From Geodermatophilus tzadiensis (GTDB lineage Bacteria; Actinomycetota; Actinomycetes; Mycobacteriales; Geodermatophilaceae): a stretch of DNA of 64,000 nt. The notes beneath the pieces were generated by a model, which saw only the letters and a program-made list of their open reading frames with translations, was not told where the DNA came from and did not search any database. Positions 1 through 64,000 of this stretch are shown one piece after another; position 1 is the stretch's first letter; each line of letters starts with the position of its first letter. The translations under genes and the position numbers were made by a program. The DNA is taken from assembly GCF_003002915.1 (NCBI RefSeq), contig NZ_PVTG01000001.1:124001-188000 (forward strand), given 5' to 3'.

Positions 1-1
1 G

Positions 2-586
2 CTGCTCGACCGCTGGCTGCGGGCCCGGGGCTACCGGACGTGCACCTCGCAGATCCGGGTCAACGTCGACTGCACCGGCCTGGCGGTGGAGCGCCTGGAG
101 CGCCGGCTGGTCGAGCTCACCGAGCGGACCGGGCGGCCGGCGGCGATCGTGGGGCAGAGCCGCGGCGGGCTGTTCGCCAAGCTGGTGGCCGTGCGGCGGC
201 CCGACCTCGTCCGCGGGATCGTCACGCTGGGCAGCCCGAACGTCGACCACATGGCCATCAACCCCGTGGTCGCCGCCCAGGTGCGGCTGGTCGCGGCACT
301 CGGCACCGCCGGCGTGCCGGGGCTGTTCCGCGACGACTGCGTGCGGGGCGGGTGCGCCGACGACCTCGCCGCCGAGCTCGACCGCCCCTTCCCCGCGCAC
401 GTCCCCTACGTCTCGGTGTACTCGCGCAGCGACTGGGTGGTCGACTGGCACGCGTGCCTGGACCCGGCCGCCGAGAACGTCGAGGTCGACTCCAGCCACA
501 TCGGCATGAGCGTGCACCCGGAGGTCTACCGGCTGCTCGGCCGGCGGCTGGCCGACCTGGCGGCGCGGACCGCGGCCCCGGCCTGA
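2..586 (+). CDS. Alpha/beta hydrolase (lipase-like), 3' part
   Basis: The reading frame is open from the window edge, so the N-terminus lies outside. The visible 194 residues carry a nucleophile elbow GQSRGG, followed by a predicted core and a late SHIGM segment that would supply the catalytic histidine. A strand leading to DRWLRARGYRT before the elbow fits the alpha/beta hydrolase fold of triacylglycerol-lipase or esterase-like proteins. The substrate cannot be read from the sequence. It converges with the biotin-carrier gene, only 13 bases away. The start and any signal peptide are not visible. Confidence 0.8.
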   Translation: MLDRWLRARGYRTCTSQIRVNVDCTGLAVERLERRLVELTERTGRPAAIVGQSRGGLFAKLVAVRRPDLVRGIVTLGSPNVDHMAINPVVAAQVRLVAALGTAGVPGLFRDDCVRGGCADDLAAELDRPFPAHVPYVSVYSRSDWVVDWHACLDPAAENVEVDSSHIGMSVHPEVYRLLGRRLADLAARTAAPA

Positions 587-599
587 GCGGGGCCGCGGG

Positions 600-824
600 T
601 CAGTCGTCGGTGACGGTGGCGATGAGGTCGCCCTCCTGGAGCACCTCGCCCTCGACGACGTGCAGCTCCTGCACCACGCCGGCGCGCTCGGTGAGGACGG
701 GGATCTCCATCTTCATCGACTCCAGGACCACCAGCGTGTCCCCCGCGGCGACCTCGGCCCCGGGCGCGACCAGCACCCGCCACACGCTGGAGACCATCTC
801 GGCGTGGATCTCCTCGACCGCCAC
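600..824 (-). CDS. Stand-alone biotin/lipoyl carrier protein (TB7.3-like)
   Basis: A 74-residue protein consisting of a single biotinyl/lipoyl attachment domain. The ESMKM motif places the biotinylated lysine at residue 38, in the hairpin between two halves of the flattened barrel. The GTG start is chosen because a GGGAGG ribosome site sits about six bases upstream; longer versions lack one and add a sequence unlike the family. Small free biotin carriers near SigR/RsrA-type genes are known in actinobacteria (the mycobacterial TB7.3 protein, as I recall). Which carboxylase it serves is unknown. The adjacent upstream gene on the same strand resembles biotin carboxylase but lacks its ATP-binding part. 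Confidence 0.85.
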   Translation of the reverse strand: MAVEEIHAEMVSSVWRVLVAPGAEVAAGDTLVVLESMKMEIPVLTERAGVVQELHVVEGEVLQEGDLIATVTDD

Positions 825-882
825 GCGGCACCTCCCTCGGGTCGGGTCCCCATCCAAGCAGTGACCCGGACGGGGGCGCGCC

Positions 883-1932
883 TCAGCTGCCGGGCGCGGG
901 GTCGCCGTCGGCCAGCCGGCCGAGCACCGCGCAGACCTCCTCGCCGTCGTGCGGGACCCCGGTCTCGGGCAGTCCCGACAGCGCCGCGGCGGCCGCCCGG
1001 GCGGCGGTGGCGGTGTCGTCCCCGCCCGCGCTGACGGTGGCCAGCAGCGCGTCGTACCAGCCGTCGAGGCGGTCGCCGGGCTCGTAGCCGCTCACCGCGA
1101 CCACCTCGGTGCGCCCGGCGGTGCCGCGCACCCGGCCGGAGTCCGGCAGCCACCCGGTGACCCGGCCGGCGCGGCCCGGCGGCAGGGTGGCGCGCAGCTG
1201 GACGGCGACGGCGGCGCGCGGGGGCCGCTCCTCGGGCGTGCGGCGGCGCGGCCCGCGCTCGCCGGCGGCCGCGGCCAGCGCGAGGTCGACGGCGTCCACC
1301 CGGTGCGCGCGCTCGAGCACCGCCATGTCGAGGGAGAAGCCGGCCGCGATCTCACCCAGCTCGCCGTCCTCGGAGACGCCCACGGTGACCAGGCCGCGCC
1401 AGCCGACCTCGGCCAGCCGCTTGGCGCCGGGCGGCACCTCCAGCGGCGGCTCGGGGGTCCAGGACACCCGCGCGGTGCCGGCGGCCCGGTCGCGGGCCAC
1501 CGGGGTCGGGTAGCGCAGGCCCTCGTCGGTGACCAGCGCCAGCAGGCCGTGCTCGCTGGCCGGCTCGACGCCGTCCCCGCCGAGCCGCTCGAGCACCTCG
1601 GCCGGCGGGCCGATCCAGGTCAGCCCGGCGGCGGCCACCTCACCGGCCAGCGCGGCGTTGCCGGCCAGCGCCGGCGGCACCGGCAGGACGGCGGCCACCC
1701 CGCTGCGGCGGGCGGCCTCGACGATCCGGTCGACGGCGAGGTAGGACTCCACCGCGGGCGCCGGGCCGAGCAGCACCGCGTCGTCGGCCAGCCGCACGTG
1801 CCGGGCCGACCGCTCGGCCTCGGAGTAGACGGCCACCGACTTCACGTCGAGCCGGGAGCAGGCCGCGACGACCGCGCACGCCGCGGGCCCGCGGCCCGCC
1901 ACGAGCACGCTCTCGATCCCGTGCTGGGCCAC
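883..1932 (-). CDS. Degenerate biotin-carboxylase-like protein without ATP-grasp core
   Basis: A 349-residue protein whose first 115 residues match the biotin carboxylase N-terminal Rossmann domain (VLVAGRGPAACAV in place of the usual IANRGEIA, then AVYSEAER, HVRLADDAV and LTWIGPP). A C-terminal part from about residue 235 resembles the carboxylase C-terminal domain (VAVQLRATLPPGRAGRVTGW, GWYDALLA). The central ATP-grasp segment is largely missing, and the catalytic stretch usually written NTRLQVEH is replaced by SLDMAVLERAH. It should therefore not bind ATP or carboxylate biotin in the normal way. GTG at 1932 has an AGGGGAA site upstream; an ATG at 1983 is the alternative. It is followed by the free biotin-carrier gene, so a scaffold or biotin-sensing role is possible, but this is inference. 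Confidence 0.7.
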   Translation of the reverse strand: MAQHGIESVLVAGRGPAACAVVAACSRLDVKSVAVYSEAERSARHVRLADDAVLLGPAPAVESYLAVDRIVEAARRSGVAAVLPVPPALAGNAALAGEVAAAGLTWIGPPAEVLERLGGDGVEPASEHGLLALVTDEGLRYPTPVARDRAAGTARVSWTPEPPLEVPPGAKRLAEVGWRGLVTVGVSEDGELGEIAAGFSLDMAVLERAHRVDAVDLALAAAAGERGPRRRTPEERPPRAAVAVQLRATLPPGRAGRVTGWLPDSGRVRGTAGRTEVVAVSGYEPGDRLDGWYDALLATVSAGGDDTATAARAAAAALSGLPETGVPHDGEEVCAVLGRLADGDPAPGS

Positions 1933-2104
1933 GCCGTTCCCCTCGTCCCTGGCGGGAGCCCCGTCGCCCCCTCCCCCGGCCATGGTGCCCCGCGGTCCCG
2001 ACACCCGGGGCACCGGCCGGGGTGTGCCCACCCTCTTGTGGGACCCTGGGGCCAGTCCCGGCGGTCCCCGCCGACCACCCGACGACGAGGAGAGGAGGGC
2101 AGCG

Positions 2105-2179
2105 ATGTCCAAGCGTGGACGCAAGCGGCGCTCCCGCAAGGGGAACAAGGCCAACCACGGCAAGCGCCCCAACGCCTGA
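2105..2179 (+). CDS. 50S ribosomal protein bL37 (24 residues)
   Basis: A 24-residue, very basic protein beginning MSKRGRKRR and ending NHGKRPNA. This matches what I know of bL37, the small extra large-subunit protein seen in mycobacterial ribosome structures. It has a strong purine-rich ribosome site (GAGGAGAGGAGGG) just before the ATG. It stands alone between the carboxylase-like gene and rsrA, is divergent from the former and convergent with the latter, and is followed at once by a strong hairpin terminator. Its small size makes it easy to overlook in automated annotation. Confidence 0.82.
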   Translation: MSKRGRKRRSRKGNKANHGKRPNA

Positions 2180-2187
2180 ACGCACGA

Positions 2188-2215
2188 GCCCCGCTCCGGA
2201 GATCCGGAGCGGGGC
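2188..2215. terminator. Bidirectional hairpin terminator after bL37
   Basis: A perfect 13-base inverted repeat, GCCCCGCTCCGGA and its complement, separated by two bases. It lies nine bases after the bL37 stop and before the 3' end of convergent rsrA. There is no T-tract, as is common in GC-rich actinobacteria. Confidence 0.75.
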
Positions 2216-2226
2216 CTCGTGTGTGT

Positions 2227-2282
2227 GGCCCTCCTGCAGGGGCCCGCCGCGAGCGTGCGAGCGGTGGGGGGCAGGAGGGTCC
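2227..2282. repeat. Hairpin repeat family, copy (a), downstream of rsrA
   Basis: On the minus strand this begins six bases after the rsrA stop codon: GGACCCTCCTGC, a CCCCCCACC / CGCTCGC core, then GCAGGAGGG-type sequence closing the stem. Two clearly related elements lie at 37456-37512 and 63902-63958, each also directly after a gene's stop codon. It probably ends transcription. Confidence 0.6.
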
Positions 2283-2287
2283 TTCCT

Positions 2288-2626
2288 CTAGTCCTCGGTG
2301 GACCAGTCGGTGCGGACCACCTCGGTGCGCACCTGCTCGACGCTCACCTGCGTGCCGTCCTCCTCGAAGGAGACGCGGGTCAGCTGCAGCTTGATCCGGT
2401 CCTTGAGCCCGATCGGCGGCTTGTCCCCGCCGCAGCGGCGCCGGACCAGGGCCTTGAACTCCTGCTCGATGCCGAACTGCCGCAGGCACGGCGAGCAGTC
2501 CTCGAGGTGCTCGGCGATGACCTCGCGGCGGGCGTCGTCCGTCTCGTGGTCGAGGAACTCGAAGACGTGCGACAGCACGTCGTCGCACGAGGAGATCTCG
2601 AGCGGGTGCTCCTGCTCGGTGCTCAC
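2288..2626 (-). CDS. rsrA: Zinc-binding redox anti-sigma factor RsrA
   Basis: A 112-residue ZAS-family anti-sigma factor. The motif H40-x3-C44-x2-C47 (EHLEDCSPC) together with C14 matches the zinc site of Streptomyces RsrA; another cysteine lies at 65. In the family, oxidation of the cysteines releases zinc and frees SigR, and reduced thioredoxin or mycothiol systems reset it. The start overlaps the 3' end of the upstream sigma factor gene by four bases, so the two are translationally coupled. The protein acts in the cytoplasm on the sigma factor encoded next to it. Confidence 0.92.
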
Positions 2627-3333
2627 GACCCGGCCCCCTCTCCGGCGCCGGCGCGGACGAAGCCGCGCTCGCGGGCGTAGTCGGCCAGCAGCTTCTGCAG
2701 CCCCCGCCGGCCGCGGTGCAGCCGGGACATCACCGTGCCGATGGGCGTGCCCATGATCTCGGCGATCTCCTTGTAGGCGAAGCCCTCGACGTCGGCGAGG
2801 TACACCGCCAGCCGGAAGTCCTCCGGCAGCTGCTGCAGCGCGTCCTTGATGTCGGAGTCGGGCAGGTGGTCCAGCGCCTCGATCTCGGCCGAGCGCAGGC
2901 CGCTGGAGCTGTGCTCCTCGGCGGCGTAGAGCTGCCAGTCCTGCACCTGGTCGGTGGGGTACTGCTGCGGCTGCCGCTGCTTCTTGCGGTAGCTGTTGAT
3001 GTAGGTGTTGGTCAGGATCCGGTACAGCCAGGCCTTGAGGTTGGTGCCCTCGGCGAACTGGTGGAACGCGGAGTAGGCCTTGACGAACGTCTCCTGGACC
3101 AGGTCCTCGGCGTCGGCGGGGTTGCGGGTCATCCGCAGGGCCGCCGGGTAGAGCTGGTCGAGGAAGGGCAGCGCGTCGCGCTCGAACCGGGCGTCGCGCT
3201 CGGCGCGGGTCTCGGCGACCTCGGTGCGGCTGCCGCCCTCGCGGGCCTCGGGCACCTCGACGGGCGCCCCCACGACCTGCGGGGTCTCGGCGGGCTCGAC
3301 GGCGGGGTTCCCGCCTGCGGACTCCTCAGGCAC
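2623..3333 (-). CDS. sigR: Thiol-oxidative-stress sigma factor SigR (SigH), ECF family
   Basis: A 236-residue ECF sigma factor. Region 2 is seen in the stretch with [17 protein letters not shown] and [13 protein letters not shown]. Region 4 carries [19 protein letters not shown], the helix-turn-helix for the -35 box. It is expected to transcribe thiol-stress genes when RsrA is oxidised. The GTG start at 3333 has an AGAGAGGA ribosome site seven bases upstream and gives the usual family length. The frame stays open further upstream, and a SigR-type promoter (GGGAAT, 19 bases, GTT) sits at 3499-3472. A GTG at 3462, just downstream of that promoter, would add 43 residues, comparable to the longer unstable SigR' form of Streptomyces. 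Confidence 0.93.
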
Positions 3334-3471
3334 CGACCGTCCTCTCTGTGGCACCCGGAGGCGGGCCGCCACGTCGGTCGATCCTAGTCGCGCGGCGTCG
3401 GGCCGGCCCGGGGGCCGCCGGCGCGGGGCCCGGCTGCGGGCGCTGGAGACGGTGCTGCTCACGGTCCCTGC

Positions 3472-3499
3472 AACGGTGCCCGCGGGGAGGGTCATTCCC
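3472..3499 (-). promoter_or_regulatory. SigR-type autoregulatory promoter of sigR-rsrA
   Basis: On the minus strand GGGAAT is followed after 19 bases by GTT, matching the SigR/SigH consensus (GGAAT, 18-19 bases, GTT). The expected transcription start, near 3465, is about 130 bases before the main sigR start. Autoregulation of sigR operons by this promoter type is established in Streptomyces and mycobacteria. Confidence 0.65.
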
Positions 3500-3537
3500 G
3501 TCGCGGGAACTCGGCGGCGGCCGCCCGGCCTGCTGGA

Positions 3538-3543
3538 TACAGT
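3538..3543 (+). promoter_or_regulatory. Leaderless -10 box of the ybaK-like gene
   Basis: TACAGT ends eight bases before the GTG at 3552, and no ribosome site lies between them. This fits the TANNNT box of leaderless actinobacterial mRNAs. Confidence 0.5.
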
Positions 3544-3551
3544 GCCCGGCC

Positions 3552-4025
3552 GTGGCGGCGACCCCCGCGGTGCGGGCCCTGGAGAAGGCCCGTGTGGCGC
3601 ACACCCTGCACCCCTACGACCCCGAGCACCCCGGCGACCAGGGCCACGGCGAGGCCGCGGTGGCCGCGCTCGGCGCCGACCCGCGCCAGGTGTTCAAGAC
3701 GCTGGTCACCCGGGTCGACGGCACGCTCACCGTGGCTCTGGTCCCGGTGAGCGGCAGCCTCGACCTCAAGGCCCTGGCCGCGGCGGCCGGCGGGCGCAGG
3801 GCGGCGATGGCCGACCCCGCCGACGCCGAGCGCACCACCGGCTACGTCGTCGGCGGGATCAGCCCGCTCGGGCAGCGGAAGGCGCTGCCGACGGTGGTCG
3901 ACGAGACGGCGCTGGGGTTCGCGACCGTGCTGGTGAGCGCCGGTCGTCGCGGGCTCCAGGTGGAGCTGCCCCCGGCCGACCTGGTCCGCCTCACCCGCGC
4001 CCGCACCGCCCCCATCGCGCGCTAG
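3552..4025 (+). CDS. ybaK: YbaK/EbsC-type aminoacyl-tRNA deacylase
   Basis: A 157-residue single-domain protein. The conserved lysine in QVFKTLV and the GGISPLG / [10 protein letters not shown] segment are typical of YbaK/EbsC proteins, which hydrolyse mischarged tRNA (Cys-tRNA-Pro in the best-studied case). The GTG at 3552 is chosen because the family homology begins a few residues later and a leaderless-type TACAGT box precedes it; the open frame upstream runs through the divergent sigR promoter. Its stop overlaps the stop of the convergent membrane gene. Confidence 0.87.
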
Positions 4026-5566
4026 CGGCTCGGAGCGCCGTAGGGGGTGAGCAGCTGGTCGACCGGGGCGCTGTCGTCGGTGAGCACCTGCGCGTCCCCG
4101 GCGAAGGCGGCCACCTCGCCGGCGGAGGCGACCTGCCAGGTGGAGTCCTGCGCCCGCAGCGCCCCGGCGACGGCCGCCTCGTCGAGCGACCGGTGCGACG
4201 CGACGGCGACCAGGTTGCCGCCGTCCTCCCCGGCGAGCACCGGGGCGCGGGCGAGCAGCAGCACGTGCGGCCAGACCTGCCGCATGGTGGCCAGCTCCGC
4301 GCGCACGAAGCCCAGCGGCGGGTGGTCGATGAGGTTGGCGACGTAGACGCCGTCGTGGGTGAGCGCGCGGTCGACCAGGCCGAGCGCCTCGACGGTGGTC
4401 AGCTGCCAGGGCACCGACAGGCCGCCGAAGGCGTCGCCGACGACGAGGTCGCGGGTGCCCGCGGTCTCGGCGTCCAGCCCGACCCGGGCGTCGCCGACCC
4501 GCACCTCGAGGTCGGCGGACTCCACCAGCCCGAGCTGCTCGCGGTCGATCTCGACCACGCCGGGGTCCACCTCCAGCACGCGGCTGACCGTGCCGGGGCG
4601 CACCTCGGCCAGGTAGCGCGGCACCGTGGCCCCGCCGCCGCCCAGGTGCAGCGCCGACAGCGGCTCTCCCGCCGGCGCCATCACGTCGGTCACCGCCGCG
4701 ATCGCCTGCACGTACGCGAACTCCAGGTGCGTGGGGTCGTCGAGGTCGACGTAGGAGTGCCGCAGCGTGTCGAGCACCAGGACCCGGCCGCCGTCCCGCT
4801 CGGGGTCGGCCACCACGCGGGCGCAGTGGTAGGCGGTCTCCTCCTCGCACGGCGTCGGCGCGACCGCCGCCAGCAGCGACCCGGCGACGGCGAGCAGGAG
4901 CAGCCCCGCCGGTACCCGGCCCGCCCCGCCGCCGGCGCCGCGGCGCAGCAGCACCCCGACCGCGATCCCGGCGACGACGGTGACCAGCCCGGTGCCCACC
5001 AGGATGCCGCTGCTGGGGAACACGGCGATGAGCAGGAACCCGGTGACGAAGGTGGCCGCGATCCCGCCGAGCGTGCCGATGCCCGAGAGCCGGCCGACCA
5101 CGGCGCCGGTCTCGTCGAGGCTGGCCAGCTGCAGCTTGACCACCATGGGCGGCACCGCGGACAGCAGCGCCGCGGGCACCACCACGGCGACGGCGGCCAG
5201 CAGCAGCACCCCGCCGGCGTCGGCGCCGGTGAGCAGCGACCCGGTGAAGCGGACGAGCGGGAGCACGGCGACCACCAGCGCCCCGCCGGCCACCAGCAGC
5301 GGCGCGATCAGCCGCCGCGGGTCGGTGCGGTCGGCCGTGGCGCCACCGGCCCAGGCGCCCATCGCGATCGCCGCCAGCGCGAAGCCGATGATCGCGGTGT
5401 TGGTCTGCAGCGTGATGCCGACGTAGGGCGCGATGAGCCGCAGCCCGACGATCTCGAGCACCAGAACCGCGCCGGAGGCCAGGAAGGTGACGCCGGCCGC
5501 CACCCAGCCGGGCAGCGCGCCGCCCGTCGGCGTGGGGGTGCGGTCGACGGTCGCGCGCTCGCTCAG
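4022..5566 (-). CDS. Membrane-anchored spermidine-synthase-like methyltransferase-fold protein
   Basis: A 514-residue protein in two halves. Roughly the first 260 residues hold about seven hydrophobic segments, as in fused MFS/spermidine synthase proteins. The second half is a Rossmann methyltransferase fold with LHLGGGGATVPRYL, the acidic end LEVDP and a VGDAFGG segment where spermidine synthases carry their catalytic aspartate. Polyamine synthesis is not proven; many such fusions have unknown substrates. The only start that fits is CTG at 5566, with a GAGGGG site at 5579-5574 overlapping the yedK stop, so it is coupled to yedK. GTG at 5503 is the alternative but has no ribosome site. Confidence 0.75.
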   Translation of the reverse strand: MSERATVDRTPTPTGGALPGWVAAGVTFLASGAVLVLEIVGLRLIAPYVGITLQTNTAIIGFALAAIAMGAWAGGATADRTDPRRLIAPLLVAGGALVVAVLPLVRFTGSLLTGADAGGVLLLAAVAVVVPAALLSAVPPMVVKLQLASLDETGAVVGRLSGIGTLGGIAATFVTGFLLIAVFPSSGILVGTGLVTVVAGIAVGVLLRRGAGGGAGRVPAGLLLLAVAGSLLAAVAPTPCEEETAYHCARVVADPERDGGRVLVLDTLRHSYVDLDDPTHLEFAYVQAIAAVTDVMAPAGEPLSALHLGGGGATVPRYLAEVRPGTVSRVLEVDPGVVEIDREQLGLVESADLEVRVGDARVGLDAETAGTRDLVVGDAFGGLSVPWQLTTVEALGLVDRALTHDGVYVANLIDHPPLGFVRAELATMRQVWPHVLLLARAPVLAGEDGGNLVAVASHRSLDEAAVAGALRAQDSTWQVASAGEVAAFAGDAQVLTDDSAPVDQLLTPYGAPSR

Positions 5567-5577
5567 GACGGGACCCC

Positions 5578-6324
5578 TCAGAAGAGCGCCGGCTGGTCGG
5601 CGGGGGCGCTGGTGCCCTCCACCCGGGCCAGCAGCTCGGCGCCGTTGTTGCGGACGTTGTTCACCGCGGTGCCCACCGGGCGCAGCTCCAGCGCCTCGAC
5701 GAGCTCCGGCGGGGTGGGCTCGGCGAGCGCCTCGACGTCGTCGCGGGCCGGGTCGAGCCACTCGGCCCACCGCTCGCGCGGCAGCACCAGCGGCATCCGG
5801 TCGTGGACCTCGGCCAGGGCCCCGACCGCGGGGGCGGTGACCACGGTGCAGGTGTAGAGCCGGTCCTCGCCCGTGCCCCACACCTCGTACAGGCCGGCCA
5901 TGGCGAGCACGGACCCGTCGGCGGGGGTGATGAAGAAGGGCTGCTTGCCCGGGGAGTCGAGCTTCTTCTGCCACTCGTACCAGCCGTCGGCCGGGACCAG
6001 GCAGCGCCGGGAGCGGGCGGCCGAGCGGAAGGCCGGCTTCTCGGTGAGCGACTCGACGCGGGCGTTGAGCAGCCGGTTGCCCACCGCGGGGTCCTTGGCC
6101 CAGGAGGGCACCAGCCCCCAGCGGACGGCGCGCAGCTCGCGGTGCCCGGCGCCGGTGGGGCTGCCCTCGGGGTCGCGCTCGCGCTTGGTGCGGACCACGT
6201 AGACGTCCTTGGTCGGCGCGACGTTGTAGTCCGCCCGGAGCGCCTGCTGCCCCTCGGCGGGCACCGCCTCGAACTCGACGACGAGGTCCTCGGGACGGCG
6301 GGTGGCGGCGTAGCGACCGCACAT
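5578..6324 (-). CDS. yedK: SRAP-family abasic-site protein YedK/HMCES
   Basis: A 248-residue protein that begins MCGRYA: after methionine removal Cys2 becomes the N-terminal nucleophile that forms a thiazolidine crosslink with abasic sites in single-stranded DNA. Other family marks are the NVAPT segment, [18 protein letters not shown] and EVHDRMP with the catalytic histidine. A GGGAGGA ribosome site precedes the ATG. It is divergent from the aldehyde dehydrogenase gene and overlaps the ribosome site of the membrane protein downstream. In M. tuberculosis the homologue lies next to aroA, as it nearly does here. Confidence 0.93.
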
Positions 6325-6469
6325 GGCTGGTCCTCCCGGCTGTCGGGCCGGCCCGGGTCGGGCCCGCGGGACCGACTCTAGGCGGGGCCGGGGACACCGG
6401 GAGTGCCCCGCTGGGCCTCGGGTAGGCCCGGGGTGGAGACCCCGGCGAGCAGAGACGAGGATCACGCGC

Positions 6470-7933
6470 GTGACCGCGACCCAGAACCCACCGCACGAGC
6501 AGCCGAAGACCGCGAGCGAGTCCGCCGAGCGGCGCTACGCGACGGTCAACCCCTTCACCGGCGAGGTCGAGAAGGAGTTCGACTTCACGCCGACCGAGGC
6601 CATCGACGGGATCGTCGGGAAGGCGCACGCCGCCTACCAGGAGTGGCGGCAGCGGCCGGTCGAGGAGCGCGCCGCCGTCGTCCGGCGGGCCGCCGAGCTC
6701 ATGGACGAGCGCCGCGAGGACCTCGCGCGGCTCATCACCACCGAGATGGGCAAGCGGCAGGAGGAGGCCACCGGCGAGCTCTACCTGTGCTCGATGATCC
6801 TGAAGTACTACGCCGACAACGGGCCCTCGTTCCTCGAGCCCAAGGCGATCCAGCCGCTCATGGGCAAGGGCGAGGCGGTCGTCGAGACCCAGCCGGTCGG
6901 CGTCCTGCTGGCCATCGAGCCGTGGAACTACCCCTTCTACCAGGTGGTCCGCGTGGCGGGCCCGAACCTGGTGCTGGGCAACACCGTCATCCTCAAGCAC
7001 GCCGAGATCACCCCGCAGTGCGCGGTGGCCATCGAGCAGCTGTTCACCGACGCCGGCGCGCCCGAGGGCGTCTTCACCAACACCTTCCTGCGCATCGACG
7101 ACGTCGAGCAGGTCATCGCCGACCCGCGGATCCAGGGCGTCACCCTGACCGGCAGCGAGCGCGCGGGCTCCGCCGTCGGCGCCCTGGCCGGCAAGCACCT
7201 GAAGAAGTCGGTGCTCGAGCTCGGCGGCAGCGACCCGTTCATCGTGCTCGACGCCGAGGACATGGGCGCCACCGTCAAGGCCGCGACCATGGGCCGGATG
7301 CAGAACACCGGCCAGGCGTGCACCGCCTCCAAGCGGCTGATCGTCACCGAGGAGAACTACGAGCCCTTCGTCGAGGGCCTCAAGCAGGCGTTCGGCACCT
7401 TCGCCCCCGGCGACCCGGCCGACCCCTCGACGTCGCTGGCCCCGCTGTCGAGCGAGCGCGCCGCGCAGGACCTGCACGCGCAGATCCAGGACGCGATCGA
7501 CAAGGGCGCCACCGTCGTCGCCGGCGGGAAGCGGCCCGACCACCCGGGCGCCTTCGTCGAGGCGACGATCCTGACCGACGTCACGCCGGAGATGCGGGCC
7601 TACCGCGAGGAGCTGTTCGGCCCGGCCGCCGTCGTCTACAAGGTGAAGGACGCCGACGAGGCGGTCGCCCTGGCCAACGACAGCGACTTCGGCCTCGGCG
7701 CCACCGTCATGAGCAGCGACGTCGACCGCGCCCGCGCGGTGGCCGAGCGGCTCGAGGCCGGCATGGTGTGGATCAACCAGCCCACCGGCTCCTCCCCCGA
7801 GCTGCCCTTCGGCGGGATCAAGCGCTCCGGCTACGGCCGCGAGCTCTCCGAGCTGGCGATGTTCGAGTTCGCCAACCGGCGGCTGGTCCGCACGGTGCCG
7901 GTGAAGAAGCCGAAGCCGCCGGTCGGCGGCTGA
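6470..7933 (+). CDS. gabD: NAD(P)-dependent succinate-semialdehyde dehydrogenase family protein
   Basis: A 487-residue aldehyde dehydrogenase. The general base is the Glu in [11 protein letters not shown] and the nucleophile the Cys in [21 protein letters not shown] and [11 protein letters not shown] form parts of the cofactor site, and the C-terminal [13 protein letters not shown] is typical. The closest recognisable subfamily is succinate-semialdehyde dehydrogenase, which feeds succinate into the TCA cycle. Other aldehydes cannot be excluded. The GTG start follows a GAGG ribosome site nine bases upstream. The gene is divergent from yedK. Confidence 0.88.
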
Positions 7934-7962
7934 GCGGCTGGGGCGGCGTCGTCCGGACGGGG

Positions 7963-7968
7963 CAGGAT
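7963..7968 (+). promoter_or_regulatory. Possible leaderless -10 box of aroA
   Basis: CAGGAT, one base off TANNNT, ends six bases before the aroA GTG. The same bases could instead act as a weak ribosome site (AGGATGGG). Confidence 0.35.
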
Positions 7969-7974
7969 GGGCCC

Positions 7975-9255
7975 GTGAGCGAGGTCTGGACGACGCCGCA
8001 CCGCGGCACCCCGGTCGACGCCGTGGTGGTGCTGCCCGGGTCGAAGTCGATCACCGCGCGGGCGCTGGTGCTCGCCGCGCTGGCCGACGGCCCGAGCCGC
8101 GTCGTCCGCCCGCTGCGGGCGCGCGACACCGACCTCATGGCCGCCGGGCTGCGCGCCCTGGGCGTGCGCGTCGAGGACGACGGCCCCGACTGGCGGGTGA
8201 CGCCCGGCGCGCTGCGCGGCCCGGCCGAGGTCGACGCCGGGCTGGCCGGCACCGTGCTGCGGTTCCTCCCGCCGGTGGCCGCGCTCGCCGACGGGCCGGT
8301 CCGGGTGGACGGCGACCCACGGCTGCACGAGCGGCCCAACGCCGGCCTGATCGCGGCCCTGCGCGACCTCGGCGTCCGGGTCGACGACGACGGCCGAGGC
8401 CGGGCGCCGTTCACCGTGCACGGCACCGGCGGGGTGCGCGGCGGCGCGGTGACCGTGGACGCGAGCGAGTCCTCCCAGATCGTCTCGGGCCTGCTGCTGG
8501 CCGCCCCGCACTTCGCCGAGGGCCTCGACCTGGCACTGGCCGGCGGGGTGCCGTCGAGGCCGCACGTGGAGATGACCGTGACGGCGCTGCGCGAGCACGG
8601 GGTGGACGTCGTCGCCACCGGGCGCGGGTGGCGGGTCACCCCCGGGCCGGTCGCGGCACGGGACCGCGTCATCGAGCCCGACCTGTCCAACGCCGCGCCG
8701 TTCCTGGCCGCCGCGCTGGTCACCGGCGGGCGGGTCACCGTCCCCGACTGGCCGGAGGTCACCACCCAGCCGGGCGCGCAGCTGGACCGGCTGCTGTCGG
8801 CGATGGGCGCCGCCGTCGAGCACACCCCCGACGGACTGCGGGTCACCGGCACCGGCCGGATCGCGCCGCTGGTCGCCGACCTGCACGAGGTGGGTGAGCT
8901 GACGCCGGTGCTCGCCGCGCTGTGCGCCCTGGCCGACGGCCCCTCGCGGCTCACCGGGATCGGCCACCTGCGCGGCCACGAGACCGACCGGCTGCAGGCG
9001 CTCGACGAGGTGCTCACCGCCGTCGGCGCCCGGGTCGAGCAGCTGCCCGACGGGCTGGTGGTCACCCCCGGCCCCGGCCGCCCGGCGCTGGTCGACTCCT
9101 ACGCCGACCACCGCATGGTGCACGCCGCCGCCGTCCTCGGCCTGGCGGTCGACGGGGTGCGGGTGTCGGGCCCGGAGGCGGTGGCCAAGACGCTGCCGGA
9201 CTTCCGCGAGCGCTGGGCGGGCATGCTCTCGGCGACCGCGGAGGTGCCCTCCTGA
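7975..9255 (+). CDS. aroA: 3-phosphoshikimate 1-carboxyvinyltransferase (EPSP synthase)
   Basis: A 426-residue enzyme of the shikimate pathway that joins shikimate-3-phosphate and phosphoenolpyruvate. The N-terminal LPGSKSITARALVLAALA holds the Lys-Ser pair of the active site; ASESSQIVSGLLLA, RPHVEMT and the C-terminal DSYADHRMVHAAAVLGL are further signatures. The usual LAGTVLRFL motif is present, with T-V where other subfamilies read N-A-G-T. The gene is coupled to rsgA by a 4-base CTGA overlap, a gene order also found in mycobacteria. Confidence 0.96.
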   Translation: MSEVWTTPHRGTPVDAVVVLPGSKSITARALVLAALADGPSRVVRPLRARDTDLMAAGLRALGVRVEDDGPDWRVTPGALRGPAEVDAGLAGTVLRFLPPVAALADGPVRVDGDPRLHERPNAGLIAALRDLGVRVDDDGRGRAPFTVHGTGGVRGGAVTVDASESSQIVSGLLLAAPHFAEGLDLALAGGVPSRPHVEMTVTALREHGVDVVATGRGWRVTPGPVAARDRVIEPDLSNAAPFLAAALVTGGRVTVPDWPEVTTQPGAQLDRLLSAMGAAVEHTPDGLRVTGTGRIAPLVADLHEVGELTPVLAALCALADGPSRLTGIGHLRGHETDRLQALDEVLTAVGARVEQLPDGLVVTPGPGRPALVDSYADHRMVHAAAVLGLAVDGVRVSGPEAVAKTLPDFRERWAGMLSATAEVPS

Positions 9256-10268
9256 GCCGCCGGCACGACAGCCGGTCGGACGAGGACGACGTCCGGGTCC
9301 GGCCCAACCGGCGCGGCTCGCGGCCGCGCACCCGCACCCGCCCGGTGCACGCCGACGCCGTCCCGGGCCTCGTGGTCGCCGTCGACCGCGGCCGGATGAC
9401 GGTGCGGGTCGAGGGCCCCGACGGCGCGCCGGTCGAGGTCACCGCGATGCGCGCCCGCGAGCTGGGCCGGCACGGCGTGGTCGTCGGCGACCGGGTGCGG
9501 CTGGTCGGCGACACCACCGGCCGGCCCGACACCCTCGCCCGGATCGTCGTCATCGAGGAGCGGACGACGTCGCTGCGGCGCACCGCCGACGACACCGACC
9601 CCACCGAGCGGGTGGTCGTGGCCAACGCCGAGCTGCTCGTCGTCGTCACCTCGGTGACCGACCCCGAGCCGGCGCTGGGCTTCCTCGACCGCTGCCTGGT
9701 CGCGGCCTACGCCGGTGGCCTGGAGCCGCTGTTCTGCCTGACCAAGACCGACCTGGCCAGCCCGCAGCCGCTGCTCGACCGCTACTCGGGGCTCGGCGTC
9801 GACGCGGTGCCGGTGTCGCGGGAGGCGCCGCTGGACCCGCTGCTGGCGCGGCTGACCGACCGCACGAGCGTGTTCGTCGGGCAGTCGGGGGTGGGCAAGT
9901 CGACGCTGGTGAACCGGCTGGTACCCGACGCCGACCGGGCCACCGGCGACGTGAGCAAGATCGGCAAGGGCCGGCACACCTCGTCGTCGGCCGTGCTGTT
10001 CGACCTGCCCGGCGGCGGCACGGTCATCGACACCCCCGGCATCCGCTCGCTGGGGCTGGCGCACGTCACCGCCGACGACGTGGTCGGCGCGTTCGAGGAC
10101 CTCGCCGAGGCCGCCGTCGACTGCCCGCCCGGCTGCGGGCACTCCGCCGACGACCCCGACTGCGCGCTCGACACCTGGGCCGCGGCCGGCCCACCGGGAC
10201 GCACCGAGCGGCTGGCCAGCGTGCGGCGGCTGCTCGACGCCGTCGGCCAGCTCGGCCCCGGCTATTGA
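9252..10268 (+). CDS. rsgA: Ribosome small-subunit biogenesis GTPase RsgA
   Basis: A 338-residue circularly permuted GTPase. After an N-terminal OB-like domain come the G4 motif TKTD, the P-loop GQSGVGKST, the G3 motif DTPG and a C-terminal zinc site with CPPGCGHSADDPDC. RsgA helps late 30S maturation. The start is read as a rare CTG at 9252, because a strong GGAGGTG site stands five bases upstream inside aroA and no ATG or GTG fits until after the conserved N-terminus. The CTG overlaps the aroA stop (CTGA). Confidence 0.93.
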   Translation: MSRRHDSRSDEDDVRVRPNRRGSRPRTRTRPVHADAVPGLVVAVDRGRMTVRVEGPDGAPVEVTAMRARELGRHGVVVGDRVRLVGDTTGRPDTLARIVVIEERTTSLRRTADDTDPTERVVVANAELLVVVTSVTDPEPALGFLDRCLVAAYAGGLEPLFCLTKTDLASPQPLLDRYSGLGVDAVPVSREAPLDPLLARLTDRTSVFVGQSGVGKSTLVNRLVPDADRATGDVSKIGKGRHTSSSAVLFDLPGGGTVIDTPGIRSLGLAHVTADDVVGAFEDLAEAAVDCPPGCGHSADDPDCALDTWAAAGPPGRTERLASVRRLLDAVGQLGPGY

Positions 10269-10279
10269 GAGGAGCCGCC

Positions 10280-10711
10280 GTGGAGCAGCAGGTCCACTTC
10301 CTCACGCTGGCGACCGCCGACCTCGAGGCGGCGCGGCGGTTCTACGTCGAGGGCCTCGGCTGGACGCCGCTGCTCGACGTGCCCGGCGAGATCGTCTTCT
10401 TCCAGGTCGCGCCCGGCACGGTGCTCGCCTTCTTCGAGGCGGCGCAGTTCGCCCAGGACCTCGGCACCGGACCCGAGCGGCCGGCCGTCTCCGGCGTGAC
10501 GCTGGCGCACAACGTGGGCGACCGGGACGCCGTCCGGGCGCTGGCCGACGCGATGACCGCCGCCGGGGGCACGGTGCTCACCCCGCCCGAGGAGGGTGCG
10601 TTCGGCGGTGTGTTCCACGCGCTGGTGCGCGACCCCAACGGCGTGGTCTGGGAGGTGGCGCACAACCCCGGCTGGTCGGTCGACGCCGACGGGACCGTGC
10701 GGCTCGGCTAG
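10280..10711 (+). CDS. VOC/glyoxalase family protein
   Basis: A 143-residue vicinal-oxygen-chelate protein with two beta-alpha-beta-beta-beta repeats: HFLTLATADLEAARRFYVEGLGW at the start, and DPNGVVWEVAHNP near the end carrying the metal-ligand glutamate region. It may be a dioxygenase, glyoxalase or resistance-type binding protein; the substrate is unknown. The start GTG has a clear GAGAGGAG site. It follows rsgA by 11 bases, so it probably shares the transcript, which ends at the hairpin at 10773-10813. Confidence 0.85.
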   Translation: MEQQVHFLTLATADLEAARRFYVEGLGWTPLLDVPGEIVFFQVAPGTVLAFFEAAQFAQDLGTGPERPAVSGVTLAHNVGDRDAVRALADAMTAAGGTVLTPPEEGAFGGVFHALVRDPNGVVWEVAHNPGWSVDADGTVRLG

Positions 10712-10772
10712 ACCGCGGTCCTGCGTCCCGGGCGCGGAGCGTGGCCCCGCGGCCGGACACCCGTCCCGCGCG

Positions 10773-10813
10773 CGGTCGTGCTCTGCCCACACCCCGTGGG
10801 CAGAGCACGACCG
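10773..10813. terminator. Bidirectional hairpin terminator
   Basis: A perfect 18-base-pair stem (CGGTCGTGCTCTGCCCAC and its complement) with a five-base ACCCC loop, placed between the convergent VOC gene and the DUF2087 regulator gene. Confidence 0.8.
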
Positions 10814-10835
10814 GCCGCGGGGAGAGGTGCCCGCC

Positions 10836-11372
10836 CTAGACGTCGACCCAGCCGCCGGAGCGCCAGTAGAGCCCCGCCGAGCGGCTGAGCAGGCCCTCGT
10901 CGACCAGGTAGCGGCGCAGCGCCGCGGTGTCGGGGTGCCAGACGGCGAGCAGTGCGTTGACCTCCCGCTCGGGGTAGCGGACGCCGACGTCGAACACCCG
11001 CACCAGGTGCTCGAGCACCACCCGCCGCTTGCTCTGCTGCGCGGGGATGGACACCAGCCGGCCGTCGCGGACGAACGCGGCCAGGACGGCGGACTCGGCG
11101 GGGTCCTCCGACAGCGGCTCGGGCGCCGGCGCCGCCTCGGCCGCGGCGCGGGCGGCCGCGGCGAACCGGTCGGTCACCAGCTCGAGCACGTGCCCGTCCC
11201 GGCGCACGAGGCCGCCGCGCGCGAGCCGCCGGGCGGCCATCGCGACGTCCTTGAGCTCCAGCCCGGACGCCGCGGCGACCTCCTCGATCGTCCCGGCACC
11301 GAGTGCCAGGGCCGCGACCACCTTCAACCGGGTGGGGTCGGCCAGCAGCCCCACGATCCTCGCCGCCTCCAC
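10836..11372 (-). CDS. ArsR-like winged-helix regulator with DUF2087 domain
   Basis: A 178-residue protein. The first 70 residues read as a winged-helix domain of ArsR type (LLADPTRLKVVAAL, then EVAAASGLELKDVAMAARRL). The last 75 residues match DUF2087 (KRRVVLEHLVRVF, YPEREVNALL, LRRYLVDEGLLSR, YWRSGG). No metal-binding cysteines are seen, so it does not look like a metal sensor. It begins at a GTG seven bases after a TACCGT box, suggesting a leaderless message. The target genes are unknown. Confidence 0.8.
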   Translation of the reverse strand: MEAARIVGLLADPTRLKVVAALALGAGTIEEVAAASGLELKDVAMAARRLARGGLVRRDGHVLELVTDRFAAAARAAAEAAPAPEPLSEDPAESAVLAAFVRDGRLVSIPAQQSKRRVVLEHLVRVFDVGVRYPEREVNALLAVWHPDTAALRRYLVDEGLLSRSAGLYWRSGGWVDV

Positions 11373-11379
11373 CCCCGCG

Positions 11380-11385
11380 ACGGTA
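11380..11385 (-). promoter_or_regulatory. Leaderless -10 box of the DUF2087 regulator
   Basis: TACCGT on the minus strand ends seven bases before the GTG start, with no separate ribosome site. Confidence 0.5.
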
Positions 11386-11426
11386 TCCGCGCATCGACCT
11401 GCGTGGGCGCGGGTAGGCGGGTTCCC

Positions 11427-11603
11427 ATGGTGAGCCCCATCGACATCCAGAAGGCCCTCAAGGGCATGGACTACCCGGCGACCAAGGAGCAGATCCTCGA
11501 GCACGCCAAGGGCGGCGACAAGGACGTGCTCGACGCGCTGCAGAAGATCGACGACCGGGAGTACGAGGGTCCCAGCGGGGTCAGTGCCGCGGTCTTCGAC
11601 TGA
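11427..11603 (+). CDS. DUF2795 domain small protein
   Basis: A 58-residue protein made up of one DUF2795 domain ([23 protein letters not shown], then [17 protein letters not shown]). The family is common in actinobacteria and has no proven function; the helices and short length fit a small binding or regulatory protein. ATG is followed directly by GTG, so the start may be one codon later. It sits upstream of hisN and is divergent from the DUF2087 regulator. Confidence 0.85.
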
Positions 11604-11611
11604 CGCCCCGC

Positions 11612-11617
11612 TAGGTT
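11612..11617 (+). promoter_or_regulatory. Leaderless -10 box of hisN
   Basis: TAGGTT ends eight bases before the hisN ATG. The same TAGGTTCGG string precedes the hydrolase gene at 52248. Confidence 0.55.
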
Positions 11618-11625
11618 CGGTGCCC

Positions 11626-12432
11626 ATGACACCGGGCCGGGACTTCACGGGGGACATGCACCTGGCGCACGTGCTCGCCGACCAGGCGGACTCCATCAGC
11701 ATGGACCGCTACAAGGCCCTCGACCTCGCCGTCGAGACCAAGCCGGACCTGACGCCGGTCACGGACGCCGACCGCGCCGTCGAGGAGCAGCTGCGGATCA
11801 CCCTCGCGCGGGCCCGCACCCGTGACGCCGTCCTCGGCGAGGAGTTCGGCGTCACGGGGCACGGCCCCCGGCGCTGGGTGCTCGACCCCATCGACGGGAC
11901 GAAGAACTTCGTCCGCGGCGTGCCGGTCTGGGCCACGCTCATCGCCCTGTTCGACGGCGACGAGGCCGTCGTGGGCCTGGTGTCGGCGCCGGCGCTCAAC
12001 CGGCGCTGGTGGGCGGCCAAGGACGTCGGCGCGTGGACCGGGCGGCGGCTGGAGTCGGCCACCCGCTGCCGGGTCTCGGGCGTCTCCGACCTCGGGGACG
12101 CGAGCCTGTCGTTCTCCAGCCTGTCGGGCTGGGAGGAGCGCGGGGTCCTCGACGGCTTCCTCGACCTGACCCGGTCGGTCTGGCGCACCCGCGCCTACGG
12201 CGACTTCTGGAGCTACGTGCTGCTGGCCGAGGGCGCGGTGGACGTCGCCTGCGAGCCCGAGGTGTCGCTCTGGGACCTCGCCGCGCTCGACGTCATCGTG
12301 CGCGAGGCCGGCGGCCGGTTCACCGACCTCTCCGGCGCCCCGGGGCCGGCCGGTGGCAGCGCCCTGGCCACCAACGGCCACCTGCACGACGCCGCGCTGG
12401 CCCACCTGCGCCTGCCCGACCCCGAGGCCTGA
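11626..12432 (+). CDS. hisN: Histidinol-phosphatase of the inositol monophosphatase family
   Basis: A 268-residue metal-dependent phosphatase. The signature residues are visible: GEEFG (first metal Glu), [13 protein letters not shown] (motif with metal aspartates) and [16 protein letters not shown] (third metal Asp). The subfamily is the actinobacterial HisN type, which removes phosphate from histidinol phosphate in histidine synthesis. A role on other sugar phosphates, such as inositol phosphate, remains possible because there are no his genes nearby. A TAGGTT box eight bases before the ATG suggests a leaderless mRNA. A strong hairpin follows. Confidence 0.85.
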
Positions 12433-12446
12433 CCGCGCACGACGGG

Positions 12447-12482
12447 GGCGGCCCCTCCCCGGACCACCGGGGAGGGGCCGCC
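12447..12482. terminator. Bidirectional hairpin terminator after hisN
   Basis: A perfect 16-base-pair stem (GGCGGCCCCTCCCCGG and its complement) with a four-base loop, between convergent hisN and a small minus-strand gene. Confidence 0.8.
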
Positions 12483-12488
12483 GTGGGG

Positions 12489-12671
12489 TCAGGCCGTCGG
12501 GCGGGGACCGCCGGTCCCGCGGCCGCCGGAGAACCGCCGGCGGACGTCGTCGATCCGCGCCTTGTTCTTCGGGTCCCTCGCCGCCTGCTGGGCCTTCTCC
12601 GACACCTGCCGGAGCACCTGCTGGCCCTTGGGGCTGCGGGCGAACTGCGCCACCTTGTCGAACAGCGCCAC
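12489..12671 (-). CDS. Small conserved actinobacterial protein, unknown function
   Basis: A 60-residue, basic, mostly helical protein (LFDKVAQFARSPKGQQVLRQVSEKAQQAARDPKNKARIDDVRRRF) with a Gly/Pro-rich tail. Similar short proteins of the form 'LDKAKQFA..PQGR' are widespread in actinobacteria, and none has a function known to me. The GTG start follows a GGGAGGA site six bases upstream. It lies downstream of the xylulokinase operon's last gene in reverse order, separated from it by 50 bases. Confidence 0.7.
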   Translation of the reverse strand: MALFDKVAQFARSPKGQQVLRQVSEKAQQAARDPKNKARIDDVRRRFSGGRGTGGPRPTA

Positions 12672-12721
12672 GGGGCGTCCTCCCTTCCGAGGTGGGGTCC
12701 GCACCGGACCCCGCTACCGGG

Positions 12722-14086
12722 TCAACGGTCCCCGCGGCCGCGCCGTTCCGCGGGCGCGACCGGCGGCTCCGGCGTCCGCCGGGGTTCCACCGGGGTGCCG
12801 GTCCCCCGCCCGGCCAGCACCGCCGCGCCGACCGCGGAGGCGCTGCGCAGCGGCAGGTGGGTCACCGGGCGGCCGAGCGCGTCGGCGAGGCCCTGCCGGA
12901 CCAGCGGGGAGCGCCCGCCGCCACCGGTGAGGACGACGGGACCGTCGCCCGGGCCGCCGAGCAGGCCGACGGCGGCCGCCACCGCCGTCAGCACCCCCTC
13001 GACCGCGGCGCGGGCGAGGTCGGCGCGGGTGGTCGCCGCCGTGAGCCCGGTCCAGCCGGCGCGGTCGTCGGGGCCGGCCACGCCGCCGCGCTCGCCGGTG
13101 AGGAACGGCGCGAACACCGCTCCCCCGGCGCCGGGCGGCGACTGGGCGGCCAGCTCGAACAGCTCCCCGGGTGCCACGCCGAGGACACCGGCCGCCCACG
13201 TCCACGCCGACCCGCCGTTCTGCAGCGCGGCCATGGCGTACCAGCCCCCGCCGGTGTCGGCGTAGGCGTGCACGGGCGGGTCGTCGGCCGGGACCGGCTC
13301 CCGGCCGGGGCGCAGCACCTGGGCGCCGGTGCCGAGGTTGACCAGCAGCCCGTCGGTCGTGCCGGCGGCCAGCAGCGCCAGCGGGGTGTCCGCGCCGCCG
13401 ACGACGACCGGCACCTCCGCCCCGCTGAGGACGGCGACCCCGGCGACCTCCGCCGACTGCCGCACCGCCGGCAGCAGTCCGGCGGGCACCCCGGCGGCGG
13501 CGCGGGCGGCGCCGGACCAGCCGTCGGCGACGACGTCCCACAGCAGCGTGGCCGACGCGTCGCTGCGGTCGGTGACCCGCGGGTCGGCGCCGGGCAGCAG
13601 GGTGGCGCGCAGCGCGTCCTTGGGCAGCAGCACCGCCGCCGCGCGGGCCACGAGATCCGGCTGGTGGGCGGCCAGCCAGGCGAGCACCGGGCCGGTCATC
13701 CCGGGCACCAGCGGGTTGGCCAGGGCGGCGCGGTCGGCCGCCGGCAGGGCGCGCCACCGGGCCACCTCGGCGGTGGCACGACGGTCGGGCCACAGCACCG
13801 CGGGGGCCAGCGCCGTGCCCGCCGCGTCGACGAGGACCGCGCCGTGCATCTGCCCGGACAGGCCCAGCGCGGCGACCGGCCGGCCGCCCAGCGCCGGCAG
13901 CAGCCGGGCGAGCGCGTCGTCGAACGCCTGCCGCCAGGTGGCGACGGCGCACTCGGCGCGGTCGGGCGCCGGGCGCTCGACGGGGTAGCCGGCCTCGGTC
14001 TCGGCGACCAGCCGGCCGTCCCCGTCGAGGGCCACCAGCTTCAGGCCGCTGGTGCCGAGGTCGGCACCGAGCAGCACCGCGGTCAC
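12722..14086 (-). CDS. xylB: Xylulokinase (FGGY family)
   Basis: A 454-residue sugar kinase. GADLGTSGLKLVALD is the N-terminal phosphate-binding loop, LSGQMHGAVLVD is the xylulokinase signature, and VVVGGADTPLALLAAG and VVLTGGGGRSPLVRQ are C-terminal ATPase-fold motifs. It should phosphorylate D-xylulose for the pentose phosphate pathway. It is the last gene of a four-gene operon joined by GTGA overlaps. No xylose isomerase is in view, so another ketose, for instance from the aldo-keto reductase, could be the substrate. Confidence 0.87.
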   Translation of the reverse strand: MTAVLLGADLGTSGLKLVALDGDGRLVAETEAGYPVERPAPDRAECAVATWRQAFDDALARLLPALGGRPVAALGLSGQMHGAVLVDAAGTALAPAVLWPDRRATAEVARWRALPAADRAALANPLVPGMTGPVLAWLAAHQPDLVARAAAVLLPKDALRATLLPGADPRVTDRSDASATLLWDVVADGWSGAARAAAGVPAGLLPAVRQSAEVAGVAVLSGAEVPVVVGGADTPLALLAAGTTDGLLVNLGTGAQVLRPGREPVPADDPPVHAYADTGGGWYAMAALQNGGSAWTWAAGVLGVAPGELFELAAQSPPGAGGAVFAPFLTGERGGVAGPDDRAGWTGLTAATTRADLARAAVEGVLTAVAAAVGLLGGPGDGPVVLTGGGGRSPLVRQGLADALGRPVTHLPLRSASAVGAAVLAGRGTGTPVEPRRTPEPPVAPAERRGRGDR

Positions 14087-14589
14087 CGCGGGCCGTGGGC
14101 CGGCCCGCCGCTGCGGCCGTTGCGGTCGGCGAGCAGCCCGGCCAGCGTGCTCAGCGCGATCTCGGCCGGCGCGCGGGAGCCGATGTCCAGCCCGATCGGC
14201 CGGTGCACCCGGGCCACCTCCTCCGGCGGGACGCCGAGCGCGGCCAGCGCCGCCACGTGCGGGCCCTCGTGCCGCGGGTTGCCCATGACGCCGACCCAGC
14301 GCACTCGGCGGGCCAGCGCGTCCCGCAGCACCTCGCCGAGCTCGGGCCGGTGGTGGTCGGTGACCACGACGTCGGCGTCCGCGAGGTCCTCGGTCAGGTC
14401 GTCGAGGGCGAGCACACCGGCCCCGCGCGCCGGGTCGGGGTCGAGCAGCACGGTGCGGAAGCCGAGCTCGGGCGCCCAGCGCTGCAACACCTCGGCGACG
14501 GGCGAGGCGAACACGGCCACCAGCACCCGGCCGGTGGGCGCCGGCGCCGCGGCGCCGTGCGCGACGCCGCAGGTCGGGTCGGGGGTCAC
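14083..14589 (-). CDS. XdhC-type Rossmann-domain protein (short form)
   Basis: A 168-residue protein matching the C-terminal Rossmann half of the XdhC/CoxF family: VTDHHRPELGEVLRDAL, then GVMGNPRHEG and the strongly conserved GLDIGSRAPAEIALSTLAGL. XdhC-type proteins insert sulfurated molybdenum cofactor into xanthine-dehydrogenase-like enzymes, but no molybdoenzyme gene is nearby and the usual N-terminal domain is absent. It starts with GTG overlapping the hydrolase stop and itself overlaps xylB. Its role in a sugar-kinase operon is unclear. Confidence 0.75.
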   Translation of the reverse strand: MTPDPTCGVAHGAAAPAPTGRVLVAVFASPVAEVLQRWAPELGFRTVLLDPDPARGAGVLALDDLTEDLADADVVVTDHHRPELGEVLRDALARRVRWVGVMGNPRHEGPHVAALAALGVPPEEVARVHRPIGLDIGSRAPAEIALSTLAGLLADRNGRSGGPAHGPR

Positions 14590-15374
14590 CGGTCCTCCTC
14601 GAGGTGACCGACCAGCGCCGCGGCGAAGGCCGGCGCCCGGAGCGCGGTCGAGTGGTCACCGGGGACGACGGTCACCCGGGCGTCGGGGAGGGCCGCGGCG
14701 AGCACCTCGGGGCGGGCTCCCAGCGGGTCGACGTCGCCGACGAGGACGAGCGTGGGCGCGGTGACCGCCGCCAGGTCGACGTCCCGGGTGTGCACCGCCC
14801 GGGCGTGCGCGGCCAGGGCGTGCCGGTCGGCGGCGAGGGCGTCGGCCAGCCGGCGGTACGGGGCGGTCACGGGATCGCGCACGTCGGCGACGTCCGCCGC
14901 CTCGAACGCCGCGGCCAGCCCCGCCATGAGGACGCGGTGACGCTCGGCCCCACCGGGCTCGACGAGCGGGGCGCCCACGCCGCAGACCACCAGCCGGCGC
15001 ACCCTCCGGTCGGCGGCCGCGGTCAGCAGCGCGACCGTCGCGCCCATCGAGAAGCCGGCCAGGTCGAACGCGTCGTGGCCCAGCGCGTCGGCCACCCGGC
15101 GCAGGTCGTCGGCCATCCGGAGCTCCCCGTAGGCGCCGGGGTCGTGCGGCCTGTCCGACCTGCCGTGCCCGCGGGCGTCGACGCCGACCACCTCCCGCCC
15201 GGCCGACAGGAGGGCCCCGAGGACGCCGGTGCCCACCCAGTTGAGCCGGGTGTCGGCGACGAAGCCGTGCTGGAGGTACACCGGCGGCCGGTCGCCGGGC
15301 GCGCCCCACCGGTGCACGGCGACCTCGACGCCGTCGGCCCCCGGCACCCGCTGCCTCGTCGCCGGCACGGTCAC
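14586..15374 (-). CDS. Alpha/beta hydrolase
   Basis: A 262-residue alpha/beta hydrolase. The [11 protein letters not shown] segment carries the oxyanion-hole HG motif, [13 protein letters not shown] is typical of the fold, the nucleophile elbow is GFSMGA, and the acid and histidine are supplied by GDVDPLG and GDHSTAL. The substrate is unknown. GTG overlaps the stop of the aldo-keto reductase gene, so it is the second gene of the operon. Confidence 0.88.
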
Positions 15375-16381
15375 GCGGCGCGCTCCGGGCTGTCGCCGTA
15401 GGCGTAGGAGGCGTCGGCGTAGCGGCCGCCCTGCGCGACCCCGGGCGGGGCGATCTCCGCCAGCCGCGCGAGGTCGTCGTCCGACAGCTCGACGGCGGCG
15501 GCCGCGACGTTCTCCTCCAGGTAGCTGCGCCGCTTGGTGCCCGGGATCGGGACGACGTCGTCGCCCTGGGCGAGCACCCAGGCGAGCGCGAGCTGGCCGG
15601 GCGTGCAGCCCCGCTCCTCCGCCATCGCGCGGACGGCGTCGACCAGCCGCAGGTTCGCCGCGAACGCCTCGCCGGTGAAGCGCGGGTGGGTGCGGCGCCA
15701 GTCGTCCTCGGCGAAGTCCTCCGGGCTGCGGATGGCGCCGGTGAGGAAGCCGCGGCCCAGCGGGCTGAACGGCACGATGCCGATCCCGTGCTCGCGGGCG
15801 ACGGCCAGCACCTCGTTCTCCAGGTCGCGGGTCCACAGCGACCACTCGCTCTGCAGCGCCGCGATCGGGTGCACGGCGGCGGCGCGGCGGATCGAGGCGG
15901 CCGAGGCCTCCGACAGCCCGAGGTGGCGGACCTTGCCCTGCTGCACCAGCTCCGCCATCGCGCCGACGGTGTCCTCGATCGGCACCCGCGGGTCCACCCG
16001 GTGCTGGTAGTACAGGTCGATGACGTCGACGCGCAGCCGGCGCAGGCTGGCCTCGGCGCAGGCCCGCACGTTCTCCGGCCGGCCGTCGATGTCCATCCCC
16101 CCGCGGTCGTTGCGCGACAGCGAGAACTTGGTGGCCAGCTGCACCTCGTCGCGCCGGTCGCGGATCGCCTCGCCGACCAGCTCCTCGTTGTGTCCGTCGC
16201 CGTAGACGTCGGAGGTGTCGAGGAAGGTGACGCCGAGGTCGAGCGCGCGGTGGACGGTGGCGAGCGACTCGTCGCGGTCGGCGGTGCCGTACATCTGGCT
16301 CATGCCCATGCAGCCGAGGCCGAGGGCGGAGACGGTCAGGCCGTCCCGGCCGAGCGTGCGGGTTCCGACGGGAGGGGTCAT
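15371..16381 (-). CDS. Aldo-keto reductase (AKR13/perakine-reductase-like type)
   Basis: A 336-residue NADPH-dependent aldo-keto reductase. Catalytic Asp/Tyr are in [15 protein letters not shown], the Lys in LATKFSL, and the His in YYQHRVDP. The coenzyme-binding end is [14 protein letters not shown]. It is the first gene of the coupled operon that runs to xylB; the promoter should lie in the 96 bases shared with the divergent membrane-protein gene. The ATG follows AGGATGCGGGC, a possible ribosome site. Confidence 0.9.
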
Positions 16382-16477
16382 GCCCGCATCCTCGTCCCGG
16401 CGCGCGCGGCCCCGCCACCGCCGTTTCCGGGCCGGGAGCCCGGGTAGCCGCCCGGGCAGCGACCCCCGGGAGGACCC

Positions 16478-16981
16478 ATGAGCGCGCGCCCCGCCCGCCG
16501 CACCGCCCGCCTGCTCGGCCTGGCCAGCCTGGGTCTGGGCACCTCGATGCTGGTCTCGCCCGCGGAGGTCGCCCGGTTCGCCGGCGTCGACGACTCCCCC
16601 GTCGCGGTGCCGGTGATCACCGCCGTCGGTGCCCGGGAGCTGGCGCACGCCGCCGGCCTGCTCGCCGGGCGCCCCGGCTGGGCGTGGACCCGCGTCGCCG
16701 GCGACGCGGTCGACCTGGCCGTCATGGGTGTCGCGCTGTCGAACCGCCGCGGCGGGCGCCACGAGCGGCTGCGCACCGTCATCGGCGGCGCCGCGGCCCT
16801 CGCACTGCTGGACCTGCTCACCGCGCTCCGGTCGCGGCGGCGGACGTCGGCGCCGTCGCTGACCCCGGTGCGGCGGCCGACGACCGGGCTGGTCGCGCCG
16901 ATGGTCGACGTCCGCCCGGCCCTCGCCGGCGAGCCGCGGCGGCCGCTCACCCCACCGACCGCCGCCGCGGCCGGCGCCTAA
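16478..16981 (+). CDS. Small membrane protein of unknown function
   Basis: A 167-residue protein with three to four hydrophobic stretches (a start like [14 protein letters not shown], a middle [14 protein letters not shown], and [16 protein letters not shown]) and the motif [13 protein letters not shown]. This RVAGD pattern recurs in actinobacterial membrane proteins that are often fused to or located beside SRPBCC-type cyclases; I know no function. A GGGAGGA ribosome site precedes the ATG. Its stop overlaps that of the convergent aldo-keto reductase gene. Confidence 0.75.
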
Positions 16982-17757
16982 CCCCGGGCGAGGGCGTCGA
17001 CACGGGCCACCTCGTCGGCCGTCAGCGAGAAGTCGGCGATCGCCAGGTTGGCCCGGATCCGCTCCGGGGTCGCCGACTTCGGGATCACCACGACCCCGTG
17101 CTCGACGTGCCAGCGCAGCACCACCTGCGCCGGGGTCACGCCGTGGGCGTCGGCGACCTCGCGCAGCACGGGGTCGGCGAGGTCGGTGTTCTTGAACGGG
17201 CTGTAGCCCTCCAGCACCACCCCGCGCTCCCGGTGCCCGGCCTCGACGGCCGCGTCGTACCGCGAGGGCGCCCAGCTGACCTGGTTGACCTCCGGCGTCA
17301 CGCCGGTGGCCGCGGTGAGCCGGTCGACCTGCTCCAGGGAGTAGTTGCTGACGCCGACCGCGCGGGTCCGCCCGGCCTCGCGGGCGGCGACGAACCGCGC
17401 CCACAGGTCCTCCCCGGCGCCGCCGGGCGGCCAGTGCACCAGCCACAGGTCGACGGCGTCGACCCCCAGCGCGTCGAGCGAGGCGGCGAGCGTCTGCTCG
17501 GCCCGGCCGGCCTCGCGCGGCGGCAGCTTCGTCGTCAGGAAGACCTCGTCGCGGTCGACTCCCGAGTCGCGCAGCGCCCTGCCCACCTCGGCCTCGTTGC
17601 GGTACATCGTCGCGGTGTCCAGGTGCCGGTAGCCGGCGTCCAGGGCGGTCCGGACGGCGTCGTAGCAGGGCGGGCCGGTCATCTGCCAGGTGCCGAAGCC
17701 GAGCAGCGGCATGGCGCCGCCGGTGGGCAGGGACGCGGTGGGGAGGGGCGTGGTCAT
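16978..17757 (-). CDS. Aldo-keto reductase (2,5-diketo-D-gluconate reductase type)
   Basis: A 259-residue enzyme of the AKR5 type. [16 protein letters not shown] gives the catalytic Asp and Tyr, TTKLPP the Lys, and LVHWPP the His. [14 protein letters not shown] binds the NADPH phosphate. It differs clearly from the reductase at 15371. The natural substrate may be a ketogluconate, methylglyoxal or a small aldehyde. It is divergent from the cystathionine beta-synthase gene across 137 bases. Confidence 0.9.
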
Positions 17758-17894
17758 GTCGGTGCCCTGCCCGGGTCCGCCGCGCGCGACACCGCCGCCG
17801 GCGGACGGACGGGGACAGGAACGGCCGGGGACCCGCGGCGGTGGTGGGATGGGGGCGGTGCGCCCGCCCCGGGCGCCGGTGCGAGGAGGTCCGC

Positions 17895-19280
17895 GTGCAG
17901 TACGCCGAGTCCGTCGTCGACCTGATCGGCGGCACCCCGCTGGTCCGGCTGTCGCGGGTCACCGCCGACCTCGGCCCGGACGCGCCGCTGGTGCTGGCCA
18001 AGGTCGAGTACCTCAACCCCGGCGGCTCGGTGAAGGACCGCATCGCCGTGCGCATGGTCGACGACGCCGAGGCCAGCGGTCAGTTGAAGCCGGGCGGCAC
18101 GATCGTGGAGCCGACCAGCGGCAACACCGGCATCGGCCTGGCGCTCGTGGCCCAGCAGCGCGGGTACCGGTGCGTGTTCGTCTGCCCCGACAAGGTCAGC
18201 CAGGACAAGATCAACGTGCTGCGGGCCTACGGCGCCGAGGTGCACGTCTGCCCCACCGCCGTCGACCCGGCCGACCCGCGGTCCTACTACTCGGTCTCCG
18301 ACCGGCTGGCCCGCGAACTCCCCGGCGGCTGGAAGCCCGACCAGTACGCCAACCCGGCCAACCCGCGCTCGCACTACGAGACCACCGGCCCGGAGATCTG
18401 GTCGCAGACCGGGGGCAAGGTGACCTGCTTCGTCACCGGCGTCGGCACCGGGGGCACGATCAGCGGCATCGGCCGCTACCTCAAGGAGGCCTCCGACGGC
18501 CGCGTGCGGGTGGTCGGCGTCGACCCGGAGGGCTCGGTCTACTCCGGCGGCACCGGCCGGCCCTACCTCGTCGAGGGCGTGGGCGAGGACTTCTGGCCGG
18601 ACGCCTACGACCGCGGCATCGCCGACGAGATCGTCCCGGTGTCGGACGCCGACTCCTTCCACATGACCCGGCGGCTGGCCCGCGAGGAGGGCCTGCTCGT
18701 CGGCGGGTCGTGCGGCATGGCCGTGGCCGGTGCGCTGCGGGCCGCCGAGCGGCTCGGTCCGGACGACGTCGTGGTGGTGCTGCTGCCCGACGGCGGCCGC
18801 GGCTACCTGAACAAGATCTTCAACGACCAGTGGATGGCCGACTACGGGTTCCTGGACGTGACGGGGACCGGTGAGACGGTCGGTGAGCTGCTGTCGGCCA
18901 AGGGCGGCGCCACCCCGGAGCTGGTGCACACCCACCCCAACGAGACCGTGCGCGACGCCATCGACATCCTGCGCGAGTACGGCGTCAGCCAGATGCCCGT
19001 CGTCAAGGCCGAGCCGCCGGTCACCGCGGGCGAGGTGGTCGGCTCCGTGGACGAGAAGGTGCTGCTCGACGCGCTGTTCGCCGGCCGGGCCTCGCTGGCC
19101 GACCGGGTGGAGAAGCACATGTCAGCGCCGCTGCCGATCATCGGATCCGGCGAGCCGGTCAGCGCCGCCGTCGCCGAGTTCGGCGACGCCGACGCGCTGG
19201 TCGTGCACGTCGACGGCAAGCCGGCCGGGGTGGTCACCCGCCAGGACGTCCTCGGCCACCTGGCGGGGGTGACCCGGTGA
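17895..19280 (+). CDS. cbs: Cystathionine beta-synthase
   Basis: A 461-residue PLP enzyme that condenses serine and homocysteine. The PLP lysine is in NPGGSVKDR, the phosphate loop is [11 protein letters not shown] with [10 protein letters not shown], and two CBS domains (about residues 340-460, [15 protein letters not shown] onward) form the regulatory tail. The GTG start has a GAGGAGGT site four bases upstream. It overlaps the next gene by four bases. Together they run transsulfuration in one direction or the other; the same gene pair is conserved in mycobacteria. Cysteine made here would feed mycothiol. Confidence 0.94.
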
Positions 19281-20416
19281 CCGGCTTCGACACCCGGGCG
19301 ATCCACGCCGGCCAGGACCCCGACCCGGCCACCGGCGACGTCGTCGTCCCGCTGCACCTGGCCACCACGTTCAAGCAGGACGGCGTCGGGGGGCTGCGCG
19401 ACGGCTACGAGTACGCCCGGAGCGGCAACCCGACCCGCACGGCGCTGCAGGAGCTGCTCGCCTCGCTGGAGGAGGGCGTCGCGGGGCTGGCCTTCGCCTC
19501 CGGGCTGGCCGCCGAGGACACGCTGCTGCGCACCGTCTGCGAGCCCGGCAGCCACGTCGTCCTCGGCGGGGACGCCTACGGCGGCACCTTCCGGCTCATC
19601 TCGCGGGTGCTCTCCCGCTGGGGCGTCGAGCACACGCCCGTCGATCTCACCGACCCCGACGCGCTGCGCGCCGCCATCCGGCCGGGGAGCACGCGGGTGG
19701 TCTGGTGCGAGACCCCGACCAACCCGCTGCTCACCGTCGTCGACATCGCGCTCACCGCCGAGGTGGCCCACGAGACCGGCGCGCTGCTCGCCGTCGACAA
19801 CACCTTCGCCAGCCCCTACCTGCAGCGGCCGCTGACGCTCGGCGCCGACGTCGTCGTGCACTCCACGACGAAGTACCTGGGCGGGCACTCCGACGTCGTC
19901 GGCGGCGCCCTCGTCGTCCGCGACGCCGGCCTCGCCGAGCAGCTGGCCTACCACCAGAACGCGATGGGCGCGGTCTCCGGGCCGCTGTCGGACTGGCTGG
20001 TCGTGCGCGGCATCAAGACCCTCGGCGTGCGCATGGACCGCCACGGGGCCAACGCGGCCCGGATCGCCGAGTACCTGGCCGCGCACCCGGCCGTCTCACG
20101 GGTGCTCTACCCCGGCCTGCCCGACCACCCGGGGCACGACGTCGCGGCCGAGCAGATGTCCGGCTTCGGCGGGATGCTCTCGTTCCGGCTGGCCGCCGGC
20201 GAGGAGGCGGCGCTGCGGGTCTGCGAGCGGGCGCGGCTGTTCACGCTGGCCGAGTCGCTCGGCGGCGTGGAGTCGCTGATCGAGCACCCGCACCGGATGA
20301 CGCACGCCAGCGCGGCCGGGTCGCCGTTGGAGGTGCCGGCTGACCTGGTGCGGCTGTCGGTGGGCATCGAGGACGCCGACGACCTGCTCGCCGACCTGGA
20401 GCAGGCGCTCGCCTAG
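19277..20416 (+). CDS. metB: Cystathionine gamma-synthase / Cys-Met PLP enzyme
   Basis: A 379-residue gamma-family PLP enzyme. The PLP lysine lies in VVHSTTKYLGGHSDVVGG; EYARSGNPTRTALQELLASLE and the C-terminal LAESLGGVESLIEHPHRMTH are family signatures. It is most like MetB, which makes cystathionine from an activated homoserine and cysteine, but the same family includes cystathionine gamma-lyase, which would fit the coupled cbs gene just as well. GTG overlaps the cbs stop (GTGA). Confidence 0.9.
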   Translation: MTGFDTRAIHAGQDPDPATGDVVVPLHLATTFKQDGVGGLRDGYEYARSGNPTRTALQELLASLEEGVAGLAFASGLAAEDTLLRTVCEPGSHVVLGGDAYGGTFRLISRVLSRWGVEHTPVDLTDPDALRAAIRPGSTRVVWCETPTNPLLTVVDIALTAEVAHETGALLAVDNTFASPYLQRPLTLGADVVVHSTTKYLGGHSDVVGGALVVRDAGLAEQLAYHQNAMGAVSGPLSDWLVVRGIKTLGVRMDRHGANAARIAEYLAAHPAVSRVLYPGLPDHPGHDVAAEQMSGFGGMLSFRLAAGEEAALRVCERARLFTLAESLGGVESLIEHPHRMTHASAAGSPLEVPADLVRLSVGIEDADDLLADLEQALA

Positions 20417-20604
20417 GGCGCGTCCCGCAGCGAGAGCGCGCCGGTCGGGCACTGCTGCACGGCGTCCCGGACGGCGCCGTCGTCGGCGGGGTCCTCCTGC
20501 AGCAGCCGCACCGCGCCGTCGTCGTCGACCTCGAAGACGTCGGGCGCGAGCAGCTCGCACTGCCCGGACCCGACGCAGCGCTCCCGGTCGGCGCGGACCC
20601 GCAT
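20413..20604 (-). CDS. 3Fe-4S-type ferredoxin for P450
   Basis: A 63-residue ferredoxin. CVGSGQC (with Gly-Gln in place of the missing fourth ligand) and QQCPTGA give three cysteines for a [3Fe-4S] cluster, as in actinobacterial P450 redox partners. The ATG overlaps the stop of the P450 gene (ATGA), so the two are made together, and the ferredoxin should pass electrons to that P450. Confidence 0.92.
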   Translation of the reverse strand: MRVRADRERCVGSGQCELLAPDVFEVDDDGAVRLLQEDPADDGAVRDAVQQCPTGALSLRDAP

Positions 20605-21881
20605 CAGCGCACGCCGGTCAGCCGGGCCGGCAGGTGCTTGAGCCCGTTGACGAACGACGAGCGCAGCCGGTCGGGTGGGCCGGTCACCTCCAGGTCGGGC
20701 AGCTGGTCGAACAGCGCCCGGAAGGTCACCTGCAGCTCCCGGCGGGCCAGGTGGGCGCCCAGGCAGAAGTGCGGCCCCTTGGAGCCGAAGCCCACGTGCG
20801 GGTTGGGGTCGCGGCCGACGTCGAGACGCTGGGGGTCGGCGAAGACGGCCGGGTCGCGGTTGGCAGCGGCGTAGAACAGCAGGAACTTCTCGCCGGCCGC
20901 GAACCGGTGCCCGCCCACCTCGCCGTCCCGGGTGGCGGTGCGGCGCATCCAGGTGACCGGGCTGACCCAGCGCACGACCTCCTCGACCGCGGTGCGGTCC
21001 AGCGACGGGTCGGCGGCCCACCGCGCCCGCTCGTCCGGCCACTCCGACAGCGCCAGCAGGCCCTGGGAGATGGCGTTGCGGGTGGTCTCGTTGCCGGCCA
21101 CCAGCAGCAGGATGAAGAACGAGGCGATCTCCTGGGCGGAGAGCCGCTCGCCGTCGACCTCGGTGGTCACCAGCGCGGTGGTGAGGTCGTCGCGGGGGTC
21201 GGCGACCCGCTCGGCGGCGAGCCGCTCCATGAGCGCGGCCATCTCCATGCCGGCGGTGAGGAACGCGGTCAGCGGGTCGTCGTCCTCGATGAGGTCCGGG
21301 TCGCCGCCGGAGAGGATGACGTTGGACCGCGCGAGCACGCCGGGCCGGTCCTCCTCGGGCACGCCCATCATGTCGCAGATGACCCGCAGCGGGATCGGCG
21401 CGGCGAGGTCGGTGACCACGTCGAGCACCCCGCCGTTCGCCTCCGCCGTCGCCCGGGCGCGGGCCAGGACGTCGTCGACCACGAGGCGGACGGAGTCCAG
21501 CGTCCGCTCGAGCATCCGCGGGGTGAACGTCTTCGAGACGATGCGGCGGAGCCTGGCGTGCCGCGGGTCGTCCATGCTGATCAGCGAGCCGTAGAACTCG
21601 TGCAGCTCGGCCGGCACGTCCTGCATGGACACCGCGCCCCGGCCCGAGCAGAACAGCTCCGGCTGCGAGCTGATCGCCTCCAGGTCGGCGTAGCGGGTGA
21701 CCGCGTGGTAGCCCGGGCCGGCCGGGATGCCGGGCAGGTCGGGCTCGGCGAAGAAGGCGAACGGCCGCTCGGCGCGCAGCCGGTCCAGCGCCGCGTGCCG
21801 CTCCTGCGGCGGGCGGGCCCACCAGTCCCGGTCGGAGAGGTCGACGGTGGAGAGGTCGACGTCCTCGGGTGCGAGGGTCAC
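20604..21881 (-). CDS. Cytochrome P450
   Basis: A 425-residue soluble class I P450. The I-helix motif is LLLVAGNETTRNAI, the K-helix ExxR lies in EEVVRW, and the haem ligand Cys is in FGSKGPHFCLGAHLAR. SMDDPRHARLRRIVSKTF and related text resemble mycobacterial CYP124/125/142, which hydroxylate branched lipids or cholesterol side chains, so a terpenoid, sterol or fatty substrate is a fair guess only. GTG at 21881 has AGGAGG upstream. The ferredoxin gene overlaps downstream. Confidence 0.93.
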   Translation of the reverse strand: MTLAPEDVDLSTVDLSDRDWWARPPQERHAALDRLRAERPFAFFAEPDLPGIPAGPGYHAVTRYADLEAISSQPELFCSGRGAVSMQDVPAELHEFYGSLISMDDPRHARLRRIVSKTFTPRMLERTLDSVRLVVDDVLARARATAEANGGVLDVVTDLAAPIPLRVICDMMGVPEEDRPGVLARSNVILSGGDPDLIEDDDPLTAFLTAGMEMAALMERLAAERVADPRDDLTTALVTTEVDGERLSAQEIASFFILLLVAGNETTRNAISQGLLALSEWPDERARWAADPSLDRTAVEEVVRWVSPVTWMRRTATRDGEVGGHRFAAGEKFLLFYAAANRDPAVFADPQRLDVGRDPNPHVGFGSKGPHFCLGAHLARRELQVTFRALFDQLPDLEVTGPPDRLRSSFVNGLKHLPARLTGVR

Positions 21882-22001
21882 GGGCAGGCCTCCTGGGGAG
21901 CGGGCGCTGGGATGGTCAGGCCACGCTAGAGACCACGCCCTGTGACCGGCAACACACCACGTCGTCAACACCCCGGACCGAGCGGGCGACGCGCCCGCTC
22001 G

Positions 22002-22289
22002 TCAGGAGGTGGCGTCGACCAGGTCGCCGTACTCGGGGTGGCGCTCGATCCAGCCGCGCACGAAGGAGCAGCGCGGCACGACCCGGCCGCCCTTCTGCCG
22101 GACGTCGTCGAGGGCGCCGCGGACGAGCGTGCCGCCCAGGCCCGAGCCCTCGGCGTCGGGATCGATCTCGGTGTGCGTGAACACCACCTGCTCGCCGTGG
22201 CGCTGGTAGGCGGCCAGGCCCAGCAGGCGGTCGCCGTCGCGGATCTCGTAGCGCTCGGCGTCGGGGGCGTCGTGGACGGTCGGCTCCAT
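22002..22289 (-). CDS. Small GNAT-related acetyltransferase (YjdJ type)
   Basis: A 95-residue one-domain protein. YEIRDGDRLLGLAAYQ and TEIDPDAEGSGLGGTLVRGALDDVR, where the acetyl-CoA loop QxxGxG/A is replaced by EGSGLGG, then VVPRCSFVRGWIERHPEY, mark the short GCN5-related family. The substrate is unknown. It follows the histidine kinase gene by 44 bases on the same strand and may belong to that operon. The ribosome site is weak. Confidence 0.82.
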   Translation of the reverse strand: MEPTVHDAPDAERYEIRDGDRLLGLAAYQRHGEQVVFTHTEIDPDAEGSGLGGTLVRGALDDVRQKGGRVVPRCSFVRGWIERHPEYGDLVDATS

Positions 22290-22333
22290 GCCGGGAGCCA
22301 ACCGCCCGGCGGCCGGGACTGTTCCGCGCCCGG

Positions 22334-23737
22334 TCACGGCCGTGCCGGGTCGTGCTGCCGCGGCAGCCACACGCGCAGGACCGTCTCCCCCGGCCGCACG
22401 TCGATGGTGATCTCCCCCCGGTGCCGGCCGCTGACGATGCGGCGGGAGATGTCCAGGCCCAGCCCGGTGCCCTGGCCCACGCCCTTGGTGGTGAAGAAGG
22501 GCTCGAAGGCGCGGTCCCTGGCCTGCGGGGACGCCCAGGTCCCGGTGTCGCCGACCTCGACGAGGACGCCGTCCCGCTCGGCCCGGGTGCTCAGCCGCAG
22601 CGTGCCGGTCTCCCCCATGGCGTCGAGGGCGTTGACGACGAGGTTGGTCCACACCTGGTTGAGCTCGCCGGCGATGGCCTCGATGCGGGGGACGTCCGGG
22701 GCGTAGTCGCGCCGCACCTCGACCCCCGGCGGGATGCGGTGCTTGAGCACCACCAGCGTGCTCTCCAGGCCCTCGGTGACCACCGTCTGCTGGAGCGCCG
22801 CGCGGTCGAGCTGCGAGTAGGACTTCACCGCACCGACCAGGTCGGAGACGCGGTGGGTGGACTCCTTCACCTCGGCGAGCAGGGTGGTGACGCCCAGGGT
22901 GTCCACCAGCCACGACAGCCCGGCGTCGAGCGCGCCGCCGAGGTCGGCGGCGGCCCGCTGGCACCAGTCGACGTCCACGCCGGCCGCCGCCAGCGCCGGG
23001 GCGAGCACCCACTCCCGCTCGACGCCGTGGTCGGCCAGCCAGTCCGACAGGGCCTCCTCCCGGTCGGCCAGCGCCAACGGGTCGGACTCCCCGCCCTCCT
23101 GTCCCCCGGCGAGCTCGCGGCGCAGCGCGTCGAGCCGGACCAGCTGCCCGGCCGAGATCGAGCTCGACGCGAGGCGGCCGACGGTCGACACCAGGCGGTC
23201 GCAGGCCTCGCCCAGCGCGTCGACCGCGCGGGTGGCCGCCGCCGCCGGGTTGTTCAGCTCGTGGGCCAGTCCGGCCGCCAGGGTGCCCAGCGCGACCAGG
23301 GCCTCCCGCTGGCGGGCGGCGGACTCGACGGTGCGGGCGGTGCGGAACACGCCCTGGATGAGGTGGGCCCCGAACGGGTTCCAGTCGTTGGTCCAGGCCT
23401 TGAGGGCCTCCGCCGGGACCCGGAGCACCCGGCCCGCCGCAGCGGCCCGTCCGGTGGCCAGGTAGACCGCGGCGTCGTCCCAGGCCCGGAAGCCGCCGGC
23501 CCAGCGGCCCGGGGCGTCGAGCACGCCGAGCAGCATCTCCTCGTACCCGACGGTGCGCACCAGCTCCACCCGGCCGTCCAGGAGCACGAACCAGTCGTCC
23601 GCGGGGAGGTTCTGCTCCCACAGCTCGTCCCCCGGGGCGAAGGCCACCTCGACGCCGCGGGCGGCGAGGTCGGCCAGGTCGTCCTCGTCGACCTTGTCGA
23701 ACAGCGGGATCGCCCGCAGCTCCGCCGCGGTGATCAC
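22334..23737 (-). CDS. Cyclic-nucleotide-domain sensor histidine kinase
   Basis: A 467-residue cytosolic kinase. Residues 8-125 form a CRP-like cyclic-nucleotide-binding domain (FDKVDEDDLADLAARG, FAPGDELWEQ). A dimerisation helix holds the phospho-acceptor His159 in GLAHELNNPA. The ATPase domain shows the N box ELNQVWTNLVVNALDAM, the G1 box GDTGTW and the G2 box GVGQGTGLGLDISRR. No membrane segment is present. GTG overlaps the stop of the upstream receiver-reductase fusion (GTGA), which supplies the likely partner receiver. In the CRP-like domain the ligand could be a cyclic nucleotide or something else; the pocket residues were not resolved here. Confidence 0.9.
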   Translation of the reverse strand: MITAAELRAIPLFDKVDEDDLADLAARGVEVAFAPGDELWEQNLPADDWFVLLDGRVELVRTVGYEEMLLGVLDAPGRWAGGFRAWDDAAVYLATGRAAAAGRVLRVPAEALKAWTNDWNPFGAHLIQGVFRTARTVESAARQREALVALGTLAAGLAHELNNPAAAATRAVDALGEACDRLVSTVGRLASSSISAGQLVRLDALRRELAGGQEGGESDPLALADREEALSDWLADHGVEREWVLAPALAAAGVDVDWCQRAAADLGGALDAGLSWLVDTLGVTTLLAEVKESTHRVSDLVGAVKSYSQLDRAALQQTVVTEGLESTLVVLKHRIPPGVEVRRDYAPDVPRIEAIAGELNQVWTNLVVNALDAMGETGTLRLSTRAERDGVLVEVGDTGTWASPQARDRAFEPFFTTKGVGQGTGLGLDISRRIVSGRHRGEITIDVRPGETVLRVWLPRQHDPARP

Positions 23738-25401
23738 GTCGTGGCCAGGTACTGGTGCACGAGGTGGATGGCCATGGCGCCCTCGCCCACCGCGGAGGCG
23801 ACGCGCTTCATCGAGTCCAGCCGCACGTCACCGGCGGCGAAGACACCCGGGGTGCTGGTCTCCAGGGCGTAGGGGCTGCGGGCCAGCGGCCACGGCGTCG
23901 TGGCGGAGGACGCCAGCAGCTCGGGTCCGGTGAGGACGAAGCCCCGCGGGTCGCGCGCCACCCCCGGTCCCAGCCAGTCGGTCCGCGGGGAGGCGCCGAT
24001 GTAGACGAACAGCCAGGTCGCGGGCAGCTCCTCGGGAGCGGAACCCTGCTCGCAGAGCGTGATCGAGGCGAGGTGCCCGTCTCCGTGGGCGGCCACCACG
24101 GAGCTGCGGAGCCGGACCTCGATGCGGTCGTTGGCCCGGATCTGGGCGATCAGGTACATCGACATGGTGTCCTCGAGCCGCGCCCCGCGGACGACCATCA
24201 CCACCCGCCGGGCGTAGCGGGCGAAGTTCAGCGCCGCCTGGCCCGCCGAGTTGGCGCCGCCGACGACGTAGACGTCGTCGCCCTCGCACTGGACGGCCTC
24301 GCTCGCCGAGGACCCGTAGTAGACGCCGCGACCGGCGAGGTCGGCGAGGCCGGGACCCTCGAGGCGGCGGTAGGACACCCCGCTGGCCACGAGCACCGCC
24401 CGCGCCTCGACCTCCCCCGAGTCGCCGAAGCGCACCGCCCGCACCGGACCGCGGGCCTCGAGGGCCACGACGTCGCGGGCCAGCAGCATCTCGGCGCCGA
24501 AGCGGGCGGCCTGTGCGACCGCCCGGTGCGCGAGGTCCGCCCCGGACAGGCCCTTGGGGAACCCGAGGTAGTTCTGGATCGACGCACTCTGACCCGCCTG
24601 GCCCCCGGGTGCCTCCTTCTCCACCACGACGGCGCGCAGCCCCTCGGAGGCGGCGTACACCGCGGCGGCCAGCCCCGCGGGGCCACCGCCGACGATGCAC
24701 AGGTCGTACAGCGGCTGCTCGGCCTGGGTGCGCAGGCCGAGGGCGCCGGCGAGGTCGAGGGTGGAGGGGGCGCGCAGCGGCTGGCCGTCGGGCACCAGGA
24801 CGAGCGGCAGGTCGTCGGGGCCGGCGCCGGCGAGCTCCACAAGCCGCCCCGCCTCCTCGTCCCGGTCGATCTCGCGCCACTGGTAGGGCACGTGGTTGCG
24901 CGAGAGGAACGTCTTCACCTCGTGGCTGCGCTCCGACCAGCGGTGCCCCACCACCGTGACCTCCCCGGCGTCCGGCGGGTGGGCCTGGCGCCAGTCGCCG
25001 AGGAGGTCGTCGACCACGGGGTAGAGCCGCTCCGTGGGCGGGTCCCAGGGCTTGAGCAGGTAGTAGTCGAGCCCGACGTCGTTGATGGCCGCGATGGCCG
25101 CCTCCGTGTCGGCGTACGCCGTGAGCAGGAGGAACTTGGTGTCGGGGGTGATGTCCCGGGCACGGGCGAGCATCTCGACGCCGGTCATCTCCGGCATCCG
25201 CTGGTCGGTCGCGATGAGGGCGACCGGGCGCGCCCGCAGGGCCAGCTCGGCCAGCACCTCGAGGGCCTGGGCCCCCGACGTCGCCCGGATGACCCGGTAG
25301 TCCTGCCCGTACCGCGTCCGCAGGTCGCGCGAGATGGACGCCGCCACCCCGGGGTCGTCGTCGACGGTCAGGATGGTCGGCTTCGGCAAACGGGCCTCCA
25401 T
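23734..25401 (-). CDS. Fused response regulator / glutaredoxin-like / thioredoxin-reductase-like flavoprotein
   Basis: A 555-residue three-part protein. Residues 8-125 are a receiver domain with the acidic pocket VDDD, phospho-acceptor Asp66 in ATDQRMP, Thr94 and Lys117. Residues about 145-225 look like a glutaredoxin/thioredoxin fold (VTVVGHRWSERSHEV), but the CxxC is replaced by W-S-E-R. From about 232 follows an FAD/NAD reductase (CIVGGGPAGLAAAVYAA, VYVVGGANSAGQAA, GVFAAGDVR) that lacks the CxxC of thioredoxin reductase (SSASEAVQC instead). FAD binding is likely, but disulfide exchange by the normal route is not. It overlaps the kinase gene, so phosphorylation probably controls an FAD enzyme directly. 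Confidence 0.9.
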   Translation of the reverse strand: MEARLPKPTILTVDDDPGVAASISRDLRTRYGQDYRVIRATSGAQALEVLAELALRARPVALIATDQRMPEMTGVEMLARARDITPDTKFLLLTAYADTEAAIAAINDVGLDYYLLKPWDPPTERLYPVVDDLLGDWRQAHPPDAGEVTVVGHRWSERSHEVKTFLSRNHVPYQWREIDRDEEAGRLVELAGAGPDDLPLVLVPDGQPLRAPSTLDLAGALGLRTQAEQPLYDLCIVGGGPAGLAAAVYAASEGLRAVVVEKEAPGGQAGQSASIQNYLGFPKGLSGADLAHRAVAQAARFGAEMLLARDVVALEARGPVRAVRFGDSGEVEARAVLVASGVSYRRLEGPGLADLAGRGVYYGSSASEAVQCEGDDVYVVGGANSAGQAALNFARYARRVVMVVRGARLEDTMSMYLIAQIRANDRIEVRLRSSVVAAHGDGHLASITLCEQGSAPEELPATWLFVYIGASPRTDWLGPGVARDPRGFVLTGPELLASSATTPWPLARSPYALETSTPGVFAAGDVRLDSMKRVASAVGEGAMAIHLVHQYLATT

Positions 25402-25537
25402 GCGCCACAGCTCCGGCGGGAGCCCCGCCGCGAGAGGTGTGAGTGTGACGCGGACCGTAGTGGAGGAAGAGGCCGAAACGGGAGGTCAGACGGCCGCCGA
25501 CCAGCGGACGATCTGGAGCCGGTGCACCGGGGACACG

Positions 25538-25573
25538 ACGAGGGCCCCGGAGCATCTGCTCCGGGGCCCTCGT
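25538..25573 (-). terminator. Terminator of the first initiator tRNA gene
   Basis: A perfect 17-base inverted repeat (ACGAGGGCCCCGGAGCA and its complement) around two bases, six bases downstream of the tRNA 3' end on the minus strand. Confidence 0.8.
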
Positions 25574-25578
25574 GCCAG

Positions 25579-25652
25579 TAGCGGGGACAGGATTCGAACC
25601 TGTGACCTCTGGGTTATGAGCCCAGCGAGCTACCGAGCTGCTCCACCCCGCG
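25579..25652 (-). tRNA. Initiator tRNA-fMet (CAT anticodon), copy 1
   Basis: A 74-base cloverleaf: acceptor strand CGCGGGG against CCCCGCT, leaving the first pair unmatched (C1 against U72) as expected for an initiator, three G-C pairs below the anticodon loop (GGG / CCC around CTCATAA) and T-loop TTCGAAT. The CCA is not encoded. The second copy at 30424 differs only in one T-stem pair (ACAGG/CCTGT here, GCAGG/CCTGC there). Confidence 0.95.
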
Positions 25653-25664
25653 TCGGTAGGTGCC

Positions 25665-25670
25665 ACTGTA
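25665..25670 (-). promoter_or_regulatory. -10 box of initiator tRNA copy 1
   Basis: TACAGT on the minus strand, 12 bases before the mature 5' end; TATGGT occupies the same place before copy 2. Confidence 0.5.
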
Positions 25671-25795
25671 CACGTCCGCCGGAGACCCTGCCGCCGGCCC
25701 CGGGTGCGCGCGGTGCGGCGGCGGGGTAGGACGGCGGGAACAGGGGTGTGAGCAGCGCACCGGCCCGTCCGTCACGTCACGTCAGCGAGGACGCC

Positions 25796-26362
25796 ATGAC
25801 CGCGAACACCGGACAGCAGGACGTCGTCGACATCCTCACCACCGACCACCACGAGGTCCTCGAGCTCGTACAGCAGATCCCGGCCGCCGACCCCGCCCAG
25901 CGGCGGGACATGGCCGACACCGTCATCGCCGAGCTCATGCGGCACTCCGTGGCCGAGGAGATGTACGTCTACCCGGCGATGACGGACCACCTGCCCGACG
26001 GCGAGGCCGCCGTCCGCCACGACGTCGAGGAGCACCAGCAGCTCGTGGAGCGGATGAAGGAGCTGGAGAGCGTCGACTCGGCCGACCCGCGCTTCCTCGA
26101 GGTGCTCGGCCGGCTCGAGGCGGTGCTCCGCGACCACGTCTCCGACGAGGAGAACGAGCAGTTCCCCGCCCTGCGCGCCCGCCTCACCCGCGAGCAGCTC
26201 GTCGAGATCGGCGCGAAGGTGCAGACGGCGAAGCAGGCGGCGCCGACCCGCCCGCACCCCTCGGCCCCGCACAGCGAGCTGTTCCACAAGCTGGTCGGGC
26301 CCGGTGTGGGGATGGTCGACCGGCTGCGCGACTCGCTCACCGGCCGCACGAACGAGCGCTGA
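25796..26362 (+). CDS. Hemerythrin HHE-domain protein
   Basis: A 188-residue four-helix protein. Iron-site histidines and acids are visible in TTDHHEVLEL, MRHSVAEE, RHDVEEHQQL and LRDHVSDEENE, which fit a diiron HHE centre for oxygen, nitric oxide or iron handling. The last 50 residues (PTRPHPSAPHSELFHKLVGPGVGMVDRLRDSL) form a tail seen in actinobacterial members. The ATG has a GAGGA site five bases upstream. Function in this organism is not fixed; stress or iron sensing is likely. Confidence 0.88.
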   Translation: MTANTGQQDVVDILTTDHHEVLELVQQIPAADPAQRRDMADTVIAELMRHSVAEEMYVYPAMTDHLPDGEAAVRHDVEEHQQLVERMKELESVDSADPRFLEVLGRLEAVLRDHVSDEENEQFPALRARLTREQLVEIGAKVQTAKQAAPTRPHPSAPHSELFHKLVGPGVGMVDRLRDSLTGRTNER

Positions 26363-26395
26363 GGCCGCGACTTCCAGCGGGCTGGGGGTCCGGCC

Positions 26396-27046
26396 TCACC
26401 GGGTCCGCGCCGGCGTGACGCCGAAGGCGGTGAGCACGGCGTCGACGTTGGCGTCGACGTACTCGCGGGTGATCGGGTCCCGGGTGATCAGCAGCCGGGT
26501 CCAGGTGGGACCGATGAGCAGGTCGATCAGCAGGTCCTGGTCGACCGTCGGGGCGAGTTCGCCCCGGGCGATGGCGAGGGCGAGGGCCCGCCGGTAGGCC
26601 TGCCGGCGGGTGTGGACGACGGTGTAGAGCAGGTCGGCGATCTCGGGGTGGTGGCCGGCCTCACGCAGCAGCCGGGGCACGAACTGCCCCCGGCCGCGCA
26701 CGAACGTCTCCACGGCGCCGTGCAGCAGCGCGCACAGGTCGCCCCGCAGCGTGCCGGAGTCGGGGACGTCGACGCTCTGCAGCGCCAACCGTTCAACACC
26801 TGCTGCGGCGACCGCCGCCTTCGACGCCCACCGGCGCAGGATGGTGGTCTTGGCCACGCCGCTGCGGGCGGCCAACTCGTCGAGGGTCAGGCCGGCGTAG
26901 CCGTGCGAGCCCAGCAGGACGACGACCTGCTCGAGGATGCGGTCGTCCAGCGTGGTGTCCCGTGGACGGCCGCGCCCGCGTGGCGGTGATCCCAGGCCGA
27001 CTCCCCTCCCTGCCCCGACCCCCGGTGTCGGAATCCGATCGCTCAC
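26396..27046 (-). CDS. TetR-family regulator
   Basis: A 216-residue regulator. A basic Gly/Arg-rich N-terminus (GRGRPRDTTLDDRIL) precedes the helix-turn-helix GLTLDELAARSGVAKTTILRRW. The C-terminal ligand domain resembles the TetR_C_11-like type with a long helical region (ETFVRGRGQFVPRLLREAGHHPEIADLLYTV). The ligand and targets are unknown. It is divergent from the DUF4389 membrane gene 268 bases away and may control it. The GTG start is not backed by a good ribosome site; a later GTG cannot be ruled out. Confidence 0.85.
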   Translation of the reverse strand: MSDRIPTPGVGAGRGVGLGSPPRGRGRPRDTTLDDRILEQVVVLLGSHGYAGLTLDELAARSGVAKTTILRRWASKAAVAAAGVERLALQSVDVPDSGTLRGDLCALLHGAVETFVRGRGQFVPRLLREAGHHPEIADLLYTVVHTRRQAYRRALALAIARGELAPTVDQDLLIDLLIGPTWTRLLITRDPITREYVDANVDAVLTAFGVTPARTR

Positions 27047-27314
27047 TCTACCCAGGTGGCGGGCACGACGGGCAGCTGCCGACCCGCATTTACGCGACTG
27101 ACGGTTGCGCTGAGGGGGGCGATGGGGCTACGGTTCCGCCTCGGCGCACCACCCTCGGGCCCGGAGCTCCTCCCCTCCCGGAGGTGCGCGGCGGTCCCGC
27201 GCACCGTTCGCGTCCGCCGGCCGAGCACCCGGCCGGCATCCTCCCGTGGCCTGACGGGCGCTCATCCAGCGCCGCGCCACAGCGGCGCAGCGCTGGCCGT
27301 GTGAGGAGAAGACC

Positions 27315-28124
27315 GTGACGGAGAACCGAACGCCTTATCCGGTACGCGTGGACGCGTCGCAGGACGCGGCGGCCTCGCGGGGGTTGTGGCTGGTGAAGTG
27401 GCTGCTGCTCGTCCCCCACGTCGTGGCGCTCTTCTTCCTGTGGCCGGCGTTCCTGGTGGTCGGCGTGGTCGCGTTCTTCGCGATCCTGGTCACCGGCCGC
27501 TACCCGCGGGCGCTGTTCGACTTCTCCGTCGGCGTGCTGCGCTGGAGCTGGCGGGTGCACTACTACGGCTACGGGGCGCTGGGCACCGACCGCTACCCGC
27601 CGTTCACGCTCGCCGACGTGCCGGACTACCCCGCCCACCTGGACGTCCTCTATCCGGAGCGGCTCTCCCGCGGGCTGGTGCTGGTCAAGTCGTGGCTGCT
27701 GGCCATCCCGCACTACCTGGTCCTGTCGGTCTTCGTCGGCGGCGGGATCTGGCTCGGCGCCCAGGCGGGGAACTCCGGCGACGGCTGGGACGACGGCTGG
27801 GGCGCCGGCGTGAGCCTGGTCGGCCTGCTCGTCTTCATCGCCGCGATCGCGCTGCTGTTCACCGGCCGCTACCCGCGGCCGCTGTACGACCTGGTCATCG
27901 GCATCCAGCGCTGGGTGCTGCGGGTGGCCGCGTACGCCGCGCTGATGACCGACCGCTACCCGCCGTTCCGCCTGGACACCGGCGGGATCGACCCGGGGTC
28001 GGCCCCGGCCGTCCCCACGCCTCCGCCGCCACCATCCGGAGCCCCGGTCGCACCCGGCGGCCCGCCGACCCCCGCGGCGGCCACCCCGGGTGCGACCGGC
28101 CCTGTCGTCGGGGTCCGCCGCTAG
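27315..28124 (+). CDS. Membrane protein with two DUF4389 units
   Basis: A 269-residue protein with an internal duplication: each half has a hydrophobic pair followed by TGRYPR-x-L-[FY]D and a closing TDRYPPF. About four membrane segments are present. The last 50 residues are Pro/Ala/Gly rich and probably disordered. DUF4389 proteins have no known role. The GTG has a GAGGAGA site. The Tyr/Arg-rich loops next to the membrane are unusual and conserved between halves. Confidence 0.85.
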   Translation: MTENRTPYPVRVDASQDAAASRGLWLVKWLLLVPHVVALFFLWPAFLVVGVVAFFAILVTGRYPRALFDFSVGVLRWSWRVHYYGYGALGTDRYPPFTLADVPDYPAHLDVLYPERLSRGLVLVKSWLLAIPHYLVLSVFVGGGIWLGAQAGNSGDGWDDGWGAGVSLVGLLVFIAAIALLFTGRYPRPLYDLVIGIQRWVLRVAAYAALMTDRYPPFRLDTGGIDPGSAPAVPTPPPPPSGAPVAPGGPPTPAAATPGATGPVVGVRR

Positions 28125-28417
28125 CCCACCGCGTACGGGCTCGTCACCGACCGCTGCCCGCCCGTCCCACCCGCGAACTCCCCGGGGGGCAGCGACACGA
28201 GCGCCACCGCGCACCCCGCGGCGCAGCGGACCATCCCGACGGTCGGACGGGCACCGCGTCGTAGCGGGAGGAGACCTCGCGGCGAACGACCGGGTCACGC
28301 AGGCTGTCGCCGGGGAGCCGACTGAGGGCCTTGAACTGTCTCGTGCAGCCCCGCCGGGGCCATGATCGCCAGCAGCGGCACCCCGCCGGCCCGCGCCGTA
28401 CTCGTGTGCGGGCTGCC

Positions 28418-28863
28418 GACCGGGACCTGCAGCCGCTGTGCGACGCGATGGGGCGCCTGGGGGATGCGCCGGCCGGAGGTCGAGCCGCAGCACGTCGACC
28501 GGCCCACGTCCTGTGGGCCACCGCGCGCGGCTGGTCGACGTCGACGCGCTGCCGCCCGGGCGGGTGACCGTCCGGGTCGACCTGCGCGGGGCGACCACCG
28601 GTCCCCACCGGATGCTGCTTCACCACCCGATGGCCGAGGTGTGCACCCACTTCGCGGGGACCGCCGAGGAGCTGGTCCTGTGCACCGACGCCGACGCGCT
28701 CGCGCGCTGGCACCTGCGCGAGTGCAGCTACGCCCACCTGATCCGCCAGCAGCGCATCCGGATCGACGGGCCGCCGGACCCGGTCCGCGCGTTCCCCGGG
28801 TGGATCTGCCCCAGCCCGCACGCCGTGCACCGCACCCCCGCGTCGGCCCCGTCGCCCTCCTGA
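28418..28863 (+). pseudogene. Frameshifted remnant of an HxlR-type regulator with SCP2-like domain
   Basis: Two frames together resemble the second half of HxlR regulators that carry an SCP2-like domain. In one frame DRDLQPLCDAMGRLG and RPAHVLWATARG read like the end of the winged helix and linker. After about 28528 the similarity continues in a different frame: RLVDVDALPPGRVTVRVDL, VLCTDADALARWHLRE, RIDGPPDPVRAFPGWICPSP. The N-terminal DNA-binding part cannot be found upstream. The 293 bases before it hold no convincing gene. Confidence 0.55.
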
Positions 28864-28960
28864 CGCCCTCCCGCAGGCAGCCGGCAGGACCGGCCCGCTC
28901 CCCGCCACGCGCCGGGCCGAGGTAGCCGCTGCGTGGGGAACGACCCCGCCCAGGCGCACC

Positions 28961-30001
28961 TCAGGCCGGCACGAGGACGGGCGGAGCCGTCGTCTGCCGA
29001 GTCCGGCTCCGAGGACGGAGGGCCTCCAGCACGTGGTCGAGCTCGTCGAGGGCTCGCCCCGGAGGGAGGACGACGACCGGCATGTCGGCGCCGGCGGCGT
29101 ACCAACGGTCGAGCAGCTGCCTCGCCGCGGTCGCGTCTCCCCAGACGGTCAGCTCGTCGAGCAGGGGCACGGCCCGCTCCGGCAGGCCGGCGTCAGCCGT
29201 GGCTGCACCGGCGTCGAGGACGGCGTCCACGGCCTCGCCGAGGCCGTGCGCCCTCAGCGTCTGCGCGTACAGCGGCCCCATGCTGGTGAGGTAGAAGCTC
29301 ACCCACCACCAGGCCAGTTGCCGGGCGACGGCCGGATCCGGCGACAGCGCCACCGGGAGGCCGGGCCGGATCTGCGGCAGCGGCCGTCCCGGCCGACCGC
29401 GGGCGACGCCCGCCTCGAGCAGCCGGATGCCCTCGCCCAACCCCGACACCGGCAGCAGGAACGGATACCAGGCGTCGGCCAGTTCGCCGGCGACGCGCAC
29501 GGCCTCCGGGCCCAGCGCGGCCAACTGGACGGGGATGTCGGACGAGGGCCGGACCGCCAGCCGCAGCGGCTTGCTGCGCCCGGGCACCGTGGTGAGGAGC
29601 CGCTCGCCGTCCAGGAGCCGGCGCACCTGTCGGGTCGTCTCCGCCAGACGCACGGCCGGCGCACGGAAGGCGACGTCGTGCAGTCCCTCGGCCAGCTGGG
29701 GTGATCCGGCACCCAGGCCCAGGACGAACCGGCCGCCGGAGACCTCGCCGAGGCTGGTCGCCAGCATGGCGATCGACGCGGCGCTGCGGCCCCAGACGTT
29801 GAGCACACCGGTGCCGATGCGGATGCCGCTGGTCCGCACCGCGATCTCCGCCAGCAGGACCGAGGCGTCGTGGCCCCAGCCCTCGGCGAGGAAGAAGGCC
29901 GCGTACCCCAACTCCTCGGCGCGGGCGGCGACGTGGAGGACGACGTCGCGTCGGGTCTCCATCGGAGGGAGACCGACAGCGAGGGGACGGTCCGTGCTCA
30001 T
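28961..30001 (-). CDS. Luciferase-like (LLM class) flavin or F420-dependent oxidoreductase
   Basis: A 346-residue TIM-barrel oxidoreductase. AVGLPPMETRRDVVLHVAARAEELGYAAFF at the start, VRTSGIRIGTGVLNVWGRSAASIAM and SGGRFVLGLGAGSPQLAEG are typical of the bacterial-luciferase superfamily, in which actinobacterial members often use F420. The substrate is unknown. The ATG at 30001 is preceded by a weak purine-rich stretch. It stands alone between the HxlR remnant and the second initiator tRNA gene. Confidence 0.88.
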   Translation of the reverse strand: MSTDRPLAVGLPPMETRRDVVLHVAARAEELGYAAFFLAEGWGHDASVLLAEIAVRTSGIRIGTGVLNVWGRSAASIAMLATSLGEVSGGRFVLGLGAGSPQLAEGLHDVAFRAPAVRLAETTRQVRRLLDGERLLTTVPGRSKPLRLAVRPSSDIPVQLAALGPEAVRVAGELADAWYPFLLPVSGLGEGIRLLEAGVARGRPGRPLPQIRPGLPVALSPDPAVARQLAWWWVSFYLTSMGPLYAQTLRAHGLGEAVDAVLDAGAATADAGLPERAVPLLDELTVWGDATAARQLLDRWYAAGADMPVVVLPPGRALDELDHVLEALRPRSRTRQTTAPPVLVPA

Positions 30002-30423
30002 GGCCTGCCCGCCTTCCGTCCAGGACGGCCATCCGGGCTCCAGTGTCCGAGACCTCGGCCGTGCCTCCTCGTCGAGCCGACACCACAGTCGCCGGGTCCC
30101 GTTGCAATCGGGTTGCAGGCGGGGCGCGACCCTGCAGACGCTCCTCGGCACATCCGCCGGGCCGTCGGGTCCGACGGCACCTGGCTGATCGTGGAGCCGG
30201 CCACGAGCGACACCGTCGAGGTCGGCCCCGACCCGGACGCGACCTCCGGCCAGCAGGACCCCTGATGGGGGACGTGGGGTCCGGGTCCACACCGCCCCTC
30301 AGACGGGTGGCGACACCCGCGCCCCCCGCAGCAGCACGAGGTCCGTCCGGGGACAGTCGGTCCCATCGCCCCGCGCAGACGACAGCGGCCCTCACAGTTC
30401 CTGTGAGGGCCGCTGTCCGGTGG
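30002..30423. other. Gene-free stretch upstream of the LLM oxidoreductase
   Basis: These 422 bases hold the tRNA terminator at 30381-30417 and probably the promoter of the LLM gene. I see no convincing coding sequence on either strand; open frames here have no family resemblance. Confidence 0.5.
30381..30417 (-). terminator. Terminator of the second initiator tRNA gene
   Basis: A perfect 17-base-pair stem (GACAGCGGCCCTCACAG and its complement) with a three-base loop, seven bases beyond the tRNA 3' end. Its sequence is unrelated to the hairpin at copy 1. Confidence 0.8.
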
Positions 30424-30497
30424 TAGCGGGGGCAGGATTCGAACCTGCGACCTCTGGGTTATGAGCCCAGCGAGCTACCGAGCTGCTCCACCCCGCG
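30424..30497 (-). tRNA. Initiator tRNA-fMet (CAT anticodon), copy 2
   Basis: A 74-base gene identical to copy 1 at 25579 except for one compensated T-stem base pair. It keeps the C1/U72 mismatch and the GGG/CCC anticodon stem of initiators. CCA is not encoded. TATGGT at 30514-30509 is its probable -10 box. Confidence 0.95.
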
Positions 30498-30508
30498 TCG
30501 GTGAGACC

Positions 30509-30514
30509 ACCATA
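30509..30514 (-). promoter_or_regulatory. -10 box of initiator tRNA copy 2
   Basis: TATGGT on the minus strand, 11 bases before the mature 5' end. Confidence 0.5.
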
Positions 30515-30557
30515 CACCGGGCGGGGGCGGGCGCGGTGCCCACCCCCGCCCGTCGGC

Positions 30558-33527
30558 TCAGCCGGTCGGCGTCGCCGCGGCTCCCGACTGCGCCGCCTGG
30601 TAGGCCTCGACGGCCCGCTGCAGCCGGGCCAGCGCCTCGCCCTGGGCGGCGAAGTCCCCCGACCGCTGGGCGTCGGCCAGCGCCTGCAGCGCGGCGTCCA
30701 GCTCGGTCACCGCGGCGTCCAGGCCCGCCTCAGGCGTGCCGCCGTCGGCCGGGGGCGTCGTCGGCTCGGCCGGCGTCGTCGGTTCCGTCGTCGGCTCCTC
30801 GGTGTCCGGCGTCGTCCCGGCGTCGTCGCTGTCGGTGGCCGTGTCGCCCGCCCCGGCGCCGAACACCTGGTCCAGCGCGTCGGAGAGCGTGTCGGCGTAC
30901 CCGACCCGGCCGCCGTAGTTGACCAGCACCTTGCGCAGCAGCGGGAAGGAGTTCTCCCCCGTCCCCTCCACGTAGAGCGGCTGAACGTAGAGCAGGCCGT
31001 TGCCGCCGATCGGCAGGGTCAGCAGGTTGCCGAACACCGCCTGGGAGTTCTGGCTGTTGAACAGCGTGAGGTCCTGCGCGACCTCGTCGTCGGTGTTGAA
31101 CGACTGCTGCACCTGCTGCGGCCCGCGGAACGGGGTGTTGCCCGGCAGCCGGAGCACCTGGATCTCGCCGTAGGTGTCCGGGTCGCTGGACGCCGAGATG
31201 AACGCCGAGAGGTTCTGCCGGCGGAAGGCGTTGAGCGCGCTGGTCAGCTGGAAGATCGGACCGTCCTCACCCGGCCGGGCGGCGAGGATGTAGTACGGCG
31301 GCTGCGCCTCCTCGGTGTCGACCGTGGGGTCGGCCGGCACCGCCCAGCGGTCGTTCTGGCTGTAGAAGTCGCTCGGGTTGCTCACGTGGTAGCGCGTGAG
31401 GATGTCCCGCTGCAGCTTGAACAGGTCCTCCGGGTACCGGACGTGGCCGATGAGCTCCTCGCTCATCGCGTCGCGGTCCTCGATCACGCCCGGGAAGGCG
31501 GCCCGGTAGGCCTGCAGCACCGGGTCCTGCTCGTCCCACTCGTACAGCGTCACGGTGCCGTCGTAGGCGTCGACGGTGGCCTTGACCGAGTTGCGGATGT
31601 AGTTGAACTGCTCGTTGGGCAGCGCCGTCGTCCCCTGTCCGGTCAGCGCGTCCTGGGCGGCCTCGCCGAGCTCCATCCGCTCGGAGTAGGGGTAGGCGTC
31701 CGACGTCGTGTAGCCGTCGAGGATCCAGGTGACCCGGCCGCCGATCACCGCCGGGTAGGGGTCGCCGTCGACCTGGAGGAAGGGCGCGGCCTTCTCCACC
31801 CGCTCGCGCGGGTCGCGGACGTAGAGCACCTTCGAGGCGTCGTTGACCGCGCCGGAGAGCAGGAAGTTGCGCTCCCGGTAGTAGATGGCGAACGTCAGCT
31901 GCCGGAAGAAGCTGCCGATCGCGACGCCGCCCTCGCCGTCGTAGGTGTTGTTCACCTCGCCGTCGGAGCCGTCCTCGGGCCGGTCGAACTCCCGCGCCTG
32001 GGCGCCCTCGGGGGCGCCGACGACCGAGTACACGTCCTCGCCGGCGTCCTGGATGAGCTCGCCGTAGTAGACACGGGCCTGCTCGACGTCGATGTCGCCG
32101 GTGGTGGGCAGGTCGCGGCTGGTGAAGTTCGGCTCGCCGCCCTCCTGGCTGGCGATCACCTGGTTGGCCGGCGCGGCCACGAAGCCGTTGCCGTGGGTGT
32201 AGACGGTGTGCCGGTTGATCCAGGTGCTCTGGTTCTCGCTGAGCCCCTCGCTGTTGAGCTCGCGGACGGCCACGACGTAGTCCTGCGTCTCGCCGTCGAT
32301 CGTGTAGCGGTCGATGTCGAGCCGCTCGGGGAAGCCGTAGACGTTGCGGATCTGCTGGCGCGCGGTGAACGTGTCGGCCAGCACGTTGGGGTCGAGCAGC
32401 CGCGCGTTGGGGATCGTGGCGTCGTCGTCGCGCAACTGGGCGAGGGCGGCGTCGGTGTCGACGTCGTCGCCGGTGGCCTCCTGCGCGAAGTCGACGTACT
32501 CGACGTCGTCGTCGGTCAGGCCGTAGGCCGCCCGGGTCGAGGCGATCGCCCGCTCGATGTAGGCCGCCTCCCGCTCGTTGGCGCTCGGCCGGACGACGAA
32601 CTGCTGCACGATCGCGGGGTAGGCCACGCCGATGACCAGGCTGGAGAGCAGCAGCAGGACCAGCGCGGCGGCCGGCAGCCGGAAGTTGCGGACGACGACG
32701 TTGGCGAAGAACGCCACGGCGCAGAACGCGGCCGCGAACACGAGGATCGTCTTGGCCGGCAGCAGCGCGTTGACGTCGGTGTAGCTGGCGCCGCTGAACA
32801 GCCCGCCGCGGTCGGAGTAGACCAGGCTGTAGCGGTCGAACCAGTAGGCCACCGCCTTGAGCGCCACGAACAGGCCCAGCAGCACCGACAGCTGGGTCAT
32901 CGCCGCGCCGGTGAGCTTCTGCCCCGGCGTCTGCAGCCGCAGCCCGCCGAAGACGTAGTGGGTGAGCAGCGAGCCGATCAGCGCCAGCAGCACGATGGCG
33001 AAGCCGAAGCCGAGCAGCAGCCGGTAGAAGGGGTACTCGAAGACGAAGAACGACAGGTCCAGGCCGAACTGCGGGTCGACCTCGCCGAAGGGCACCGCGT
33101 TGCGGAAGGTCAGCCAGGTCTCCCAGCTGCCCTGCGCGGTGAAACCGGCGAAGAGCCCGACGACGACGGCGACGGCGGTGAGCACCAGCGTGCGCCGCGG
33201 CTCGAGCGACTGCCGGTAGCGCTCCAGGTTCTGCTGCTCCAGCGACATCGGCCGGAACGCCGGGCGGAAGCGGTAGGCGAGGTGGATCGCCAGTGCGGTG
33301 AGCCCGCCGGTGGCGACACCGGCCACGGCGAACAGCAGCGCGCGGGTCTGCAGCTCGGTCCAGAAGACCTCGGTGAACCCGGTCTCGTCGAACCACAGGT
33401 AGTCGACGTAGACGTTCGTCAGGGTGCCGATGGCCGTGAACAGCACCAGCAGCACGGCGATGGCCCCGATGACCACCTTCGCGCGCCGCGACAGCGTCGG
33501 CACGGACACGGGGGGCCGCATGGCCAC
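30558..33527 (-). CDS. UPF0182 family large membrane protein
   Basis: A 989-residue protein. About seven membrane segments fill the first 300 residues, with the family motifs YVDYLWFDETGFTEVFW and DLSFFVFEYPFYRLLLGF. A large extracytoplasmic part follows (NRHTVYTHGNGFVAAPANQV, LPIGGNGLLYVQPLYVEG), and an acidic Thr/Pro/Glu-rich tail ends in a helical stretch. No activity is known for UPF0182. The GTG has an AAGGAGA site six bases upstream, with an in-frame ATG two codons later. The next gene upstream on this strand encodes a Lon-like PDZ protease, an order kept in M. tuberculosis (Rv3193c-Rv3194c). Confidence 0.93.
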   Translation of the reverse strand: MAMRPPVSVPTLSRRAKVVIGAIAVLLVLFTAIGTLTNVYVDYLWFDETGFTEVFWTELQTRALLFAVAGVATGGLTALAIHLAYRFRPAFRPMSLEQQNLERYRQSLEPRRTLVLTAVAVVVGLFAGFTAQGSWETWLTFRNAVPFGEVDPQFGLDLSFFVFEYPFYRLLLGFGFAIVLLALIGSLLTHYVFGGLRLQTPGQKLTGAAMTQLSVLLGLFVALKAVAYWFDRYSLVYSDRGGLFSGASYTDVNALLPAKTILVFAAAFCAVAFFANVVVRNFRLPAAALVLLLLSSLVIGVAYPAIVQQFVVRPSANEREAAYIERAIASTRAAYGLTDDDVEYVDFAQEATGDDVDTDAALAQLRDDDATIPNARLLDPNVLADTFTARQQIRNVYGFPERLDIDRYTIDGETQDYVVAVRELNSEGLSENQSTWINRHTVYTHGNGFVAAPANQVIASQEGGEPNFTSRDLPTTGDIDVEQARVYYGELIQDAGEDVYSVVGAPEGAQAREFDRPEDGSDGEVNNTYDGEGGVAIGSFFRQLTFAIYYRERNFLLSGAVNDASKVLYVRDPRERVEKAAPFLQVDGDPYPAVIGGRVTWILDGYTTSDAYPYSERMELGEAAQDALTGQGTTALPNEQFNYIRNSVKATVDAYDGTVTLYEWDEQDPVLQAYRAAFPGVIEDRDAMSEELIGHVRYPEDLFKLQRDILTRYHVSNPSDFYSQNDRWAVPADPTVDTEEAQPPYYILAARPGEDGPIFQLTSALNAFRRQNLSAFISASSDPDTYGEIQVLRLPGNTPFRGPQQVQQSFNTDDEVAQDLTLFNSQNSQAVFGNLLTLPIGGNGLLYVQPLYVEGTGENSFPLLRKVLVNYGGRVGYADTLSDALDQVFGAGAGDTATDSDDAGTTPDTEEPTTEPTTPAEPTTPPADGGTPEAGLDAAVTELDAALQALADAQRSGDFAAQGEALARLQRAVEAYQAAQSGAAATPTG

Positions 33528-33777
33528 GAGCGGTCTCCTTCAGTTGCGGTGCGGCGGAGCACGGGAGGTGCGCCACCGCGGTGGGGCGACCGCGGGCGGA
33601 GCTGCGGTGCGGTCTGACTGTGCGTGTGTGGTCGGTCGGCACGGGGTCCGGCCCGGTTCCGGCCGCTGTCGTCCCAGACCAACGTCCGGCGCGGCACCGG
33701 GTTCCCCGGGGACTCCCTGCTGGCCGACAGCTTCCCCCACGTCGGCGGTGCCGTGCCGCGCGGCCGGTCCGGCGGCG

Positions 33778-34803
33778 TCAGCAGCTCTCGGGCGTGCGCC
33801 CCGCGCGGAGGTCGGCCAGGGCGTCGAGGGCGTCGTCGAGGTCGGCGACGCGGGCCAGGGTCAGCCCCGGCTGCGGCGCGGCGAGGGCGTCGGCGCAGTT
33901 GCCGGCCGGCACCAGGAACAGCTCGGCACCGATCTCGGTGGCCGCCACCATCTTGAGCTGGATGCCGCCGATCGGGCCGACCGCGCCGTCGGCGTCGATG
34001 GTGCCGCTGCCGGCGACGACCGCGCCCTCGGTCAGGTCGGTGTCCCCGACCAGGTCGAGGATGCCGAGGGTGAGCATGAGGCCCGCCGAGGGCCCGCCCA
34101 CGTCGGCGACGTCGATGTCGACGTCGAAGGGCGCCGAGGGTTGCTCGCGCACCAGCACGCCGAGCACGGAACCGTCGCGGTCGGGCGCCTCGGCGGTGGT
34201 GACGGTGGCCGTGCCCGGCTCGCCCAGCCGCGTGTAGGCCACCTCGACCGGGGTCCCGGCCGGAACGCCGGTGAGGACGGTGCCCAGCGCGGCGTTGTCC
34301 GGCGTCGGCCGGCCGTCGACCGACTCGATCGCGTCGCCCTCCTCCAGCAGCCCGTCGGACGGGGAGTCGTCCCCCGACACCCCGCGGACGACGACCTTGA
34401 CCGGGTAGCCCAGCTCCCCCAGTGCCGCCGCCTCGGCCGACTCCTCCGAGGTGAGGAAGGCCTCCCGGTTGGCCCGCTCGATCTCGTCCTCGGTCTGGTC
34501 GGGCGGGTACACCGACTCCTCGGGGACGATGCTGACCTCGTCGTCGAACCAGCCGCGGACGGCCTCCACCAGGCTCAGCCCCGCCCGGCCCACGCCGACC
34601 GTCGTCAGGTTCAGGTTGCCGCTGACGTCGTTGCGCTCGCGGCCGCGCACGCTGATGACCGGGTCGCCGTCGATGTCGCCCAGGGTGTTGAAGGTGGGCC
34701 CGGGCACCTGGGCCACGTAGGGCACGGGCAGCGCGGCGCCGAGGACGCCGGCGACCAGCAGCAGCACCACACCGACGGCGAGGACGGCGATCCGACGGGT
34801 CAC
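33778..34803 (-). CDS. PDZ domain Lon-like serine protease, membrane-anchored
   Basis: A 341-residue protein: an N-terminal signal anchor (RRIAVLAVGVVLLLVAGVLG), a PDZ domain around residues 135-220 (GDDSPSDGLLEEGDAIESVDG) and a C-terminal Lon (S16) protease domain with the Ser in DVGGPSAGLML and the Lys in GGIQLKMVAA forming the Ser-Lys dyad. The active part faces outside the cytoplasm. Related proteins (YlbL) cut membrane or envelope proteins. It is divergent from the DUF2342 metalloprotease gene. The GTG start lacks a clear ribosome site. Confidence 0.92.
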   Translation of the reverse strand: MTRRIAVLAVGVVLLLVAGVLGAALPVPYVAQVPGPTFNTLGDIDGDPVISVRGRERNDVSGNLNLTTVGVGRAGLSLVEAVRGWFDDEVSIVPEESVYPPDQTEDEIERANREAFLTSEESAEAAALGELGYPVKVVVRGVSGDDSPSDGLLEEGDAIESVDGRPTPDNAALGTVLTGVPAGTPVEVAYTRLGEPGTATVTTAEAPDRDGSVLGVLVREQPSAPFDVDIDVADVGGPSAGLMLTLGILDLVGDTDLTEGAVVAGSGTIDADGAVGPIGGIQLKMVAATEIGAELFLVPAGNCADALAAPQPGLTLARVADLDDALDALADLRAGRTPESC

Positions 34804-34909
34804 GACCGGCCAGCCTATGTGCTGGTCCTGGCAGCGCCCGCCCCGGCGGCGTCCGCTCAGGGCGGACGCCGAGCACCCCGGACCGCCCGCCGGGGGGTGA
34901 TCACGCGTC

Positions 34910-34915
34910 TACCGT
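34910..34915 (+). promoter_or_regulatory. Leaderless -10 box of the DUF2342 gene
   Basis: TACCGT ends six bases before the ATG at 34922. Confidence 0.55.
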
Positions 34916-34921
34916 GGGGGC

Positions 34922-36322
34922 ATGAGCGACGTGCCGTTCGGCTTCGGCCTCCCCGACCGCGACCCCGAGCGCCGCGACCAGCCCGGGCAGGACCCGTTCG
35001 GCTTCGGCGCGCTGTTCGGGTTCGGCGGCCCCGGCGGCGCCGGCGCCGGCACGCCGGAGGAGCTGCTGGGCAAGATGCCGCTGTTCGCCGAGCTGCAGAA
35101 GCTGATGAACTGGTCGGGCGGCCCGGTGAACTGGGACCTCGCGCGCCAGGGTGCGATCAGCTCGCTGGCCACCGGCACGCAGCCGACGTCGGAGGCCGAG
35201 CGGGCCGCCGTCGCGGAGGCCCTCCGGCTGGCCGACCTGTGGCTGGACCAGGCCACCGACCTCCCCTCCGGGGTCGAGCGCACGCTGGCGTGGTCGCGCG
35301 TGGAGTGGGTCGAGCAGACGCTGCCGGCGTGGAGCGCGCTGATCGACCCGCTCGCGGAGAAGGTCGTCGCGGCGATGACCGGCGCGCTGCCCCAGGAGGC
35401 CATGGCCATGGCCGGGCCGCTGGCTGGGATCATGGGCCGCATGGGCGGGCTGATGTTCGGCGCCCAGGTCGGCCAGGCCTTCGGCCGGCTGGCCGGCGAG
35501 GTGCTCACCGGCACCGAGGTCGGCCTCCCGCTCGCCCCGGCCGGCACCGGCGTGCTGGTGCCGCAGAACGTCGCCGAGTTCGCCGGCGGCCTCGACCGCC
35601 CCGCCGACGAGGTCCGGCTGTTCCTCGCGCTGCGCGAGGCCGCCTCCCTGCGGCTGTTCGCGCACGTGCCGTGGCTGCGCCAGCAGCTGCACGACGCCGT
35701 CCACGCCTACGCGCGCGGCATCACCATCGACCGCGAGGCCATCGAGCGCGGCCTGCAGGACGCGATGGGGTCGATGGGCGGCGGTTTCGACCCGTCGAAC
35801 CCCGAGGCCGTCCAGGAGCTGCTCGGCAGCGGGCTGCTCGAGCCCGAGGAGACGCCCGAGCAGCAGATGGCGCTGCGCCGGTTGGAGACGCTGCTGGCCC
35901 TGGTCGAGGGCTGGGTGGACGCCGTCGTCGCGGACGCGGCGGGCGAGCGGCTGCCCGGCCACGGCGCGCTGGCCGAGACGATGCGCCGCCGGCGGGCCTC
36001 CGGCGGCCCCGCCGAGCAGACCTTCGCCACCCTGGTCGGCCTGCAGCTGCGCCCGCGGCGGCTGCGCGACGCCGCGACGGTGTGGGGCGCCATGGCACAG
36101 CGGTACGGCACCGCCGAGCGCGACCGGCTCTGGTCGCACCCCGACCTGCTGCCCACCTCCGACGACCTCGACGAGCCGATGGACTTCGTGGCCCGCCAGG
36201 GGGTCGACGACGAGCTGCGCCGGCTCACCGCGGACGACGCCGCGCCGACCGACACCGACACCGACACCGACGGCGCGGACGGCGTGGACGGCCCCGCGGA
36301 CGGGGACGGCACCCCTCGCTGA
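34922..36322 (+). CDS. Zinc-dependent metalloprotease-like protein (DUF2342)
   Basis: A 466-residue actinobacterial protein. The first 45 residues are Gly/Phe/Pro rich. The middle carries a helix-rich domain with REAASLRLFAHVPWLRQQL, the position where the family has its proposed metal-binding helix, and GRMGGLMFGAQVGQAFGRLAGEVL. The C-terminus is acidic with a short Asp-Thr repeat (DTDTDTD) and looks disordered. The annotated peptidase activity is based on fold similarity. It starts without a leader. Confidence 0.88.
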   Translation: MSDVPFGFGLPDRDPERRDQPGQDPFGFGALFGFGGPGGAGAGTPEELLGKMPLFAELQKLMNWSGGPVNWDLARQGAISSLATGTQPTSEAERAAVAEALRLADLWLDQATDLPSGVERTLAWSRVEWVEQTLPAWSALIDPLAEKVVAAMTGALPQEAMAMAGPLAGIMGRMGGLMFGAQVGQAFGRLAGEVLTGTEVGLPLAPAGTGVLVPQNVAEFAGGLDRPADEVRLFLALREAASLRLFAHVPWLRQQLHDAVHAYARGITIDREAIERGLQDAMGSMGGGFDPSNPEAVQELLGSGLLEPEETPEQQMALRRLETLLALVEGWVDAVVADAAGERLPGHGALAETMRRRRASGGPAEQTFATLVGLQLRPRRLRDAATVWGAMAQRYGTAERDRLWSHPDLLPTSDDLDEPMDFVARQGVDDELRRLTADDAAPTDTDTDTDGADGVDGPADGDGTPR

Positions 36323-36329
36323 GGCGGCC

Positions 36330-36926
36330 TCAGTCGACCAGGTCGTCGGCGCCCTCGTCGCCGGAGCCGTCCTCGGCGGCCTCGGCGCGTGCGGCCTCGA
36401 CGCCCTCGAGGAAGCCGCGGGCGCGCTCCGCGCGCGGGTAGCGGGCCACCAGCGCCCAGAAGCGGGCGTCGTGGCCGGCCTCGACCAGGTGTGCCAGCTC
36501 GTGCACCAGCACGTAGTCGACGACGTACTCGGGCATCGAGCGCAGCCGGCTGGAGAGCCGGATGGTGCCGTCGGACGGCGTGCAGGAGCCCCACCGCCGC
36601 TGCTGGTTGTCCACCCACCGCACGCTGGCCGGCCGCGGGACGCCGTCGAGGTGCGCCGCCGACAGCGCCTCGGCCCGCGCCATGAGCTCGGCGTCCCCAC
36701 CCAGCGACCGGCGGCGCCGCTCCTCGCGGGTCTGCAGCTTGGCCACCATCTGCGCCACCCAGCGCCGCTCCTCGGCGGGGGTGAACGCCGCCGGGATGAG
36801 CACGATCGTGCGGCCCGACTCCCGGTAGGCGGTCACCGTGCGACGGCGGCGCGCACTGCGGCGCACCTCGACCGGCCCGAGTGCGGAGACGGGGCCGCGC
36901 GAGGAGTCGGAGGTCGTTCCGGGCAC
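36330..36926 (-). CDS. YgjP-type HELAH metallopeptidase (M48-like)
   Basis: A 198-residue protein with the zinc motif HELAHL and the preceding [17 protein letters not shown] segment that defines the YgjP/DUF45 family; a later histidine in GHDARFWAL completes the site. The GTG start is taken because a TACGGT box lies six bases upstream, giving a leaderless message. It converges with the DUF2342 gene, seven bases apart. Its substrates are unknown. Confidence 0.85.
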
Positions 36927-37298
36927 GACAGGACCGTAGTTCCCGGTCGCCGCCGATGCGCCGGGGGGAGGCACCCGCTCGGGTACGAGTCGCACGGACG
37001 GTGGACACCCGCGGCCCGGACACGGCGTGGGCGGTGTCCACAGCACCGCCCACGCGTCCGTGCAGGTGGCGGGCGTGCGACCCGCGGCTGACCGGCAGGT
37101 GGCCGCCGTCCGTCCCCCGGCCACGCACAGCGACACGCCGACGGGTCCCCACGTGCTCCACAGGTTCGTCCACAGGCTGTGGGTACGCCGCCGGGAGCAC
37201 CCCGCCGGTGGCGCCGGGCGGACCGGACCGTCCGGGTAGCGTTCCCCGGCGACGGCGCCCGGGGCGGGTGCCGAGCGGACCGACCAGGAGGAGGCACC
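36927..37298. other. Divergent intergenic stretch with DnaA-box-like sequences
   Basis: No gene is seen in these 372 bases. They contain GTGTCCACA (37034), TCGTCCACA (37066+100, at 37166), TGCTCCACA (37154) and, inverted, GTGTCCACC (37000-37008), near matches to the actinobacterial DnaA box TTGTCCACA. Promoters of both flanking genes must also lie here; TACGGT at 36938-36933 serves the minus-strand gene. Confidence 0.35.
36933..36938 (-). promoter_or_regulatory. Leaderless -10 box of the YgjP-type gene
   Basis: TACGGT on the minus strand ends six bases before the GTG at 36926. Confidence 0.5.
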
Positions 37299-37451
37299 GT
37301 GGCGGAGAGCTACAACGGCTACTGCGTGAAGTGCAAGGAGAAGCGGGACTTCGACGGCGAGGTCAAGGTCAGCGAGTCCGGCCGCCGCATGGCCCAGGGC
37401 ACCTGCCCGGTCTGCGGCACCAAGATGAACCGGATCCTCGGCAAGGCCTGA
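37299..37451 (+). CDS. DUF5679 zinc-ribbon small protein
   Basis: A 50-residue protein with two CxxC pairs, CVKC near residue 9 and CPVC near 36, that should form one zinc ribbon. The family is common in actinobacteria and has no assigned role. A strong AGGAGGAGG site precedes the GTG. A hairpin repeat follows directly after the stop. Confidence 0.85.
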
Positions 37452-37455
37452 GAAC

Positions 37456-37512
37456 GGACCCCTCTGCCCCCCACCACTCGCTCCGCTCGTGGCGGGGCCC
37501 TGCGGAGGGGCC
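37456..37512. repeat. Hairpin repeat family, copy (b)
   Basis: Begins four bases after the DUF5679 stop: GGACCCCTCTGC, a CCCCCCACC and CTCGCTCCGCTCG core, then GCGGAGGGGCC. It is related to the elements at 2227 and 63902 and probably ends transcription. Confidence 0.6.
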
Positions 37513-37610
37513 ACGGACGGCGGCGCCCTGCACGCCGGGGCGCCGCCGTCGTCGTCCCGGCCTGTGGACGACGCCAGCGCGGGGGACCGCCGCGCTGGCA
37601 GCCTGCGCCG

Positions 37611-38732
37611 GTGTCCGACGCCACCCACCCCCTCCTCCCGCCGGGGACGCCGCTGCTGCGGCGCTCGGCCGACGCCCTGCAGGTCGGCGGCATCGACGGC
37701 GCCGACGGCCTGCTGGTCGGCGCCGATCCCGACGCGGTCAGGGCCCTGCTGCGCGGCCTGGACGGCCGCCGGGCGCAGCGGGCGGTCCTCGCCGACGCCG
37801 GCGCGGCGGGCCTCGACCCCGGGTCGGTCACCGACCTGCTGGCGGCCCTGCGCGTCGCGGGCGCGCTGGTCGACCTGGAGGCCGCCGACCTGCTCGCCGC
37901 CGACGCCGGCCCGGCCGCCACGGTCCGCACCGCCGCCGAGCTGGCCGCCGCCCGCGACGGCACCGGCTCCTCGCGCTGGCACGCCCGCCGCGGCGCCTCC
38001 GTGGTGGTGGAGGGCGCCACCCGCGTCGGCGTCCCGGTGGCGGTGCTGCTGGCCGCCAGCGGCGTGGGGCGGGTGAGCGTGCGCGACGCCGGGGTGGTCA
38101 CCGCGGGCGACGCCGTCCCCGGAGGGCTGGCCGCCGGCGACGAGGGACGGCCGCGCACCGCGGCCGCCGCCGACGCGGTCCGCCGCGCCGCGCCGCTCAC
38201 GGATCTGCGGCCGCCGGCACCGGGCGCGCGTCCCGACCTCGTGGTCCTCGCCCGGCCCTGGGCCGCCTCCGACCCGTTGGTGGCCGGGTTGCGCGATGCC
38301 GGCGTGGCGCACCTGGTGGCCGCCGTGCGCGGGGAGACCGGGGTGGCCGGCCCGCTGGTGGTGCCGGGCGTGACCAGCTGCCTGCGCTGCGCCGACCTGC
38401 ACCGGCGCGACGCCGACCCGGCCTGGCCGGTGCTGGCCGCGCAGCTGACCGCCGCCGACGGGCCGCCGAGCGGCGCCGCGCTCACCTGCTGGGCCACGGC
38501 GCTGGCCGCCACGCAGCAGGCGCTGGCCTACCTCGACGGCAGCGGCAGCCCGGCGGCGCTCTCGGCTGTGGTCGAGCTGCGCCCGCCGGACCTGGCCCCG
38601 CGGCTGCGCCGGTGGCCACCGCACCCGGGCTGCGGGTGCACCGGGGCGCCCCGGCCGCCCACCGCGCCGGGCGAGGACGTCCCCGGCTCCGTCAGCGGCC
38701 CGGGCGCTGCGCAGGGGACAATGGCCCGGTGA
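37611..38732 (+). CDS. ThiF/cyclodehydratase-like protein with degenerate nucleotide loop
   Basis: A 373-residue protein. The N-terminal 120 residues resemble the peptide-clamp-like part of ThiF-type cyclodehydratase proteins; residues about 125-300 resemble an E1 Rossmann domain ([33 protein letters not shown]), but the ATP-binding GxGxxG is changed to [25 protein letters not shown] and HPGCGC give paired cysteines, probably a zinc site. No precursor peptide or partner YcaO gene is near. The homologue in M. tuberculosis also sits before the ABC1 kinase gene. GTG is the start; the end overlaps the kinase gene by four bases. Confidence 0.78.
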
Positions 38733-40063
38733 GCGACGACGCACAGGGGATCCCCAGGGGCTCGATCTCGCGCACCGCGCGACTGGCCTCGCTGCCCCTG
38801 GGCGCCGCCGGGCGGGCCACGCTCGGGATCGGCAAGCGGCTGTCGGGCCGCCCCCAGGAGGCGGTGACCGCCGAGCTGCAGCAGCGCACCGCCGAGCAGC
38901 TGTTCGCCGTGCTCGGCCAGCTCAAGGGCGGGGCGATGAAGCTCGGCCAGACGCTGTCGGTCTTCGAGGCCGCCGTCCCCGACGAGGTGGCCGCCCCCTA
39001 CCGCGAGGCGCTGGTCAAGCTGCAGGAGGAGGCGCCGCCGATGCCGGTGCGCACCGTGCACGCGGTGCTCGCCCAGCAGCTCGGCGGCACCTGGCGCACC
39101 CGGTTCCGCGAGTTCGACGACCAGCCGGCGGCCGCGGCCAGCATCGGCCAGGTGCACCGCGCCACCTGGCGCGACGGCCGCGAGGTCGCCGTCAAGATCC
39201 AGTACCCGGGCGCGGCCACCGCGCTGATGGCCGACCTCAACCAGCTCGCCCGCTTCGCCCGGCTGTTCGCCGCCCTCTTCCCCGGGCTGGACGTCAAGCC
39301 GCTGATCGCCGAGCTCAAGGCGCGGGTGGTCGAGGAGCTCGACTACGGGCTGGAGGCCGACGCGCAGCGCCAGTTCTCCGCGGCCTACGCCGGCGACCCC
39401 GAGATCGTGGTGCCGCGAGTGGTGGCCAGCGCGCCCAAGGTGATCGTGTCGGAGTGGCTCGAGGGCCTGCCGCTGTCCCGTGTGATCGCCGAGGGCACCC
39501 GCGAGCAGCGCGACCGGGCCGGCCACCTGATGGCCGTGCTGCACTTCTCCGCGCCCACCCGGGCCCGCCTGCTGCACGCCGACCCGCACCCGGGGAACTT
39601 CCGGCTCGTCGAGGGCGACCGGCTCGGCGTCATCGACTTCGGCGCCACCGCGCGGCTGCCCGACGGGCTGCCCGAGCCGATCGGCCGCCTGGTGCGCTGG
39701 GCGCTGGAGGGCCGCGCCGAGGACGTGCTGACCGACCTGCGCGGCGAGGGCTTCGTGCTCCCCGGGGTGGAGGTGCACGCGCAGGGCGTCCTGGACTACC
39801 TGCGGCCGATGCTCGAGCCGATCGAGCGCCACGGCTTCCGCTTCACCCGGAAGTGGATGCAGGAGCAGGCCGCCCGGCTCGCCGACCCGCGCAGCGAGGC
39901 CAACCGGCTGGGGCGCCAGCTCAACCTGCCGCCGGCCTACCTGCTCATCCACCGGGTGACCATCGGGTCGATCGGCGTGCTGTGCCAGCTCGACGCCGCC
40001 GCCGACTACCGCAGCGTGCTGGAGGAGTGGCTGCCCGGCTTCGTGCCCGACCGGACGCCGTGA
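38729..40063 (+). CDS. ABC1/UbiB-type atypical kinase
   Basis: A 444-residue protein. The KxGQ motif is in [13 protein letters not shown], the Ala-rich nucleotide loop in [12 protein letters not shown], the lysine in VAVKIQYPG, the catalytic loop in [11 protein letters not shown] and the metal motif in [13 protein letters not shown]1 proteins support isoprenoid-quinone or lipid metabolism through ATPase-like activity. The GTG overlaps the ThiF-like gene (GTGA). A GACAAT box six bases before the GTG might also give a separate leaderless message. Confidence 0.93.
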
Positions 40064-40069
40064 CGCGAG

Positions 40070-40114
40070 GAGGCCGGGCTCCCGACGCACCGGGAGCGTC
40101 GGGAGCCCGGCCTC
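40070..40114. terminator. Bidirectional hairpin terminator after the ABC1 kinase gene
   Basis: A perfect 19-base-pair stem (GAGGCCGGGCTCCCGACGC and its complement) with a seven-base loop, between two convergent genes. It is the longest perfect hairpin in the window. Confidence 0.85.
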
Positions 40115-40148
40115 GGCCGGTGGGACCCCTGCGGTAGCGGGTCCTCGA

Positions 40149-40313
40149 TCAGCGGACGGCGGCGCTGGCGCGCGCGGCACGCCGGGTGGCGTACTCGGCG
40201 CGCCGGGCCCACCGGCGGGCGGCCAGGAGCCGGCGCGCCCGTCCGGCGGCATCGGCCTCGGCACGCAGCTCGCTGAGCCGTGCGGTCGCCAGGTCGTACT
40301 CGTACGTGGTCAT
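40149..40313 (-). CDS. Small Arg/Ala-rich helical protein downstream of whiB7
   Basis: A 54-residue protein (TTYEYDLATARLSELRAEADAAGRARRLLAARRW) that should form one long basic amphipathic helix. The ATG has a GAGGAAG ribosome site. It lies 80 bases after whiB7 on the same strand and may be part of that transcript. No function is recognised. Confidence 0.6.
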   Translation of the reverse strand: MTTYEYDLATARLSELRAEADAAGRARRLLAARRWARRAEYATRRAARASAAVR

Positions 40314-40393
40314 GTCGCTTCCTCGGTGCTCGTCGGGCGTCGGTGCCCGCTCGGACTGCAGGTGTCGGTGCTGGTCGAGGTGCCGCCCGCCGC

Positions 40394-40741
40394 TCACGCG
40401 GCGACGACCTTGCGGGGACGACCCCGCGGGCGCTTGCGCGGGATGACCGCACCCCGCTCGAAGATCTCGCCGCCCCAGACGCCCCACGGCTCGCCGCGGT
40501 CGAGCGCACCGGCCAGGCAGGCGTCGCGGACCGGGCAGTCGCCGCAGAGGACCTTGGCCTGCTCCAGCTGCGCCGGGCTCTCGGCGAACCACAGGTCGGG
40601 GTCCTCGGTCCCGCGGCAGGGCAGGGGCCGCCGCACCGGTGCCGGGGCCAGGGGCGTGTGCGGCGTCCGCGGGGTGGCACCGCCGGTCCGGGGGAGCCCG
40701 GGTCGGCGGTGGGACGTCGGGCGCTCGATCGTCTGTAGCAC
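40394..40741 (-). CDS. whiB7: WhiB7 antibiotic-resistance regulator
   Basis: A 115-residue Wbl protein. Cys42, Cys66, Cys69 and Cys75 bind the [4Fe-4S] cluster, GVWGGE is at 87-92 and the C-terminal RGRPRK is an AT-hook, the mark of WhiB7. In the family it binds sigma-A and AT-rich DNA upstream of -35 boxes to induce resistance genes when translation is blocked. The GTG has a GAGGAGGAG site upstream. Its leader, about 570 bases, contains an AT-rich promoter, a leader peptide gene and a hairpin attenuator. uvrD2 lies upstream on the same strand, as in mycobacteria. Confidence 0.93.
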   Translation of the reverse strand: MLQTIERPTSHRRPGLPRTGGATPRTPHTPLAPAPVRRPLPCRGTEDPDLWFAESPAQLEQAKVLCGDCPVRDACLAGALDRGEPWGVWGGEIFERGAVIPRKRPRGRPRKVVAA

Positions 40742-40827
40742 TGCCGCTCCTCCTCGTACTCGTCGTCTGCGCGGCCGGCGGGGGCCCGCCGACCGGGTGG
40801 TCGGGGCCGGGTGCCGCGGAGATGACA

Positions 40828-40864
40828 GAGGCCGCGGATCCCGGGGTTCGGGTTCCGCGGCCTC
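40828..40864 (-). terminator. Attenuator hairpin in the whiB7 leader
   Basis: On the minus strand, GAGGCCGCGGA pairs with TCCGCGGCCTC (11 base pairs), extended by an inner CCCG/CGGG stem, and is followed by the pyrimidine-rich TCTGTCATCTCC. It begins 19 bases after the leader-peptide stop codon and ends 86 bases before the whiB7 start. This position fits an intrinsic terminator that is bypassed when translation of the leader peptide is disturbed. Confidence 0.65.
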
Positions 40865-40883
40865 GAGGAGGACCGTCGAGCGG

Positions 40884-41234
40884 TTAGCTCTGCGGTCTCC
40901 CCGGGGGGTGGTTCCCGAGGGTGTGGTGCGTGTTCTCGATGTCGGTGCGCTGGTCGGCGACGGCCACGACGCCGGTGCCGAGGACGCCGGTGCCGAAGAC
41001 GCGGGTGCCGAACACGTCGGTGCCGGGCAGGGCGGCGGTGGGCAGACCGGTCCCCTGGGCCGGGGCGGTGGGCGCGACGACGGCGGTGCCGGTGAGCTCG
41101 AACGGCGTCATCGACCGCACGACGGCGTACCGCGGACGAGCGGTGGGCACGACGACGGCCGGGGCCGGACGCGCGGCGAGGGCACCCGGGCCGGTGACCC
41201 CGGCGGGGGTGCAGATCGACGGAGTGCTGATCAC
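40884..41234 (-). CDS. Leader peptide gene upstream of whiB7 (116 residues)
   Basis: The frame starts at GTG after a strong GGGAGGAGGGGG ribosome site and keeps strong third-position GC bias, so it is probably translated. The protein is rich in Thr, Pro, Val and Ala and has a run of near-repeated pentads (GTDVF, GTRVF, GTGVL, GTGVV) at about residues 71-90. A rare AGA codon lies four codons before the TAA stop. The stop is 19 bases before the attenuator hairpin. In other actinobacteria whiB7/wblC leaders contain an upstream frame whose translation controls attenuation, and this is likely its role; the peptide itself resembles nothing I know. Confidence 0.6.
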   Translation of the reverse strand: MISTPSICTPAGVTGPGALAARPAPAVVVPTARPRYAVVRSMTPFELTGTAVVAPTAPAQGTGLPTAALPGTDVFGTRVFGTGVLGTGVVAVADQRTDIENTHHTLGNHPPGRPQS

Positions 41235-41320
41235 GGGTACCCCCTCCTCCCGGGGTCGGAGCCGCGGTCGGGCCGGGCTCGGTCTGGCGCGCCCGAGGGG
41301 TCCCGTCAGGCGCAGATCGG

Positions 41321-41360
41321 ACAGTAGGGGCCCGCGCGTCCGGGCCGCAATCGAATTAAC
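41321..41360 (-). promoter_or_regulatory. whiB7 promoter with AT-rich WhiB7 site
   Basis: On the minus strand: GTTAATTCGA, directly followed by the -35-like TTGCGG (41350-41345), an 18-base spacer and the -10 TACTGT (41326-41321). An AT-rich block just upstream of -35 is the WhiB7 binding layout and is otherwise rare in this GC-rich window. It implies autoregulation. Confidence 0.65.
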
Positions 41361-41426
41361 GACGGCGTCCTCCGGCCGCGGGACGCGCGCTCCGGCGACC
41401 GCCCCGTCAGGACGGTGCGTGAGGGC

Positions 41427-43469
41427 TCAGTCGCCGACGGTCGCCAGGACCTCGTCGCCGTAGAGCTCGAGCTTGCGCGCCCCGACGCCGGGCAGCCCCG
41501 CCAGCTCGCGGGTGCTGGTGGGCCGGGCCTCGGCGATCGCCTGCAGGGTGGCGTCGCTGAAGACGACGTAGGCCGGCACGGAGGCGGCCTGCGCGGTGGT
41601 GCTGCGCCAGGCGCGCAGCCGCTCGAACAGCTCCCCCGCCTCGCCCTCGAGCACCACCTTGGCCTTCTTGGCCTTCCGGGCCACGGGCACCGCCGACGGC
41701 GTGCTGCCGGGCACCAGGCCCTCGAGGAACCGGCTGCGGGAGCGGGGCCGGCGCGCCCCGGGGTTGCGCACCAGCGACCAGGACAGGGTGAGCTGCTCGC
41801 GGGCGCGGGTCACGGCGACGTAGAGCAGCCGCCGCTCCTCCTCCACCGCCTCCGGCCGAGCCAGCGACTGCGCGATGGGCAGCACGCCGTCGACCAGGCC
41901 CACGACGAACACGGCGTCCCACTCCAGGCCCTTGGCGGCGTGCATCGAGGCCAGCGTGACGCCCTGCACCGTCGGCGCGTGCTGCGCGTCGGCCCGCTCG
42001 GCCAGGTGCGCGACGAACCGCGGCAGGTCGGTGGTCGGGTCCTCGGCGACCAGGTCGACGGCGAGGTCGACCAGCGCGGCCAGCGACTGCCACCGGTCGC
42101 GCGCCGCTCCGCCGGCCGGCGGGCGGTGCTCCACCCAGCCGGTGGAGGCGAGCACGTCGCGGACCGTGGGGACCAGCGCCCCGGGCTCGCTGCCCCCGGC
42201 CGCCGCGCCGCGGAGCAGGACGACGGCCTCGCGGACCTCCGGCCGTTCGAAGAAGCGCTCCCCGCCCTTGAGCACGTAGGGCACCCCGGCGTCGGCGAGC
42301 GCCGACTCGTACACCTGCGACTGGGCGTTGATCCGGAACAGCACCGCGATCTCCGACGCGGGCGTCCCGGCCTCGACCAGGGCGCGGCAGGCCTGGGCGA
42401 CCGCGGCGGCCTCGGTGGGTTCGTCGGCGTGCTCGAGGAAGCGCGGCGCCGGGCCCTCGGCGCGCTGGCCGAGCAGCCGCAGGCCGGGCAGCCCCTTGCG
42501 CGGCGGCGCCTGTCCGATGAGCTTGTTGGCCAGGGCGACGACCTGCGGCGTGGACCGGTAGTCGCGCTCGAGCTTGACCACCTCGGCGTCGGGATAGCGG
42601 TCGGCGAAACCCAGCAGGTGGTCGGGGTCGGCGCCGGTGAAGGAGTAGATGGTCTGGTTGGGGTCACCGACCACGCACACGTCGGCCCGGCCGCCCAGCC
42701 ACGCGTCGAGCAGCCGCTGCTGCAGCGGGTTGACGTCCTGGTACTCGTCGACGACGAAGTGCCGGTACTGCCCGCGCACCTGCCGGGCGACGTCCGGGTG
42801 CTCCTCCAGCGCGAACGCGGTGACCAGCAGCAGGTCCTCGAAGTCGAGGGCACCGTCGCGCTGCTTGGCCGACTCGTAGGACGCGTACACCCGCGACACG
42901 GTGTCGGCGTCGAACGGCGGCTCGCGGCCCGCGGCCTGCGCCCGCTTGGCGTAGTCCTCGGGCGTGGCCAGCGTCGTCTTGGCCCACTCGATCTCGCTGG
43001 CGAGGTCGCGCAGGCTGGTGCGGTCGGTGGTCAGCCGGTTGCGGGTCGCCGCCGAGGCGACCACGCGCAGCTTGTTCTCGACCAGCGGCGGCATCGGCCC
43101 GCCCAGCACCCGGGGGGCGAAGTAGCGCAGCTGGCGCATCGCCGCGGCGTGGAAGGTGCGGGCCTGCACGCCACCGACACCGAGCCCGGCCAGCCGGGTG
43201 CGCAGCTCCCCCGCCGCGCGGGCGGTGAAGGTCACCGCCAGCACCTGCTCGGGCACGAAGGCACCGGTGTGCACGCCGTAGGCGATGCGGTGGGTGATCG
43301 TGCGGGTCTTGCCGGTCCCGGCGCCGGCGAGGATGCACACCGGCCCGCCGACCGCCTGCGCCGCCGTCCGCTGCTCCTCGTCGAGCCCGGCCAGCACCGC
43401 CTCGGCACCGGCGGTCGAGGGCGCCGGGGCGCTCCCGGCACGCCCGGGGGCGTCGGCTGTCTGCGGCAT
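41427..43469 (-). CDS. uvrD2: ATP-dependent DNA helicase UvrD2
   Basis: A 680-residue superfamily 1A helicase. Motif I is LAGAGTGKTRT, motif II VDEYQDVNPLQ, motif III GDPNQTIYSFTGA, motif IV DYRSTPQVV, motif V VTLASMHAAKGLEWDAV and motif VI YVAVTRAREQLTLSW. The last 80 residues form an HRDC domain (FERLRAWR, ELAGLPGVGARKLELYG). Mycobacterial UvrD2 has a tetracysteine motif between motor and HRDC; here that region (PVARKAKKAKVVLEGEAG) has no cysteine. The ATG has GGAGGACC upstream. It is divergent from the mycoredoxin gene. Confidence 0.94.
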   Translation of the reverse strand: MPQTADAPGRAGSAPAPSTAGAEAVLAGLDEEQRTAAQAVGGPVCILAGAGTGKTRTITHRIAYGVHTGAFVPEQVLAVTFTARAAGELRTRLAGLGVGGVQARTFHAAAMRQLRYFAPRVLGGPMPPLVENKLRVVASAATRNRLTTDRTSLRDLASEIEWAKTTLATPEDYAKRAQAAGREPPFDADTVSRVYASYESAKQRDGALDFEDLLLVTAFALEEHPDVARQVRGQYRHFVVDEYQDVNPLQQRLLDAWLGGRADVCVVGDPNQTIYSFTGADPDHLLGFADRYPDAEVVKLERDYRSTPQVVALANKLIGQAPPRKGLPGLRLLGQRAEGPAPRFLEHADEPTEAAAVAQACRALVEAGTPASEIAVLFRINAQSQVYESALADAGVPYVLKGGERFFERPEVREAVVLLRGAAAGGSEPGALVPTVRDVLASTGWVEHRPPAGGAARDRWQSLAALVDLAVDLVAEDPTTDLPRFVAHLAERADAQHAPTVQGVTLASMHAAKGLEWDAVFVVGLVDGVLPIAQSLARPEAVEEERRLLYVAVTRAREQLTLSWSLVRNPGARRPRSRSRFLEGLVPGSTPSAVPVARKAKKAKVVLEGEAGELFERLRAWRSTTAQAASVPAYVVFSDATLQAIAEARPTSTRELAGLPGVGARKLELYGDEVLATVGD

Positions 43470-43667
43470 GCGCAGGTCCTCCAGGGGGCTGTGTCCTCGG
43501 GTGGGGCGGTCGGTCGGGAGACCGTCGCCGAGTCTCCCAGCCCGGGACGACAGACGGCGGGGACACCCCGGGGCTGGGGACGGCGGACGCGGCCGGGGAA
43601 GCTCCGCACCGCCCGCGGCGTTGCACCGGGCCGAGCGACCGCTCCCCCGACTCCCTGGAGGACCCGA

Positions 43668-43931
43668 GTGACTGCCGCCCCCGCCGCCGTGACGATGTAC
43701 ACCACCACCTGGTGCGGGTACTGCGTGCGGCTGAAGAAGATGATGCAGCGCGAGGGCATCGAGTACGCCGAGGTCGACATCGAGCGCGACGCGACCGCCG
43801 CCGACGTCGTCATGCAGGCCAACGGGGGCAACCGCACCGTGCCGACCCTCGTCTTCGCCGACGGCAGCGCCCTGACCAACCCCAGCATCGACCAGGTCAA
43901 GGCCCAGCTGGCGCAGCAGAACGGCGGCTGA
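43668..43931 (+). CDS. mrx1: Mycoredoxin Mrx1
   Basis: An 87-residue glutaredoxin-fold protein. The active site is CGYC at residues 16-19 (MYTTTWCGYCVRLKKMM), and GGNRTVPTLVFADG holds the cis-proline. Mycoredoxin reduces mixed disulfides between proteins and mycothiol. A GGAGGACC ribosome site precedes the GTG. The position next to uvrD2 is shared with mycobacteria. Its presence supports a mycothiol-based thiol economy, in line with SigR/RsrA. Confidence 0.93.
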   Translation: MTAAPAAVTMYTTTWCGYCVRLKKMMQREGIEYAEVDIERDATAADVVMQANGGNRTVPTLVFADGSALTNPSIDQVKAQLAQQNGG

Positions 43932-44052
43932 CCGGCGGGTGCTGTCCGGTCGCCGACCCCCGGCGGTGCATGATCGGACCCCGGCGGGTCGCGACCGTGA
44001 CCCCCGTCCGTCCCCCGGCCGACCGGTCGGAGCACCCGCGGGAGCCGCTGAC

Positions 44053-44697
44053 GTGACCTCGGACGCCGTGCCCCTCCCCGCCGTCCCCCTGTCCGGCACC
44101 GCGGAGGATGGCGGCGAGCGGCCCGCCGTGGTGGTGGCCCGCACCGGCCGGGGTTGGCGCGTCTTCTCCCCCGGCCGCGCCGAGGACGTCGGCGACCTGC
44201 TCGAGGGAATGGCGCTGGCCGACCTGGTGGCCGAGGAGCTGGGCGTGCCCGCCGAGCCCGACCGCACCGCCCGCCGGGCCGCCCGCGGCGCCGTGGAGGA
44301 GCACCCGGCGGGTGACCCGCGCGACGCCCGCGTCGCCGCACTGGAGCGAACCGTCGCCCAGCTCGAGCACGCCCTCGCCTCCCGCGTCGTCGTCGAGCGG
44401 GCCATCGGTGTGCTCGCCGAGCGGCACGCCGTCCCGCCGCGCGCCGCCTTCGAGGGGCTCCGAGCCCAGGCCCGGTCGTTCGGCCGCCCGGTGCACGAGC
44501 TCGCCCGCGAGGTGCTGGGCTCGCTCGAGCGCCTCCCGGGCGAGCCGCGGCCCGAGCGGCCCGCGCCGCCGGCGGTCGCCCCGCCCGCCGAGGCGGGCCC
44601 GGCCCTGCCGCCCGCGCCGCGGCGTGGCTCGGGCCGGCGGGTCGAGCGCAGCGCCAGCCGCCCGAGCCCCGCTGCCCCCGCGGACGGCCGCCGCTGA
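44053..44697 (+). CDS. ANTAR-domain protein
   Basis: A 214-residue protein. Residues about 100-155 match an ANTAR RNA-binding domain (LEHALASRVVVERAIGVLAERHAVPPRAAFEGLRAQARSF, split by the family's usual helices). The N-terminal 65 residues (VVVARTGRGWRVFSPGRAEDVGDLLEGM) form no known sensor domain, and the last 50 are Pro/Arg-rich and disordered. There is no receiver or GAF part. ANTAR domains act as antiterminators. The stop overlaps the next gene (CTGA). Confidence 0.82.
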   Translation: MTSDAVPLPAVPLSGTAEDGGERPAVVVARTGRGWRVFSPGRAEDVGDLLEGMALADLVAEELGVPAEPDRTARRAARGAVEEHPAGDPRDARVAALERTVAQLEHALASRVVVERAIGVLAERHAVPPRAAFEGLRAQARSFGRPVHELAREVLGSLERLPGEPRPERPAPPAVAPPAEAGPALPPAPRRGSGRRVERSASRPSPAAPADGRR

Positions 44698-45356
44698 GCG
44701 GTCCGCAGCCGCTGACCCCGGGCGCGCTGGCCGACCGGCTGGCCGCGCTCCTCGCCGACGTCGCGCCCGAGCCCGACGCCGCCGCCCTGCGGGTCGCCGT
44801 CGACGGGCCGGACGTCGCCGCGCCGGACGAGCTCGCCACCGCGCTGGCCGACCGGCTGCCGGTGCTCGGGCGGGCCGCCGTCGTCGTCCCGACCGCGGGG
44901 TTCCTCCGGCCGGCGTCCCTGCGGTTCGAGCACGGCCGCACCGATCCCGACGCCCGCTACACCGACTGGCTCGACGCCGGGGCGCTGGCGCGCGAGGTGC
45001 TCGACCGGGTGGGTCCCGGCGGGCCCGGTGAGTACCTGCCGGTGCTGTGGGACGTGGCGCGCGACCGCGCTGCCCGGGTCGGCTACGAGCCGGCGCCGCC
45101 CGGCGGGGTGCTGCTCGTCCCCGGCCCGCTGCTGCAGGGCGTGGGGCTGGCCTTCGACGTCGTCGTGCACCTGCGGGTGGCGCCGCCCGCCCGGCGTCGG
45201 CGCTTCCCCGCCGAGCAGGCCTGGGAGCTGCCCGCCTTCGACCGCTACGACGACGAGGTCGACCCCGTGGCGCTGGCCGACGCCGTGGTGCTGGCCGACC
45301 GCCCGGAGCACCCCGCCCTGGTCCTGCAGGGCCGCCTGGCCGGTCCCCCGCGATGA
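44694..45356 (+). CDS. Uridine-kinase-like protein with lost Walker A motif
   Basis: A 220-residue protein. VAVDGPDVAAPDELATALADRL aligns with the nucleotide-binding start of uridine kinases, but the GxxGxGKS/T signature is gone (PDVAAPDELA). The later segments VVVPTAGFLRPASLRFEHGRTDPDARYTDWLDAGALAREVL, in the family's usual order, and GVLLVPGPLLQGVGLAFDVVVHL agree with actinobacterial uridine kinase-like proteins. Kinase activity is doubtful. The only start in frame before the homology is CTG at 44694, overlapping the ANTAR gene's stop. Confidence 0.72.
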   Translation: MSGPQPLTPGALADRLAALLADVAPEPDAAALRVAVDGPDVAAPDELATALADRLPVLGRAAVVVPTAGFLRPASLRFEHGRTDPDARYTDWLDAGALAREVLDRVGPGGPGEYLPVLWDVARDRAARVGYEPAPPGGVLLVPGPLLQGVGLAFDVVVHLRVAPPARRRRFPAEQAWELPAFDRYDDEVDPVALADAVVLADRPEHPALVLQGRLAGPPR

Positions 45357-45438
45357 CCAGGTGACCTGATCGTCGAGCGTCCTACCCGACGGTGGGACGT
45401 CCGGTAGGACACCGCACGACCAGGTCACCTGATCGTCG
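45355..45438. repeat. Nested inverted repeat between convergent genes
   Basis: Two 21-base copies of GACCAGGTSACCTGATCGTCG (45355-45375 with G, 45418-45438 with C at the S position) flank a hairpin at 45379-45410 (GTCCTACCCGACG against CGTCCGGTAGGAC, one mismatch, six-base loop). The cores CAGGTGACCTG and CAGGTCACCTG are exact complements, so the outer copies also pair. It abuts both stop codons and probably ends transcription from both sides. Confidence 0.7.
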
Positions 45439-45439
45439 C

Positions 45440-46399
45440 TCAGCCCAGGTCGCCGGCCACCCAGCGGTCGATGATGGTGCGGGCGATGGAGACCGGCGGC
45501 GGCAGCGCCTCGGGACCGCGGCCGGTGGCGAGCTCCTCGCGGGTCCACCAGCGCGCCTCCTCGATCTCGGTCGGGTCCAGCCGCAGCTCCAGGTCGCCGT
45601 CGGCCCGCGCGGTGAAGCCGAGCATCAGCGACTGCGGGAACGGCCACGGCTGGCTGCTGACGTAGCGGACGTCGGTGACGCCGAGCCCGACCTCCTCGGC
45701 CACCTCGCGGGCGACCGCGGCCTCGGCCGACTCCCCCGGCTCGACGAACCCGGCGAGGATGGAGAACCGCCCCGGCGGCCACACCGCCTGGCGGCCGAGC
45801 ACGCAGCGGTCGCCGCCGTCGTGCACGAGCATGATCACCGCGGGGTCGGTGCGCGGGAACAGCTCCGTGCCGGTGACCGGGTCGCGCTGCACCCAGCCCG
45901 CACGCTCGATGGTCGTCGCGGCGCCGGAGACCGGGCTGAACCGGGCGCGCTCGTGCCACTCGAGGATGCCGATGGCCTCGGCGAGCAGGCCGGCGTCGAG
46001 GTCGCCGAGGTCGGCGCCCACCTCGCGCAACCCGGCCCAGAGGTCCACCGGCCGGCCGTTGACGGTGAGCGCCCGCTCGCCGCGCACCGCGGCGTACGGG
46101 ACGCCGTCGGCCTCGCCGAGGTACACCGCGCCCAGCGGCAGCGCGGACTGCTCGTCCCAGACCAGCGCCGGGCCGTCGGCGCCCTCGGTCACGGGCACGG
46201 CGCGCCGCTCGTCGACCGTCAGCACCCGCACCGGCCGTCCGCGGGTGGGGTCGTCGAGCAGCCGGCCGAGGTGGTCGCGGTCGTGCGCCGAGCGGGACAG
46301 CACCGGCACCCGCCCCGTGGTGGCGCGGGTGCCGGCCGGCCAGGTGTCGCGCGTGGCGGGGACGTCGGCCGGCGTGCTGCCGCCCGGGGGGACGCTCAC
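45440..46399 (-). CDS. nudC: NAD+ diphosphatase NudC (Nudix)
   Basis: A 319-residue Nudix hydrolase. The Nudix box is GFVEPGESAEAAVAREVAEEVGL, split here over the conserved G-x5-E-x7-REVxEExG pattern, and SQPWPFPQSLM is the NADH-pyrophosphatase signature. FPRTDPAVIMLV precedes the catalytic domain. The zinc ribbon in front normally has four cysteines; here the corresponding stretch RFSPVSGAATT ... RDPVTGTELF has Ser and other residues instead. It should still cleave NAD(H) or NAD-capped RNA. The GTG overlaps the stop of the M16 gene upstream. Confidence 0.9.
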   Translation of the reverse strand: MSVPPGGSTPADVPATRDTWPAGTRATTGRVPVLSRSAHDRDHLGRLLDDPTRGRPVRVLTVDERRAVPVTEGADGPALVWDEQSALPLGAVYLGEADGVPYAAVRGERALTVNGRPVDLWAGLREVGADLGDLDAGLLAEAIGILEWHERARFSPVSGAATTIERAGWVQRDPVTGTELFPRTDPAVIMLVHDGGDRCVLGRQAVWPPGRFSILAGFVEPGESAEAAVAREVAEEVGLGVTDVRYVSSQPWPFPQSLMLGFTARADGDLELRLDPTEIEEARWWTREELATGRGPEALPPPVSIARTIIDRWVAGDLG

Positions 46400-47769
46400 G
46401 CCGGTGCCGCGGCCGCGCTGGCGGTGACGTCGACCGGGCCGAGGGCGCGCAGGGAGTCGGTCACCCGCTCGGCGTCGCCGACGACGACGGCGGTCAGCGC
46501 GGCCGGCGCCAGGTACCGGCGGGCGGCGTCCTGCACCTGCTCGACGGTGACCGCGGCCAGTGCCGCCTGGTGCTCGGCCAGCCACTCGACCGGCAGCCCC
46601 GACCCGACCAGCGCCGAGATGGTGCCGGCCAGCCCGGCGTGCGTGGCGGTGGACAGCGCCATCGAGCCGAGCACGTACCGGCGGGCGGCGTCGAGCTCGG
46701 CCTCGGTGACCGGTGCCAGCGCCATCCGGCCGAGCTCGGCCCACGTCTCGAGGAAGGCCGGTCCGGTGACCTCGGTGGCGACGTCGGCCTCGACGGTGAA
46801 GGACGACGCGGCGGCCAGGTGGTCCACGCCGCTGCGCGGGCTGTAGGAGTAGCCGCGCTGCTCCCGGATGTTGCCCACCAGCCGCGAGGAGAAGTAGCCG
46901 CCGAAGACCATGCTCGCCAGCCGGACGGCGGGCAGGTCGGGGTCGGTGCGGCCGGGCGCCGGGCCGCCCAGGCGGATGTTGGACTGCACCGCCCCGGGCC
47001 GATCGACCACCTCGAGGTGCCCGGGCGCCAGGGTCGGCGCGGGCGGGGCGCCCACGGCGGCACCCTCACCGGCCCACTCCCCCAGCGCCGCGGCGACGGC
47101 GTCGGTGGCCGCGGCGGCGTCGAGGTCGCCGACGAGCACCAGCGTGCTGCCGCTGGGCAGCACCCGCTCGCGGTGCAGCTTACGCAGCGCGGGTGCGCCG
47201 ACTCTCGCCACCAGCTCCGGCGACGGGAGCTGGACGGCGTAGGGGTGGGTGCCGTAGCGGCGGGCGGCCAGCGCGGTGCGCGCGATGACCCCGGGCTGGG
47301 AGTTGGCGATGGCGATCCGCTCGGCCACCCGGTCGCGCTCGGCCTCGACCCGGTCGCCCGGGTAGGACGCCGAGGTGAGCACCTCGGCGAGCACGCCGAG
47401 CACGGGGACGAGCCCCTCGGCCAACAGCGTGGTGGAGAACAGCAGCCGGTCGGGGTCGGCGGAGACCGACAGCTCGGCGCCGTGGCCCTGCAGCGCCTCG
47501 GCGACCCCGGTGGCGTCGCGTCGCGCCGTCCCGAGCAGGACCGCGCCGGAGAGGACCGAGGCGCGGGCGGTGTGCTGGGCGGCGCCGCGCGGCGAGCCGG
47601 CGGCGAAGGGCACCCGCAGGCGGAGCTCCACCAGCGGCACGCCCGGCCGCGGGACCACCACGACGCCCAGGCCGGTGGGCAGCGTCGTCGTCGTCACGTC
47701 GGGGACCGGCTGGGGCCGCGGCTCGCCGAGCGGCGGGACGAGGCCGAGGTCGAGCACCGGGGCGCTCAC
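46396..47769 (-). CDS. M16 family peptidase homologue without zinc motif
   Basis: A 457-residue M16 protein. The HxxEH motif is lost (QHTARASVLSG at that place), but the C-terminal Arg-Tyr pair is kept in REQRGYSYSPRSG. Such subunits pair with an active partner and bind substrate. GTG overlaps the stop of the active partner's gene (GTGA), so the two form a heterodimer in all likelihood. LVLVGDLDAAAATDAVAAAL marks the fold's repeated half. Confidence 0.9.
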   Translation of the reverse strand: MSAPVLDLGLVPPLGEPRPQPVPDVTTTTLPTGLGVVVVPRPGVPLVELRLRVPFAAGSPRGAAQHTARASVLSGAVLLGTARRDATGVAEALQGHGAELSVSADPDRLLFSTTLLAEGLVPVLGVLAEVLTSASYPGDRVEAERDRVAERIAIANSQPGVIARTALAARRYGTHPYAVQLPSPELVARVGAPALRKLHRERVLPSGSTLVLVGDLDAAAATDAVAAALGEWAGEGAAVGAPPAPTLAPGHLEVVDRPGAVQSNIRLGGPAPGRTDPDLPAVRLASMVFGGYFSSRLVGNIREQRGYSYSPRSGVDHLAAASSFTVEADVATEVTGPAFLETWAELGRMALAPVTEAELDAARRYVLGSMALSTATHAGLAGTISALVGSGLPVEWLAEHQAALAAVTVEQVQDAARRYLAPAALTAVVVGDAERVTDSLRALGPVDVTASAAAAPA

Positions 47770-49076
47770 CGGGCACCCCCGGTGGCGCGCAGCTCCAGCA
47801 CGGCGGCGGTGTCGGGGTCGAGCCCCTTCGCCGCGACCTGGACCTGGTCGGGGGTGACCGCGGCGAGGCGGGCGGCCAGCTCGCCGGCCAGCTCGGCCCG
47901 GCCGTGCACGAGCTCGGCGCCGGCGAAGGCCAGCGTGCGGCCCAACACCGAGTCGGCCTGGCGCAGCAGCTGGGCGCTGGTGCGGGCCTGCACCCGCGCC
48001 AGCTCCTCGGCGGGGACGCCCTCGGTGGCCACCCGGGCGACCTCCTCGTGCACCGCGCCGAGCACGTCCTCGACACCGACGGCGGCCGGGTGGTGCACCT
48101 GCGTGGTGAGCAGCGTGGCGTCGCGGACGTCGAACGGGTCGCCGAAGAGCCCCACGTAGCTGCTCTGCGCCACGGCCAGCCGGTCGTCGTGCACGAGCCG
48201 GCGCTCCAGCCGGGAGGCGTCGCCCTCGCTGAGCAGCTCGGCGAGCAGCACCGTGCCGAGGTAGGTGTCGAGGTCGCCGACCGGGTCGGGCACCCGCCAG
48301 CCCAGCGCCACGGCGGGCGCGGGGGCCAGGCGGTCCTCGACGACGTCGCGGCGGACCGTCGTCGGCGAGGGCTCGCCGGTGTTCGGCGTCGGCGGGACCT
48401 CGCGGGCCTCGACCGGGCCGAACCAGCGGCGGACCAGGCGCTCGGTCTCGCCGACGTCGAGGTCGCCGCCGACGGCCAGCACGGCGTTGCCCGGCGCGTA
48501 GAAGCGGGAGAAGAAGTCCGTGGCGTCGGCGACCGTGGAGCTCTCGAGGTCGACGAAGGAGCCGTAGCCGTCGTGGGTGTTGGCGAAGCTCTCGAAGGCG
48601 ACCTGCGGCAGCTGCAGCCAGGGGAAGGCGCCGTAGGGCCGGTTGAGCACGTTGACCCGGATCTCCTCCTTGACCACGTCGATCTGGTTGCGGAGGTTCT
48701 CCTCGGTGATGGCCGGGGCGGCCATCCGGTCGGCCTCGAGGAAGAGCGCGCGCTCGAGCGCCTCGGCCGGCAGGGCCTCGTAGTAGTTCGTGTAGTCCTG
48801 GTGGGTGGAGCCGTTGAACGTGCCGCCGGCGGCCTGCACCAGCCGGGCGTGCTCGAGCTTCGGCACGTGCGCCGAGCCCTGGAACATCACGTGCTCGAAG
48901 AGGTGGGCGAAACCGGTGCGGCCCTCCGGCTCGTTGCGCATGCCCACGTCGTAGAAGACGGTCACGGCGACGACCGGCACGCTGCGGTCGGGCGCGAGGA
49001 CGACCCGCAGCCCGTTGTCCAGCGTGAAGCGCTCCACCGGGTGCCGGAGGACGAGGTCGGACCCGACTGGTGTCAC
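47766..49076 (-). CDS. M16 family zinc peptidase (active subunit)
   Basis: A 436-residue M16 metallopeptidase. The zinc motif is HLFEH in RTGFAHLFEHVMFQGS, with the further glutamate in VVKEEIRVNVLNRP. The protein resembles processing-peptidase beta subunits and pitrilysin-like actinobacterial enzymes. It is the first gene of an operon with the inactive M16 partner and nudC. A TAGGGT box six bases before the GTG indicates a leaderless mRNA. Confidence 0.92.
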   Translation of the reverse strand: MTPVGSDLVLRHPVERFTLDNGLRVVLAPDRSVPVVAVTVFYDVGMRNEPEGRTGFAHLFEHVMFQGSAHVPKLEHARLVQAAGGTFNGSTHQDYTNYYEALPAEALERALFLEADRMAAPAITEENLRNQIDVVKEEIRVNVLNRPYGAFPWLQLPQVAFESFANTHDGYGSFVDLESSTVADATDFFSRFYAPGNAVLAVGGDLDVGETERLVRRWFGPVEAREVPPTPNTGEPSPTTVRRDVVEDRLAPAPAVALGWRVPDPVGDLDTYLGTVLLAELLSEGDASRLERRLVHDDRLAVAQSSYVGLFGDPFDVRDATLLTTQVHHPAAVGVEDVLGAVHEEVARVATEGVPAEELARVQARTSAQLLRQADSVLGRTLAFAGAELVHGRAELAGELAARLAAVTPDQVQVAAKGLDPDTAAVLELRATGGAR

Positions 49077-49082
49077 GGACCG

Positions 49083-49088
49083 ACCCTA
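49083..49088 (-). promoter_or_regulatory. Leaderless -10 box of the M16 operon
   Basis: TAGGGT on the minus strand ends six bases before the GTG at 49076. Confidence 0.55.
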
Positions 49089-49114
49089 ACCACGCGCCGC
49101 CACCGCCCGCCGCG

Positions 49115-49388
49115 CGGCCGACGAGCGGGGGCCGGAGGGTCCTCACCGGGTGCGGCGGCAGGGCTCAGCGCGGGCCGGGGACGGCTCGTGGCCGCGGTGC
49201 GGGCGACCGACGAGCGGGGCCCGGAGGGTCCCCGAGGAGGGCAGCGGCCGCAGCGGCTCAGCGCGGGCCGGGGACGGCAGTCGGCCGCGGTGCGGGCGAC
49301 CGACGAGCGGGGCCCGGAGGGTCCCCGAGGAGGGCAGCGGCCGCAGCGGCTCAGCGCGGGCCGGGGACGGCAGTCGGCCGCGGTGCGG
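49115..49388. repeat. 93-bp tandem repeat, about 2.9 copies
   Basis: Units starting with CTCAGCGCGGGCCGGGGACGG begin at 49164, 49257 and 49350, exactly 93 bases apart; a diverged partial unit precedes the first and the third is cut at about 49388. Copies 2 and 3 share GGCAGTCGGCC where copy 1 has GGCTCGTGGCC. The array fills the gap between the M16 promoter and the 3' end of the DUF2510 gene. In all frames it gives only low-complexity peptides, so coding is unlikely. Confidence 0.85.
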
Positions 49389-49405
49389 TCCGGAGGACCG
49401 CCGTG

Positions 49406-50296
49406 TCAGAGCACGTCGACGTCGGCGATGACCCGGTCGATGACGCCGTAGAGCTCGGCGTGGGTGTTGGGGATCGAGAGGTAGAGCAGCGCGGGGTCGG
49501 GACGGCCGACGTCGATGACGAGCAGGGCGGCGCGCTCACCGGTGGAGTCGTAGCCCTCGACGTCCCAGGTCAGCTGGAACTCGATCAGGTGGGCGTTCGC
49601 GCCGTCGACGGTGAGCGCCTCGTCGCGCAGCACCTCCCGCTCGTTGGGCCCCGGGTAGTAGGCCGCGCGCACGCTGTCGGCCAGCGTGGTGACCGTCGCC
49701 TGCTCGCTGCCCGGGCCGGTCCAGCCGAAGCCGTCGGCCACCGGCCCGGAGGTGCACTGCGCGATGAAGTTGCCGCCGTCGGGCGTCAGCTCCTGGGTGA
49801 TGAAGTACTGCCCGGCGGTGGTGCGGGTCTCGATCATCGGCCTGAGGGCGTACTCGTACCAGCCGTTCCCGAGGAACGGGTAGGAGATGCCCGCCTCCTC
49901 GTCGACGATCCGCACGGTGCCCGGGGGGAACGTCGGCCCGGCCGGCGGGGTGGTCGCCACGGGCGTGTCGGCCGGCGTCGTGCCGCCGCGGCCGGACAGG
50001 CCCACGACCAGGGCGACGACGACCACGACCACCACCGCCAGGACCGAGCCGGCGACCCACCAGGCGGTGCGGGACGGCCGCCTCGGCGGCGGGGTCTGCC
50101 ACGGGACGGAGCCGGTCGGCTCCACCGGCGGGCGCGGCGGGGCGGCCACCGGGAGGGCCTGCACGGCGACGCCGGGACCGGCCGGCGTCGTGACGTCCGA
50201 CCAGGTCGCCCCGTTCCACCAGCGCACGACGCCGGAGGCGCCGTCGGGGTCGGGGTACCAGCCCGCCGGCGCGCTCGACAGTCCAGGTCCGGTCAC
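49406..50296 (-). CDS. DUF2510 membrane-anchored protein with exported domain
   Basis: A 296-residue protein. A DUF2510 motif (PAGWYPDPDGASGVVRWWNG) lies near the start, then a Pro-rich linker, one membrane segment (VAGSVLAVVVVVVVALVVGL) at about residue 75, and a C-terminal domain of 190 residues outside the cytoplasm (FLGNGWYEYALRP, TWDVEGYDSTGERAALL). No function is known. It starts with GTG six bases after a TACCCT box. The adjacent locus upstream is a broken paralogue. Confidence 0.85.
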   Translation of the reverse strand: MTGPGLSSAPAGWYPDPDGASGVVRWWNGATWSDVTTPAGPGVAVQALPVAAPPRPPVEPTGSVPWQTPPPRRPSRTAWWVAGSVLAVVVVVVVALVVGLSGRGGTTPADTPVATTPPAGPTFPPGTVRIVDEEAGISYPFLGNGWYEYALRPMIETRTTAGQYFITQELTPDGGNFIAQCTSGPVADGFGWTGPGSEQATVTTLADSVRAAYYPGPNEREVLRDEALTVDGANAHLIEFQLTWDVEGYDSTGERAALLVIDVGRPDPALLYLSIPNTHAELYGVIDRVIADVDVL

Positions 50297-50300
50297 GCGG

Positions 50301-50741
50301 TCAGGGTAGGTCGCGACCGAACCGTTCCAGGACCTCCACGTCGTCGAACACGCGGTCGATCGTCCGGTGGAGCTCGGCGTCGGTGTCGGGGATGGAGACG
50401 ACCAGCAGGGCCGGGCCGGGCGTCCGGTGTCGACCAGGAGCACGGCGGTGCGCTCGCCGCTGGCGTCCCAGCCCTCGAGGTCCCAGGACAGGTCGACCTC
50501 GAGCAGGTGGGCGGGGTGGTCGTCGACGTCGCGGGCCTCGTCGCGGCGGACCGCCTGCTGGTTCGGCGGGCGCCGCGAGGGGCGCGGCCGGGGACGGCGG
50601 TCCGGCGTCGGTGGCCGCGGACCAGGACCGGCCGGTCCACCAGCGCAGCCGTCCCGGGACCCGCCCGGGGTCGGGATACCACCCGGGCGGCGGCAGGGAC
50701 GGGGGCCGCCGGCAGTGCCAGCGGATGAGCGCGCCGAGCAC
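50301..50741 (-). pseudogene. Broken, shortened paralogue of the DUF2510 gene
   Basis: The start frame has the DUF2510 motif (PPGWYPDPGRVPGRLRWWTG). The membrane segment and most of the exported domain are missing. The C-terminal domain's end then appears in another frame (EVDLSWDLEGWDASGERTAVLLVDTGRP) and, after loss of one base in GGACGCCCGG-CCCGG, returns to the first frame (LLVVSIPDTDAELHRTIDRVFDDVEVL). Both match the intact neighbour. It is thus a decayed tandem duplicate with at least two frame breaks and an internal deletion. Confidence 0.75.
50303..50308 (-). promoter_or_regulatory. Leaderless -10 box of the intact DUF2510 gene
   Basis: TACCCT on the minus strand ends six bases before the GTG at 50296 and overlaps the stop codon of the broken paralogue. 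Confidence 0.5.
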
Positions 50742-50778
50742 CCGGTGGGGCCGGGGCGCCCGCCGTCCCCGGCCCCGG

Positions 50779-52182
50779 TCAGCGGGCGGCCAGCTCCCGC
50801 CACAGGTGGGCCACGGCCTCCGCGCCGCGGTGCAGCATGGGCAGCAGCACCCGCTCGTTGGGCGAGTGGATGCGGTCGGTGGGCAGGCCGGCGCCGAGGA
50901 ACACCAGCGGTGCGCCGAGCACCTCGACCAGGTCCGCCTCGGGGCCGCTGCCGCCCTCGCGGGTGAGGAGCACGTCGGCGGGGTCGGAGTCGAAGGCCAG
51001 GCCGATCGCGCGCAGCAGGGCGTCCACGTGCGGCGAGTCGAGGTCGCTGGCGCACGGGGCGACGCCGCCGGGCGGGGTGTGCACCTCGGCCTCGATGCCC
51101 TCGGGCAGGTGCTGCTGCACCCACTCGCGCAGCGCCGGGCCGACGTCCGCGGGCCTCTGGTCGGCGACCAGCCGGAAGGTCAGCTTGGCGTGCGCCTCGG
51201 CCGGGACGATCGTCTTGTGGCCCGGGCCGGTGTAGCCGCCCCACATGCCGTTGACCTCGGCGGTCGGCCGGGCGCCGATCCGCTCCAGCGTGCTGAAGCC
51301 CGCCTCGCCCGCGGTCGCGCGCGAGGCGGCGGGGCCGGCCAGCCAGGCGGCCTCGTCGAAGGGCACCCGGGCCATGAGCTCGCGCTCGCGGTCGGTCAGC
51401 GGCCGCACCCTGTCGTAGAAGCCGGGCAGCGTGACGCGGCCCTGCTCGTCGTGCAGCGCGGCGAGCAGCTGCGCCAGGGCGTGCAGCGGGTTGGGCACGC
51501 CGCCGCCGAAGGAGCCCGAGTGCAGGTCGACGGCGGGACCGCGCAGGGTGATCTCGGCGTCGGCCAGCCCGCGCATGGCCACGACGGCGCTGGGCACGTC
51601 GGGCGCGGCCATGCCGGTGTCGCTGACGACGACGACGTCGCAGGCCAGCCGGTCGGCGCGCTCGCGCAGCAGGTCGGCGAAGTGCGGCGAGCCGGACTCC
51701 TCCTCGCCCTCGACCAGCAGCTTGACCGTGACGGCGGGGGTGTCGCGGCCGGTGGCGGCGAGGTGGGCGCGGATGCCGAGCAGGTGCATCGCCACGTTGC
51801 CCTTGTCGTCGATGGCCCCGCGGGCGTGCAGCTCGGGACCGTCGGGGCCCTCGACGCGGGTCGGCTCGAAGGGCGGGTGGTCCCACAGCTCGGGCGGGTC
51901 CACCGGCTGGACGTCGTGGTGGCCGTAGACCAGCGCGACGGGGGCGCCGTCGTCCGCCGACGGCCACTCGGCGTAGACGGCGGGGGCGCCGAGGGTCTCC
52001 CACACCTCGACGATGGGGAAGCCGACGCGGCGCAGCGCCGCGGCCAGCCACTCTGCGCTCGCCGCGACGTCAGGGGCGTGCGCGGGGTCGGCGGAGATCG
52101 ACGGGATGCGCAGCCAGGCGTCGAGGTCGGCGTGCAGGTCGTCGAGGTGGTCCTGCACGAAGGCGCGTTCCGGGCTCGTCAC
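50779..52182 (-). CDS. M20 family dipeptidase
   Basis: A 467-residue zinc peptidase. Metal and catalytic residues: VYGHHDVQP (His, Asp), AIDDKGNVA (bridging Asp), EGEEESGS (Glu base and Glu ligand), VVSDTGM (Asp) and the late IHSPNE (His). MWGGYTGPGHKTIVP is typical of carnosinase-like members. It probably cleaves dipeptides such as Cys-Gly or beta-Ala-His. GTG at 52182 lies eight bases after TACCGT, so the message seems leaderless. It is divergent from the hydrolase gene. Confidence 0.92.
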   Translation of the reverse strand: MTSPERAFVQDHLDDLHADLDAWLRIPSISADPAHAPDVAASAEWLAAALRRVGFPIVEVWETLGAPAVYAEWPSADDGAPVALVYGHHDVQPVDPPELWDHPPFEPTRVEGPDGPELHARGAIDDKGNVAMHLLGIRAHLAATGRDTPAVTVKLLVEGEEESGSPHFADLLRERADRLACDVVVVSDTGMAAPDVPSAVVAMRGLADAEITLRGPAVDLHSGSFGGGVPNPLHALAQLLAALHDEQGRVTLPGFYDRVRPLTDRERELMARVPFDEAAWLAGPAASRATAGEAGFSTLERIGARPTAEVNGMWGGYTGPGHKTIVPAEAHAKLTFRLVADQRPADVGPALREWVQQHLPEGIEAEVHTPPGGVAPCASDLDSPHVDALLRAIGLAFDSDPADVLLTREGGSGPEADLVEVLGAPLVFLGAGLPTDRIHSPNERVLLPMLHRGAEAVAHLWRELAAR

Positions 52183-52190
52183 GAGCGCCG

Positions 52191-52196
52191 ACGGTA
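52191..52196 (-). promoter_or_regulatory. Leaderless -10 box of the M20 peptidase gene
   Basis: TACCGT on the minus strand ends eight bases before the GTG at 52182. Confidence 0.5.
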
Positions 52197-52234
52197 GCGG
52201 CGGCCGGGCACGGGCCACGTCGCGCCCCGGCCGT

Positions 52235-52240
52235 TAGGTT
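52235..52240 (+). promoter_or_regulatory. Leaderless -10 box of the epoxide-hydrolase-like gene
   Basis: TAGGTT ends seven bases before the ATG at 52248; the sequence is the same as at hisN. Confidence 0.55.
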
Positions 52241-52247
52241 CGGCGAC

Positions 52248-53084
52248 ATGGCGGGAGAACTGTTGCGGGTGGACGTCGGCGACCTCACCTTCGACGTGCG
52301 GGCCGACGGCCCCGAGGACGGACGGCCGGTGGTGCTGCTGCACGGCTTCCCCGAGACGTCGGCGTCCTGGGCGGCGGTGACGCCGCGGCTGACCGAGGCG
52401 GGGCTGCGCACCTACGCCGTCGACCAGCTCGGCTACTCCCCCGGCGCCCGCCCGCTGGACGTCGACTCCTATGCGCTGACCAACCTCGCGCAGGTCACCG
52501 CCGACCTCATGACCGCGATGGACGTGCCGGTGTCCGACGTCGTCGGGCACGACTGGGGCGCCAACGTCGCCTGGGCGCTGGCCGCCTGGCACGAGGACCG
52601 GGTGCGCTCGCTGACCGCGGTCTCGGTGCCGCACCCCGGCGCGTTCACCGCCGCCTTCCGCAGCGACCCGGAGCAGAAGGAGCGCTCGGCCTACATCCGG
52701 CTGTTCTGGCAGGAGGGCAAGGCCGAGGAGGTGCTGCTGGCCGACGGCGCCCGCCGGCTGCGGCGGATGTACGGGGACGCCGTCGACCCCGAGGCCGTGG
52801 AGGAGTACGTGGCCGTGCTGTCGGCGCCGGGCGCGCTGACCGCGGCCCTGAACTGGTACCGGGCCATGAGCTCGGCGACGCCGGTCGACGACGTCACGGT
52901 GCCGACCACCTACGTGTGGAGCGACGGCGACGTGGCGATCGGCCGCATCGCCGCCGAGGGGTGCGCCGAGCACGTGGCCGGCGACTACCGGTTCGTCGAG
53001 CTGACCGGCGTGAGCCACTGGATCCCCGAACAGGCCCCCGACCAGCTCGCCACCGCGATCCTGGACCGGATCGCGTCGACGTGA
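52248..53084 (+). CDS. Alpha/beta hydrolase (epoxide hydrolase or haloalkane dehalogenase type)
   Basis: A 278-residue hydrolase. The oxyanion motif is LLHGFPETSASW, the nucleophile is Asp in VVGHDWGANVAW, and the histidine is in GVSHWIPEQAP. An Asp nucleophile in GHDWG is the mark of epoxide hydrolases and related dehalogenases. The substrate is unknown. It is coupled to the acetyltransferase gene by a GTGA overlap. Confidence 0.9.
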   Translation: MAGELLRVDVGDLTFDVRADGPEDGRPVVLLHGFPETSASWAAVTPRLTEAGLRTYAVDQLGYSPGARPLDVDSYALTNLAQVTADLMTAMDVPVSDVVGHDWGANVAWALAAWHEDRVRSLTAVSVPHPGAFTAAFRSDPEQKERSAYIRLFWQEGKAEEVLLADGARRLRRMYGDAVDPEAVEEYVAVLSAPGALTAALNWYRAMSSATPVDDVTVPTTYVWSDGDVAIGRIAAEGCAEHVAGDYRFVELTGVSHWIPEQAPDQLATAILDRIAST

Positions 53085-53581
53085 CCGTGCGGCTCCGCGT
53101 CCCCACCGCGGAGGACGCCGACGCCTGGGCCCGGCTCTTTGACGACGCGGAGGTCATGCGGTACATCGGCACGGGCGAGGTGCGCGACCGGGCCTGGTAC
53201 GCGGCGTTCGTGCAGCGACAGCAGGAGCTGGCCGAGAGCACGGGCCTGTGCCTGTTCGCGGTGCTCGTCGGCGAGGAGGTCGCCGGCTTCACCGGGGTCC
53301 AACCGTGGACGCAGCCGTGGGGACCCAGCGACGTGCCGGAGGTCGGCTGGCGGCTGGGACGCCGGTTCTGGGGCCGTGGTGTCGCGACCGAGGCCGGGCG
53401 CACCGTGCTGGACCGTGCCCGCGCCCTGGAGGTGCCGCGGGTGGTCGCGATGGTGCACGCGGACAACGCGGCGTCGCTGGCGGTCGCGCGCAAGCTCGGC
53501 CTGACCGAGGAGGCGGCCCTCCGCGCGCCGTGGGGCACCCCCGTGCTCCAGTACGGCGTGCAGCTGTCCGCAGCGCCCTGA
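53081..53581 (+). CDS. GNAT acetyltransferase (RimJ/RimL-like)
   Basis: A 166-residue acetyltransferase. VRLRVPTAEDADAWARLFDDAEVMRYIG is the usual N-terminal pattern; EVGWRLGRRFWGRGVATEAGRTVLDRA holds the acetyl-CoA loop (R/Q-x-x-G-x-A/G), and VVAMVHADNAASLAVARKLGL the closing motif. It may modify a small molecule or a protein N-terminus. GTG overlaps the hydrolase stop. It converges with the HNH gene. Confidence 0.9.
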   Translation: MTVRLRVPTAEDADAWARLFDDAEVMRYIGTGEVRDRAWYAAFVQRQQELAESTGLCLFAVLVGEEVAGFTGVQPWTQPWGPSDVPEVGWRLGRRFWGRGVATEAGRTVLDRARALEVPRVVAMVHADNAASLAVARKLGLTEEAALRAPWGTPVLQYGVQLSAAP

Positions 53582-53607
53582 CACAGCCGGCTCCTCGGCC
53601 GGCCGGG

Positions 53608-54804
53608 TCAGGCGGCGGGTTGCCGCAGTGGTGGTGCGGTGCGGATCTCGGTGCCGTCCGGGCGCCAGGTGCGCCACCGACCATCCGGTTGGCGTTCGAC
53701 CCGGAACCCGTGGTGCACCTGGGTGTGGTGGCGCTCGCACAGCAGGGCTGAGTTGGCCAGGGTGGTCTCGCCGCCGTCGAGCCAGTGCACCAGGTGGTGC
53801 ACCTCCGCCCACCAGGTGGGCGCCCCGCAGCCGGTGAACACGCACCCGCCGTCGCGCAGCTCCACGGCGCGGCGCAGGTGCCGGTCGGCCAGCCGGTGTT
53901 CCCGGCCGAGGTCCAGCGGGGCGCCGTCGGGACCGAAGACGACGCGGGAGACGGTGCTGTCGCAGGCCAGCCAGCGAGCCCTCGCGGCGGAGATGGTCGC
54001 GCCGAAGCCCATCCGCCCGGCGTCGGGGCCGGTGGCCGGGTCGGCCAGGTCGGCGAGGTCGATGACGACGGCGACGTGGGGCTTCACCGTCCGCAGGGTG
54101 GGCAGCGAGCCGGCGGCGAGGGCGGTGTCGCACAGCTGCACCAGCGCGTCGCCGAGGCGCTGGGCGCGGCTGCGCCCGTCGCCGGCCGGGCGGTCGGCCT
54201 GCACGAAGGACTCCAGCGCCGCCTGCAGCTTCTCCCCACCCACCGCGTCGAGCTCCCCGCGCACCGACAACGACCCGTCGGCGTGCTTCGCCAGCGTCAA
54301 CCGCCGACCCTCGGTGGGATCGGGCTCCGGCCCGTCGGGATCGAGCCGGGTGAGGTAGTGGCGCACGACGGTGACGAAGTCGGCGTACCGCTGCTCGATC
54401 GCCGCACCGGTGAGCACCGCATCGATCTCCGCCAGCTCCACCCCGCGCTCGGCCGCCGCGGCCAGCCGCTCCGGCGTCAGCGCGGTCGCGGCGACGGCCA
54501 CGTGCTCGGCGCCGACCAGGCCGGCGTCGTGCGCCTCGGCCAGCGCCGGCAGGTGGTCGAGCACCCGGCCGTTGCTCACCACCCGGGCGGCGGCGGTGGC
54601 CGGGAGCCGGCAGTGCCCGGGCAGCCAGGAGCGCATGCTCTTCAGCCCGTCGTGCTCGGCGGCCTGCCGGTGCTCCGCGGCCCGCACCAGGCGGGCCAGC
54701 CGGGCGTCCTCGCGGTTGCGGGCGGCGACGGCCGCGGCGATGGCGTCGAGCAACTCGCCGTCGGACAACCCGTCCGCCTCGACAGTGACACTACTCGAAC
54801 ACAT
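53608..54804 (-). CDS. DUF222/Rep13E12-type HNH endonuclease
   Basis: A 398-residue protein. An N-terminal DUF222 region (about residues 40-300) is followed by an HNH nuclease with CVFTGCG, EVHHLVHWLDGGETTLANSALLCERHHTQVH, in which the histidines and Asn are complete. These multicopy genes are typical of actinobacteria with mycobacterial Rep13E12 elements and are probably mobile or repeat-derived. Its ATG is six bases after a TAACAT box. Confidence 0.9.
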   Translation of the reverse strand: MCSSSVTVEADGLSDGELLDAIAAAVAARNREDARLARLVRAAEHRQAAEHDGLKSMRSWLPGHCRLPATAAARVVSNGRVLDHLPALAEAHDAGLVGAEHVAVAATALTPERLAAAAERGVELAEIDAVLTGAAIEQRYADFVTVVRHYLTRLDPDGPEPDPTEGRRLTLAKHADGSLSVRGELDAVGGEKLQAALESFVQADRPAGDGRSRAQRLGDALVQLCDTALAAGSLPTLRTVKPHVAVVIDLADLADPATGPDAGRMGFGATISAARARWLACDSTVSRVVFGPDGAPLDLGREHRLADRHLRRAVELRDGGCVFTGCGAPTWWAEVHHLVHWLDGGETTLANSALLCERHHTQVHHGFRVERQPDGRWRTWRPDGTEIRTAPPLRQPAA

Positions 54805-54810
54805 GTACGG

Positions 54811-54816
54811 ATGTTA
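54811..54816 (-). promoter_or_regulatory. Leaderless -10 box of the HNH gene
   Basis: TAACAT on the minus strand ends six bases before the ATG at 54804. Confidence 0.55.
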
Positions 54817-55058
54817 CCGCCACCGGGACGCCGTCGCGACCTGTATCCGCAGGTCAGAGCCGGTATCCACAGTCTTGACGGACACCTAGACGGCCACCCT
54901 GCCTGAGCCCTGCGTGGCGGGGCGAGGCCGGGAGGTGGACTCACCAGCCGGCCGCCACAGGCAGCGACGGCACAGCGGGCTCCGCCGCTCAAGGGCGTCG
55001 GTGGCCGGTGTGTGCCCACAGACCTGGAGGCGGGCCTCGGCCTGCGACCCCGACCGGT

Positions 55059-55195
55059 CCGCGCTGGTCGACAGCGGGCGCCTGCGACCGGCCATCGCCC
55101 GCGCCGTCCCGCTCGACCGGGTGCCGGACGCCTACCGCCACGCGACCGGCCCGGCCACCGGCAAGGTCGTCCTCACGACGTCCGCCGCCCGCTGA
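55059..55195 (+). pseudogene. C-terminal fragment of a zinc/quinone-type oxidoreductase
   Basis: Only about 44 residues read as a gene product: LVDSGRLRPAIARAVPLDRVPDAYRH followed by GPATGKVVLT. They match the end of medium-chain dehydrogenase/quinone oxidoreductases. No start or upstream portion of the enzyme is present in the 254 bases between the HNH gene and here, so this is a deletion remnant. Confidence 0.65.
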
Positions 55196-55210
55196 CCGGC
55201 CCCGCCGCGG

Positions 55211-55660
55211 TCAGAGCAGCCGGTGGTAGCGGACCAGCGGGAGCGCGGTGAAGCCGGCCGCCTCGTACGTGCGGCGGGCCGGCGCGTGCCCCGGGTCGCC
55301 GCCGGTGCCGATGGCGACGATCCGCACGCCCGCCGCCCGCAGCTGCGCCACCCCGTCGTCGAGCAGTGCCCGCCCGATCCCGCGCCGCTGGGCCGCGGGG
55401 TCGACGGCGAGCACCTCCACCTCGCCGCTGCCCGGCTCGTCGTGCGTCTCGTCGTGGACGACGACGGCCACGAACCCGACCGGCCGGCCGTCCTCGACCG
55501 CGACCCGCACCCGCGTCCCCGGGTCCCGGCAGACGCGCTCGACGGCCCCGGCCTGCGACCGCGACCAGTCGGGGTACAGGTGCCGGTACACCGCCGGGCC
55601 GAGGACCGCCTCGAAGGAGGCGAACACCGGCGCCCAGGCCCGCAGCGACAGCGCGACCAC
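55211..55660 (-). CDS. GNAT acetyltransferase
   Basis: A 149-residue acetyltransferase from the only usable GTG. VEVLAVDPAAQRRGIGRALLDDGVAQLRAAG gives the acetyl-CoA loop RRGIGRA, and ARRTYEAAGFTALPLVRYHRLL the C-terminal pattern. In frame upstream, IAAIRDLHDADLGEV looks like the missing first strand of the fold, but no ATG, GTG or TTG precedes it before a stop, so initiation at a rarer codon (ATC or CTG) is possible. It follows adnB by 66 bases. Confidence 0.82.
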   Translation of the reverse strand: MVALSLRAWAPVFASFEAVLGPAVYRHLYPDWSRSQAGAVERVCRDPGTRVRVAVEDGRPVGFVAVVVHDETHDEPGSGEVEVLAVDPAAQRRGIGRALLDDGVAQLRAAGVRIVAIGTGGDPGHAPARRTYEAAGFTALPLVRYHRLL

Positions 55661-55726
55661 CTCGCCGAGGTCGGCGTCGTGCAGGTCGCGGATCGCCGCG
55701 ATCGCCCCGTCAGGCTGACCGGCGCG

Positions 55727-58700
55727 TCAACCGGGTTCGTCGTCCTCGGGTGGCGGGGGCAGGTCGTCGTCCGGGGGCTCCTCGGGCAGGTCCTCGCCGG
55801 TGACCAGCGCCAGCAGGCCGGCCTCGTCGAGCAGGTCGACCGGCCGCACCGTGACCCCGGCGGCGACGTGGTGGAAGCCGGCGCTCACCCGCTCGACCGG
55901 GACGCCGGCCAGGCGTGACCAGCCCAGCCGGTAGGCGGCCAGCTGCACCGCGGCGGCGGCCAGCTCGGCTCCCGACGGCGGCGGGCCGGTCTTCCAGTCG
56001 ACCACCTCGAAGCCGCCCGCGCCGTCGCCGAAGACGGCGTCGATGCGGCCGCGCAGCGTCAGCGGGCCGAGCGGCGTCTCGAAGGGCACCTCGACCTCGA
56101 CCGGCTGCCGGTCGGCCCAGCCGCTGGCCAGGAACGCCTCCTGCAGGGCCGCCAGCGCGCCGTCGGGCGCGGCGCGCTCGTCGCCGGAGCCGGGCAGCTC
56201 GTCGAGGTCGAGCAGCCGGGCGGCGCCGAAGCGCTCCTCGAGCCAGGCGTGGAAGGCGGTGCCGCGGCGGGCCAGCGGCGCGGGTGCCGACGGCATGGGC
56301 CGGCGCAGCCGGCGGGCCAGCCCGGCCGGGTCGCGGCGCAGCGCCACCAGCTCCGAGACCGACAGGTGGCTGGGCAGCGGCACCTCCACGGACGGCCGGG
56401 CGGACCGCCGCCGCTCGCGCAGCAGCAGGTCGGCGTCGCGGACCCACTGGTGCACCACCGGGTCGGCGGTGCCGAGGGCGGCGTCGGGGTCGAGCGGGTG
56501 CGGCGCGGACCCGGCCACCAGCTCGGCGGCGGCGGTCAGCGCGCGGCGGCGCGGCGCGGACAGCGGGTCGGCCGGCCACACGCCCACCGGCCACTCCTCC
56601 AGCGCCGGGTTGGTCGCGCCGTCCTCCGGCCGCTCGGCCCAGGCGACGACGACACCGGCACCGGCACCGCACGCCCGGCGGACCGTGTCGAGCAGCACCG
56701 ACGGCCCGTTGGGCTTCACGCCCTCCCGCCACCAGCTGCCCGAGCAGACCAGCAGGTGCTTGGCGCGGGTGACCGCGACGTAGCCGAGCCGGATCTCCTC
56801 GCCCTCGCCGAAGCCCTTCCACTCCTCGACGTAGTCCTCCAGCGCCGCCCGCACCGCCGCCTGGTCACCGGAGCCGGACACCGGCAGGCGCAGTTGCGGC
56901 AGCTCGTCGCGGTCGGTGGTGCGCAGGTCGACCGGCACCGCGCCCGGGTCCCTGACCCACGAGTCGGCGGTGTCGGTGCGGGCCGGGAACTGGTCGGCGG
57001 TCATGCCGGGCACGGCGACGACGTCCCACTCCAGGCCCTTGGCCGAGTGGCCGGTGAGCAGCTGGATCGACTCGGGGTCGACCGCGACCTCCCCGGGCTC
57101 CAGACCGCGCTCGCGCTCCTCGGCGTCGCGCAGGTAGCCGAGGAACGCCGGCAGCGAGGGCAGCTCGGCCAGCTCGGTGAACTCCGCGGCGACGGAGTGC
57201 AGCGCGTCGAGGTGTGCCCGCGCCGCGCCCGGGCTGACCCCCGGCGCGCTGGCCAGCTCGGTCTCCAGGCCCAGGGTGCGGGCCACCTCGTCGACCAGGT
57301 CGGGCAGCGCGTCGCCCAGCCGGCCGCGCAGCTGCGCCAGCTCCGCGGCCAGCCGCCGCAGCCGGCGGTACGCGACGGCGGAGTAGGCCGAGGGGTCGCC
57401 GAGGTCGTCGAGCGCCTCGACGATGCTGCCGCGCTCGGACGGGCGGGCCGCCGGGTCGTCGTCGTCCTCGCGGGCGGGCCGGCGCGAGTGCACCAGCGTG
57501 CGGGCGCGGGACTCCAGCGCGGCGAGGTCGCGGGGGCCGATCCGCCACCGGGCGCCGGTGAGCAGCCGGCCCATCGCGTCGCCGGCCGAGGGGTCGACCA
57601 GGACGGTGAGCGTGGCGACGACGTCGGAGACCTCGGGCACCTCCAGCAGCCCGCCCAGCCCGACGACGGTCACCGGGAGCCCGCGGGCGCGCAGGGCCGC
57701 GGCGATGCCGGGCAACTGGCGGCGGGTGCGCACCAGCACCGCGGTCGTGGGCGGGCGCCCGTCGGGCCGCGGCGGCAGCAGGGGGTCCTCGCCGCGCCAG
57801 CAGGCGGCCAGCCGGTCGGCCAGCGCCTCGGTCTCCTCGGCCACCGTCGCGTAGAGGCCGGCGGTGACCACCCCGCGCCCGGCCGTGGGCGCGGGCGTCA
57901 GGTCGGGCAGCGGCACGTCGGGCGCCGGCAGCAGCCCGGCGACGGCGTTGGCCACCTGCAGCACCGCGGCGTCGTTGCGCCAGCTCGTGGCGAGGGTCAG
58001 CCGCCGGGCCTCGCGGCCGCGGACGCCGGGGAAGGTGCGGGCGAAGCGCTCGATGGTGCCCGCCGACGCGCCGCGCCAGCCGTAGATCGACTGCCGCGGG
58101 TCGCCGACGGCCAGCACCGCGTGCCCGCTGGCGCGGCCGAACAGCGCCTCGAGCATGCGCAGCTGCCCGACGCTGGTGTCCTGGTACTCGTCGAGCAGCA
58201 CGACCTGCCAGCGGGCCCGCTCCCGGCGGCCGACCTCGGGCGCGGTGACGGCGACCCGCGCGGCCAGCGCCACCTGGTCGGAGTGGTCGATGGCCCCGGC
58301 GGCCCGCTTGCGCGCCTCGAACGCCGCCACCAGCGGCAGCAGCGCCACACGGGCTCGCTGGCGGGCCAGCATCTCCAGCACCGGCGCGTACGGGCCGCGC
58401 TTGCGCGGGGCGTCGGGGTAGCCGGCGATCCGCGCCTGCAGCTGCGCGGTCCACTCGCGCAGCCGCTCCGCGCTGATGTCGTGCTCGCCGAGCTCGCCGG
58501 CCAGCGCGAGGACGTCCTCGACCGTGGTCAGCGGGGTGAGCGGGACGTCGTCCATGTCGCCGGTCCAGCCCGACACGACGGCGGCCGCCTGCCCCCAGCA
58601 CATCGCCGGGCCGAGCACCCCGGCGCCGGGCTCGACGCCGATGCGCAGGCCGTGCTCGCTGACCAGCGACGCGGCGTACCCGTGGTAGGTCGACACCGTC

Positions 58701-59116
58701 GGCACGGCCACCGCCAGCTGCTCGCGCAGCCGCGCGTCGGTCTCCGGGTGGCGGGCCAGCGCGGCGAGCCGGATCCGGATGCGCTCGTTGAGCTCGCTGG
58801 CGGCCTTGCGGGTGAAGGTCAGCCCGAGGACGGCGTCGGGGGCCACCAGCTCGTTGGCCACCAGCCAGCACACGCGGGCGGCCATCGTCTCGGTCTTGCC
58901 CGACCCGGCCCCGGCGACGACGACCAGCGGCCGGTCGGCGGGCGCGGACACCACCCCGGCCTGCTCGTCGGAGGGCGCGTAGGCCAGGCCGCACCGCTCG
59001 GCGACCTCGGCCGGGGTGAGCAGCCGCCGCGGCCGCTCCGGCTCGGGCGCCGCCCCGAAGAGAGCGTCGTCGAAGGAGAGCTGCTCCTCCGGCGGCGCCG
59101 GCGTCCGTCGACTCAC
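55727..59116 (-). CDS. adnB: AdnB subunit of the AdnAB helicase-nuclease
   Basis: A 1129-residue protein with an N-terminal superfamily 1 motor and a C-terminal RecB-like nuclease. Motor motifs: VVAGAGSGKTET (Walker A), LLDEYQDTSVGQ (Walker B), GDPRQSIYGWRGA, SWRNDAAVL and LTGHSAKGLEWDVVAVPGM, GYVAVTRAKHLLV. Nuclease: LRGRIDAVFGDG and FEVVDWKTG provide the acidic and lysine residues. In mycobacteria AdnB is the leading motor of the end-resecting complex used in recombination. GTG overlaps the adnA stop (GTGA). The last 20 residues are Pro/Asp/Glu rich. Confidence 0.94.
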   Translation of the reverse strand: MSRRTPAPPEEQLSFDDALFGAAPEPERPRRLLTPAEVAERCGLAYAPSDEQAGVVSAPADRPLVVVAGAGSGKTETMAARVCWLVANELVAPDAVLGLTFTRKAASELNERIRIRLAALARHPETDARLREQLAVAVPTVSTYHGYAASLVSEHGLRIGVEPGAGVLGPAMCWGQAAAVVSGWTGDMDDVPLTPLTTVEDVLALAGELGEHDISAERLREWTAQLQARIAGYPDAPRKRGPYAPVLEMLARQRARVALLPLVAAFEARKRAAGAIDHSDQVALAARVAVTAPEVGRRERARWQVVLLDEYQDTSVGQLRMLEALFGRASGHAVLAVGDPRQSIYGWRGASAGTIERFARTFPGVRGREARRLTLATSWRNDAAVLQVANAVAGLLPAPDVPLPDLTPAPTAGRGVVTAGLYATVAEETEALADRLAACWRGEDPLLPPRPDGRPPTTAVLVRTRRQLPGIAAALRARGLPVTVVGLGGLLEVPEVSDVVATLTVLVDPSAGDAMGRLLTGARWRIGPRDLAALESRARTLVHSRRPAREDDDDPAARPSERGSIVEALDDLGDPSAYSAVAYRRLRRLAAELAQLRGRLGDALPDLVDEVARTLGLETELASAPGVSPGAARAHLDALHSVAAEFTELAELPSLPAFLGYLRDAEERERGLEPGEVAVDPESIQLLTGHSAKGLEWDVVAVPGMTADQFPARTDTADSWVRDPGAVPVDLRTTDRDELPQLRLPVSGSGDQAAVRAALEDYVEEWKGFGEGEEIRLGYVAVTRAKHLLVCSGSWWREGVKPNGPSVLLDTVRRACGAGAGVVVAWAERPEDGATNPALEEWPVGVWPADPLSAPRRRALTAAAELVAGSAPHPLDPDAALGTADPVVHQWVRDADLLLRERRRSARPSVEVPLPSHLSVSELVALRRDPAGLARRLRRPMPSAPAPLARRGTAFHAWLEERFGAARLLDLDELPGSGDERAAPDGALAALQEAFLASGWADRQPVEVEVPFETPLGPLTLRGRIDAVFGDGAGGFEVVDWKTGPPPSGAELAAAAVQLAAYRLGWSRLAGVPVERVSAGFHHVAAGVTVRPVDLLDEAGLLALVTGEDLPEEPPDDDLPPPPEDDEPG

Positions 59117-62100
59117 GCGGTGACCTGCCTGCCGCGCTCGCTGAGCGGGCAGCTGCGCCGGGCCGGGCAGCGCTGGCAGTGGCTGCCGCTGCGCACCTCG
59201 AAGGTGGCCGCGCCCATGCCCTCGCCCACTTCGGCGATCAGCTCGCCGGCCCAGGTCTCCCCCGCCGGCACCCCGTCGGGCAGCGGTTGCTGCGCCTGCT
59301 CCTTGGCCTTCGACCCGGTGCCCACCTGCAGCAGCGCCGCGCCGCCGGGCTCGCTGCCGTGCGCGCCGAACGCGCCGGCGGCGACGGCCACCTGGTAGGC
59401 GGCCAGCTGCCCGTGGGTGTCGACGTCCTTGGCGTGCGTGCGGCCGGTCTTGAGGTCGACGACGACCAGCCGGCCCTGCCCGTCGCGCTCGAGCCGGTCG
59501 ACCTGGCCGCGGATGCGGGCGCGCCCCACGGTGACGTCGAAGTCGGCCTCGGCGGCCAGCAGCTCGCGGCGGTTGGCGGCGTGCCAGCGCAGGAACCGGT
59601 CGAGCATGTCGCGGGCGGCGACCCGCTGCCGCTGGTCGGCCCAGCCCGGCCCGAGGGCGAGGGCGTCGAGCTCGGCGGCGAGCGCGGCGGGGGCCTGCGC
59701 CGGCGGCAGCCCCTCGGCCACCTGCTGGGCGACGGCGTGCACCGCGGTGCCGACCGTGCGGGTGGCGTCGGGGGCGGCCTCCGCGCCGACCGCGCCGAGC
59801 ACCCAGCGCAGCGGGCAGCGCTGGAAGGTCTCGATCGCCGAGGGCCGCACCCGCACCGGGTCGTCCTCGGGCACGAGCGGGGCGTCGTCGGACAGCGGGG
59901 CCAGCCCCCACCAGTCGGGAGGCGCGGCACCGGGGACGCCCTCGTCGGCCAGCCGGCGCAGCACGGCGGCGGCCGCGGACCGGCGGGCCGGCTCGGTCTG
60001 CGGGTCGCTGACCGCCCGGCGCAGGTCGGCGACGAGTGCGGGCAGCCGCAGCGAGCGCGGCAGCGGGGTCAGCGGCCGGCCCTCGTCGGGCGGGGGGACG
60101 ACGAGGTCGAGGAAGCGGGAGGCGGTGGCCCCGGCGTCGGGACCGTCGAGCGCGCCCTCGACAGCGGTGACCACCAGCCGGCGGCGGGCGCGGGTGCAGG
60201 CGACGTAGAACAGCCGCCGCTCCTCGGCCAGCAGCTGGGTGCGCCGGTCGACCACGGTGCCGTCGATGCCGGCGACCCGCTCGACCAGCAGCTCGGTGCC
60301 CAGCAGCGTGCCGCGGTCGCGCAGGTCGGGCCAGACGCCCTCCTGCACGCCGGCCACGCACACCAGGTCCCACTCCAGGCCCTTGGACGCGTGCGCGGTG
60401 AGCAGCCGCACCGCCTCCGGGGCGCCGTCGCGGACCGCGCCGGACAGACCGGGCAGCTCCTGTGCCGACAGGTGCTCGACGAACGCGCCGACGGTGGCCG
60501 ACGGCAGCCGGTCGACGAAGCCGGCGGCGGCGTCGAACAGCGCGACGACGGCGTCGAGGTCGCGGTCGGCCACGGCTCCCGCGGCCCCGCCGACGGCGCT
60601 GGCGCGGGCCCACCGGGCGGCCAGGCCGCTGCGCTGCCACATCGCCCACAGCACGTCCTCGGCCGACCCGTCGCGCGCGAGCGCGACCCGCCCGGCGGCG
60701 AGCACGGCGGCCACCCGCCGGGCCGGCCGGCCCACCGGCTCGGGCAGCGCCTCGAGCAGCGGCTCGTCGGCCAGTGCCGTGGCCAGGGGCGCGCCGCGCT
60801 CGTCGGCGTCGACGCCACGCTCGGCCTGCGCGATGCGCACCGCCCGGCGCAGCCGGCGCAGGTCGAGCACGGTGGCCCCGCCCAGCGGCGAGGCGAGCAG
60901 TGCCTCCGCGCCGGGCTCGTCGAGGGTCAGCGCCCCGGGCTCGGTGCCGGGGTGTGGCAGCAGCGCGGTGAGCGCGGCGAGGAACGGCGCGACCGCCGGC
61001 TGGGCGGCCAGCGGGACGTCGTCGGCGGACACCTCGACGGGGACTCCGGCAGAGGTCAGCGCGCGGCGGATCGGGCCGATGGCCTGCGCGGCGCGCACCA
61101 CCACGGCCATCCCCGACCACGGGACGCCGTCGACCAGGTGGGCGCGGCGCAGCACGTCGGCGACGTAGGCGGCCTCGACGCTGGCCGAGCCGAAGACGTG
61201 CACCTCCGCGCCGCCCTCCTCCGCACCGGCCGGGGCCTGCAGCCGGCGGTGCTCCCAGGGCCCGGGCAGCGCCTCGGCCACCCGGCGGCTGACCGCGAGC
61301 AGCCCGGGCCCCGACCGGCGGGACACCCCGAGCGACAGCCGCCGCGCGGGCCGGCCGTCGACGGTGCGGAACCGGTCGGGGAACTCGACGATCCCGCGCG
61401 GCTCGGCGCCGCGGAAGGCGTAGACCGCCTGGTCGGGGTCGCCGACCACGACCAGGTCCCCGCCGCCGCCGGCGAGCAGCTCGAGCAGCTCCACCTGCGC
61501 GGGGTCGGTGTCCTGGTACTCGTCGACGAACAGCCAGCGGGCCCGCTCCCGCTCGTGGCGCAGCAGCTCCGGGTCGTCCTCCAGCTCGGCGATGGCGGCG
61601 CGGACGAGCTCGGCGGGGTCGTAGCCCGAGGCGTCGCCGCCGCCGGCCGTGGAGAAGGCGGTGACCGCCTCGTACTGCTCGAGGAACGCCGCCACGTGCG
61701 GCCAGGCCTCGGTGCCGGTCTCCCGGCCCCACGCGGCCAGCAGCTCGGGGTCGACGCCGCGCTCGGTGGCGCGCAGCAGCAGGTCGCGCAGCTCGCCGCG
61801 GAACCCCGCGGTGCCCAGCGCGGGCAGCAGCGACGCCGGCCAGCGCACCGCACCCTCACCGGCGAGGTCACCGCGCAGCAGCTCGGCCACGAGGGCGTCC
61901 TGTTCGGCGGCGGTGAGCAGCCGGGGCGGGGCCTCGCCGCGCAGCAGCGCCGCCCGCCGCAGCACGCCGTAGGCGTAGGAGTGGAAGGTGCGCGCCAGGG
62001 GCTCGCGGATGGTGCGGGCCACCCGGGCGGTGATCCGGGTGCGCAGCTCCGCGGCCGCCCGGCGGCTGAAGGTCAGGACGAGCAGCTGCTCGGGGTCGGC

Positions 62101-62301
62101 ACCGCGGTCGATGCGGGCGGCGACGGCCTCGACGATCGTCGTCGTCTTGCCGGTGCCGGGGCCGGCCAGCACCAGCAGCGGGCCGCCGGGGTGGTCGACG
62201 ACGGCCTGCTGCGTGGGGTCGAGCCGGGGTGGCCGCACCGGCGCCGGTGCCGGCTGCACGAGCCGGTAGACCGGCGCCGCCTCGTCCCCCCGCAGTGCCA
62301 C
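59113..62301 (-). CDS. adnA: AdnA subunit of the AdnAB helicase-nuclease
   Basis: A 1062-residue protein. Walker A is VLAGPGTGKTTT, Walker B FVDEYQDTDPAQ, with GDPDQAVYAFRGAEPRG and LTAHASKGLEWDLVCVAG and FYVACTRARRRLVV as later motor motifs. The nuclease has IRGQVDRLERDG and VVVDLKTGR. Cys in FQRCPLRW together with CQRCPARRSC at the end provides four ligands for the iron-sulfur staple known in AddB/AdnA-type nucleases. The order adnA-adnB equals that of mycobacteria (Rv3202c-Rv3201c). GTG follows GAGGG. Confidence 0.94.
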   Translation of the reverse strand: MALRGDEAAPVYRLVQPAPAPVRPPRLDPTQQAVVDHPGGPLLVLAGPGTGKTTTIVEAVAARIDRGADPEQLLVLTFSRRAAAELRTRITARVARTIREPLARTFHSYAYGVLRRAALLRGEAPPRLLTAAEQDALVAELLRGDLAGEGAVRWPASLLPALGTAGFRGELRDLLLRATERGVDPELLAAWGRETGTEAWPHVAAFLEQYEAVTAFSTAGGGDASGYDPAELVRAAIAELEDDPELLRHERERARWLFVDEYQDTDPAQVELLELLAGGGGDLVVVGDPDQAVYAFRGAEPRGIVEFPDRFRTVDGRPARRLSLGVSRRSGPGLLAVSRRVAEALPGPWEHRRLQAPAGAEEGGAEVHVFGSASVEAAYVADVLRRAHLVDGVPWSGMAVVVRAAQAIGPIRRALTSAGVPVEVSADDVPLAAQPAVAPFLAALTALLPHPGTEPGALTLDEPGAEALLASPLGGATVLDLRRLRRAVRIAQAERGVDADERGAPLATALADEPLLEALPEPVGRPARRVAAVLAAGRVALARDGSAEDVLWAMWQRSGLAARWARASAVGGAAGAVADRDLDAVVALFDAAAGFVDRLPSATVGAFVEHLSAQELPGLSGAVRDGAPEAVRLLTAHASKGLEWDLVCVAGVQEGVWPDLRDRGTLLGTELLVERVAGIDGTVVDRRTQLLAEERRLFYVACTRARRRLVVTAVEGALDGPDAGATASRFLDLVVPPPDEGRPLTPLPRSLRLPALVADLRRAVSDPQTEPARRSAAAAVLRRLADEGVPGAAPPDWWGLAPLSDDAPLVPEDDPVRVRPSAIETFQRCPLRWVLGAVGAEAAPDATRTVGTAVHAVAQQVAEGLPPAQAPAALAAELDALALGPGWADQRQRVAARDMLDRFLRWHAANRRELLAAEADFDVTVGRARIRGQVDRLERDGQGRLVVVDLKTGRTHAKDVDTHGQLAAYQVAVAAGAFGAHGSEPGGAALLQVGTGSKAKEQAQQPLPDGVPAGETWAGELIAEVGEGMGAATFEVRSGSHCQRCPARRSCPLSERGRQVTA

Positions 62302-62355
62302 CCCTCGATGACACCACGACGGACCGACAGCGCGGCGCAGCGCCGTCGGCCCGGC

Positions 62356-62883
62356 TCAGTACCGCACGCGGTACCAGTGCTCGGTCTCACCGGGGAGCCG
62401 GTCGAGCAGCACCTGCGTGCCCCCGGGGACGTCGAGCACCCGGACGCCGTCGCCGAGCAGGACCGGCGCGAAGAACAGCAGCACCTCGTCGAGCAGCCGG
62501 GCCTCGACGAGCTGCCGGGCGACGTCGGCGCCCAGCACGTTCACCACGCCGTCCCCGGCGGCCTCCCGCGCCAGGTCCACCGCCCGGTGCAGGTCGCCGG
62601 CGAAGGTCACGCCCTCCGGGGCCTCGACCGGTGCCCGGTGGGTGAGGACGACGACCGGTCCCGACCACTGCCCGCCGAAGGCGCCCTCGCGCTCGGTGCC
62701 CCGGTGGGGGTCGTCGCCGCCGAAGGTCCGTGCGCCGGCCAGCACCGCGGTCACCCGGGTGACCAGCCGGTCGGCCGTGGGGTTCGGTGCCTCCAGGTGC
62801 GGGGTGAGCCAGGACATGTCGCCACCGGGGCCGGCGATGAAGCCGTCCAGTGACGCGGTCGCGGAGTACAGCAGGGTGGCCAC
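62356..62883 (-). CDS. Dihydrofolate-reductase-like (RibD C-terminal) protein
   Basis: A 175-residue NADPH-binding protein of the RibD/DHFR-like family: SATASLDGFIAGPGGDMSWL at the start, VLAGARTFGGDD in the middle, GDGVVNVLGADVARQLVEARLLDEVLLFFAPVLLGDG near the end, in the usual family order. No link to riboflavin is evident; most stand-alone members are of unknown function. The GTG has a GGAGGAACC site. It lies between adnA and the alkyltransferase-like gene. Confidence 0.9.
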   Translation of the reverse strand: MATLLYSATASLDGFIAGPGGDMSWLTPHLEAPNPTADRLVTRVTAVLAGARTFGGDDPHRGTEREGAFGGQWSGPVVVLTHRAPVEAPEGVTFAGDLHRAVDLAREAAGDGVVNVLGADVARQLVEARLLDEVLLFFAPVLLGDGVRVLDVPGGTQVLLDRLPGETEHWYRVRY

Positions 62884-62942
62884 GGTTCCTCCGGTCGGGT
62901 CGTCGGTGGGGCAGACCGCCGGGGACCACGGAACTCATCGGC

Positions 62943-63254
62943 TCACGGCCAGCCGACGGCGGCGAGGTCGACCCGGCCGTCGCGCGCCGGCACGCCCTCG
63001 GCGGCCAGCAGCGCCAGCTGCCGCACGCGCACCGGCTCGGCGCAGGTGCCGTCGGCGCGCAGCACCCGGTGCCAGGGCACCGCTCCCCCGCCGGACGACA
63101 GCGCCCGGGCCACCCGCCGCGGGCCGACGCCGACCAGCCGGCCGACCGCGCCGTAGGTGCTCACCCGCCCCGGCGGGATCGACTCGACGACGTCGAACAC
63201 CGCTTCGTCGACGTCGGCCGGGTCGGCGGGCGCCCGGTCGACCGGTTCACGCAC
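62943..63254 (-). CDS. Alkyltransferase-like DNA-damage protein (ATL)
   Basis: A 103-residue homologue of O6-alkylguanine-DNA methyltransferase: VSTYGAVGRLVGVGPRRVARAL is the DNA-binding wing, and the active-site PCHR is changed to PWHRVL, with Trp in place of the alkyl-accepting Cys. ATL proteins bind O6-alkylguanine without repairing it and hand it to nucleotide excision repair. Its position near adnAB matches M. tuberculosis Rv3204, as I recall. GTG overlaps the upstream gene by eight bases. Confidence 0.92.
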   Translation of the reverse strand: MREPVDRAPADPADVDEAVFDVVESIPPGRVSTYGAVGRLVGVGPRRVARALSSGGGAVPWHRVLRADGTCAEPVRVRQLALLAAEGVPARDGRVDLAAVGWP

Positions 63255-63828
63255 GGCGGCCGAAGCGGGCGAGCAGGCGGTCCTGCGGGGACGCGCCCTC
63301 GGCCACCTCGAGCGGCGGGTCGAACAGGCCGGGGACGCCGTCGCCGGGCAGCCGGTCGGCGAGCGCCCCGGCGGCCCGGACCAGCGCCGGGTCGAGCTGC
63401 TCGTCGCCGCCGGTGGCGCGGGCGAGGTCCCAGGAGTGCACGGTCAGGTCGGCGGTGAGCTCCTCGACGTACTCGCGCGCCGGCGTCGGGCCGCGGGTCA
63501 GGTGCACCGTGCCGCCGTCGAGGTCGGCGCCGGCGACGGCGGCCAGCGCCTCGTCGGCCACGGCCTCCCACGCGGTCAGCGGGTCCGGGGCCAGCAGCGC
63601 GTCGTTGCCGGCGGGTACCTGCGCGGCGACGTCGTCGACCGGGTCGCCCGCGAGCAGGCCGGGCACCCAGTGCGCCTCGCCGACGAGGTGGGCGACCAGG
63701 TCGGCGACGGTCCAGCCGGGCAGCGCCTCGAGGTCCCACTGGCCGGGCTCGACGGCGTCGACGCGGTCGGTGAAGGCGGCCTGGGCGCGCTGGTAGAGCT
63801 CGAGCAGCTCGGTGGCGGAGGTCGGCAC
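63247..63828 (-). CDS. TIGR03086/DinB-like metal-binding protein
   Basis: A 193-residue protein of the DinB/mycothiol maleylpyruvate isomerase N-terminal type. WTVADLVAHLVGEAHWV and LTADLTVHSWDLARAT hold the three metal-binding histidines. Such proteins often use mycothiol. GTG at 63828 (PTSATELLELYQRA) fits the family's length; GTG at 63843 is the alternative, and neither has a good ribosome site. It overlaps the alkyltransferase-like gene downstream. Confidence 0.85.
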   Translation of the reverse strand: MPTSATELLELYQRAQAAFTDRVDAVEPGQWDLEALPGWTVADLVAHLVGEAHWVPGLLAGDPVDDVAAQVPAGNDALLAPDPLTAWEAVADEALAAVAGADLDGGTVHLTRGPTPAREYVEELTADLTVHSWDLARATGGDEQLDPALVRAAGALADRLPGDGVPGLFDPPLEVAEGASPQDRLLARFGRRA

Positions 63829-63901
63829 GTGTCCAGTCAACACAGCCGCCGACGGCCCGGCACCCGCAGTCGGGTACCGGGCCCTCGGAACGTGCTGGAA
63901 C

Positions 63902-63958
63902 GGCCCCCTCGCAGGTCCCCGGCCCGAGCGGAGCGAGGGTCGGGGAGCGAGGGGGTCC
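63902..63958. repeat. Hairpin repeat family, copy (c)
   Basis: On the minus strand, GGACCCCCTCGC begins two bases after the stop of the gene at the window edge, followed by a CTCGCTCCGCTCG core and GCGAGGGGGCC. It is related to the copies at 2227 and 37456. Confidence 0.6.
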
Positions 63959-63960
63959 TT

Positions 63961-64000
63961 CTAGTAGGTCGGGAGCGTCTTGTCGATGCGGGTCGCCCAC
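63961..64000 (-). CDS. C-terminal end of an unidentified gene
   Basis: Only the last 12 codons are visible, reading WATRIDKTLPTY and a TAG stop. The frame is favoured because a copy of the stop-adjacent hairpin repeat follows directly, as after rsrA and the DUF5679 gene. The product cannot be identified. Confidence 0.45.
   Translation of the reverse strand, partial: WATRIDKTLPTY

Follow-up and report, generated by a model that had tools for sequence, protein, structure and literature searches.

The whiB7 leader of Geodermatophilus tzadiensis: a probable attenuator with a largely drifting leader peptide and a candidate macrolide arrest site

WhiB7 is a hub of intrinsic antibiotic resistance in actinobacteria, and control of its gene through translation of an upstream open reading frame (uORF) is already known. 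Published passages describe uORF attenuation of whiB7/wblC (PMC11550727, PMC10727445, PMC9618640) as well as induction of whiB7 by many drugs and by amino-acid starvation in other actinobacteria; according to a passage in a further paper, stalling in the whiB7 uORF by antibiotics had not been tested (PMC12121999). The whiB7 locus of the soil bacterium Geodermatophilus tzadiensis, whose leader frame has 116 codons, raises the question of what in such a leader is kept as peptide, what is kept as RNA and what is filler. The window analysed here, a stretch of 64,000 nucleotides of this genome, carries the promoter, leader frame, terminator hairpin and whiB7, all of which are read on the minus strand. 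An initial annotation, made from the letters alone, had listed an AT-rich block, -35 and -10 boxes, a 116-codon frame with ribosome site and third-position GC bias, an AGA codon, a 19-base gap, an 11 + 4 bp hairpin and whiB7, and we found every one of these parts. The features of the locus are:

41351..41359, minus strand: AT-rich block upstream of the -35 box (sequence)
41345..41350, minus strand: -35 box TTGCGG (sequence)
41321..41326, minus strand: -10 box TACTGT (sequence)
41240..41251, minus strand: ribosome-binding site of the leader frame, GGGAGGAGGGGG (sequence)
40884..41234, minus strand: leader frame (uORF), 116 codons, GTG start, TAA stop (reading of the ORF; frame kept in relatives)
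41130..41138, minus strand: Arg33-Pro34-Arg35, R-X-R (+X+) motif, proposed macrolide arrest site (sequence comparison)
41040..41054, minus strand: GGGACCGGTCTGCCC, conserved nucleotide element (codons GTGLP) with pause-like consensus (codon conservation)
40965..41024, minus strand: four GTxV(F/L/V) pentads, variable filler (sequence, clade comparison)
40896..40898, minus strand: AGA codon four codons before TAA, paired inside the antiterminator (sequence and folding)
40848..40918, minus strand: predicted antiterminator, uORF end paired with the 5' arm of the terminator (folding)
40828..40864, minus strand: intrinsic-terminator hairpin, 11 + 4 bp, weak U tract (TGTCATCT) (folding and conservation)
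40394..40741, minus strand: whiB7, 115 aa (Pfam Whib, E 2.1e-15)

The promoter at 41321-41359 consists, in this order, of the AT block, TTGCGG, 18 nt and TACTGT, and a loose form of it is present in 43 of the 50 loci compared. It appears to be of the WhiB7 type, with an AT-rich block at the -35 box as in autoregulated whiB7 promoters; this block (41351..41359) we take to be the site of autoregulation by WhiB7. The encoded protein has cysteines at positions 42, 66, 69 and 75, GVWGG at 87 and RGRPRK at 106; it matched zero NCBIfam families at E<=1 and scored 16.1 against Pfam AT_hook, under the cut-off of 17.4. Orthologues were detected in 107/112 genomes of the family Geodermatophilaceae (E<=1e-25) and in 103/118 genomes of the class (E<=1e-20).

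The layout of the leader exceeds chance, as judged across loci with a fixed rule, that is a strong ribosome site, a frame of <=160 aa and a stop 12-36 nt before the hairpin. From 210 loci, 2 were dropped because their upstream part was too short and 28 as duplicates; 167 of the remaining 180 unique upstream regions satisfied the rule and 13 failed it. Among 60 loci fetched later as a replication set, 53 satisfied it; 3 loci without hairpin, 4 without uORF, 1 with a uORF of <=30 aa and 12 redundant ones were left out there, which leaves 40. The uORFs (n=220) have a median length of 94 aa and range from 23 to 158 aa, although some starts are surely miscalled (e.g. in locus L223). As 41% of them reach at least 100 aa, the leader of 116 codons is not unusually long, contrary to what had been supposed. 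Six Streptomyces-like uORFs measure 90-108 aa, and mycobacterial ones, where correctly called, about 42-56 aa.

The terminator hairpin comprises 11 bp, one mismatch and 4 bp and is separated from the stop codon by 19 nt; in folding, the segment 40822-40910 is more stable by 7.4 sd than its shuffled versions (n=200). A terminator between uORF and whiB7 is conserved among the loci compared; that of the window has a weak U tract. When the RNA was folded with its end placed before the 3' arm of the terminator, the minimum-energy structure was one long hairpin from 40918 to 40848 (-39.9 kcal/mol), which joins the last codons of the frame (the last ~35 nt) with the 5' arm of the terminator. This is the mutually exclusive antiterminator for which RNA folding had been recommended, and it is abolished in folding when a ribosome footprint is blocked at the stop codon, with the terminator remaining. 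Once the whole RNA is folded, the terminator is the more stable of the two (-62.1 as compared to -46.6 with the antiterminator forced), and the switch must therefore be kinetic.

Support for the antiterminator beyond the window comes from tests on 94 of the 167 loci, the number left after removal of near-identical or odd-length ends. The uORF end pairs with 7.1 of 11 terminator-arm bases in 33 Geodermatophilaceae as compared to 4.8 after synonymous recoding (p 4.7e-7), and with 7.7 of 11 as compared to 6.3 in 61 loci of other families (p 3.2e-7); four or more arm bases are paired in 33/33 and 57/61 loci, respectively. Native duplexes are on average better than swapped ones (p 8e-6 and 1.4e-5), the native duplex being among the best 5% in 0% of the Geodermatophilaceae and 26% of the other families. 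The RNAalifold consensus of an alignment of 40 loci comprised 5 pairs, with neither covarying antiterminator pairs nor compensatory changes; the antiterminator arms are out of register in this alignment. The peptide ends in a conserved stretch (TTLGIHSPGRPxS or similar) where synonymous change is only 0.00-0.08, and its conservation is therefore explained by the RNA. Two simpler candidates were discarded: pairing of CCCGGGGAGACCGC with GCGG..CCCCGGG was superseded by the 40848-40918 fold, and the hairpin at the uORF end alone is compatible with the terminator, so that only the extended form can serve as antiterminator. On the basis of these folding models, the antiterminator is likely to be correct as drawn.

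By sequence and folding, the locus thus possesses a promoter, a translated-looking frame, a terminator and an antiterminator. The combination of the latter three agrees with published whiB7/wblC attenuation and bears out the leader attenuation proposed initially; the locus is almost certainly a ribosome-mediated transcription attenuator of this kind. In itself it is an ordinary member of the known whiB7/wblC uORF attenuators. During normal growth, the ribosome would reach the stop codon and cover the 5' arm of the antiterminator, which would allow the terminator to form and keep whiB7 off. Translation halted anywhere well upstream in the frame would let the antiterminator form first, and RNA polymerase would read into whiB7.

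What, then, is kept in the frame? In pairwise alignments within four clades, 184 of 192 gaps inside the uORF are multiples of three as compared to 23 of 121 in the spacer that follows the terminator, although such pairwise counts repeat shared events and are not independent. The pN/pS values of the uORF in the four clades are 1.07, 1.11, 1.01 and 0.77, as compared to 0.15, 0.24, 0.26 and 0.10 for their respective whiB7 genes, which were used as yardstick because pN/pS may be biased in GC-rich frames (GC of the leader frame is 0.71/0.63/0.93 at codon positions 1/2/3). A ratio near one, which had been named beforehand as speaking against the leader peptide, was thus found for most of the peptide; the reading frame is nevertheless kept. 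As judged from these comparisons, the ratio refutes a sequence-specific peptide over most of the length and not translation of the frame: translation appears to matter, most of the residues do not. With the greater part of the peptide free to drift, the frame very probably serves to sense slow translation in general.

One short peptide motif departs from this drift. R-X-R was first spotted by eye in lists of uORFs and then tested against shuffles with the last 14 residues removed, because arginines at the uORF ends come from the antiterminator. It occurs in 29 of 35 non-redundant uORFs of Geodermatophilaceae (10.9 expected) and in 36 of 50 from other families (13.3 expected), that is, pooled, in 65/85 as compared to 24.4 expected (z 10.8). 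The excess is confined to this spacing, RR, R..R and R...R being at expectation in the first set, and the motif shows no such excess in neighbouring genes (115 segments from 20 genes, z 0.4). These segments and the other spacings are better controls than the two other reading frames, which are near saturation (62.0/79 and 77.4/82 expected) and hence weak. In the replication set, for which the prediction was written before fetching, R-X-R was found in 20/40 uORFs (12.7 expected, p 0.002) and R/K-X-R/K in 29/40 (17.5 expected, p 0.001), again with no excess of other spacings; the effect is smaller than in the first set. R-X-R is missing from roughly one in four of the first non-redundant uORFs and from half of those in the replication set. 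G.X.G is likewise in excess, in agreement with the GTG element described below. As a separate observation, R..R falls below expectation in the replication set (loci L211-L270; 6/40 as compared to 12.6 expected, z -2.7).

The arginine codons of R-X-R vary synonymously (CGC, CGG, CGT), and it is therefore the peptide that is kept. Among ten Geodermatophilus, the lowest pN/pS values of all defined windows (0.30 and 0.32) lie at VPTARPRYAV. A second Geodermatophilus clade has a shallow dip at RLR (0.76), undercut by one window (0.66) where the frame ends, and in Streptomyces-like uORFs R-E-R is at 0.41 with deeper dips outside it. K-H-R stands 17-23 codons from the stop in nine uORFs, of which eight belong to Mycobacterium or to relatives in that family group. 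Taken together, these comparisons indicate with high confidence that R-X-R is under selection as a peptide.

R-X-R (+X+) is described as a macrolide/ketolide arrest motif with X in the P site, in a source whose passages also state that erythromycin stalling on ErmDL hardly depends on +X+ and that some +X+ do not stall (PMC8298421). In the G. tzadiensis leader, X is proline. If ribosomes stall on the leader peptide, as proposed initially, the R-X-R excess and the pN/pS minimum make Arg33-Pro34-Arg35 a likelier site than the pentads or the AGA codon. This motif would most probably be a programmed arrest site for macrolides/ketolides; as more than 80 codons separate it from the stop, a ribosome arrested there would not obstruct the antiterminator. 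That R-X-R acts as a macrolide arrest site is, on balance, the more probable reading of these comparisons. If true, it could explain macrolide sensing by the whiB7 leader; for each species, the comparison singles out one candidate triplet of codons where ribosomes would be expected to stop under a macrolide. In the titles, abstract openings and passages covered, we found no literature linking whiB7 uORFs with +X+ motifs.

The strongest rival dispenses with such a site: any halt on the long frame would free the antiterminator, and R-X-R would be a by-product. The pN/pS near one over most of the frame and the absence of R-X-R from 20/40 replication uORFs favour it, as does the response of whiB7 to many drug classes and starvation reported in passages on other actinobacteria, which requires no specific arrest site. 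However, the spacing-specific excess of R-X-R was found twice, its arginine codons vary synonymously, and the pN/pS minimum in the clade of the window lies at the motif, all of which speaks against this rival. We regard this rival as rather unlikely, and an attenuator that combines a general translation sensor with a dedicated macrolide arrest site as the probable and overall best explanation.

The second kept part of the frame is the element at 41040-41054, and it is kept as nucleotides. GTGLP is written GGG ACC GGT CTG CCC in the window. In 52 Geodermatophilaceae the second glycine is GGT in 49 (background of GGT 148/1119), leucine is CTG in 44/44 and proline is CCC in 43/43, although CCG is commoner elsewhere; 10 of 10 further uORFs have GGT as well. 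In other families the core changes, yet NTG keeps its G in 26/26, the preceding codon its T in 20/26, and YCC is kept in 24/26. The pattern GGSANCNNTNTGYCC is present in 66/220 uORFs, always in frame 0 and never antisense, and the stricter GGSACSGGTNTGYCC has a single occurrence in the whole genome. The distance to the hairpin varies from 49 to 294 nt, and R-X-R lies downstream of the element in 35/54 and upstream in 19/54. The element fits, as GGGACCGGTCT|G, the consensus of elemental RNA-polymerase pauses (G-10, Y-1, G+1) given in the available passages of PMC12288461, and it may pause RNA polymerase and thereby let the lead ribosome catch up. A role as pause site is conceivable and somewhat doubtful.

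Alternatively, the element could pair with the stretch behind the stop codon and block the antiterminator when the frame is untranslated. At some loci this duplex is strong, at about -22 kcal/mol, and no other window of the frame pairs better. Against it, the median p relative to synonymous recoding is 0.15 and 0.19 (61 loci), the pairing is weak in the G. tzadiensis window itself, the element is unchanged where its partner changed, and other families replace the CCGG core and keep the T, TG and CC positions. As a general mechanism the pairing was rejected, since it fits only part of the loci, and it is an improbable substitute for polymerase pausing. We tentatively suggest for Actinomycetes at large, at somewhat less than even chances, a disposable uORF with two kept devices: an Arg-X-Arg macrolide stop at the level of the peptide and, in many lineages, a polymerase pause site that couples ribosome and polymerase before the terminator.

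Other parts of the frame fared less well. The initial annotation had attributed read-through to ribosomes stalled either on the pentads or at the rare AGA codon. Both features exist, and AGA is rare elsewhere in these frames; it stands at the same place in 64/167 uORFs. However, the number and the sequence of the pentads differ among ten Geodermatophilus, most of which have none, and they lie in a region with pN/pS >2, which speaks against them as sensing element; AGA is paired within an arm of the antiterminator, so that a ribosome stalled there should keep whiB7 off, and in folding a footprint blocked on AGA indeed abolished the antiterminator and left the terminator. That stalling at either site drives read-through is very improbable. 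A reading of the pentads as copies of the GTGLP element was rejected, as they use GGC and the element keeps GGT. Nor does a functional small protein seem credible: a strong ribosome site, third-position GC bias, 53 database relatives and a stretch with pN/pS of 0.16-0.5 in Streptomyces-like frames would suit it, but pN/pS is close to 1 as compared to 0.10-0.26 for the adjacent whiB7, the length ranges from 23 to 158 aa and searches of the leader peptide against Pfam and NCBIfam gave zero matches. The peptide had been called undescribed, which holds insofar as its named database relatives are hypothetical proteins and falls short in that, named or not, 53 relatives exist besides the window's own.

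In trp-type amino-acid operon attenuators, the position of the ribosome selects between terminator and antiterminator, and polymerase pausing couples both. The Geodermatophilus leader would share this choice and, as proposed here, the coupling by pausing, whereas its frame is far longer and has no run of codons for one amino acid. The whiB7/wblC attenuators of mycobacteria and Streptomyces, as far as the published passages go (PMC11550727, PMC10727445, PMC9618640, PMC13393426, PMC4128351), have the same long leader, uORF with ribosome site, Rho-independent terminator, antiterminator overlapping the uORF end and autoregulated whiB7 downstream. The present locus differs in host family and in that the exact antiterminator was mapped in Geodermatophilus, and those passages do not mention the conserved R-X-R and the pause-like element. 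ErmDL likewise carries R-X-R (Arg6-Leu7-Arg8), in a leader peptide that precedes a resistance regulator or gene, but it is described as very short and controlling translation (PMC8298421), whereas the Geodermatophilus motif lies in mid-frame of a 116-codon uORF and would control transcription. The toiL uORF of E. coli topAI is, in the passages available, also one uORF sensing several classes of ribosome drugs; it acts on translation rather than termination and shows no sequence relationship to the present frame (PMC12121999). For the family as a whole, interest attaches to two features of a leader peptide that drifts elsewhere: the candidate macrolide arrest site and the conserved element with its pause-like consensus.

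Several minor observations concern the surroundings of the leader. An Rfam search of 38000-44000 yielded nothing real, its two matches being far under the gathering score. The interval between terminator and whiB7 contains a GC-rich, hairpin-capable stretch (40770-40815, minus strand; CCGACCACCCGGTCGGCGGGCCCCCGCCGG) that is kept in Geodermatophilaceae. Directly downstream of whiB7, a 53-aa frame rich in Arg and Ala (40155-40313, minus strand) had no match in a Pfam search, and upstream lies a UvrD-type helicase with HRDC domain (41427-43475, minus strand). One Geodermatophilus genome has a second WhiB7-like frame (G003:C17:2272-2520; 63% identity, E 9.9e-30). WhiB7 of Geodermatophilaceae carries ~36 additional N-terminal residues, and matches elsewhere in the order mostly begin near residue 37.
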